DNA of 37,358 bases, taken from Methanothrix sp. (GTDB lineage: Archaea; Halobacteriota; Methanosarcinia; Methanotrichales; Methanotrichaceae). Within the stretch, counting starts at the first letter, position 1; each line of letters starts with the position of its first letter. Of this stretch, positions 1 through 37,358 are shown piece after piece. The notes beneath the pieces were generated by a model. The model worked only from the letters and a program-made list of their open reading frames with translations, had not been told where the DNA came from and did no database searches. The position numbers and the translations under genes are program-made. The stretch is taken from the NCBI GenBank assembly GCA_026394475.1, contig JAPKYD010000014.1, positions 1 to 37,358 of the forward strand, given 5' to 3'.

Positions 1-1096
1 CGGGAACACCGATCTCCTCCCGGGTTAAATCCACAACCACGACGCGATCCAGCCCTGCCTCCTCCAGCTTGCCGAGCATATATTTTATGTCCAGCAGGAA
101 GTCGTCGCTGTCGAAGGACTCCATCTCGGAGAAGCTCTCTTCCCCGGAGGTCTCAAACCAGTGCCTATTGAGCCTCTTGGTTCTTTCGTAGCCGATCTGC
201 TTCCTGAAGTCCGCCTGGGTGGTGTCCTCCCTGGCCCCGTGAATCTGGGTGAGCCGACTCTGCGCCACCTCCGTCAGAGCGCGCAGCACGGCCACGCTGG
301 CAGAGGTGTGGGTGCCCATGCCTGTGGTTAGCAGGGTAGGGTCGCGGAGCCGGATATCATCGGAGACGGCAGCGCAGGTGGGGATGCCTATGTCGCTGGT
401 GATATCCCTCAGATAGACCTCGACTTCGGCTCGCCGGAACTTGTCCAGAAGCGATCCAGCCAGGCCGTCGCCGACACCGCTGATCAGCGGGCCGGTGTTG
501 CGCACCGCCTCGACCAGGGCCCAGGCGTCCCTCTCGATGACCTCAGCCAGGCCATGGAATATGGCCTCCTCAATCTCATTTCCCGAGGCCAAGCCGCTGG
601 TGTTTGTTCGGAATAGCCGCTTGTAATCGGAAGGCAGAGGATGGAAGACCGCATTGGCTGGAACCAGGATCTCCTCATCATTCATGATGTCCCAGCCAGG
701 AACCCAGGGAATCTCGGCGTTCGCATCCGCTCCCTCGGGCAGGATCAAATCGGATGGATCGAGAGCTGATGTCCCCAGCTCCGCAAAGCGAGCCAGGTGC
801 AGCTCGCGGTCAGCCACCTCCGCAGAGTAGCGCTCCAGGCCTTCCATCATGGCCGAGACCTTGGCCTCGATGGGCGTTGCCCCTTTGCCATTGTAGACGG
901 AGATTGCGCCGCGATCCGCCAGGGGCCGGATGGAAGAGAAGACGGGTATGCCGATCCGGTCCAGGTTGGTTATATCCGCCACCCTGGTGATCCCGGCGGC
1001 GGGCATCTTGGCCTCCACTCGATCCAGCGTCTCCTGAGGAGGCAGGGCCCGGTGAGTATCATCTTTGTATCTTTTGATGCAGGACGCGAGTCTCAT
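1..1096 (-). CDS. ycaO: YcaO-family protein, methanogenesis marker 1 (3' end cut by window)
   Basis: Translating the minus strand from an ATG at 1096 gives one open frame of 365 codons that runs off the left edge, so the C-terminus is missing. The text has the YcaO pattern: a SVYNGKG stretch followed by [17 protein letters not shown], and later [19 protein letters not shown], the acidic segments used for ATP/Mg binding in this family. In methanogens the marker 1 YcaO activates a backbone amide of methyl-coenzyme M reductase so that thioglycine can be installed, with TfuA as usual partner; no tfuA lies in this window. The thioesterase gene ends 37 bases upstream, so they may share a transcript, although a TTTATAT stretch in that gap could be a separate promoter. 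Family is confident; the MCR role rests on resemblance to marker 1. Confidence 0.88.
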
Positions 1097-1133
1097 TGCC
1101 AGGAGCAAGGCGGCTATGGAATATAAAACCTGT

Positions 1134-1550
1134 TCAAAGGAAGGGCAGAGGGTCTTTTTTCCGATAGGCCAGCGCCTGGCAGGTCGCGATCAACCTGCCA
1201 TCCTCGCCCGTCACCCGGATCTCGCAGGCAGAGATCCGGCTGGATCGGTTCACCTCCCTGCCCTCCGCAAGAAGGACCTGGCCCGGGGTGACGCCGCAGA
1301 GGTAGTTCACACTCACGCCCAGGGCCACAGCCACTGTTCCATGCGAGTTCACAGAGAGCTCGAAGGCGGAATCGATGAGAGCGTAGATCGCCGCCCCGTG
1401 CGTCGAGTCGAAGATGTTGTTCATAATCTCTGAAGTCTCCATCCTCACCAGGGCGCGGCCCGGCTCAAGCTCCATAATCTGAATCCCGAAGATCCGGGCA
1501 AAAGGCTCCGCAAGAAAACGTTCCTTTAAGGTCTGAAGGCAATCGTCCAT
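1134..1550 (-). CDS. PaaI-type hotdog-fold thioesterase
   Basis: A 138-residue single-domain hotdog protein. Around residues 43-66 it has NNIFDSTHGAAIYALIDSAF, the PaaI/YdiI arrangement (Asn, HGG-like turn here HGA, then a helix carrying the catalytic acid position). The ending TCQALAYRKK is typical of the last strand. Such enzymes hydrolyse acyl-CoA thioesters, usually as tetramers in the cytoplasm; the substrate cannot be read from sequence. It lies directly upstream of the YcaO gene on the same strand and is divergent from the unknown gene at 1615. A GGGATGAT stretch a few bases before the ATG could serve as ribosome binding site. HGA in place of HGG is a mild deviation. Confidence 0.8.
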   Translation of the reverse strand: MDDCLQTLKERFLAEPFARIFGIQIMELEPGRALVRMETSEIMNNIFDSTHGAAIYALIDSAFELSVNSHGTVAVALGVSVNYLCGVTPGQVLLAEGREVNRSSRISACEIRVTGEDGRLIATCQALAYRKKDPLPFL

Positions 1551-1586
1551 AGTATCATCCCTCTCTGGGCATTATCCTCGAAATGG

Positions 1587-1592
1587 TTATAT
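1587..1592 (+). promoter_or_regulatory. TATA box for the 1615 gene (leaderless start)
   Basis: TTATAT preceded by a purine-rich CGAAATGG, a good archaeal BRE/TATA pair. Its centre is about 25 bases before the ATG at 1615, so transcription should begin at or next to the start codon. No Shine-Dalgarno sequence precedes that ATG, which fits a leaderless message. Confidence 0.55.
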
Positions 1593-1614
1593 CTGCTCCG
1601 CCTGATCTCTTCGC

Positions 1615-2118
1615 ATGCCCGCTGCCCCAGGCACCAAACCAGAGCCTGTCTCCATGGAGTTGAGCGGCTCTGCGGTGTCCATTCTCCTCACCCAGGGCGC
1701 TATTAACATCTGGTTTGGAAGAAAATTCGAGAAATCACTCATCGCCAGGATATTGCTGATAATATCCAAAGTGGACTCAACCACAGAGCATGAGAAGGAG
1801 GTCTTATGCCGATTCGAAGAGATAAGCGAGTTCGAGAGCAACGGCTATATCCTCAGCTCTTACGCTCGAAAAAAAGAAAATTACAGGGCCATATTTGTGG
1901 TCCCATTCTCCAATTCCCGGGCCCTGGAGAAGTTCATTGAATCCGTTTTGCAGGAGACAGAGAGAGAGGACGCGAAGATCACCCTTTACTGGAGAGGGGG
2001 AAGGGTCAGGATGAACATGATAAAGGAGGAGCTAGGCAGGCTTAATTGCTTTGGCATCCTCAATGTAGTTTATAAGGACGGCCAGACAGGAGTGGATGCT
2101 GCAGAGGAGGAGTCATGA
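1615..2118 (+). CDS. Conserved-looking protein of unknown function, coupled to aminotransferase
   Basis: I do not recognise this 167-residue protein. It has no clear membrane segment or metal motif. The N-terminal half is hydrophobic and strand-rich (ILLTQGAINIWFGRKF), the middle is charged, and a compact alpha/beta stretch follows (YRAIFVVPF, then a helix, then KITLYWRGG). It is probably real because its TGA overlaps the aminotransferase ATG in an ATGA junction at 2115-2118 and because a good TATA box sits about 25 bases before its ATG. An internal ATG at 1654 is an alternative start. A role linked to the aminotransferase is inference from coupling alone. Confidence 0.65.
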   Translation: MPAAPGTKPEPVSMELSGSAVSILLTQGAINIWFGRKFEKSLIARILLIISKVDSTTEHEKEVLCRFEEISEFESNGYILSSYARKKENYRAIFVVPFSNSRALEKFIESVLQETEREDAKITLYWRGGRVRMNMIKEELGRLNCFGILNVVYKDGQTGVDAAEEES

Positions 2119-3218
2119 GATTTGCAGGCTGCACTAGATATATAGAGATTTCAGGCATAAGGAAGTGCTTTGAGGGATCGCCCCCAGGGTCCATAAACCT
2201 GGGCCTGGGCCAACCGGACTTTGATACGCCGGACCATATCAAAAAAGCAGCCATTGAGGCCATCGAGAGAGGTGTCACCGGCTACACGCCCAACTGCGGC
2301 GTGCCGGAGCTGCGCGCCGCTCTTGCGGAGAAGTTCCTGAAGGAGAACGGGATCGAATGCGTTCCGGAGGAGATCATGGTGACCAGCGGAGCCAGCGAGG
2401 CCCTCTTCCTGGTCATCGCTGCGTTGGTGGACAGGGGCGACGAGGTGCTGGTAGGCGACCCGAGCTTTCTCTCCTACGCAGAGCTGACCAAGCTGGTCGG
2501 CGGCAAGCCCATCGGCGTGCCTTTGGACGAGGACCTCAGGCTCTCGCCAGATGCCATTGCGGACAAAATCACAGACAAAACCAAGCTGATCGTATTGAAC
2601 TCGCCCTCCAATCCCACAGGAGCTGTGCAGACAGGAGAGCAGATGCGATCTATCGCCGAGTTGGCCGAAGACAAGGACATCGGTGTTCTCTCAGATGAGG
2701 TCTATGAACATTTCATCTACCAGGGAGAACACGTCAGTCCGGGCCGATTCTCTGATAACGTCATCACCGTCAATGCTGTCTCCAAGACCTACGCCATGAC
2801 CGGCTGGAGGCTGGGGTATCTGGTGGCGAAGGGCTCTAGCCTGGAGCAGCTTCTGAAAGTTCATCAGTATGTCCAGGCCTGCGCCTGCTCTATCTCCCAA
2901 TTGGCGGCCCTGCAAGCAGTCACCGGGCCCCAGGACTGCGTAGCTCAGATGAGAGAGGAGTTTCGGAGCCGCAGGGATTTGATGGTGAAGGGCTTTAGGG
3001 AGATGGGCGTGGATCTCGTGGTTCCCGAAGGAGCCTTCTACCTCTTTCCCAAGGTAGGCGACGGCGATGCCGCAGCCGCCCGCCTGACCAGGGCAGGAGT
3101 GATCACTGTTCCCGGATCGGCCTTCGGACCGGGCGGAAAGGAGCACATCAGGATCTCCTACGCTGCTGCCCGAACGCAGCTGGAGGAGGCTTTGCGGCGC
3201 ATGAAAGATATTCTTTAA
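2115..3218 (+). CDS. Class I/II PLP-dependent aminotransferase (aspartate aminotransferase-like)
   Basis: A full-length 367-residue fold-type I aminotransferase. Visible motifs are LGLGQPDFDTPDHI near residue 29, GYTPNCGVPELR near 56, the NPTG loop (SPSNPTGA, about 163-170), SDEVYE (193-198) and the PLP lysine K224 in AVSKTYAMTGWRLGY with its following arginine. It transfers an amino group between an amino acid and 2-oxoglutarate in the cytoplasm. The subgroup resembles archaeal aspartate/aromatic aminotransferases, but the substrate is not settled by these motifs. It is translationally coupled to the unknown protein upstream and followed after 35 bases by aIF5A, which has its own promoter-like sequence. 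Confidence 0.9.
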   Translation: MRFAGCTRYIEISGIRKCFEGSPPGSINLGLGQPDFDTPDHIKKAAIEAIERGVTGYTPNCGVPELRAALAEKFLKENGIECVPEEIMVTSGASEALFLVIAALVDRGDEVLVGDPSFLSYAELTKLVGGKPIGVPLDEDLRLSPDAIADKITDKTKLIVLNSPSNPTGAVQTGEQMRSIAELAEDKDIGVLSDEVYEHFIYQGEHVSPGRFSDNVITVNAVSKTYAMTGWRLGYLVAKGSSLEQLLKVHQYVQACACSISQLAALQAVTGPQDCVAQMREEFRSRRDLMVKGFREMGVDLVVPEGAFYLFPKVGDGDAAAARLTRAGVITVPGSAFGPGGKEHIRISYAAARTQLEEALRRMKDIL

Positions 3219-3250
3219 ATAGGAGAGTTGCATTCGTCGCTAGGAGTGAT
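3211..3250 (+). promoter_or_regulatory. Promoter and ribosome binding site of aIF5A
   Basis: TTCTTTAAAT at 3211-3220 overlaps the end of the aminotransferase gene and looks like a TATA box. GGAGTGAT at 3243-3250 is a near-consensus Shine-Dalgarno sequence three bases before the ATG at 3254. Confidence 0.45.
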
Positions 3251-3253
3251 GAA

Positions 3254-3637
3254 ATGAAGGAGCAGGTTGAGGTCAGAGAGCTGAAAGAAGGAAGATATGT
3301 AATCATTGACGATGAACCCTGCATAATCAAGGGCATATCCCATTCCAAGCCCGGGAAACACGGCAGCGCCAAAGCCAGGGTGGACGCCATAGGCATCTTC
3401 GATAATCAGAAGAGGTCGATCGTGTTGCCGGTTACGACGAAGATCTATGTGCCCACCGTAGAGCGCCAGACGGGTCTGGTCCTGTCCATCGGCAACACCT
3501 CGGTGCAGCTCATGGACATGGGCACTTATGCCACTGTGGATGTACCCATAACCGCAGATCAAAAGCCAAAGATTGAGGAAGGAAAAGAAGTTCCCTACTT
3601 CTTCGTCATGGGCAGGACCAAGCTGGATCTGCGCTAG
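3254..3637 (+). CDS. eif5A: Translation initiation factor aIF5A
   Basis: 127 residues, the normal archaeal length. The N-terminal KOW/SH3-like domain contains the hypusination loop SKPGKHGSAK with K35 as the lysine modified to (deoxy)hypusine, and an OB-fold follows from about residue 70. The factor binds the ribosomal E/P site and relieves stalling during elongation, for example at proline runs. The modification consumes spermidine, which makes the adjacent decayed agmatinase relevant. A TATA box and Shine-Dalgarno sequence precede it, so it need not depend on the aminotransferase promoter. Confidence 0.96.
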   Translation: MKEQVEVRELKEGRYVIIDDEPCIIKGISHSKPGKHGSAKARVDAIGIFDNQKRSIVLPVTTKIYVPTVERQTGLVLSIGNTSVQLMDMGTYATVDVPITADQKPKIEEGKEVPYFFVMGRTKLDLR

Positions 3638-3647
3638 AATCCTTCGA

Positions 3648-4077
3648 TGTTCCAGAAGTGCGGCTTCGCCGATGCCACTTCGGATTTAGATGATGCTGAT
3701 TTAATCGGTTGCTCTTTGACTCCACCACATCTTTTCGGTCCGGTTCAAGAGAGGGACCCGATGCCATTCGCCGCGCATCGCACGACTTCGAAAGTTACGA
3801 TTACTACTATGATGTGGATCTAGCAGATCTCAAGATCTGCGAGTGGCTCTATCTCTCCATCGATCTCGACGCCCTCGACCCCGCTTGTGCGCCTGCAGTC
3901 GGAGATCCGGAGCCGTTTGGGCTGAGCCCTTGGGACGTTTAGAGAGTGCTGGAGCGCACAGCGCCTTGGGCCAAGGGTCTGGATATAAATGAGCTCACTC
4001 CTGCCTATGACCGCGGAGAGACAGCGCGGCCAGCGCGCGAGCTCATCGCCGCCAAAGCCAAGAAATCGGAAAAATAA
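3648..4077 (+). pseudogene. speB: Decayed agmatinase/ureohydrolase (speB-like)
   Basis: Three pieces of an agmatinase are recognisable. Frame 1 from the ATG at 3648 reads MFQKCGFADATSDLDDADLIG. Near 3708 the match moves to another frame: FDSTTSFRSGSREGPDAIRRAS, ending DVDLADLKI. This jumps directly to LYLSIDLDALDPACAPAVGDPEP, so roughly 130 residues of the core, including the first metal-binding motifs, are missing. An in-frame TAG at 3940 interrupts the C-terminus, which continues as VLERTAPWAKGLDINELTPAYD to a TAA at 4075. The deletion junction at 3823-3840 is a palindrome, GCAGATCT-CA-AGATCTGC. Agmatinase next to eIF5A is a common archaeal arrangement, so this is a dead relic of that neighbour. 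Confidence 0.85.
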
Positions 4078-4118
4078 ATTAAGAAAGTCTATTGTGCTGG
4101 TGCCCGTCATGCTGGTGC

Positions 4119-4259
4119 CTATTTGTGAAGCATCTTCTTGAAGGCCATTATGGCCAGGATGAGAAGAGCAATGAGCATCGCCAGCTTGGAGAGCTTGAAA
4201 ATGACTCTCAAGGGAAGCGAGACAAAGCACATCATCGTCTTGAACAAACCCCAGAACAT
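4119..4259 (-). CDS. Small membrane protein, 46 residues
   Basis: An ATG at 4259 opens a 46-codon frame ending in TAG at 4119-4121. The product has short basic stretches and a strongly hydrophobic helix at about 25-40 (LAMLIALLILAIMAF), ending KKMLHK. GGTGGGGA sits about eight bases before the ATG, and a minus-strand TATA-like ATATATTAATAGG lies near 4311-4323, giving an expected 5' leader of some 30 bases. I know no family for it. It fills the gap between the dead agmatinase and argH, transcribed toward the agmatinase. Real expression is likely but not proven. Confidence 0.5.
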   Translation of the reverse strand: MFWGLFKTMMCFVSLPLRVIFKLSKLAMLIALLILAIMAFKKMLHK

Positions 4260-4369
4260 CTTTTAATCCCCACCACATTTTTTTAGACCTAGGTGCCGGA
4301 GCCATCGAGATCCTATTAATATATCTCACGCCTCATTGGATTTATTTTTTGTGGTAGTTCTCGCCAATG

Positions 4370-5800
4370 CTACTGCATCGCCCCAAGGTCGGCCAGGGCA
4401 CGGTTGATCTTGTCACGCCTCTTCGCCACCTCTTCGGACCGTTCCGCTATCAGTCTCAGCCTCTCCCGGACCATGCGCAATCCTTCGGAGGGTGCCGGAC
4501 CGCCGGTGTTGGCCCTCAGAGCCACGTTGCTCTTCGGGTCCAGGGCATTCTCCAGATCGCCTGCGGAGAAACCGCGCTCGCTGACCCGAAAGCCTGCAAG
4601 CTCCATGGCCACTGCGTCCAGATCGGCCAGGCCCGGCCTTCGGCCTGCAGCGGCGATCCGGCCCACGATGCTGTGCGCCGTGCGGAAGGGCATGCCCGTG
4701 CGTCGCACCAGCGAGTCGGCCAGCTCGGTGGCCGTGGCAAAGCCAGTGCCAGAGCTCTCTTCCATCCTTTCCAGGTTGAACTTGAGAGTGGATATGCAGC
4801 CGTCCAGGATGCGCACCGTGCTCCTGGCCCAATCCATCCCCCGCCAGAGGTGGGGCGTGACCTCCTGCAGGTCCCGGTTGTAGCTTTGGGGAAGGGCCTT
4901 GCAGATGGCCAGAGCCGAGACCAGGCTGCCCAGGACTGAGCCCGTTTTTCCCCGCGCCAGCTCTGCAGTGTCAGGATTCTTCTTCTGGGGCATGATGGAG
5001 CTGGTCGAGGCAAAGAGGTTGTCCAGCTCCAGATAGCCGAACTCTGAGGTGGACCACAGGATCAGCTCCTCCGCCAGACGGCTCAGGTTGACCATGCAGA
5101 TGGAGAGGTCAGCCAGAACTTCCAGGATGAAGTCGCGCGCGGAGACCGCGTCCATGCTGTTCTCGACCAGGCCATCAAAGCCCAGGAGCTGACACGTCCG
5201 GAGCCTGTCGATCTTGAAGCCGGTGGAGGCGAAGGCGGCCGCGCCCAAGGGGCTGAGGTTGACTCTTTGGTAGGCATCCAGGATTCGCGCCAGATCTCGC
5301 AGAAAAGCGTCGGCGTGGGCCAGCAGGTGGTGTGCCAATGTGGTGGGTTGAGCATGCTGGGTGTGGGTGAAGCCGGGAATAATAGTATTAGTATGCTTTT
5401 CTGCCAGCCTGACCAGCGATGTGATCAGCGAGAGCTGCTCCTCCATCAGAGCCAGCATCTCCGCACGAAGCGCAATGCGGATGCAGGTCGCCACCTCGTC
5501 GTTCCTGGACCTTGCGGTGTGCATCCTTCCCCCCTCGGGGCCGACGCGGGAGAGGACGAAGGCTTCGATGGCCTCATGCACATCCTCGCCCGCGCCCAAG
5601 TCGGCCTCCCGAAGATCATCCAGGGCGGCGATGATGCGAGAGCAGACCTCGTCCGAGATCAAGCCCTGCTCCTTGAGCATTATGAGATGGGCTCTGTCCA
5701 CGAGCAGATCGGCCTCAAAGATTCTTCTGTCTGCCTTGCGGGAGGAGAGGTAATCCAGGACATCCTGCGAGATCTTGCCAAGCCTCTGGTCGCGAAACAT
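4370..5800 (-). CDS. argH: Argininosuccinate lyase
   Basis: 476 residues, full length for the fumarase/aspartase superfamily. Signatures are HTARSRND (94-101), the catalytic-region THTQHAQP (145-152) and the mobile-loop SSIMPQKKNP (267-276) with its catalytic serine. It splits argininosuccinate into arginine and fumarate, the last step of arginine synthesis. The ATG at 5800 follows the argJ stop by one base, so the two are translated from one message. It is the last gene of the argC-CBS-argJ-argH run; argG is not in the window. Confidence 0.97.
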   Translation of the reverse strand: MFRDQRLGKISQDVLDYLSSRKADRRIFEADLLVDRAHLIMLKEQGLISDEVCSRIIAALDDLREADLGAGEDVHEAIEAFVLSRVGPEGGRMHTARSRNDEVATCIRIALRAEMLALMEEQLSLITSLVRLAEKHTNTIIPGFTHTQHAQPTTLAHHLLAHADAFLRDLARILDAYQRVNLSPLGAAAFASTGFKIDRLRTCQLLGFDGLVENSMDAVSARDFILEVLADLSICMVNLSRLAEELILWSTSEFGYLELDNLFASTSSIMPQKKNPDTAELARGKTGSVLGSLVSALAICKALPQSYNRDLQEVTPHLWRGMDWARSTVRILDGCISTLKFNLERMEESSGTGFATATELADSLVRRTGMPFRTAHSIVGRIAAAGRRPGLADLDAVAMELAGFRVSERGFSAGDLENALDPKSNVALRANTGGPAPSEGLRMVRERLRLIAERSEEVAKRRDKINRALADLGAMQ

Positions 5801-5801
5801 A

Positions 5802-6968
5802 TCAGGTCGTGTAGTTAGCGTTTATGTCCACATATCCGTGCGTCAGGTCGCAGCCGAAGCTGCGGGCAGAGGCCGTGCCAAGATCCAGGTCCACGTTGAT
5901 GGTAATAGCATCTCCTTTCATAATCTTCTTAGCCGCTTCCAGGACACCTTCCATGATCTTGCCCCGCTCCACTAAGGCAACCTTCAAGCCGCCGCCCTCC
6001 AGGCCCAGGCTGATCTTTCCAGGATCTACTGCAGCGCCGGAGTATCCCACGGCACAGATGATCCTTCCCCAGTTGGGATCGGCACCGTAAACAGCGGTCT
6101 TGACCAGGCTGCTGCGGGCTACGGCGCGCGCCACAGCGCGGGCATCCTCCTCGCTCCTGGCTCCGAAGACCGCAGTCTCGAAGTATTTGCTGGCGCCTTC
6201 TCCGTCCCTGGCCATCATGCGCGCCAGCTCCATGCAGACGAAACCCAGAGCCTCACGGAAAACCTCTAGCCTGCACTTTATCTTGCCCGTAGCGGTGAGG
6301 AGCACAGTGTCGTTGGTGCTGGTGTCCCCGTCCACGGTGAGCATATTGAAGCTGTCTTTGACAGCATCCCTCAGGCATTCCTTTAATGCCTCGACGCTCA
6401 CATTCGCGTCCGTGTAGAGAAAGCAGAGCATGGTGGCCATGTTGGGCTCGATCATGCCCGCACCCTTCACAATCCCGGCCACGCGCAGGCCCTGATGCTC
6501 TACCGCTATCTCTTTCACGCGGGTGTCCGTGGTCATGATGGCCCGCGCCGCTTCTGCACTGGCTTGCGCATCGCTTCTGAGCCTGGCCTTGGCCTGGTGG
6601 AACAGCCCGGCCATGAGGGCCATATCCATGTATCTGCCGATGACGCCCGTGGAGGCCACGGCGATCTTCATCTCTTCCGTCCCCAGGAAGCCGGCCAGCA
6701 GGCGGGCCATGGCCTTGGCATCCTCCCGGCCGCGCTGGCCGGTGTAGGCGTTGGCGCAGCCGCTGTTGGCGATGATGCCCTCCAGGTGACCAAAACCTTC
6801 CAGGTGCTCAAAAGTAACATCCAGCGGCGCAGCCCGAACCTTATTGGTGGTGAACATGCCGGCTGCGGCCCCAGAGGCGGCGATGAGGGCCAGGCCGTAC
6901 CTGCCCTGGCGGGCTCCGGAAGCGCGCACTCCGGAGATGGCGCAGATGCCGCCCTCAATCCGCTTCAT
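5802..6968 (-). CDS. argJ: Glutamate N-acetyltransferase / ornithine acetyltransferase
   Basis: 388 residues, normal length. The proenzyme cleavage motif is intact (KGAGMIEPNMATML), predicting autocleavage between A178 and T179, with T179 as the nucleophile of the beta chain. STGVIGR (106-112), a motif expected near the oxyanion hole, is also present. ArgJ recycles the acetyl group from N-acetylornithine to glutamate; whether it also uses acetyl-CoA (bifunctional form) cannot be decided from these motifs. Its ATG lies inside the end of the CBS gene (14-base overlap), and argH follows one base after its stop. Confidence 0.96.
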   Translation of the reverse strand: MKRIEGGICAISGVRASGARQGRYGLALIAASGAAAGMFTTNKVRAAPLDVTFEHLEGFGHLEGIIANSGCANAYTGQRGREDAKAMARLLAGFLGTEEMKIAVASTGVIGRYMDMALMAGLFHQAKARLRSDAQASAEAARAIMTTDTRVKEIAVEHQGLRVAGIVKGAGMIEPNMATMLCFLYTDANVSVEALKECLRDAVKDSFNMLTVDGDTSTNDTVLLTATGKIKCRLEVFREALGFVCMELARMMARDGEGASKYFETAVFGARSEEDARAVARAVARSSLVKTAVYGADPNWGRIICAVGYSGAAVDPGKISLGLEGGGLKVALVERGKIMEGVLEAAKKIMKGDAITINVDLDLGTASARSFGCDLTHGYVDINANYTT

Positions 6969-7434
6969 GGTGCATCCCCAGGCCGGAGATTATATCGCCC
7001 CTGGTCACGATGCCCACCAGCCTGCCGTCCTCTACGACAGGAAGACGATTGATCCGGTGACGGGTCATGATGCCTGCCGCTTCTTCGACGGTGTCCTCCG
7101 GTCCGACCTCGTGCAGATTCCTGCTCATCACGTCCGAAATCCTCTTCTTGGGTATCTCCATCATGCCAGCGTGCATCCTCTCCCACTTCACCAGGTCGCG
7201 GAAGGGCACCTCGAAGACCTCGAAGGGGCTGGGAAGCCAGAGGCCGCCCTCATCCTCTTCCACGGATAGAAGCCTCAGGAGGTCCGATTCCGAGACGATG
7301 CCCACCAGCCTCTCTCCGTCCAGGACGGGCATGCCGCTGATCTTGTTCTCACGCAGCTTTCGGGCTGCTTCACTCACGAGGTCGTCTGCTTGGACCGTGA
7401 TGGGCTTGACGTTCATGACATCTCTGACTTTCAT
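6955..7434 (-). CDS. Two-CBS-domain protein embedded in the arginine operon
   Basis: About 159 residues made of a tandem CBS (Bateman) pair. CBS1 begins VRDVMNVKPITVQADD and ends GMPVLDGERLVGIVSESDLL. After a linker rich in Trp, Phe and Glu, CBS2 begins ISDVMSRNLHEVGPEDT and ends NRLPVVEDGRLVGIVTRGDII. Such pairs bind AMP, ATP, SAM or related ligands and act as sensors. I chose the ATG at 7434 because GAGGTG at 7441-7446 is six bases upstream and itself overlaps the argC stop; the longer frame to 7485 lacks such a site. It sits between argC and argJ and overlaps argJ, so a regulatory link to arginine synthesis is a reasonable inference. Confidence 0.88.
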   Translation of the reverse strand: MKVRDVMNVKPITVQADDLVSEAARKLRENKISGMPVLDGERLVGIVSESDLLRLLSVEEDEGGLWLPSPFEVFEVPFRDLVKWERMHAGMMEIPKKRISDVMSRNLHEVGPEDTVEEAAGIMTRHRINRLPVVEDGRLVGIVTRGDIISGLGMHHEAD

Positions 7435-7444
7435 CGCTTTCACC

Positions 7445-8470
7445 TCAGGGGGCCATTCCCGGGAACCAGAGGCCCGTTCTCTCATCCAGTTTGGCCATGA
7501 GGTTCATGTTCTGGATGGCCTGGCCGGATGCGCCCTTCACCAGGTTGTCGATGGCCGAGATGACCACCAGCCTGTCGCTGCCCAGCTCCGGCTCAAAGCT
7601 GATATCGCAAAAGTTTGAGCCGCGGACAGATGCAAGGCTTGGCACCCTTTCCGCCATGCGCACGAAGGGGGCATTCTTGTAGAACTCGCGATAGATCTCC
7701 GCCACCTTGGATTTATCCTGCAGCGTCTCCACCGCCTCCTCGCGGGCAAAGACGTGCGCCGTGGTCAGAATTCCCCGCACTGCCGGTACGACGTGCGGCG
7801 TGAAGTTGATTTTTATGCCAGGAGAAAGACGGGTCATCTCCTGCTTTATCTCAGGAACATGGCGGTGGGTGGTAAGCTTGTAGGGTATCACATTTTGCGC
7901 CATGTTGGGATAGTGGCTGGTCTCTGTCGGCTCCAATCCTGCGCCGGAGATGCCTGACTTGGAGTCGTAGACCACGCGCTCCACCAGGCCTGCTTTGGCC
8001 AGCGGTGCAACGGCCAATGTGGCTCCTGTGGGGTAGCAGCCCGGATTGCCCACCAGATTGGCCTTGGCCACCTCGGGATGCAGCTCCGTCAGGCCGAAGA
8101 CCGCCTCCCGCGGGGCGCGGTGCTTGGTCTGGTAGGTCTTTTCGAAGACATCCACCGGCAGGCGGTAATCGGAGGAGAGATCGATGACCCTGGTGCCTGC
8201 ATCCAGGAGCCCCGGCACCCAGTCCATGGCCGTGCCGTGAGGAACGGCAGTGAAGACTATATCGCAGCGCTCGGCAACCTCCTTGGCGTTAGGAGCTTCA
8301 AAGTTGAGGGAATAAATCCCCTTCAGATGAGGATGAACCAAGCTCAAGGGCTTTCCCGAAAGCTTGCGAGAGGTTACTACCACTACCTTGACTTTAGGGT
8401 GGTTTGCCAGGAGGCGCAACAGCTCCCCGCCGGTGTAGCCCGATCCACCGACTATTCCTACATCAATCAT
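7445..8470 (-). CDS. argC: N-acetyl-gamma-glutamyl-phosphate reductase
   Basis: About 341 residues. The NADP-binding start is VGIVGGSGYTGGELLRLL, the catalytic cysteine lies in GNPGCYPTGA (residue 145 in this numbering), and the SKSGISGAG and HRHVPEI segments typical of ArgC follow. The enzyme reduces N-acetylglutamyl phosphate to the semialdehyde in arginine synthesis. An upstream ATG exists at 8482, but the TATA box at 8491-8499 would place transcription start near 8470, exactly at the ATG of MIDVGIVGG, so I use that start. It is the first gene of the arginine cluster. Confidence 0.95.
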   Translation of the reverse strand: MIDVGIVGGSGYTGGELLRLLANHPKVKVVVVTSRKLSGKPLSLVHPHLKGIYSLNFEAPNAKEVAERCDIVFTAVPHGTAMDWVPGLLDAGTRVIDLSSDYRLPVDVFEKTYQTKHRAPREAVFGLTELHPEVAKANLVGNPGCYPTGATLAVAPLAKAGLVERVVYDSKSGISGAGLEPTETSHYPNMAQNVIPYKLTTHRHVPEIKQEMTRLSPGIKINFTPHVVPAVRGILTTAHVFAREEAVETLQDKSKVAEIYREFYKNAPFVRMAERVPSLASVRGSNFCDISFEPELGSDRLVVISAIDNLVKGASGQAIQNMNLMAKLDERTGLWFPGMAP

Positions 8471-8490
8471 AAGAATCCCCATGAGCTAAT

Positions 8491-8499
8491 GATATAAAT
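8491..8499 (-). promoter_or_regulatory. TATA box of the argC-CBS-argJ-argH operon
   Basis: On the minus strand ATTTATATC, centred about 25 bases before the ATG at 8470. The position implies a leaderless argC message and argues against the ATG at 8482. Confidence 0.55.
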
Positions 8500-8509
8500 T
8501 CACCACGCC

Positions 8510-9463
8510 TTATGGGCAGAGAGCTGCGCTCAAGTCGGCCAGGCCCACTGCAGCTTGCTCGATGCGCTCCTTCTGCTCCAGAGGAGCAAGCCAGCGCTCC
8601 GGAATCCACCTGGCTCCATAGGCCGCTCCGAAAAGCGACCCTGCGATGGAAGCGATGGAGTCGGTGTCGCCTCCGCTGCTGGCCGCCATTACCAATGCCT
8701 CCTCCGGCTCAAACTTGAGGAAGCAGTAAAATGCGGCGGGAACGGTCTCCGAGACCAGAGGTGAGGTGCCAATGGCAGCCAGCGCCGCCGCGGCCTCGCG
8801 GCCCTGAAGCGAGCCTGCCCAAAGAAGGCGGTCAGCGAACTTTGCGTCGATTTGGCGGGCCTTCTGGACGGCCATGCGGAGGGTCGCCTCTTTGGAAAAG
8901 CCCTTCAGGCTGAGGGCGACGGCGACTGCCACGGCCACAGCGCCAGCGCGCGCCGCCGGGCCAGAGTGCGTAGGCAGGCTCTGCAGATCGGCAAACCTGC
9001 TCACCAGATCCAGATCGCAGTGGTACAAAAGGCCCACAGGTGCTGCCCTCATGGCCGAGCCGCAAGTGGGAATGTCGATACCGGACTCCTTCCAGGATCT
9101 TCCGGCGATCATGTTCTCCACGGAGGAGCGGGTGGTGAAGCCCACCCCCCGGTTGAGCCGCTCGTCCAGGGTCCAGGCCGTACCCCAGGCGACGAGCTTG
9201 TCCGCGAATCTGTCAGCGGAAAAGCCAGAAGCCTCGATCATGGATTCAGCCAGCAGCAAGGTCTCTTCGGTGTCATCTGTGAACTGGCCAGCCTGAAGGC
9301 CGAAATGACAATGGCCCTCTGGAGCGGGCATCATCTCCTGAACGAGCCCCACCTGGGTTTGAACCTCCGCGGCGGTGTAGCCCTCAGTGGGCATTCCCAG
9401 GGCATCTCCCACCGCCCCACCCAGGAGACAGCCCCGGATGCGGTCTCGCATATTCAAGACCAT
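8510..9463 (-). CDS. ADP-ribosylglycohydrolase (DraG/ARH-like)
   Basis: 317 residues with the all-helical ADP-ribosylglycohydrolase fold. The N-terminal signature is GCLLGGAVGDALGMPTEG (11-28), the first metal-binding acids are in FTDDTEET (61-68), and the second metal site is SGGDTDSIASIAGSLFGA near the C-terminus. Members remove ADP-ribose from arginine (DraG), serine, DNA or small molecules using two magnesium ions; the target here is unknown. No nitrogenase or DraT gene is visible, so DraG as such is not supported. The start may be 9463 or the second ATG at 9451. It is divergent from the methyltransferase. Confidence 0.9.
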   Translation of the reverse strand: MVLNMRDRIRGCLLGGAVGDALGMPTEGYTAAEVQTQVGLVQEMMPAPEGHCHFGLQAGQFTDDTEETLLLAESMIEASGFSADRFADKLVAWGTAWTLDERLNRGVGFTTRSSVENMIAGRSWKESGIDIPTCGSAMRAAPVGLLYHCDLDLVSRFADLQSLPTHSGPAARAGAVAVAVAVALSLKGFSKEATLRMAVQKARQIDAKFADRLLWAGSLQGREAAAALAAIGTSPLVSETVPAAFYCFLKFEPEEALVMAASSGGDTDSIASIAGSLFGAAYGARWIPERWLAPLEQKERIEQAAVGLADLSAALCP

Positions 9464-9537
9464 GGCCGCCTGTAGGCAGCGTTGGTAGTAATAATCATCG
9501 CAAAAGAGTTTATCCTTTTCTACACTGTTTTATATTT

Positions 9538-10149
9538 ATGAGCCATGCCAAGGCCTGGGACAAAGACTACCGTAGCCGCGGCCGCCTCTGGGGAGGCGGC
9601 GTCAAGGACCTGCCCGAGCTGCCCGCGGGCTGCAGCGTCCTGGAGATGGGCTGCGGCAGTGGAAAGACGCTGGCAGGCTTGGCGGGCCGCGCCAGAAGGG
9701 TCATAGGGCTGGACATCTCAGTGCAGGCCCTGCGGCTCTGCCGCCCTTGTGGGCCCAAGATCGATCTGATCCTGGGCGACGCCTGCCGCCTGCCCTTCCC
9801 GAGCGAAAGCTTCGATGCCGTCTTCGCCTTCCACGTGACCGGGCACCTGCTCCTGGCGGGCCGCCACGCGCTCGCCCGCGAGGCGGCGCGGGTGCTGAAA
9901 CTCGGAGGAAGGCTGCTCTTCCGGGAGTTCGGAGCGGAGGACATGCGGGCCAAAAAGGGCCAGGAGGTGGAGCGGGGGACGTTCAGGCGCAAAGAGGGCA
10001 TCATCACCCACTACTTCACCGAAGCGGAGGCAATGGTCCTTTTTGGCGACCTTGAGCCGATCTGCGTTTGCACCCACCGCTGGAGGCTGCGCGTGAAAGG
10101 CCGGGATCTGATGCGCTCCGAGGTAAAGGCCGTCTTCCTCAAGACCTGA
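9538..10149 (+). CDS. Class I SAM-dependent methyltransferase
   Basis: 203 residues. Motif I is VLEMGCGSGKT (about 34-44), followed by the acidic strand end VIGLDIS and LILGDACRLPFPSESFDAVFA, the layout of UbiE/Methyltransf_11 enzymes. The substrate is not predictable. A GAGTTTATCC stretch about 25 bases before the ATG suggests a leaderless mRNA. Its last 139 bases lie opposite the end of the secreted-protein frame. The natural-looking C-terminus (SEVKAVFLKT) suggests this gene is the owner of the overlap. Confidence 0.86.
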   Translation: MSHAKAWDKDYRSRGRLWGGGVKDLPELPAGCSVLEMGCGSGKTLAGLAGRARRVIGLDISVQALRLCRPCGPKIDLILGDACRLPFPSESFDAVFAFHVTGHLLLAGRHALAREAARVLKLGGRLLFREFGAEDMRAKKGQEVERGTFRRKEGIITHYFTEAEAMVLFGDLEPICVCTHRWRLRVKGRDLMRSEVKAVFLKT

Positions 10150-10517
10150 GGTCCGGGAACTGGAACTGGGCGATAGTAGCCCAGGACGCTTCTGAACTTT
10201 CCCCCCTTGGCATCCCAGAGACTGCCAACAGTGAAGTAGAGGCCGTACTCTCCATCCTCGATGCCGGTGATCGTCAGGGTGTCCATGGAGCGCAGGTAAA
10301 CGGCTACCAGCGGCTTCACCTTCTTGTCGGTCAGCACGGCCACGGTGTCCATGGTCCAGTTGTTGTGCACGATGAGCACTCCGTAGCCGCTGCGGTCCAT
10401 GTCTTTGATGTAGGTGCCGGTATCGGGGCGGTTTGGCTGGGCCTGGCTGATGAAAGCGCCAATTAATAGTAGTAATAAGATGGCAAGAATAGGCAATTTT
10501 TGGCGCACGAAATCCAT
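10011..10517 (-). CDS. Secreted or membrane-anchored protein with run-on C-terminus
   Basis: Up to 168 residues. A basic start and a leucine-rich helix (LPILAILLLLLIGAFISQA, about 8-26) form a signal peptide or anchor. A beta-rich exported domain follows, including a VHNNWTMDTVAVL stretch. From roughly residue 120 (after GYYRPVPVPGP) the frame runs antisense through the methyltransferase gene and becomes Arg/Ser-rich, so that tail is probably not ancestral. GGAGG directly abuts the ATG at 10515-10517; a GTG three codons on (10508) has better spacing of nine bases and may be the true start. Function unknown. Confidence 0.6.
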   Translation of the reverse strand: MDFVRQKLPILAILLLLLIGAFISQAQPNRPDTGTYIKDMDRSGYGVLIVHNNWTMDTVAVLTDKKVKPLVAVYLRSMDTLTITGIEDGEYGLYFTVGSLWDAKGGKFRSVLGYYRPVPVPGPQVLRKTAFTSERIRSRPFTRSLQRWVQTQIGSRSPKRTIASASVK

Positions 10518-11191
10518 CCTCCGTCTTCTTGATAGGCCTTCTTGGTATTTATCCTTTGATTAAGAGAGGGCATGAAGCCCCAGGAATGCCTACGGAAACG
10601 GGCCTCACCCCCCAGATTCTCCGCCTTCCTTGCACCTCTTCGCTCCATGACCAGGAGCGCCAGGCAGCCCAGGAGACACAATACGCCCGCCAGTAAGAAG
10701 GTGGCAGAGAAGCCTACCAGGCTTGCCACCGCCGCTCCGGCGGCCCCAGTGACGGCAGTGCCAAGGCCCGTGGAGGTGGAGTAGACTGACCACTGGAAGC
10801 TCTCCCGTCCCTTATCCAAATTGGCGGACCAGAGGCCGAGCCAGGTCGGGTAAGCCAGGCCGCTGCCCAGCCCGTAGATCATCTCCGCCAAATAGACTTG
10901 ATAAATGCTGTGCGCCGTGACGTAAATCACGGGCACAGAGGCCATGAGCAGCGTCCCCAGGATCAGCCACCTCGTCTTCCCGGACCGGCTGTCGATGTAC
11001 TTCCCGAAGGGAATCTGCACCAGGGACTTGGTGAATAGGAAGAGGGCACTCGCGAGTCCCGCAGTGAGCATGGTACCTCCGGTCACCCCACCATCGTTTA
11101 TGTACAGGGCCAGGATGGGCTGGATCAGCCCGAAGCCCGTGAGGACGAAGATGTCCGAGAGCATGAGCAGCTTCATGGTGCGGTTCATCAT
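10463..11191 (-). CDS. Half-size major facilitator superfamily protein
   Basis: 242 residues with about six membrane helices, corresponding to the N-terminal half of an MFS transporter (normally twelve helices). The loop between helices 2 and 3 carries the motif-A-like GKYIDSRSGKTR. After helix 6 (ending LVMERRGARK) the frame continues for about 55 polar residues unlike MFS sequence, through the promoter area and start of the next gene. Either this is a genuine half transporter that dimerises, or a transporter truncated by deletion with a random tail. GGAGGTGA at 11198-11205, six bases before the ATG, is a perfect ribosome binding site, so it is probably translated. Confidence 0.7.
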   Translation of the reverse strand: MMNRTMKLLMLSDIFVLTGFGLIQPILALYINDGGVTGGTMLTAGLASALFLFTKSLVQIPFGKYIDSRSGKTRWLILGTLLMASVPVIYVTAHSIYQVYLAEMIYGLGSGLAYPTWLGLWSANLDKGRESFQWSVYSTSTGLGTAVTGAAGAAVASLVGFSATFLLAGVLCLLGCLALLVMERRGARKAENLGGEARFRRHSWGFMPSLNQRINTKKAYQEDGGWISCAKNCLFLPSYYYY

Positions 11192-11535
11192 AGCGAGTCA
11201 CCTCCGAGATATATTTAGTGATATTTATAATTCGATGCAGCCAGGCGGACGTCCCAATCTGATGTTATGATAATAATACAAAACTTTGGATTAAGTCCCG
11301 TATTATCATAGCAGGGATTGTTCAATGGCCTAAGCTAACTTAGAAAAGGGTCCGTTCTAAACCGGATTTGATGGTGATGCAGTAGATAATTACGCTTAGC
11401 TCCATCACAATTCCTGGGATTAAGATTCTATATAAACCTTCCGCTCAGTGAGCTGTGCTAATCAATAGCATGCAACCCAAAATAGCAATATTTATAAGCT
11501 AATTATAGAAAATCGAAGCTTTGAAATTATCCGCA
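11192..11535. other. Intergenic region, no gene seen
   Basis: About 340 AT-richer bases between the MFS start and the HepT end. I find no convincing ORF. It holds the MFS promoter, an interrupted inverted repeat (TATGATAATAATAC at 11266-11279 with GTATTATCATA at 11300-11310), a second imperfect repeat pairing GGATTTGATGG with CCATCACAATTCC further right, and a strong plus-strand TATA-like TCTATATAAACC near 11427 with no ORF downstream. Confidence 0.4.
11198..11230 (-). promoter_or_regulatory. Promoter and perfect Shine-Dalgarno of the MFS gene
   Basis: On the minus strand TTATAAATA (11222-11230) is a TATA box, and GGAGGTGA (11198-11205) matches the archaeal 16S rRNA 3' end fully, six bases before the ATG at 11191. 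Confidence 0.5.
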
Positions 11536-11817
11536 TCAATCGAGGTTGTCCATTATCTGCGCTATCTGCACCTCAAGCTCAGGCAAGTCTTGCTTGACGA
11601 ACAACCAGACTCGTCCCAGATTCACTGTGAAATAGCCGTGGATAAGGACATCTCGGAGGCCTGCGACGAGCTTCCAGGGGACGTCTGGATGCTGGCTTCT
11701 GAAATCCTCTGGAACATTCTTCATGAAGTCGTCTTTCGTGATATCGCGAGTGTAATCTTTGATGAGACCGATGCTGAAGATGATGTCCAGAAGAATAATT
11801 CTCTCGTCACGATTCAT
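11536..11817 (-). CDS. hepT: HepT-like toxin with an internal deletion
   Basis: 93 residues; HepT/DUF86 RNases are usually about 110-120. The N-terminus (ERIILLDIIFSIGLIKDYT) and C-terminal half match the family, and the catalytic RX4HXY motif is intact as RDVLIHGY (R55, H60, Y62). The helix that normally lies between them, carrying a NLEIIGEA-like stretch, is missing: the text jumps from DDFMKN to VPEDFRSQHPD, an apparent in-frame loss of about 25 residues. HepT is the HEPN toxin paired with an MNT nucleotidyltransferase that AMPylates its tyrosine. The mntA stop and hepT ATG are adjacent (TGAATG). Whether it still folds is open. Confidence 0.8.
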   Translation of the reverse strand: MNRDERIILLDIIFSIGLIKDYTRDITKDDFMKNVPEDFRSQHPDVPWKLVAGLRDVLIHGYFTVNLGRVWLFVKQDLPELEVQIAQIMDNLD

Positions 11818-12105
11818 TCATATCACAGACACCTGCTCTCTCAAGATCCGGTCCCTCAATCCAGGATGAATGGAGGAATATTCGACAAGATCCACGGACC
11901 TTCCGGCGGCATCTTCCAGATCCAGCTTCAACGCCACGAGATCAAGAAGGCTCTTTTCTTCATTCAGCTCGACGAGAATATCAATATCGCTCCCCTCCGT
12001 TGCCTCACCCCTGGCAAAAGATCCAAAGATCGCCGCCCTTGAGACTCCATGATGGCGCAAGATAGGCGCCAGCTTGTTGGTTAGGTAATCCAAACCCTCA
12101 ATCAT
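11818..12105 (-). CDS. mntA: MntA-type nucleotidyltransferase antitoxin
   Basis: 95 residues, the usual minimal nucleotidyltransferase. GSFARGEATEGSDID gives the GSX10DXD motif (G28, S29, D40, D42) that binds ATP and metal. In characterised pairs MntA transfers AMP groups to the HepT tyrosine and neutralises it. It is the first gene of a two-gene unit with hepT, under a TATA box near 12135-12144. Confidence 0.88.
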   Translation of the reverse strand: MIEGLDYLTNKLAPILRHHGVSRAAIFGSFARGEATEGSDIDILVELNEEKSLLDLVALKLDLEDAAGRSVDLVEYSSIHPGLRDRILREQVSVI

Positions 12106-12134
12106 GTTTTTCTATTGAAAATATGTTATGCCTA

Positions 12135-12144
12135 CTTTATATAA
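12135..12144 (-). promoter_or_regulatory. TATA box of the mntA-hepT unit
   Basis: On the minus strand TTATATAAAG, centred about 35 bases from the ATG at 12105, giving a leader of about nine bases or less. Confidence 0.45.
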
Positions 12145-12194
12145 CTTGTATCTGCAAAAAAAGAGGATTCAATCCGGTTTTCAATACACATTTC

Positions 12195-16495
<4,301 letters not shown>

Positions 16496-16540
16496 TTAAG
16501 CCTCCTGAATAATTAGGACCGTAATGAAATAACTTGAGCG

Positions 16541-16550
16541 GATATAAGCT
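16541..16550 (-). promoter_or_regulatory. TATA box of the gyrBA operon
   Basis: On the minus strand AGCTTATATC. Transcription is expected near 16518, leaving a leader of about 30 bases that contains the GGAGG at 16501-16505. Confidence 0.5.
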
Positions 16551-16698
16551 TTTCCCCTAAGTATATCATTTATTTTATTTGCCGAAACCTTGAAATCCCT
16601 CCAACGAGGGATACCTGGAATATATCCGTCATCACTACCGCCAGACAATGTCATCAACCGATAAAAATTTTTCGAAGCTTTTGCAAAAGAATTTCAGA

Positions 16699-16770
16699 AG
16701 CCAAGGTCCGGATTCGAACCGGAGTGGTAATGCTCTGCAGGCATTTGCGTAGCCGCTCCGCCACCTTGGC
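16699..16770 (-). tRNA. tRNA-Cys (anticodon GCA)
   Basis: The minus strand folds as a complete cloverleaf. The acceptor GCCAAGG pairs with CCTTGGC and is followed by U73, the discriminator base usual for cysteine. The anticodon stem AATGC/GCATT encloses the loop CTGCAGA with anticodon GCA. The T arm is TCCGG-TTCGAAT-CCGGA. CCA is not encoded, and no intron is present. Confidence 0.95.
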
Positions 16771-17088
16771 ATAGCATTGGCTTTTGGACAATAGAGTTGG
16801 CCCACTTTGGACCACATCAGCCTTCGTTATCAGTGAAGGTCGCCGCTTGCCGCCAAGTACTGCTAGAGTTCCTATGCTATAAAGGTTGCCTTCGCGGCAA
16901 GGGGCCGATCAAGACGGATCATTGAAAGGATCCCAGAGAACAGATACACATGAGAGACGCATAGACATCAATTGTAAAAAATATATATAACTAGAGAGAA
17001 ATTAGACCCTGCCACAAAATCCCCCATTAGGCGAAAAGTATTTATTTAGAAATGGAGTTACAATTTGCTTCTCAGTGGGGGAATTGAG
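16771..17088. other. Intergenic region with inverted repeats
   Basis: No ORF that I would call. A folded-looking part holds CCTTC/GAAGG (16821-16825 with 16835-16839), CTTGCCGC at 16846-16853 complementary to GCGGCAAG at 16894-16901, and a tight TTGCC-TTCGC-GGCAA hairpin at the right end. A plus-strand CTATAAAGG lies inside it. Further right are TATA-like AAAATATATATAAC (about 16978-16990) and the better BRE/TATA of the next gene. Confidence 0.35.
17031..17046 (+). promoter_or_regulatory. BRE/TATA of the Lrp-like gene
   Basis: GCGAAAAG followed by TATTTATT is close to the archaeal BRE-TATA consensus. Transcription is expected near 17069, about 20 bases before the TTG start at 17089. Confidence 0.5.
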
Positions 17089-17331
17089 TTGGTAATTGGA
17101 TTAACAATGATCAAGGTTAGACCCGGTCAGGAAAGATCGGCTTATGCCGACCTGCAGAAAAGGCCGGAGGTGAGAGACGTCTATCGCCTCTTTGGAGAGT
17201 ACACCTTCTTCCTGGTTATGCAGGCCGAAGGCAGAAATAGGTTCCAGCAGATCCTGAAGGGCATCAAAGAAGAGAACGAGGTCCTCAAGACCGGCCCCGT
17301 CCTGCTAGAATCTGCCCTTACCTTCGGCTGA
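17089..17331 (+). CDS. Stand-alone Lrp/AsnC ligand-binding (RAM) domain protein
   Basis: About 80 residues consisting only of the beta-alpha-beta-beta-alpha-beta RAM domain of Lrp/AsnC regulators (VIGLTMIKVRPGQE, then VRDVYRLFGEYTFFLVMQAEG). No DNA-binding helix-turn-helix is present. Such solo domains form dimers or octamers that bind amino acids and may modulate full-length Lrp proteins. I chose the TTG at 17089 over 17065 because GGGGGA lies just upstream and the product then begins like other family members. A T-run follows the gene at 17346-17353. Confidence 0.78.
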   Translation: MVIGLTMIKVRPGQERSAYADLQKRPEVRDVYRLFGEYTFFLVMQAEGRNRFQQILKGIKEENEVLKTGPVLLESALTFG

Positions 17332-17342
17332 AGCCTTCTCGC

Positions 17343-17789
17343 TCACTTTTTTTGACTGCTTATTTTATCATGTGAGCAGCTCGGCTCCAGCAGGGGCGCG
17401 AACTTGGTACCGTAGTATATGATACCCCTTTCGCCCTCTTTGCCCAAGATCCGAAAGACCGGCCGCACGCGCATACCTATCTTCACGCCCTCCAGAGCGG
17501 AGACGATCTGGCCGGTGACCCTCGGCCCCTCGTCGAGCTGAATGATGGCCAAATTGTAAGGAGTTTGCCGCTCGAAGTCCTCCGTGGCGTTATGAATAGT
17601 AGTATAAGTAACGACGCTGCCCGTCCCCTTGAAGGTGTACTCCTCCAGATGCGCCCCCCGGCGACAGTTGGGACAAACGTTTCGGGGAGGGAAGAAGTAC
17701 TCATTGCAGCGGGTACAGTGCGTCCCCTGAAGATTGTACCTCTGAGGTATGCTCCTCCAGAACCTAGGCGCGTGCGTAGTCATATTCAC
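17343..17789 (-). CDS. DUF35 Zn-ribbon/OB-fold protein of the thiolase-HMGCS complex
   Basis: 148 residues. The N-terminal rubredoxin-like zinc ribbon is [18 protein letters not shown], followed by an OB-fold ([14 protein letters not shown], then [20 protein letters not shown]). In archaea this small protein bridges acetoacetyl-CoA thiolase and HMG-CoA synthase in one complex with a shared CoA-binding site. Its ATG overlaps the thiolase stop by four bases. It is the last gene of the regulator-HMGCS-thiolase-DUF35 cluster and converges on the Lrp-like gene with an 11-base gap. Confidence 0.92.
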
Positions 17790-18949
17790 CTCGCGAGTAT
17801 GTGGACCAGTGCGGTTCCACCTGAGCCTCCCACATTGTGGATCAATCCTATATCCGCCTCATCCACCTGGCGCTTGCCGGCTTCGCCGCGGAGCTGCAGA
17901 ACGATCTCATAGGCTTGTTTTATTCCTGTCGCACCTACGGGATGACCGCAGGCCTTCAGTCCGCCGGAGGTATTCACCGGGAGGCTGCTGCCCAGGGCGG
18001 TAAGCCCTTCCTCTGTGGCCTTCCCCCCCTGGCCTTTTTCCACAAAGCCCAGGTCCTCGATGGCCAGGATCTCTGCGATGGTGAAACAGTCGTGCACTTC
18101 CGCCACATCCACCTGCCGCGGCTCAATGCCGGCCTGGGCAAAGGCAGCGCGCCCGGCATGGACGGTGGCATCCAGCGTCGTCAAATCTCTGCGGTCGTGC
18201 AGCGCTAAAGTGTCGCTGGCCTGGGCGCTTCCCACTATTCTTATGGGCGTATCTGCGAAACGCCTGGCCGTCTCCGTGGGCGCAAGCACGACGGCTGCGG
18301 CACCATCTGAGATGGGCGAGCAATCCAGGATACGCAATGGATCGGCCACCAGGGAAGATCTATTCACATCCTCAATGCTGATCTCCATATGATACTGAGC
18401 TATGGGATTGTAGCAGGCATGATGGTGGTTCTTCACTGCCACCTGGGCCATCTGATCGTGCGTAGTCCCGAAGCGGCGCATGTGCAGCCTGGCCATCATG
18501 GCGTAGAGCGCGGGAAAGGTGGCCCCAAAGAAGCACTCCCACTCGCGATCGGCTGCAGCGGCGAGCGCATCCGCCGCGGTACCTGAGGAGACATCGGTCA
18601 TCTTCTCTACGCCGGCGGCGATCACTATATCGTGGTAGCCGCTGGCCACGGCCAGCACCGCCTGGCGCAGTGCCAGACCACCGGAGGCGCAGGCCGCCTC
18701 TACTCGCGTCGAAGGGATATGCATCCGGGAGAGCCCTGCACAATCGGCGATCAACGCCCCGATATGCTCCTGCTCCACGAATCTCCCGCCGCTCATGTTT
18801 CCCACGAAGAGAGCATCGATCTGCTCGCCTGCGATCTCGGCATCCTCTATGGCCAGCACCCCGGCCTCGCTGATCATGTCGCGCAAAGAGACGTCCCAGC
18901 GCTCTCCGAACTTGGTGCAGCCCACACCGATAATGGATACGGCCCTCAT
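17786..18949 (-). CDS. Acetyl-CoA C-acetyltransferase (archaeal thiolase)
   Basis: 387 residues of the SCP2-like/archaeal thiolase type. The acyl-accepting cysteine is C87 in EAACASGG, the active-site histidine region is [17 protein letters not shown], and the end is [15 protein letters not shown]. It condenses two acetyl-CoA to acetoacetyl-CoA, an unfavourable step driven by channelling to HMG-CoA synthase next door. It overlaps the synthase stop by four bases (ATGA) and DUF35 by four bases, implying coupled translation of the complex subunits. Confidence 0.94.
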
Positions 18950-19983
18950 ATTCTCAGCTTGCCCTTGTGTTTGGCATACATGGCATAGTCGAGATACTCA
19001 GCGCTGCCGATGTAGTCTTGCACAGACGGAGCTTGGCAGCGGATCTCCTCAATTCTATCCTTCACGGCGATGCTGAAGGCGTCACTTCCCGCCCCCGAGC
19101 CGAAGCTGGTAACGAAGATCCTGTCCCCCGGTTTGGCTATATCCAGGGTGGCCGCCAGGCCGATGAGGCTGGAGGCCGAGTAGGTGTTTCCAATCATAGG
19201 CACTATCATACCGGGCTCGATCTGCTGTCTGGAAAATCCCAGCATATCGGCGACCCGAACTGGGAATTTGCCATTGGGCTGGTGGAAGACCGCGTAATCG
19301 TAATCGTCAGGCTTCGTGCCCAGGCGCTCCATCAGACCGCGCGCAGCGCTGACGACGTGCTTGAAGTACGCCGGCTCACCCGTGAATCTTCCACTGTGCT
19401 CCGGGTAAGGCATGCCCTCTCGCCTCCAGAAATCAGGGGTGTCGGTGGTAAAAGAGTAAAAGCCTTCGATCTCCGCAGCCAGATCCTCACGGCCTATAAG
19501 ATAGGCGGCTCCGCCTGCCGCAGCCGTATACTCCAGCATATCTCCCGGCGCTCCCTGGCTAACGTCTGTGCCTATGGCCAATCCCAGATCGATCATCTTT
19601 GAACTCACCAGACCCAGACAGGCCTGGACGGCTGCTGTGCCCGCTTTGCAGGCAAACTCGAAATCTGCAGCCGTAAAAGAGGACGAGGAGCAGACTGCTT
19701 GACCCACAATGGTCCCCGTGGGCTTCACGGCATAGGGATGGCTCTCCGATCCGACATAGATGGCTCCGATGCGATGGGGATCAACATTGGCGCGCCGCAG
19801 CGCATTGCGGGCCGCCTCCACCGCAATGGTCACGGCATCCTCATCCAGATCGGGAACCGACTTTTCAAAGACTCGCAATCCTTCAGAGACCTCCTTTCCG
19901 TCACCCCAAACCCGCGCTATTTCGTCCAACCGTATCCTGAATCGCGGGATGTAGACACCATAGCTGACTATACCTGAGACCAA
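18946..19983 (-). CDS. Hydroxymethylglutaryl-CoA synthase
   Basis: 345 residues, archaeal type. The catalytic cysteine is C112 in [11 protein letters not shown]. The glutamate (E80 in [13 protein letters not shown]) and histidine (H234 in [10 protein letters not shown]) complete the triad. It makes HMG-CoA from acetoacetyl-CoA and acetyl-CoA, the committed entry to mevalonate and archaeal lipids. The start is TTG at 19983, preceded by GGGTGA that also contains the stop of the regulator gene. HMG-CoA reductase is not in the window. Confidence 0.96.
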
Positions 19984-19989
19984 AAGATT

Positions 19990-20709
19990 TCACCCTTTGC
20001 TCAGAGCACTGGAGACTTCATCAACAGAAAAATGTGTCGTTAAAAGAGGAATATTCTCGACCTGAGCAATCCTGATTGCTACGGGGTCCACATCGGAAGG
20101 CATCAGCCCCTGCAGGACCACTGCACCGGGCTTGAGATTGCTGACGCGAACCGCTACCATGGGCGATTTACCGGATCGGATGCCGGTAAAGATCAGGGCC
20201 CTGGCCGTGCTGCGCCCATAGATCTTCTGGAACTGGTCGGGAAGCATCTCAACGATGGCCTTCATGCTGTCGATTATGGTGTAACCCCATATCGTGATAT
20301 CGGTTCGTCCAAAGATAACCGCAGCATTCAGCTTCAGAGCCATATCCGCGAGGGGAATTGGCTCTTGGTACTCGCAGACGCTGCAGATGGAATCCATCCC
20401 CAGGATATCTCCCCACATATCCTCATAGGCTCGAAGGACATTGCAGCCGCGGCTCTCATCTATCCTCAGCAGCGCATCGATGATCTTGCTCACAATCATT
20501 ATGCCGGGAGACTTCCTCCTGCCGCTCTCGTAATCGGAGATCACAGAAGGCGATATCCGCAGATAATTGGAAAGGTCGGTCTGGGTTATGCCGAAGTTCC
20601 TCCGCCACTTCCTCAGGGTCTCCCCCGGATTATGGGATAAGGTGATCTCTCCAGCAATCTTCTCAGCCAGCAATCCCCGGGCACTGGAGATCTCCCCTTC
20701 GGAATTCAT
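19990..20709 (-). CDS. XRE-type transcriptional regulator upstream of HMG-CoA synthase
   Basis: 239 residues. An XRE helix-turn-helix spans about 28-85 (LRKWRRNFGITQTDLSNYLRISPSVISDYESGRRKSPG). The C-terminal half is a separate alpha/beta domain ending VAIRIAQVENIPLLTTHFSVDEV, probably a sensor. The position immediately before HMG-CoA synthase, with the stop overlapping that gene's ribosome binding site, suggests it controls the mevalonate entry genes and possibly itself; this is inference. The ATG at 20709 lies about 26 bases after the TATA centre, so the mRNA is probably leaderless. Confidence 0.85.
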   Translation of the reverse strand: MNSEGEISSARGLLAEKIAGEITLSHNPGETLRKWRRNFGITQTDLSNYLRISPSVISDYESGRRKSPGIMIVSKIIDALLRIDESRGCNVLRAYEDMWGDILGMDSICSVCEYQEPIPLADMALKLNAAVIFGRTDITIWGYTIIDSMKAIVEMLPDQFQKIYGRSTARALIFTGIRSGKSPMVAVRVSNLKPGAVVLQGLMPSDVDPVAIRIAQVENIPLLTTHFSVDEVSSALSKG

Positions 20710-20731
20710 AATCTAAGACTGGTCAAACTAG

Positions 20732-20740
20732 GATATAAAT
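20732..20740 (-). promoter_or_regulatory. TATA box of the regulator-HMGCS-thiolase-DUF35 operon
   Basis: On the minus strand ATTTATATC, centred near 20736, predicts transcription start at about 20710, right at the ATG of the regulator. Confidence 0.55.
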
Positions 20741-20790
20741 GTAGCGAAAATAATTCGGCATTTAACGTAAGAATGGGCTCATTAAAGGGA

Positions 20791-20886
20791 TGCGTCGACC
20801 GGGATTCGAACCCGGGTTGTAGGCTTGCTTCGCAGAATCAAATCCTGCCTGGAAGGCCCAAGTCATAACCACTAGACCATCGACGC
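20791..20886 (-). tRNA. tRNA-Gly (anticodon TCC) with a 24-base intron
   Basis: The minus strand has acceptor GCGTCGA paired with TCGACGC, then A73. The D arm and T arm (CCGGG-TTCGAAT-CCCGG) are normal. The anticodon stem is TGGGC/GCCTA with loop CT-TCC-A-A once an intron at 20826-20849 is removed from the canonical site after base 37. The bulge-helix-bulge is textbook: a four-base helix CTTC/GAAG between three-base bulges CAG and CAA, with an intron stem GCAG/CTGC. The spliced length is 72. The anticodon reads glycine GGA/GGG codons. CCA is not encoded. Confidence 0.92.
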
Positions 20887-21037
20887 CCGCCCTTCTAGTA
20901 TCGCAGGAGGAACTTAACTGTTTCGATCCAGAATTTTGCCCGCGAATAGGCTTCCCATAAGAAAAGAACTGCCGTTAGCCTTCATCAGATAATTTGATAT
21001 ATGGGATAGGACGCGAAAAGGCATCAGAGAAAGAAGA

Positions 21038-21574
21038 ATGAACCCCCTGATCATCGCCATCTGGCTGATGCTGCCCGCCTATATTCCCAACAATATCGCA
21101 GCTCTCTTTGGAGGAGGCGTTCCCCTGGACCTCGGCCAAACCTTCCAAGATGGCCGGCGCATGCTGGGTGACGGCAAAACCCTTAGAGGAACGGCCGCTG
21201 GTACCGTCTGCGGGCTTTTGGCCGGGCTCATGCAGAACGCCATCGCGCCGGCCCTCGGCCTGCCAAGCTTTGGCACCGGCCCGGAGCAGCTCTTTGTACT
21301 CTTGGGCCTTTCGCTAGGCGCCATGGTGGGCGACATCGCGGCTGCTTTTTTCAAGCGCCGGCTGGGCCTCAAGCGCGGTGCGCCGCTCTTTGTCATAGAC
21401 CAGCTGGACTTCGTTATAGGGGCGTGGATTCTCACCATGATTCTTGCACCGCAATGGTTCTGGCAGAACTTCACTCCTCCGATAATATTAATAGTGTTGA
21501 TAATAACTCCCATTCTGCATCGCCTGACCAATATTATCGGCTATAAGATCGGAGCGAAGAGGGAGCCCTGGTAA
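21038..21574 (+). CDS. carS: CDP-archaeol synthase
   Basis: 178 residues with four to five membrane helices (DUF46 family). Conserved segments are [31 protein letters not shown] near 38-52 and [28 protein letters not shown] near 100-127. The enzyme joins CTP to unsaturated archaetidic acid (digeranylgeranylglyceryl phosphate), activating it for polar headgroup addition at the membrane. TTTGATATATGG about 40 bases upstream is a likely TATA box. It stands alone on the plus strand, before the mtr promoter. Confidence 0.94.
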
Positions 21575-21631
21575 TAGCGCCAATCCCGTGCGGCTGAATA
21601 ATTTTTGGCTCTTCGGGGCTTTCGCGAAAGC

Positions 21632-21641
21632 TTTATAAGTT
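21632..21641 (+). promoter_or_regulatory. Promoter of the mtr operon
   Basis: TTTATAAGTT preceded by GCGAAAGC, a strong BRE/TATA pair. The expected start near 21662 gives a leader of about 60 bases that ends with GGAGGAGG five bases before the mtrE ATG, unlike the leaderless pattern of several neighbours. Confidence 0.6.
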
Positions 21642-21724
21642 TAGGTAATTGATACCAAGAGCGTTATAGCCAATTTTATCACGCAAAACTATGAAATTGG
21701 AGAAATGAAAAGGAGGAGGAATAA

Positions 21725-22630
21725 ATGGACGCATTTGGCATGGGGCTCGTAGCTGCTATGGGCGCTCTGGCCACGGTTGCGGGTGCTTCTGAGGATATTG
21801 ATTCAGATATAGGTTCTCAGAGCAATCCCAACTCGCAGGTTCAGCTGGCTGCCCAGGTCGGAAATCCCCACAGGATTTACAACAAGGCCATCGCAGGCGA
21901 GCCGCCATCGAACGCTCTGTGGTGTACAACCGCAGCCATCATGGCTTATGTGCTCATCGAAGGCTATCATATGCCTTTGCTGTTTGCAGTAGCCGCTGGG
22001 GCATCCCTGGCAGCTCTCTTCGACGGAGTGATGTCGACGAGCGCCTACTTTGGAAGATCCGCCAGCCAGGCCAGGTTCAACCAGTGGATCTACCTAGACA
22101 TCGTGCGGTACACAACGCCTTCGATTATGGCGCATGTGTGGATAACATCGTTCTGTATTTGTTTGATTGCGGTAATACAGGTTTACATTCTGACGCCTCA
22201 CCATCCCTTCCCGATTCCCGTAATTGGCCTGGTTTGGGGACTAACCGTCGGAGCTATCGGGTCGTCCGTAGGTGACATCCACTACGGTGGTGAGCGTGAG
22301 TTCCAGTGGAGGCTGTTCGGACAGGGCCTCAACACCATGCTCTCCGGACAGATCGTGAGGAAGGCCGAGGCAGGTCTTCGTAACTCCATAGACAATGCCT
22401 GGTTCTGCGCCAAGTTCGGCGGTCCGTGCACAGGATTGGCCTTCGGCCTGACCGTTTTCCTGGATAACTGGAGAACAACTGTCTTTGACCCCGTCACCCA
22501 GGCTGGCGCTGCCATTGCCATGGGCTTGTTCTTTGTAATTGTGATGAACCTGTACAACCACTACTGTGAGGTCTCTGCAAGGAGAAAGTACGGGCCGTAT
22601 CCAGGATACAAGGGGGACATACCCGCATGA
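21725..22630 (+). CDS. mtrE: Methyl-H4MPT:coenzyme M methyltransferase subunit E
   Basis: 301 residues with about six membrane helices; one of the three large integral subunits. The N-terminal half has the family's SDIGSQSNPNSQVQLAAQ stretch and IYNKAISGEPP-like text (IYNKAIAGEPPSNALW). A cytoplasmic loop contains GDIHYGGEREFQWRLFG. With MtrC and MtrD it forms the sodium channel part of the complex that couples methyl transfer from H4MPT to coenzyme M with Na+ export. It is first in the operon; its stop overlaps the mtrD ATG (ATGA). Confidence 0.97.
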   Translation: MDAFGMGLVAAMGALATVAGASEDIDSDIGSQSNPNSQVQLAAQVGNPHRIYNKAIAGEPPSNALWCTTAAIMAYVLIEGYHMPLLFAVAAGASLAALFDGVMSTSAYFGRSASQARFNQWIYLDIVRYTTPSIMAHVWITSFCICLIAVIQVYILTPHHPFPIPVIGLVWGLTVGAIGSSVGDIHYGGEREFQWRLFGQGLNTMLSGQIVRKAEAGLRNSIDNAWFCAKFGGPCTGLAFGLTVFLDNWRTTVFDPVTQAGAAIAMGLFFVIVMNLYNHYCEVSARRKYGPYPGYKGDIPA

Positions 22631-23322
22631 CCTTTGATATTAATACCATTATATACATTCTTGAGATCATCGTGGGAGGCCTACTCGTAGGTGTTGGCGT
22701 TCACTTCGTGCCCGTGGGTGGCGCCCCCGCAGCCATGGCCCAGGCCACAGGTATCGGTACAGGCACAGTGCAGCTGGCTGCAGGTTCAGGACTCACCGGT
22801 CTTCTGTCCGCTGGCCTGATGATGTCCGTCACCGATAATCTCTGGGCAATCTTAGCGACGGGTGCAGTTGGCGCCATGATCATGATTGACGCCACCATGC
22901 TGGCGGGCAGCTGGATTTACGCCTACGCCGTAGGTGCACCCTTTGCTTCGGCCAAGGTCAATTACGACCCAATTACTGGCTTCTCCCAGCCGCCTTATGT
23001 CGCACCAGGCACGGTCGGGCAGGGTATCCCCACCGTCTGCTTTGTTTCCGGTACGATCGGAGCAGCTATGGGGGGCCTCGGAGGGGCGATGATTTATTAT
23101 CCGCTGGTGCAGATCAACGGCAACCCGGCCATGAGCGCCATCTTCGCCATAGGCATATTCTTTGTGGACGCCGTGCTGGCTTCCTGGAACATCCAGGGAA
23201 CCATCGAAGGGTTCCACGATCCCAAGTTCAAGAAGTGGCCCAATGCCTTCAAATCGTGCCTGGTAGCAACTGCTATCTTGGCCGTTGTGGCCGTGCTCAT
23301 TACGCCCATTGGAGGAGTCTGA
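22627..23322 (+). CDS. mtrD: Methyl-H4MPT:coenzyme M methyltransferase subunit D
   Basis: 231 residues, about six helices. Typical glycine-rich text is VGVHFVPVGGAPAAMAQATGIGTGTVQLAAG near residues 21-51 and DNLWAILATGAVGAMIMID near 71-90. It is an integral subunit of the Mtr sodium pump. It overlaps mtrE by four bases, and its stop is one base from the mtrC ATG. Confidence 0.97.
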   Translation: MTFDINTIIYILEIIVGGLLVGVGVHFVPVGGAPAAMAQATGIGTGTVQLAAGSGLTGLLSAGLMMSVTDNLWAILATGAVGAMIMIDATMLAGSWIYAYAVGAPFASAKVNYDPITGFSQPPYVAPGTVGQGIPTVCFVSGTIGAAMGGLGGAMIYYPLVQINGNPAMSAIFAIGIFFVDAVLASWNIQGTIEGFHDPKFKKWPNAFKSCLVATAILAVVAVLITPIGGV

Positions 23323-23323
23323 G

Positions 23324-24145
23324 ATGGCAGAGAAAACCGTAGTCAAGGGGTTCAAGATCGAGCCCAAGCAGCTCAGGATCTACGGGCTGGTTGGGTCCGT
23401 GGTGGGAATCTACCTGGCATACATCCTGAACAGCGTCACAGGAACGAATATATTCTCCTTCGTAGGAGCCCTGGCAGCACTCTTCGGAGTGGTCATGGGT
23501 GCTAACGCTGTTCGACGCGTCTGCGCTTACGGTATAGGCACAGGAGTTCCCTCTATCGGAATGCTTTCCCTGGGAATGGGCACAGTGGCAGTCCTGTTCG
23601 GCCTCAACATTGCCGAGCAGTTGGGCGTGGGATTGCTGGGTGTGATCTTAGCTCTGGTTTACTCACTGATCTTCGGCTATGTCGTGGGGCTTATTGCCAA
23701 CAGGGTCATGGGCTTCAACATTCCCATCATGGAGGAAGGCTTGACTGACCTGTCCGGCGCAGGAACCTTGGCCATTTTGGGCTGGTGTTTTGCCATCTCC
23801 GGATCTCTGGCTTATGCCGATATCGTGAAGGACGTCTTCAATACAGGCTTCCTGGCCATCATCTTCATCTGCGGCGGTCTGGCTATCCTGCATCCCTTCA
23901 ACGCCAACCTCGGCCCGGATGAGAAGCAGGACAGGACCCTGGTGAACGGCGTGATGGTGGGAGGAATGTCCACTATAGCCACGGGCATATGTGCCCTGAT
24001 GACACTGGGACTGGCCGCAGGAATGGTGCAGATTGTGGTGGGCTTTGCCATCTGGTACTACTTCTACGTCTGGTACTTCAGGCTGGCAAAGAGAGATGCA
24101 TCAGCAGTGGTCGGAACAGGGCTTCTGCCGCCGAGCGCGCTCTAA
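23324..24145 (+). CDS. mtrC: Methyl-H4MPT:coenzyme M methyltransferase subunit C
   Basis: 273 residues, about seven to eight membrane helices, third of the large integral subunits. I use the ATG at 23324 (MAEKTVVKGFKIEPKQLRI), which follows the mtrD stop by one base; the frame is open further back to 23285 but that part would lie inside mtrD. Family text includes GANAVRRVCAYGIGTGVPSIG and NANLGPDEKQDRTL. mtrB follows after 14 bases with GGAGG. Confidence 0.97.
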   Translation: MAEKTVVKGFKIEPKQLRIYGLVGSVVGIYLAYILNSVTGTNIFSFVGALAALFGVVMGANAVRRVCAYGIGTGVPSIGMLSLGMGTVAVLFGLNIAEQLGVGLLGVILALVYSLIFGYVVGLIANRVMGFNIPIMEEGLTDLSGAGTLAILGWCFAISGSLAYADIVKDVFNTGFLAIIFICGGLAILHPFNANLGPDEKQDRTLVNGVMVGGMSTIATGICALMTLGLAAGMVQIVVGFAIWYYFYVWYFRLAKRDASAVVGTGLLPPSAL

Positions 24146-24159
24146 AGGAGGTCTTGTAA

Positions 24160-24522
24160 ATGGGAGTTGTAAGAATATCACCCGAACTGGGTCTGCTATT
24201 CGATCCTATCAAGGGAACGGTCGCAGAGCAAAGGGAAGACGTTGTTCAGTATGCTCTGGACCCACTCTATCCCAAGGTGGAGAAGCTCGACAATATAGCG
24301 GACGATCTGATGAACCAGCTGGTGCCGGACAACGAGCTCATGGAGTCCTACGCCAACAGGGGCAAGGCATCCTACATAGGCGGCCTGTACACCAACATCT
24401 GGATGGGCTTCATCATCGGCCTGGTAGTGGCCTTCGTCATCCTCGTCAGCACGCTGTTCACCAGCCCGGCTGGAATGGAAATAGTAAAGACGGCTTTGAA
24501 GCCGGCAACTGGAGGTGCCTGA
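24160..24522 (+). CDS. mtrB: Methyl-H4MPT:coenzyme M methyltransferase subunit B
   Basis: 120 residues: a cytoplasmic N-terminal part (VRISPELGLLFDPIKGTVAEQ) and one membrane helix near 85-103 (MGFIIGLVVAFVILVSTLF). Single-helix subunits such as MtrB surround the MtrCDE core. The ribosome binding site is AAAGGAGG. The stop is one base from the mtrA ATG. Confidence 0.95.
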   Translation: MGVVRISPELGLLFDPIKGTVAEQREDVVQYALDPLYPKVEKLDNIADDLMNQLVPDNELMESYANRGKASYIGGLYTNIWMGFIIGLVVAFVILVSTLFTSPAGMEIVKTALKPATGGA

Positions 24523-24523
24523 G

Positions 24524-25255
24524 ATGGCCCTGAAGAAGAAGCCTACCGAGCCGTGGCCGCTCATCACCGGCGAGTACTATGCAGGGAACCCGGAAAACCC
24601 TGTAGCTGTCTGTACCTGCGGATCTCACATCAAACCTGAGACGCTACTTGAGGCTGGAGCAGCTCTGACAGGACCCTGCAAGACGGAGAACATCGGCATA
24701 GAGAAGATGGTGGCCAACATGGTCTCCAATCCCAACATCAGGTTCCTGATCATAACGGGAATGGAGGTCAAGGGGCACATCACCGGCCAGGCTGCCGACT
24801 CCTTCCTCAAGAGCGGCATCGACAAAGAGGGAAGAATCATCGGAGCCAAGGGAGCCATCCCCTTCATCCAAAACCTAACAGAGGAATCTATTGAGCGTAT
24901 CCGGGCCCAGGTGGAGTCGGTCTTCATGATCGATACCGAGGACGTTGGAGCGATAACCGGCAAGATCAGAGAGCTGGTTTCCAAAGATCCAGGAGCCCTG
25001 GACGTCGATCCCATGAGGATCGAGATCAAAGTGGGTGGAGAAGAGGAAGAGGAACATGGACCGAGGGCGCTGGCTGCCGAGGTAGTTGAGGTCAGAGACA
25101 GGATGCGCCTGATGGACGCCGCTGTAACCAACAACGGTCTCCTCAACAAATTCCAGGCAGGCATCTATGCAGGCAAAATGGAGGGCATTGCCCTGGGCAT
25201 GACCATGATTCTGATCTTCTTCGGCATAATCCTGAAGATGGTAGGAGGGCACTAA
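24524..25255 (+). CDS. mtrA: Methyl-H4MPT:coenzyme M methyltransferase subunit A (corrinoid)
   Basis: 243 residues. The soluble cobamide-binding domain starts with PWPLITGEYYAGNPENPVAVCTCGSH and has GMEVKGHITGQ, whose H85 matches the histidine that ligates cobalt (His84 in studied MtrA). A C-terminal helix (GMTMILIFFGIILKMV) anchors it. It accepts the methyl group via MtrH and passes it to coenzyme M. I use the ATG at 24524 because GGAGGTG lies six bases upstream; the GTG at 24515 is part of that ribosome binding site. Confidence 0.97.
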   Translation: MALKKKPTEPWPLITGEYYAGNPENPVAVCTCGSHIKPETLLEAGAALTGPCKTENIGIEKMVANMVSNPNIRFLIITGMEVKGHITGQAADSFLKSGIDKEGRIIGAKGAIPFIQNLTEESIERIRAQVESVFMIDTEDVGAITGKIRELVSKDPGALDVDPMRIEIKVGGEEEEEHGPRALAAEVVEVRDRMRLMDAAVTNNGLLNKFQAGIYAGKMEGIALGMTMILIFFGIILKMVGGH

Positions 25256-25256
25256 G

Positions 25257-25493
25257 ATGGCAGAGGAACAAGAGATTGTATACGGCCAGGGAATTCCAAA
25301 CGTCGTTGAGCCCCAGATGGGAATGTTCGACGACCTGGTCGATGACATCAAATACAAGGGTCAGCTCCTGGCCAGGGAGACGAAGCTGAGCTCGGGTGTT
25401 CTCGCCACCGTTTCCATGGGATTCGCTATCGGGTTCATCCTAGCAGTCGTGATGATGATCGGGCCGTTCTTTGTTTTCAAAGGGGGGCTGTGA
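25257..25493 (+). CDS. mtrF: Methyl-H4MPT:coenzyme M methyltransferase subunit F
   Basis: 78 residues: a short cytoplasmic segment and one C-terminal membrane helix (VLATVSMGFAIGFILAVVMMIGPFFVF). MtrF resembles the tail region of MtrA/MtrB and is an accessory subunit. It begins one base after the mtrA stop, with GGAGGG upstream. Confidence 0.92.
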   Translation: MAEEQEIVYGQGIPNVVEPQMGMFDDLVDDIKYKGQLLARETKLSSGVLATVSMGFAIGFILAVVMMIGPFFVFKGGL

Positions 25494-25495
25494 CC

Positions 25496-25741
25496 ATGGC
25501 TGATGAAGGAAAGCAGATAATACCCGTTGGCGTCGTCGATCCAGATCAGTTCGCTCAGATCATGGCGAGGCTGGATAAGATCGATGAGAAGATAGAGTTC
25601 TACTCAGGCGAGAAGTTCCTGCGGGCAGGAAAGTCTGTCGGCAGAGATCTCGGCACGGCCTACGGGCTTTGCGCAGGACTGATCATAATATTGGCGTATA
25701 TACTGTTTGTATATGCCGGCCACTGGACGAGGGTGATTTGA
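25496..25741 (+). CDS. mtrG: Methyl-H4MPT:coenzyme M methyltransferase subunit G
   Basis: About 81 residues. The N-terminal half is a charged helix (FAQIMARLDKIDEKIEF) and the C-terminal half is one membrane helix (GLCAGLIIILAYILFVYAG). I use the ATG at 25496, after a G-rich ribosome binding site inside mtrF; a GTG at 25490 is the alternative. mtrH starts immediately after its stop (TGAATG). Confidence 0.93.
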   Translation: MADEGKQIIPVGVVDPDQFAQIMARLDKIDEKIEFYSGEKFLRAGKSVGRDLGTAYGLCAGLIIILAYILFVYAGHWTRVI

Positions 25742-26677
25742 ATGTTCAAGTTTGATAGGAAGCAAGAGGTCTTCGAGTTCGGCAAGTTCAAGGTTGGGGG
25801 CCAGCCTGGAGAGTACCCCACATGTTGCATTGGCACCATGTTCTACGCCAGGCACAAGATCGTCTCGGATGCGGAGCACGGAGTCTTCGACACGGCTGCG
25901 GCCGAGAAGCTCTGGAACGCACAGGTTGAGATGAGCGACATCACTGGCAACTCCTGTATGAACCAGATCGTCGCGGAGAGCAATGAGGCCATGAAGAAGG
26001 AGATCGACTGGTTCGTAGGGCTATCCGATTACCCGTTCCTCATCGACTCCAGCGCACCAGAGGTTCGCGCCTTCGGCGTCAAGTACGCCACCGAGATCGG
26101 CGTGGCAGACAGGGCCATCCACAACTCCATCAACGCCTCTATCACTCCCGAAGAGCTGCAGGCGGTCAAGGATAGCGACCTCGACGCAGCCATCATCCTG
26201 GCCTTCAACGCCATGGAGGCAGGAACCGTAGGCAAGATGAACATCTTGACCAAGGCAGGGGGCGGTGCCAAGAAGGGCATGCTGGAGTACGCCAAGGAGT
26301 GCGGCATAACCAGGACACTCATCGATACGGCCGCCATGCCTTTAGGCAGCGGCTCGGGAGCTACCTATCGTGCCATCATTGCCGTCAAGGCCCAGCTAGG
26401 CCTGCCAGTGGGCGGAGGGTTCCATAACGGCGCGTCGGCATGGGACTGGATGAAAAAGTGGAAGAAACAGCACAAAGAGGCCTTCGCTCCCGTGGATATC
26501 GGCTCCAACCTGGTGGCAGGCATCGTGGGCGCTGACTACTATCTCTACGGTCCGATGGAGAACGCTCCCATGATCTTCCCCGCCGCCGCGATGGTGGACA
26601 TCATGAAGGCAGAGGCGGCAGAAGAGCTGGGGCTGCAGGTCCTGACCGACGATCACCCCAGGAAGAAGACGCTTTAA
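25742..26677 (+). CDS. mtrH: Methyl-H4MPT:coenzyme M methyltransferase subunit H
   Basis: 311 residues, soluble TIM-barrel methyltransferase. It starts MFKFDRKQEVFEFGKFKVGG and contains GEYPTCCIGTMFYARHKIV, DSSAPEVRAFGVKYATEIG and the C-terminal barrel text GLPVGGGFHNGASAWDW. It transfers the methyl group from methyl-tetrahydromethanopterin (or sarcinapterin) to the corrinoid on MtrA. Last gene of the operon, followed by a hairpin terminator. The order EDCBAFGH is the standard one. Confidence 0.97.
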   Translation: MFKFDRKQEVFEFGKFKVGGQPGEYPTCCIGTMFYARHKIVSDAEHGVFDTAAAEKLWNAQVEMSDITGNSCMNQIVAESNEAMKKEIDWFVGLSDYPFLIDSSAPEVRAFGVKYATEIGVADRAIHNSINASITPEELQAVKDSDLDAAIILAFNAMEAGTVGKMNILTKAGGGAKKGMLEYAKECGITRTLIDTAAMPLGSGSGATYRAIIAVKAQLGLPVGGGFHNGASAWDWMKKWKKQHKEAFAPVDIGSNLVAGIVGADYYLYGPMENAPMIFPAAAMVDIMKAEAAEELGLQVLTDDHPRKKTL

Positions 26678-26706
26678 CGGCGTCTTCGCTCTTTTCTCTC
26701 TTTTTT
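26665..26706 (+). terminator. Hairpin and T-run ending the mtr operon
   Basis: GAAGACGC (26665-26672) pairs with GCGTCTTC (26680-26687) around a seven-base loop that includes the mtrH stop, followed by a pyrimidine tract CTTTTCTCTCTTTTTT. Stem plus T-rich tract is a strong termination signal. Confidence 0.7.
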
Positions 26707-26717
26707 GAGGAATTCCT

Positions 26718-27362
26718 TTGCCTAGGGTTTTTATCAAAACCACCTTTGGAGCTATCCGATTCAAATGCCAGAGATGCGGCTCCTGCTGCCACCATAAGAG
26801 GCCTCCTGAGTTCGAGGATCTGGTCCCCCTGGAACGACTGAAAGAGTTCTGCGCGAAATCGAACTTGATCTGCCTGACAAAGGAAGACATCGAGAATATC
26901 AGCCACCAGACGAGGCAGAAGCCCCGCGATTTCGTAGATACCCTCTTCGAGTACGATGGACAATGCGTCCGCGTCCGTGATTTTGGAGAGAAGATAATCC
27001 TAGATTTCCCGGTGATGAAGAGCAAGGAGGATACCACCTGCGTCTTCTACGATGATGGCTGCACCATTTATTCCGTGCGGCCCAGGGCCTGCCGGCTCTT
27101 TCCCTTTCGCGCGGAGGAAGAGACTGTGCCTCAGGAAGACATTCTGCTCAATATAAGCTACAACCCCACCTGCCCTGGGATAGGGGAAGGCAGAAGTGTG
27201 GATTCTAAGGAGCTGAAGAAGCTGGTCACCGATCAGTTCATGCAGAGAAGTGAGGAGATCGCGCTTGAGTTGCAAAGGCTTGCATCGGCGGGCAAGATTC
27301 AGAAGGATGCGAGGATTTATAGGACTCTGCCGGGCCGCAGATCCTGCAGCATTAAGGACTGA
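26718..27362 (+). CDS. YkgJ-family cysteine-cluster protein
   Basis: 214 residues. The N-terminal cluster is FKCQRCGSCCHHKRPPEF (C17, C20, C23, C24), and further cysteines lie in CVFYDDGCTIYSVRPRACRLFPF and PTCPGIGEG, the pattern of the YkgJ/Fli-B-like CxxCxxCC family thought to hold zinc or an iron-sulfur cluster. Biochemical role unknown. The start is TTG at 26718 with GAGG seven bases upstream. It follows the mtr terminator directly, so it is probably transcribed at low level by read-through or from a weak promoter. Confidence 0.85.
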   Translation: MPRVFIKTTFGAIRFKCQRCGSCCHHKRPPEFEDLVPLERLKEFCAKSNLICLTKEDIENISHQTRQKPRDFVDTLFEYDGQCVRVRDFGEKIILDFPVMKSKEDTTCVFYDDGCTIYSVRPRACRLFPFRAEEETVPQEDILLNISYNPTCPGIGEGRSVDSKELKKLVTDQFMQRSEEIALELQRLASAGKIQKDARIYRTLPGRRSCSIKD

Positions 27363-27470
27363 CTCAGTGTCGAGATGCGCCTGAGGTCTGGTAAAGTTTT
27401 TCTCCTATAGTGATGTAACCAGTTTGGGGCATGGGTTATCCCCGCGCCCTAAAATTGGAGGTGAGCCAAA

Positions 27471-27647
27471 ATGACAGTTGTAAAGAGCGATGCAATGCTG
27501 CAGCACGAGAAGTGGATAGCCGAGGTGGTCGCACATAGACCGAAACGTACCAACGACCAGGTAATGCATATCGAGTGGAGCAGATACTTGATTGTCGCAG
27601 CCGCTGTCCTAGTAGTAGTTATTGCTGCTTTATCTATGATGAAGTAG
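27471..27647 (+). CDS. Small membrane protein, 58 residues, downstream of mtr
   Basis: The ATG at 27471 has a full-consensus GGAGGTGA six bases upstream. The product starts with a charged amphipathic part (LQHEKWIAEVVAHRPKRT) and ends with one membrane helix (YLIVAAAVLVVVIAALSMMK). A perfect hairpin follows the stop. The strong ribosome binding site, own terminator and location suggest a well-expressed protein. I do not recognise it; a small accessory subunit of a membrane complex such as Mtr is one possibility, purely by position and shape. Confidence 0.75.
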   Translation: MTVVKSDAMLQHEKWIAEVVAHRPKRTNDQVMHIEWSRYLIVAAAVLVVVIAALSMMK

Positions 27648-27652
27648 GAGAA

Positions 27653-27675
27653 AAGGCCGGGCATCCGGCCTTCAT
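27653..27675 (+). terminator. Hairpin terminator after the 58-residue gene
   Basis: AAGGCCGG and CCGGCCTT form an eight-base perfect stem around GCAT, six bases after the stop codon, followed by a modest T-rich stretch. Confidence 0.6.
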
Positions 27676-27887
27676 TCCTGACTTCTGATGACAGCTTTTT
27701 CTAAGGGCAATCCTCGGAGGCCTAAATAATGCCGCTTTCTATAATCATTAATAATTAACTTATTGCAACAAAATTTTTTCTGAAGTCTGCAGTTTTTAGA
27801 TAAAAGGATGGCACAAAGTTTAAGTTAAGGGCAGTAGTTGAAGAGTTCTGTTCGCGTATCCACTGCCTAGAGAGGAGGTGAAAATAG

Positions 27888-27998
27888 ATGCCCAACATCA
27901 CGGATCAGCTGATCGCAATAGTCGTATTCGGCATTTGCACATTTGTACTGCCCTATGCATTCAACAAGTGGTCTGACAGCAGAGCAGGTGTAAGGTAA
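27888..27998 (+). CDS. Very small membrane protein, 36 residues
   Basis: The ATG at 27888 has AGGAGGTGA six bases upstream, the best ribosome binding site in the window. The product has one membrane helix (LIAIVVFGICTFVLPYAF) and a short basic tail NKWSDSRAGVR. A perfect hairpin follows 14 bases after the stop, making a self-contained transcription unit preceded by an AT-rich promoter region with TTTAAGTTAA near 27819. No family recognised. It resembles the single-helix accessory subunits of energy-converting membrane complexes. Confidence 0.7.
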   Translation: MPNITDQLIAIVVFGICTFVLPYAFNKWSDSRAGVR

Positions 27999-28012
27999 AT
28001 TCGCTTTATCAC

Positions 28013-28034
28013 GATCCTGGTTCCCGCCAGGATC
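28013..28034 (+). terminator. Hairpin terminator after the 36-residue gene
   Basis: GATCCTGG pairs perfectly with CCAGGATC around TTCCCG, followed by an AT-rich stretch. It also faces the end of the minus-strand gene at 28045 and may serve both. Confidence 0.6.
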
Positions 28035-28044
28035 ATCATTACTA

Positions 28045-28302
28045 TTATCTCATTTTGCATCTCTTGCTGTAATGAGGGCACTTGGTATTGGTGCAGACGT
28101 TCTCCTTTGCAGCTTCAGTGAGCCCCATCAGCAGGAAGTCGAGACGGTTTATTATCTCCGCTTCGGCTGATGCCGACTCCGCTAGCTGTAGAGACTGCTC
28201 CGCCCTTCGTCTCAGATCCCTGGCCCTCGTACTCTCTTTGCGAAGAGCTGCAGCTTCGGCCTCCAGCTCCTGCAAAAGCTCCTTCCAGTTCACAGGCTCC
28301 AT
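28045..28302 (-). CDS. Small coiled-coil protein with Cys/His tail, next to marker 12
   Basis: 85 residues. Residues 5-50 are an alanine- and glutamate-rich coiled coil (LLQELEAEAAALRKESTRA, then RRRAEQSLQLAESASAEAE). The end is NVCTNTKCPHYSKRCKMR, a compact cluster of three cysteines and a histidine that could bind zinc or an iron-sulfur cluster. It overlaps the marker 12 gene by 13 bases in another frame, so it is translationally coupled to it. I know no named family; the partner is probably the marker 12 protein. Confidence 0.75.
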   Translation of the reverse strand: MEPVNWKELLQELEAEAAALRKESTRARDLRRRAEQSLQLAESASAEAEIINRLDFLLMGLTEAAKENVCTNTKCPHYSKRCKMR

Positions 28303-29261
28303 GCTTTGCCATCCTTAAACCTGGCAGCCTGGTCCACCTCCAGGCCCAGGATGCTTTCGCAGCCTTTGAACACAGCCGCTGCAATCCAGGCGCAACCTTC
28401 AGCGGCCGCACATCTTCCCAGGGATTTCACATCTCTGCCCAAGAGATCAGCTACGCGCGTCTCGATCAGAGGAGATGGGCTGCCAGCCAGAAAGAGGCGA
28501 GGGTCGGGTTCCCCCCGATCGCGCGAGAGGACGAGCAGGGCGGAGATCTCCATGGCCGCGAATAAGGCAAGAGACTCAAGAGCCAGTCTTCGTTCCTCGG
28601 GAGCACATTCCTCGAGGCCCGACCGCCCCATCTTGCAGAGAATGCCGCCGCAGGTGAAGGCCTGATTGGCGCTCATCTTTCCCGCATCCACCTTTCTTAT
28701 GGCTTCAACATCCAGAGGGCCTTGCATCAATCCAGGCGCGAAGATGGGAGCATCGATGGCCCCGATGATCTCTCCCTTCAGGACGCAGAAGGTCACGGTA
28801 TTGGAGCTGGCATCGGAGACTATGAAGCTGTTTTGGCCTTGCCGGAAGACTCCGTAGGCCAGGCCGACCTTTTCCGGGCTCATGCCGTGGGAGAAGACCT
28901 TCAGCCTGGGATCGACATCGCCTGCGCGGTGTATTCCCGGCAAAAGCACGCAGGGCCAGCCGGAATTCTTTATTGCCTCGAAGACCCTGGTGCCTCCGCC
29001 GACGTGCAGGCCGGCACCATCCTGCTGGATGATGCCCCGGTTCGGGGCGTCCTCCAGGCGCACGATGCGGGTGAGACCGTCGCCCATGGAGTAGGTCAGG
29101 ACCACCAGATCGACATGGGAGAGTCCCAGATTACGCCGAATGCCTGCGAGGATCTCCTCAGAAGAGAGCCGGCTGGCTTCGTGCCTAGGAAGCTCCCAGC
29201 AGCGTCCTGTCTCGACGGCAAAGCGGATAGCTGTGGTCCCGTGATCGATGCCTAAGAACAT
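28290..29261 (-). CDS. Methanogenesis marker protein 12
   Basis: 323 residues of the ASKHA (acetate kinase/sugar kinase/Hsp70) fold. The phosphate-1 motif is FLGIDHGTTAIRFAV at the start; VSDASSNTVTFCVLKGEIIGAIDAP is the second phosphate region, and FLAGSPSPL is near the end. The family occurs in essentially all methanogens and its reaction is unknown. The ATG lies inside the cofD stop region (10-base overlap), tying it to F420 synthesis by expression, and the Cys/His coiled coil follows by overlap. Confidence 0.88.
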   Translation of the reverse strand: MFLGIDHGTTAIRFAVETGRCWELPRHEASRLSSEEILAGIRRNLGLSHVDLVVLTYSMGDGLTRIVRLEDAPNRGIIQQDGAGLHVGGGTRVFEAIKNSGWPCVLLPGIHRAGDVDPRLKVFSHGMSPEKVGLAYGVFRQGQNSFIVSDASSNTVTFCVLKGEIIGAIDAPIFAPGLMQGPLDVEAIRKVDAGKMSANQAFTCGGILCKMGRSGLEECAPEERRLALESLALFAAMEISALLVLSRDRGEPDPRLFLAGSPSPLIETRVADLLGRDVKSLGRCAAAEGCAWIAAAVFKGCESILGLEVDQAARFKDGKAWSL

Positions 29262-30145
29262 TTGATCAGCTCGAGCAAGCTTCTCGCCAGACTGAGGCTA
29301 TCTTTCTTGCTCCTCATAAGAGTATCCAGCCGGACGCACTCTCCTTTGTAGCTGCTCGTCTTGTCGACCACAAAGAGATCAACCTTGCCCAAAAGGGATT
29401 TCACGCCCTCATCGCTGACGGGAACGCCGCCAGCGTGCATGAGCTTCGCCGCCGGACCGCTCACCGGCCTGTTTCCCACCAGCGGGCTGACGGCCACGAC
29501 CTTTTTTCCCTTCAGGCGCGCGCGCACGCCCGGCAAAGCCAGGATAGGCCCGATGCTGGTCACGGGATTGCTGGGGCCGAGGAGAACGGTGTCCTCCTGC
29601 TCCAGAAGATCCAGGAAACCCTGGCTTGGAATAGCTTTTTCTATTCCCTCGAAGGTGAGAGACAGAATATCCGGCACTCCTTTTAAACCCACCCAAAAGT
29701 CCTGGAAGTGCATCTTTCTCTCTCCGGTAGCGATGAATGTAGAAACAGGATCATCGCTCATGGGAACGACCTTCTGCTCGATCCCCAGGGATCTTGCCAG
29801 GGCCTCGGTGGCGCGGCTCAGGCCAAGGCCGCGCCGCAGCAGCTCGGAGCGAAAGATGTGCACGGCCCTATCTTTGTCGCCCAGTGTAAGCCTCTCTTGA
29901 TGGCCTAAAGCGAGCAGGAAGTCGTGGGTGAGAGTCCTATCGCCCTTGATGCCCCACCATCTTTTTTCGTCTATCAAATCCGCCAGGGTGTAGAGCACTG
30001 TGTCCACATCCGGCGAGACGTAGTTGCCTGAGATCCAGAGGTCCTCCGCCGTGTTCACCACCACGGAGAGGGACTCTGGCAAAAGAAGTTCTTTCAAGCC
30101 CCGGAGAAGCTTGGGCGTGCCCGTGCCGCCGCTGAAAACTATCAT
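29252..30145 (-). CDS. cofD: 2-phospho-L-lactate transferase
   Basis: 297 residues. It begins MIVFSGGTGTPKLLRGL, with NTAEDLWISGNYVSPDVDTVLYTLA near 31-55 and LGPSNPVTSIGPILALPG near 195, all CofD hallmarks. It transfers the phospholactyl part of an activated guanylyl intermediate to FO, giving F420-0. The ATG is one base after the zpr1 stop, and marker 12 overlaps its end. Confidence 0.96.
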   Translation of the reverse strand: MIVFSGGTGTPKLLRGLKELLLPESLSVVVNTAEDLWISGNYVSPDVDTVLYTLADLIDEKRWWGIKGDRTLTHDFLLALGHQERLTLGDKDRAVHIFRSELLRRGLGLSRATEALARSLGIEQKVVPMSDDPVSTFIATGERKMHFQDFWVGLKGVPDILSLTFEGIEKAIPSQGFLDLLEQEDTVLLGPSNPVTSIGPILALPGVRARLKGKKVVAVSPLVGNRPVSGPAAKLMHAGGVPVSDEGVKSLLGKVDLFVVDKTSSYKGECVRLDTLMRSKKDSLSLARSLLELIKCS

Positions 30146-30146
30146 C

Positions 30147-30671
30147 TCAGACGTCCAGAGGGGATTTCACAGCCTTCTTCGAGGCTATGGCGCTGTTGCC
30201 CAGGGGATCCTCGATCACGAAGGTCAGCCTGAACTGGCCCTTCCTGACAAGGTCGATCTTCTCCAGGATCGCTTCGCCTCGTCTTGTGCTCTCCACATTG
30301 CCCGCCTCTCGCGCCGAGCGAGTGGCGAAGGCTACAATATCCTCGATTCTGTCCAGGACGCCTTCCACATTGGATATGTAAGACTCAGAGGCATATCCCG
30401 GCTCGACGTCTATGCCCAGCTCCGGCACTCTTATGGTGCCGCTGGAGGAACGGATCACTCTGGCATCCAGATCCTCGACCGCCGTCACCTCCAGGGTGTA
30501 GCGTGAAGCCTCCTTCTGGGTCAGCAGGATGGTATCGCTGTTCCTGAAGCCGCAGCTGCACACGCCGGCGATGACCATGGCCTCTCCGAAATAGGGTACC
30601 TCCAGGGTCTCCCAGTGAAACTGCATCTCTTTACAGCAGACGGGACAGTTGGCATTTGTCGCTAAATTCAA
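30147..30671 (-). CDS. ZPR1-type zinc-finger protein
   Basis: 174 residues, one ZPR1 module. The four-cysteine zinc finger is CPVCCKEMQFHWETLEVPYFGE followed by VCSCGFRNSD, and the downstream beta domain includes RVIRSSSGTIRVPELGIDVEPG. Eukaryotic ZPR1 assists eEF1A folding; the archaeal role is not established, but a chaperone for aEF1A is a fair guess. The start is TTG at 30671, overlapping the sepF stop (TTGA), with GGAGG six bases upstream. Confidence 0.9.
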   Translation of the reverse strand: MNLATNANCPVCCKEMQFHWETLEVPYFGEAMVIAGVCSCGFRNSDTILLTQKEASRYTLEVTAVEDLDARVIRSSSGTIRVPELGIDVEPGYASESYISNVEGVLDRIEDIVAFATRSAREAGNVESTRRGEAILEKIDLVRKGQFRLTFVIEDPLGNSAIASKKAVKSPLDV

Positions 30672-31033
30672 TCTTTGCCTCCGACCACCTTCTCGCGGTC
30701 TATCTTAATGCCGCTTGGCACCAGAACCACCAGATCATCGCCTATCCCCGCGATATCTCCCGAGACGTCCTCCACCGCCTTCTTGAGCTCGCCAATGGCC
30801 CTGTCCAGGGCGGCTTTGTCTCGCTTCAGGCCGGCGATATCCACCAGGATTATATTCCCGGCGTAGATCTCCTGCTTGATCTCCGGCAGAACCTCGACCT
30901 TTCCCAGCTCTGCCACCCTCAGGACGATCTCCGGGGAGCCGCCCATCTCCTCGAACTGACCCAGATCGACCTCGGAGTAATCCTCTTCTCCAGACTTGCC
31001 TATAAGCTTGAGCTTCTCCAGAAATCCCGCCAT
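30668..31033 (-). CDS. sepF: Cell division protein SepF
   Basis: 121 residues. The N-terminal MAGFLEKLKLIGKSG is an amphipathic membrane-targeting helix, followed by an acidic linker and the SepF core (EIKQEIYAGNIILVDIAGLKRD, then VEDVSGDIAGIGDDLVVLVPSGIKI). In archaea SepF anchors FtsZ to the membrane at the division site. It heads a five-gene unit sepF-zpr1-cofD-marker12-coiled coil. TATA-rich sequence lies at 31063-31078 and GAGGGG precedes the ATG. Confidence 0.94.
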   Translation of the reverse strand: MAGFLEKLKLIGKSGEEDYSEVDLGQFEEMGGSPEIVLRVAELGKVEVLPEIKQEIYAGNIILVDIAGLKRDKAALDRAIGELKKAVEDVSGDIAGIGDDLVVLVPSGIKIDREKVVGGKD

Positions 31034-31062
31034 TTAAAACCCCTCGACGAAAAATGTGTATT

Positions 31063-31078
31063 ATTATATTTATATTTA
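31063..31078 (-). promoter_or_regulatory. Promoter of the sepF-zpr1-cofD operon
   Basis: On the minus strand AAATATAAATATAATA, an extended TATA region 30-45 bases before the sepF ATG at 31033. Confidence 0.5.
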
Positions 31079-31084
31079 ACGTTG

Positions 31085-31264
31085 CTACATATCCACCAGC
31101 TTTACGCCCACCAGGCCCATGGCTGCCATGAAGAGCAGGACGATCAGAGCGAAACCAGGCGACCTCAGCTCTGCTGGAAGAGCGATCTGCACGACTAGAA
31201 TGAGGGCGATCATCAGAAGCACCAGACCGGTGCTCATGCCAATCTCAAGCCAAATCTTCTTCAC
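31085..31264 (-). CDS. Small two-helix membrane protein, 59 residues, overlapping cofG
   Basis: A GTG at 31264 with AGGTG eight bases upstream opens a 59-codon frame ending in TAG. The product has two hydrophobic helices ([18 protein letters not shown] and [18 protein letters not shown]) separated by PAELRSP. The GTG start overlaps the end of cofG by 20 bases; an ATG at 31237, eight bases after the cofG stop, is the alternative start. Unknown family. It would be the last gene of the egsA-UPF0179-cofG run. Confidence 0.65.
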
Positions 31265-32273
31265 GAATTAGACACCTTTCTATCTTAGGAGATATACTTT
31301 TTCGCCGCAGGCCGTCCTCGCTCGCCAGAGCCGTCAACAGAGCGCGGGTCTTTTGGCCATGCCACCGCCGCAAGATAAAGCGGGGATAAACCGGCAACCT
31401 CTCCTTAAGGATATAGCCTTTCAGATGCATTCGCAGCTCCTCAGGCCCCGGCCAGGGATGATCGGGATTTATCCAGTCGGATGTCACCGGGCTTATTCCC
31501 CCCAGATCATCTGCCCCGGCGTCCGCCAGAGGCAGAGGGTCAACCAGGTTGGGAGGAACCTGAACGGCTACTTCAGGGGGCAAAATGTCTCTGGCCATAC
31601 TCACTACCTGACGAAGATCCTCTATGCCGGGCCGAGGCGCTCTTGCCAGGGCGGTTCCCGGTTTAGGATCAAGCGGCTGGATGATGACCTCCTGGATGTG
31701 ATCGTAGGTTCTATGCAGACCGGCTATGGCCTCCAGGGATTCCTTTCTATCCGCCCAGCTCTCGCCAATGCCTATCAGGATGCCGGTAGTGAAGGGAATC
31801 TGCAGCCTGCCCGCCCGGGCGATGTGATCCAATCTCACATCAGGCCGCTTTCCCGGCGAGCCGTCATGAGACCTCAGGCGGGCCGTGGTCTCCAGCATCA
31901 TCCCCATGGATGCATTGTATGGCTGCAGCAGCCGCAGGCCGTCATCATCAAGGATGCCAGCGTTGGTGTGGGGCAGCAGTCCTGCCTCCAGGGCCAGCTC
32001 ACAGAGCTCCACCAGATAATCCAGGAGGTTGGATCGACCCACTTCGGCCATGAGCCTCTCAAAACCCGCTACCCGCCAGGGGCTCTCGCCCAAGGAAAAA
32101 AGGGCCTCGCTGCAGCCCGCCTCCGCTCCGCGGGCCAGGAGAGTCAATGCCTCTGACTTGCGAATTACTCGAGCCTGGGGAGGGTCACGCCGAAAAGAGC
32201 AGTAACCGCACCTGTTCCTGCACAGGTCGGTCACGGGAAGGAATACGTTCCTTGAATAGGTGAGAAGATGCAT
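31245..32273 (-). CDS. cofG: FO synthase subunit CofG (radical SAM)
   Basis: 342 residues. The radical-SAM cluster motif is CRNRCGYC (C18, C22, C25), followed by ALFSLGESP and later [28 protein letters not shown], typical of CofG. With CofH it makes the deazaflavin FO, precursor of F420; cofH is not in the window. The ATG directly follows the UPF0179 stop (TAGATG). cofD, acting later in the same pathway, is in the neighbouring operon. Confidence 0.95.
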
Positions 32274-32723
32274 CTAGCGCCGGAACTCCACCAGCTTCAG
32301 GACATTTCCCCGCGGACATTCCTCCGGAGATTCCCCCACCACCTCCACGATGGTGCACCTCTCGCCATCCTTCAAGCCCGCAGGGTGACACATCTCGAAC
32401 ATGCTGCATTCCTCATCGTCACACTTCATGGCCTCAAAGACGATCTTGGAGCCGGGAAAGGCCTTCCTGGCGTCGAAGGCCGCGATTATGGGGCTCTCCG
32501 CCACCTCCACAGCGCGAACTCCCGCCTCGTGGATGGGGCACTCGTGGACCAGCTCTCCCCGCGTTCCCAGGACTCTGTACCGCCGTTTCGGCTCCAGGTT
32601 GATGCAGGTGTTTCTGAGCTTGCAGGCTTCGCATTCGGGAGTCGGGCCCATGAAGGTGAACTCCATGCCAATGGTGGCGAGCTTAGTTCCAATCAGCGTG
32701 ATTTGTGTAGATGCCTCGGACAT
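32274..32723 (-). CDS. UPF0179 family protein
   Basis: 149 residues with a cysteine-rich archaeal UPF0179 pattern: [30 protein letters not shown] and EECPRGN. The paired cysteines suggest a metal or iron-sulfur site. Function unknown. The ATG at 32723 has GGAGGATGA just upstream. It lies 29 bases after egsA and abuts cofG, so the three are likely co-transcribed. Confidence 0.88.
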
Positions 32724-32752
32724 AATTCATCCTCCGGTCTAATTATTATTTA

Positions 32753-33802
32753 TTAGATTATTCCCGTAGCTTCGGCCGCACTTGCCGCCGCCTTGGAGTT
32801 GAGGCCTGAGTCCAGTATGGTATAGCGATCTGGCCGGATCTTATGGGCAGAGATCAGAGCCTCGATCACCTGTTCCGCATCCAGGCCCAGTTGAGAAGCA
32901 GTCGTGGGCGCTCCCACCTGGCCCAAAGCGCTGCGGATCATCTCCCAGTCTCCGCCATGCAGATACATCATCATTATGGTGCCAAGGCCGCACAGCTCGC
33001 CATGGAGCGCTCTTCCCGAAGCGATGCGGTTCATGGCATGGGCGAACTTGTGCTCCGAGCCGCTGGCGGGGCGTGATGAGCCGGCTATGCTCATGGCCAC
33101 ACCGCTGGAGATGAGAGCCTTGACTACTATCTTCGCCGACTCTTCCAGGCCTGGCCGGATATCGGGTGCAAGCTCCACTATCATCCTCGCCGTCATGCCG
33201 GAGAGGGCTGAGGCATATTCGCTGTATTCCTCATTTCTCAGCCGGTGGGCCAGCTGCCAGTCCAGGATGGCCGTGTAATTGGAGATTATGTCACCGCATC
33301 CGGCAGCAAGCAGCCGCGCAGGCGCCTGCGAAATTATTTTCGTGTCTGCCACAATGGCCAGGGGCGCCTGCGCTGGGATGGAAGCGGTCTCTCCATTTAT
33401 GGTCAACGATGCCTGAGCTGAGCAGATGCCGTCGTGGGAGGCGGCCGTGGGCACAGATAGAAACGGTATATCCACCCGCAGAGATGCCAGCTTGGCTATG
33501 TCTATCGACCTGCCGCCGCCAGCGCCAATAAAGAATCCAGCCTCAATCTCTCGCGCCAGCCTCTCTGCGCGATCCACCTCCTCCATCTTGGAGGCGCTGG
33601 TGATGAGGGTTTCAGGCTGAAATCCACCATCCTCCAGCATTTTGAATATGGCCTTTCCCACCACGTCATCTGTATGGGGGCCGGTGACGATGAGGGTGCG
33701 AGGCTCAAGCTTCAGATCGGCGCAGATCTCCGGAAGCTCTAGCACGACTCCACTGCCCACCGCTACTTTTCGCGGAAGCTCCATCCATCTAGATCCGACC
33801 AA
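32753..33802 (-). CDS. egsA: Glycerol-1-phosphate dehydrogenase
   Basis: About 349 residues of the iron/zinc alcohol dehydrogenase type. The nucleotide-binding GAGGGRSIDIAKLAS and the metal-binding residues in AGCGDIISNYTAILDW, SGSEHKFAHAM and GRALHGELCGLG are visible. It reduces dihydroxyacetone phosphate to sn-glycerol-1-phosphate, the archaeal lipid backbone. Starts possible: GTG 33811, TTG 33802, ATG 33784. The TATA box at 33824-33833 would start transcription at about 33802, and GGTGA precedes that TTG, so I prefer it. Confidence 0.94.
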   Translation of the reverse strand: MVGSRWMELPRKVAVGSGVVLELPEICADLKLEPRTLIVTGPHTDDVVGKAIFKMLEDGGFQPETLITSASKMEEVDRAERLAREIEAGFFIGAGGGRSIDIAKLASLRVDIPFLSVPTAASHDGICSAQASLTINGETASIPAQAPLAIVADTKIISQAPARLLAAGCGDIISNYTAILDWQLAHRLRNEEYSEYASALSGMTARMIVELAPDIRPGLEESAKIVVKALISSGVAMSIAGSSRPASGSEHKFAHAMNRIASGRALHGELCGLGTIMMMYLHGGDWEMIRSALGQVGAPTTASQLGLDAEQVIEALISAHKIRPDRYTILDSGLNSKAAASAAEATGII

Positions 33803-33823
33803 CCGCCTCACCAGCTAAACAGG

Positions 33824-33833
33824 CTATAAATTA
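33824..33833 (-). promoter_or_regulatory. TATA box of egsA
   Basis: On the minus strand TAATTTATAG, centred near 33828; start expected near 33802, which argues against the GTG at 33811. Confidence 0.45.
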
Positions 33834-33862
33834 AGAGTCCTCCGCGGTATAAAACCATATCC

Positions 33863-34621
33863 TTAGGATGTGACAATCTCCGAGCGGAGATCGCACAGGA
33901 TGCGGTCCCGTATCTTATTGACCTCGGAGCTGGTCCTGTTCCTGGGGCGAGGAAGGGGGATCTCGATGACATCCTTTACACGGCCCGGTCGGGCGGACAT
34001 GATCACAATGCGATCCGCCAGGAAGATGGCCTCATCCACGCTGTGAGTGACGAAGACCACGGTCTTCTTCTCCTCCTCCCAGATGCGTAAGAGCTCGGAC
34101 TGCATGAGGTTGCGAGTCTGGGCATCCAGAGCGCCGAAGGGCTCGTCCATGAGCAGAGCCTTAGGGTCGTTGACCAAAGCTCGCGCGATGGCCACGCGCT
34201 GCTTCATGCCTCCGGAGAGCTCGTGAGGATAGCGGGCCTCAAAGCGCTCCAGGCCCACCATCTTGAGGTACTGCCTGCTCTGCGTCCGGCGTTCATCAGC
34301 GGGCACGCCTTTCAGCTCCAGGCCGAAGGCGATGTTGTCCAAGACGGTTCGCCATGGGAATAGAGAGTACTCTTGAAAGACCATGCCCCGCTCCGGGCCG
34401 GGCCCCGTTATGAGATCGCCTGCCAGGGAGACCGTGCCCGAGGTGGGCTCCTCCAGGCCAGCGATGATGCGAAGCAGGGTGGTCTTGCCGCAGCCTGAGG
34501 GGCCGATGAAGCAGATGAACTCGTTCTCCCTGATGCTCAAGTTGATCTCCCGCAGGACCTCCATCTCCTTGCCGTCTGCCCAAAAGAGCTTATTTAAACC
34601 CTTGATCTCCAGCAAAGCCAT
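33863..34621 (-). CDS. ABC transporter ATPase, nitrate/sulfonate/taurine type
   Basis: About 252 residues. Walker A GPSGCGKTT, Q-loop FQEYSLFPW, signature LSGGMKQR, Walker B ALLMDEPFGALD and H-loop VTHSVDEA are all intact, and the FPWRTVLDN text is typical of SsuB/TauB/NrtD proteins. It would power import of an anion or sulfonate, but no permease or binding protein is in the window. The frame extends to 34663, but the TATA box at 34650-34656 would start transcription near 34627, so the ATG at 34621 is the start. Confidence 0.92.
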   Translation of the reverse strand: MALLEIKGLNKLFWADGKEMEVLREINLSIRENEFICFIGPSGCGKTTLLRIIAGLEEPTSGTVSLAGDLITGPGPERGMVFQEYSLFPWRTVLDNIAFGLELKGVPADERRTQSRQYLKMVGLERFEARYPHELSGGMKQRVAIARALVNDPKALLMDEPFGALDAQTRNLMQSELLRIWEEEKKTVVFVTHSVDEAIFLADRIVIMSARPGRVKDVIEIPLPRPRNRTSSEVNKIRDRILCDLRSEIVTS

Positions 34622-34649
34622 GCGAGATCGAAATTTCGCCCAATGGTAG

Positions 34650-34656
34650 GTATATC
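34650..34656 (-). promoter_or_regulatory. TATA box of the ABC ATPase gene
   Basis: On the minus strand AGATATA, centred near 34653, about 32 bases before the ATG at 34621. Confidence 0.4.
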
Positions 34657-34821
34657 TTTGCATTCAGGAAGGATGGAAGAGAAAAAAAGTACGGGGTGAA
34701 TGGGAAGAATGCCGTCCTTTGCCCAGAAGCGTGTAGGGCGGGAGGAGAGCAATCTTCCTTTGCCACAAGGATATGATGGACGGGCTGCTATTTAGTCAAT
34801 GTCCGCGCGGAGCGAAAGTAA

Positions 34822-35637
34822 TCAGATCTTCTCCGGCTTTTCCAGGAGCCGGGTCTTCTTCATCAGCTCTCCCGTGCGGGCGTGAGGCTTCCTGGAGACG
34901 GAATCGTTGCCTTTCTCCAGCTCTCTGGCCTCGTCCGCAAGGCGCGCAGCCGCCCGCATGACCTCATGGCCGGCGGCAGCAGCCAGGGCGATGGCCTCCA
35001 GCTCCTTGAGCCTGAAGCAGGCCTGGGCGTCGATAGAGGCGACCGTTTGCGCCATGTAGAGCGCGCCCACGGCCTTGGCGCGAGCGTAGGGATTCTGGAA
35101 ATTCATGCGCTCTGCGCACTTCTCCGGCGTAGCTAAGATCGCGGGCAGATTGATTTCGCCCTTGGCGATGAGGGCCATGGCCCTGTCCAGCTCCTCCTGA
35201 ACCAGCCTGATTGCGCCGCCGGCGGCCAGAACCTTGAGGGCATCAGAGTTGAAGAGGGCCATCTCTGCCGGGTCGAGGAACTCGCGCTTAGCGCCGATGA
35301 GCGGGTCCACGGGCAGGATGATGTAGCCGGTCCCCAGCGCATCGCGTGCCTCTTTCTTGGTCGGGCCGTCGGAGATGACGATGGTGGGCAGGCCCCGGAA
35401 TTGCTCTCGGGCAGCTGTTGGTCCCGCGGTCGCGGCGTTGGGGCTGCTGATGACTACGAGCTGCGGACCCCAGGCCTTCAGCTCCACTGAGGCTTCGCCC
35501 TCCTTCTTGGTCATCTTGGGGCCGAAGCTGACGATCTTGAACTCAACGTCGGTTCGTTCTGCTATCTCATCCAAGGCCAGATCAATGGCAAGGGAGGTTG
35601 CAATATTTCCCAGCTTGATAAAACCGATCTTGAACAT
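34822..35637 (-). CDS. mtd: F420-dependent methylene-tetrahydromethanopterin dehydrogenase
   Basis: 271 residues from the ATG at 35637, where the family begins (MFKIGFIKLGNIATS). The frame is open to 35808, but the extra part runs across the promoter and into hisC. Conserved text includes SFGPKMTKKE, ISSPNAATAGPTAAREQF, ISDGPTKKEARDALGTGYI and FLDPAEMALFN. Mtd reversibly reduces methenyl- to methylene-H4MPT with F420H2 in the CO2-reducing branch. It is divergent from hisC over a 60-base gap with an AT-rich centre. Confidence 0.96.
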   Translation of the reverse strand: MFKIGFIKLGNIATSLAIDLALDEIAERTDVEFKIVSFGPKMTKKEGEASVELKAWGPQLVVISSPNAATAGPTAAREQFRGLPTIVISDGPTKKEARDALGTGYIILPVDPLIGAKREFLDPAEMALFNSDALKVLAAGGAIRLVQEELDRAMALIAKGEINLPAILATPEKCAERMNFQNPYARAKAVGALYMAQTVASIDAQACFRLKELEAIALAAAAGHEVMRAAARLADEARELEKGNDSVSRKPHARTGELMKKTRLLEKPEKI

Positions 35638-35658
35638 GCTGGCTTTGAGACCCAGAAG

Positions 35659-35670
35659 AGATAAAAGGAT
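35659..35670. promoter_or_regulatory. Shared TATA region between mtd and hisC
   Basis: GATAAAAGGATAT lies about 35 bases before the hisC ATG at 35698, and its complement CCTTTTATC about 28 bases before the mtd ATG at 35637. The two divergent promoters seem to use the same few base pairs, so polymerase can face only one way at a time. Confidence 0.4.
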
Positions 35671-35697
35671 ATCTTCCCGATTAAACAGTCCTCGTGA

Positions 35698-36768
35698 ATG
35701 ATCTTGAAGGATTACTCCAAAAACATCATGCCCTTTCTGGCAGACCTGGAGCTGGACGAGGCTGGCCCGGATCTCAAAGAGGTATCTCGCAGATACGAGA
35801 TCCCGCAAGAGATGATCGCAGTCCTCAGCCGCAACGAGAATCCCTACGGCCCCAGCCCCAGGGTATGGAAGGCTCTGAAGGATGTGCCGCTGAACAGGTA
35901 TCCGGACTCTCGGCCTTTTCTAGAAGCTTTGTCAAATTACACTGGATATCCGGAAGAGGACATGGTCACGGGCGCAGGCATGGACGAGATCATAACCACC
36001 ATCGCGCGGCTCTTTCTGGGGCCAGGAGACAAGGCCCTGATTCCCGTGCCCACCTACAACCTCTACGCTCTGGCGGCAAGGCTCTGCGGGGCACTGCCCG
36101 TCTATCGTCCAAGGCTGCCGGGCTTCGAGGTTGACCCGAATGTCCCAGACGAGATCAAGATGATCTTTCTCTGCTCACCCAACAATCCTACCGGCAACTC
36201 GGTCTCTGAAAGAAGCGTGAGGGAGATAGCAGAGAGCACGAACGGCATTGTCTTCCTGGACGAGGCCTATGCCGAGTTTGCCGAAAATGACCTGCTGAGG
36301 CTGGTCAGGGACTACGACAACCTCGTAGTGGGAAGGACGCTCTCCAAGGCCTTTGGCCTGGCTGGAATGCGCCTGGGCTATGCCGTGGCGCCAGAATGGA
36401 TAGCAGAGCAGTACCGGCGCATCGCGCCGCTGTTCAGTATCAGCAGCCTTTCTCTGGCCGCCGGCGTGGCTGCCCTGCATGACCTTGAATACATGAAAGA
36501 GTCGGTCGGCAAGATCGTTAGCGAGCGGGAGCGGATGAGAAGCATGATCGAGGCTTTTCCCACCGAAGGAAACTTTCTGTACTTTCCAACCAGAGAAAGA
36601 TCAAGCCTGGTCGCGGAGCGGCTGCTCGGCCAAGGGATTGTAGTAAGAGACTGCTCCACTTTCCCGGGTGCAGGAGAGCACTGCCTGCGCGTCAGCGTGG
36701 GCACTCCGGAGCAGAACGATCACTTCCTCGATGCCTATGCTTCAAGCTGGCGGGCCCGAAAATTTTAA
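35698..36768 (+). CDS. hisC: Histidinol-phosphate aminotransferase
   Basis: 356 residues. LSRNENPYGPSP near 43-54 is the HisC start motif, followed by GAGMDEII, SPNNPTGN (160-167), FLDEAYAEF (187-195) and PLP lysine K217 in RTLSKAFGLAGMRLGY. It makes histidinol phosphate from imidazole-acetol phosphate in histidine synthesis. No other his gene is in the window. The ATG at 35698 is divergent from mtd, and the last 77 bases are opposite the end of the small phosphomevalonate dehydratase subunit. Confidence 0.93.
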   Translation: MILKDYSKNIMPFLADLELDEAGPDLKEVSRRYEIPQEMIAVLSRNENPYGPSPRVWKALKDVPLNRYPDSRPFLEALSNYTGYPEEDMVTGAGMDEIITTIARLFLGPGDKALIPVPTYNLYALAARLCGALPVYRPRLPGFEVDPNVPDEIKMIFLCSPNNPTGNSVSERSVREIAESTNGIVFLDEAYAEFAENDLLRLVRDYDNLVVGRTLSKAFGLAGMRLGYAVAPEWIAEQYRRIAPLFSISSLSLAAGVAALHDLEYMKESVGKIVSERERMRSMIEAFPTEGNFLYFPTRERSSLVAERLLGQGIVVRDCSTFPGAGEHCLRVSVGTPEQNDHFLDAYASSWRARKF

Positions 36769-37150
36769 CAAGCCCTCGGTCGGCATCGACCTCGACCAAG
36801 ATTCCGCTCTCCAGTTGCAGGATAGTCTCCGGAATTCTATCCACCAGAGGAATGCCGCTGATGATCGCTCCTACCGCCACGATGGGCTCGGAGCAGAGGT
36901 TTATCATGGCCGCCGGGGCCAGGCCCCTCTTCTTGAGCTGATAAATAACATAAGATCCAACGGTGGAGCCCTTGCCCCCCGGAAAGATCAGCACCTTTCC
37001 GCTTAGGCATTGGCCATAGAGCTCGTGGGCGGGATCGACCACCACACCTGTCTTGGGATTGACATTGCCGAGGAATGATATCGGCTCCTTCGTGGCCAGA
37101 GCTGGGCCGGATGCGCAGCCGGATGCGACCTTATGGCACTTGATCTCCAT
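36692..37150 (-). CDS. Phosphomevalonate dehydratase small subunit (aconitase X swivel, DUF126)
   Basis: 152 residues. The swivel-domain text is ISFLGNVNPKTGVVVDPAHEL, KVLIFPGGKGSTVGSYVIYQL and INLCSEPIVAVGAIISGIPLVD, all typical of DUF126. In archaea the two aconitase X subunits dehydrate mevalonate 5-phosphate to trans-anhydromevalonate phosphate in the modified mevalonate pathway. The family normally ends soon after DRGLVKI; here about 22 more residues run antisense into hisC. It begins two bases after the large-subunit stop. Confidence 0.92.
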   Translation of the reverse strand: MEIKCHKVASGCASGPALATKEPISFLGNVNPKTGVVVDPAHELYGQCLSGKVLIFPGGKGSTVGSYVIYQLKKRGLAPAAMINLCSEPIVAVGAIISGIPLVDRIPETILQLESGILVEVDADRGLVKIFGPASLKHRHRGSDRSAPECPR

Positions 37151-37152
37151 CC

Positions 37153-37358
37153 TCAGATCCTTCCTAGCGCCTCATCTATGCACTCTTCCGTGCTCCCAAA
37201 GCCCGCCTCAATGCCGCACAGCCCAGGGATGTAGGCCAGGGCCTTGCCAGAGTCGACCATCATCTTCCTGTAGCGCTCACTGGCCGGGGAGACGACCATG
37301 CAGGTATCGCATAAGACTTTGGCACCGCTCTTCTCAATCCTGGCCACCAGATCGGGAC
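37153..37358 (-). CDS. Phosphomevalonate dehydratase large subunit (aconitase X), C-terminal end only
   Basis: The frame is open through the right edge, so only the last 67 or so residues are present; the GTG at 37347 is internal, not a start. The text DLVARIEKSGAKVLCDTCMVVSP contains cysteines expected to ligate the iron-sulfur cluster or active site of aconitase X, and the end GFGSTEECIDEALGRI is family-like. Pairing with the DUF126 subunit two bases downstream supports the call. Confidence 0.88.
   Translation of the reverse strand, partial: PDLVARIEKSGAKVLCDTCMVVSPASERYRKMMVDSGKALAYIPGLCGIEAGFGSTEECIDEALGRI

Follow-up and report, generated by a model that had tools for sequence, protein, structure and literature searches.

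What are two very short open reading frames doing downstream of the mtr operon of Methanothrix, an important acetoclastic methane producer, and are they subunits of the methyltransferase complex beside which they are encoded? The window, by which we mean the whole stretch of 37,358 nucleotides analysed, is contig C40 of a 1.92-Mb, 84%-complete genome. It carries a complete mtr operon on the plus strand, with all eight genes in the order EDCBAFGH (21725..26677; orthologues aligned), followed 3' of mtrH by the gene for a CxxCxxCC (YkgJ-like) protein (26718..27362, plus strand; Pfam PF03692), here ykgJ, which is found in 45 of the 50 family genomes. Then come, on the same strand, a frame of 58 residues (27471..27647), referred to here as fam1, and one of 36 residues (27888..27998), fam2. 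The minus strand beyond fam2 holds a gene for an 85-aa protein with the cysteine cluster CTNTKCPHYSKRC at its C-terminus (28045..28302), convergent with fam2, followed by methanogenesis marker 12 (28290..29261; TIGR03281), cofD and a ZPR1 gene; the 85-aa protein is conserved in the family and gave no match in Pfam or NCBIfam. A preliminary description had placed the two frames within 1.4 kb of mtrH and had raised the possibility that they encode overlooked accessory subunits of Mtr or of another energy-converting complex. Both frames are present at these positions, and the distance is right because mtrH ends at 26677.

Signals flank the two frames on both sides. Each is preceded by the ribosome-binding site GGAGGTGA, six bases before the ATG (27457..27464 for fam1 and 27874..27881 for fam2, plus strand), and the earlier judgement that these are the best such sites on the strand holds, the sole other plus-strand copy lying at 17166 within an ORF. 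Counting both strands, the window has three instances of GGAGGTGA-N4..8-ATG at the head of an ORF no shorter than 30 aa; the average over 200 dinucleotide-shuffled sequences was 0.07, and 2 of the 200 reached two or more, so that chance is not the explanation for the arrangement of site and frame at fam1 and fam2. The perfect 8-base site recurs in 47 of the 52 fam2 genes examined, paralogues at unrelated loci included, fam1 orthologues keep 6–8 matching bases, and both genes are probably well translated. A BRE/TATA-like box stands before fam1 (GGTAAAGTTTTTCTCCTATA, 27390..27409, plus strand), and as GGNAAAGTTTTTCTCCTAAAG sits at near-constant spacing ahead of the ATG in the majority of the 11 orthologues aligned; fam2 is preceded by CAAAGTTTAAGTT (27813..27825, plus strand), with AAAAGGTTTA-like boxes upstream of its orthologues. 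These boxes are consistent with a separate archaeal promoter for each gene.

Downstream, the perfect eight-base hairpins reported after the two stops were recovered as AAGGCCGG-gcat-CCGGCCTT (27653..27672, plus strand) for fam1 and GATCCTGG-ttcccg-CCAGGATC (28013..28034, plus strand) for fam2. Similar stems follow several fam1 orthologues, with altered sequence in G027. Counted by eye, the fam2 stem is retained in about 18 of 25 mtr-locus relatives and 5 of 8 of the mch-type, with the compensatory variants GATCCTGG/CCAGGATC, AGTCCTGG/CCAGGACT and AATCCTGG/CCAGGATT, and most genomes of genus g5 have CGCGGG/CCCGCG in its place. An A+T-rich palindrome upstream of fam2 (ATNATTAATNAT, 27742..27757) is met again in front of many fam2 genes, spread over several loci; ahead of the paralogues it stands at −42 to −58 or roughly −128 to −146 relative to the start, and it is possibly an operator or promoter element. 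As a regulon marker it was set aside: other copies in six genomes adjoin unrelated genes, the backward-read control is about equally frequent in some genomes, and a regulon was therefore not drawn.

Purifying selection at the codon level is evident for both frames (dN/dS about 0.1–0.2), the estimate for fam1 being about 0.09 from three unsaturated pairs only and that for fam2 about 0.2 in pairwise comparison. We regard fam1 and fam2 as real conserved genes that represent two new small membrane-protein families, with no relation between them detectable by hhalign. Each protein has one hydrophobic stretch. In fam1, which is predicted to be tail-anchored, a putative cytosolic head (residues 1–36) would precede a transmembrane helix at about 39–57, and AlphaFold places helices at 7–21 and 29–57 with a linker between them. 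The conserved residues of fam1 lie in the head (D7, M9, Q11, P24 and K25), while the anchor helix shows no one-face conservation (moment p 0.97) and is kept in composition only. For fam2, AlphaFold gives a single helix at 4–32 (mean pLDDT 90) leading into the basic C-terminus NKWSDSRAGVR. The residues M1, G15, L21, P22, N26, D30 and R36 are invariant, and the net charge is −1 at the N-terminal and +2 at the C-terminal side, which by the positive-inside rule suggests an N-out/C-in topology. Across 40 related sequences, conservation of the fam2 helix falls on one face (moment p 0.007–0.013, a modest signal), as would be expected of a helix packing against a partner. The models of both proteins are single helices, uninformative on binding, and therefore cannot name that partner.

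The start ATG of fam2 is missing in three related genomes (G001, G002 and G018) in which the remaining frame is intact, which implies either initiation at a non-AUG codon or decay. At the three loci with ATG-less genes (L006 near 9200, L005 near 2450 and L070 near 9330) GGAGGTG is kept together with the remaining frame, and AUA or AUC, in place as starts, may serve for initiation.

Profile searches of Pfam, NCBIfam and the PDB returned zero significant matches for either family, in line with the earlier reading of both as unannotated, and no PDB chain matched although the copy searched includes the Mtr structures 9QTQ/9QTS and 8Q3V. With hhalign, fam1 against MtrB, MtrF and MtrG and fam2 against MtrF gave probabilities of 0.2–3%. 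Below significance, fam2 has weak matches to the MetS/MaAIMP_sms models (best E 0.044–0.053) and to the CcoM model. The assignment of fam2 as a MetS or MaAIMP small subunit was rejected, the family score being not significant and the window showing no adjacent NSS transporter; between ykgJ and marker 12 it contains no transporter ORF at all.

Homologues in related genomes, which the preliminary description had called for, were found in many Methanotrichaceae, and both families are confined to that family: among 295 genomes of the phylum no convincing member appeared outside it, the weak matches there being short pieces, mostly inside longer frames, that were rejected. Fam2 is present in 34 of the 50 family genomes, and in a tree of MtrE, D, C, A, H and YkgJ these genomes form one clade in which every genome of adequate completeness has it; the genus g1 genomes without it (G003, G008 and G009) are 58–77% complete and were left off the tree. 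Genera beyond the clade lack it: g9 (nine species), g10, g4 and, probably, g6, represented by one 85%-complete genome off the tree. All genomes of g9, g10, g4 and g6 have ykgJ, and in the 12 species of g9, g10 and g4 mtr adjoins ykgJ wherever the region could be read, with neither fam1 nor fam2. By this distribution fam2 is best read as having arisen once, in one clade. Fam1 is a younger, expanding, multi-copy tail-anchored family, patchily present in 17 of the 50 genomes with up to six copies each, its mtr-linked form limited to a subclade.

The linkage to mtr that had been proposed stands in part. Fam1 lies directly after mtr-ykgJ in all 11 genomes with an mtr-type fam1, and most members of the fam2 clade have fam2 downstream of mtr-ykgJ, so that both are kept beside mtr in many relatives; but fam2 is apart from mtr in genus g5 (Methanothrix thermoacetophila-like), and paralogues are found elsewhere. 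In the complete g5 genome G130 (1,879,471 bp) mtr-ykgJ is at 1,474 kb and fam2 at 1,539 kb, 65 kb apart. Where the two genes are absent, the 85-aa gene follows ykgJ directly (L248 and L249), and the empty site of genus g10 (L249) reads mtr-ykgJ and then at once the 85-aa gene and marker 12. This site is consistent with one insertion of fam2 in an ancestor, to which a subclade later added fam1. On this view the position of the two genes next to mtr goes back to insertion between ykgJ and the 85-aa gene in an ancestral genome, followed by vertical descent; relatives that inherited the neighbourhood therefore add no independent evidence of function.

The other copies are scattered. Paralogues of fam2 adjoin thrS in nine genomes and in g5 lie near a threonine-synthase-like gene, both names being read from the sequence, and in G001, G002, G012, G020 and G021 fam2 is followed on the same strand by an SSS-type symporter-like gene. 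In five genomes (L195, L197, L198, L201 and L102) a second fam2 copy lies downstream of an mch-like (methenyl-H4MPT cyclohydrolase) gene, with an 84-aa protein between mch and fam2 in three of the loci checked. Fam1 paralogues are found beside a putative M50-like protease gene, near radA, in plasmid-like islands and at other places. Those beside the protease gene lie 18–90 bp upstream of it on the same strand (L083 7440-8297; L189, L190, L191 and L103), an arrangement that suggests an operon. Two further small proteins accompany these loci: a 95-aa one without Pfam match, resembling the 85-aa cysteine-cluster protein, adjoins a fam1 paralogue (G000:C12 (L077) and L087), and a multi-copy 150-aa one with a weak ParD match (PF09386, below cut-off; L003 8218-8676, L181, L182, L183, L188 and L194) often sits close to fam1 paralogues and in the interval from mtr to marker 12, which has the look of an insertion hotspot. 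A toxin-antitoxin pair of fam1 with the ParD-like c11 protein is not supported, since their orientation and distance vary.

Which membrane partner, then, might the two proteins serve? Mtr is one candidate among several. One or both could be clade-specific accessory or regulatory subunits, sitting on MtrCDE or on the MtrABFG stalk as MtrI-like additions, and such a role would suit the position of fam1 after mtr-ykgJ in 11 of 11 cases and of fam2 downstream of it in most of the clade, the MtrF/G-like layout of fam1, the fam2 paralogue beside the mch-like gene of the H4MPT pathway in five genomes, and the small-protein precedent of MtrI in Methanosarcina (PMC12774963). However, insertion and descent account for the neighbourhood, many relatives have mtr and neither gene, fam2 is away from mtr in g5 with paralogues at non-mtr loci such as thrS, both genes look separately transcribed from promoter-like boxes of their own, and no homology was seen to the Mtr subunits compared. 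We therefore judge an accessory Mtr role unlikely, and slightly less likely still the proposal that Methanothrix has in fam2, and perhaps in fam1 too, an additional lineage-specific subunit of Mtr or of a partner complex; if it were true, the energy-conserving methyltransferase of these acetoclastic methanogens would have a composition unlike that in the published Mtr structures. As core subunits (MtrA-H) the two proteins were rejected, there being no homology in the comparisons made and both genes being missing where mtr is present (g9, g10 and g4). The earlier suggestion of a role as Mtr subunits is not supported, with eight mtr genes already present in the window and 12 species carrying mtr without either gene, and the comparison it proposed with any extra small subunit in Mtr structures showed neither PDB similarity nor MtrI features.

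That the proteins are small subunits of nearby transporters or membrane proteases, fam2 serving a sodium:solute symporter and fam1 the M50-like protease, is distinctly improbable: the same-strand symporter-like gene after fam2 and the close spacing of fam1 paralogues upstream of the protease gene, each in five genomes, would agree with it, as would the weak MaAIMP_sms/MetS matches of fam2, but the symporter is not beside fam2 in most genomes, the window included, those matches are weak (E 0.04–0.05), other fam1 paralogues have different neighbours, and the names of symporter and protease were themselves read from the sequence. A different kind of alternative would make the loci chiefly regulatory RNAs, or dual-function RNAs whose frames are secondary, given that they are short, have promoter-like boxes of their own and keep 3' stems through compensatory changes; selection on the codons points to the protein instead, stems are missing in some relatives where the protein stays, and we hold this very improbable. 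Hydrophobic toxins of the type I toxin-antitoxin kind, with the layout of Fst/Ldr, are likewise short single-helix peptides that end in charged residues and come in several copies. Yet fam2 is held at one locus through the whole clade with a strong ribosome-binding site and under purifying selection, conservation in fam1 lies in the hydrophilic head, no Fst/Ldr match was obtained in NCBIfam or Pfam and no antisense gene was identified, which makes toxins extremely improbable.

We favour, with moderate confidence, the reading that fam1 and fam2 are two separate, independently transcribed genes for unrelated, lineage-specific single-pass accessory proteins of membrane partners. Fam2, the clade-core gene, most probably encodes a small subunit that stabilises or regulates a membrane complex. 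It would be strongly translated as a single-pass helix with its N-terminus out and its basic tail in the cytosol, packing through the face of A10, F14, G15, L21, P22 and N26 onto an integral membrane protein larger than itself, in an accessory or stabilising role. In fam1 the conserved cytosolic head would make the contact, the helix acting merely as an anchor. Although its clade of methanogens carries it as a core gene and its expression signals are unusually well preserved, fam2 has no entry in Pfam, NCBIfam or the PDB, and we found no study of small proteins in Methanothrix in the literature.

Comparison with known systems places the two families beside several kinds of small protein. The earlier likening of both to the small Mtr subunits is correct in that each has one hydrophobic stretch; a cytosolic head with a single C-terminal helix is common to MtrF/MtrG and, on the predicted topology, fam1 only, the predicted N-out/C-in orientation of fam2 being the opposite, and MtrF and MtrG show no sequence relation to fam1 and each have their own gene in the window. 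The small subunits of transporters and oxidases of the MetS, KdpF, CydX and CcoM kind share with fam2 a single helix in 30–40 aa, although the matches (MetS/MaAIMP_sms and CcoM) are weak and no cognate complex adjoins in the window. The unannotated small ORFs known from Ribo-seq in Methanosarcina mazei (PMC11456600) belong to the same overlooked kind, in an organism whose family differs from that of the fam1 and fam2 hosts. In the same species MtrI (MM_2401) is a soluble protein of 68 aa and four helices with a four-Cys N-terminal zinc ribbon, whose Cys40 ligates the corrinoid cobalt, and it is reported from Methanosarcinaceae, Methanoperedenaceae and Methanocomedenaceae only (PMC12774963). 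An identification with MtrI was rejected, both proteins having a predicted transmembrane helix and lacking the zinc ribbon and the corrinoid-ligating Cys (Cys is absent from the fam1 sequence of the window, and the one Cys of fam2, within the helix, is not conserved). The likeness lies in small size, lack of annotation, a distribution limited to part of the Methanosarcinales and a stand-alone gene outside the mtr operon. MtrI demonstrates that partners of energy-converting complexes have gone unnoticed among small proteins of this kind, and a conserved family with a clade-wide distribution and an empty site offers a defined target for work on purified complexes.
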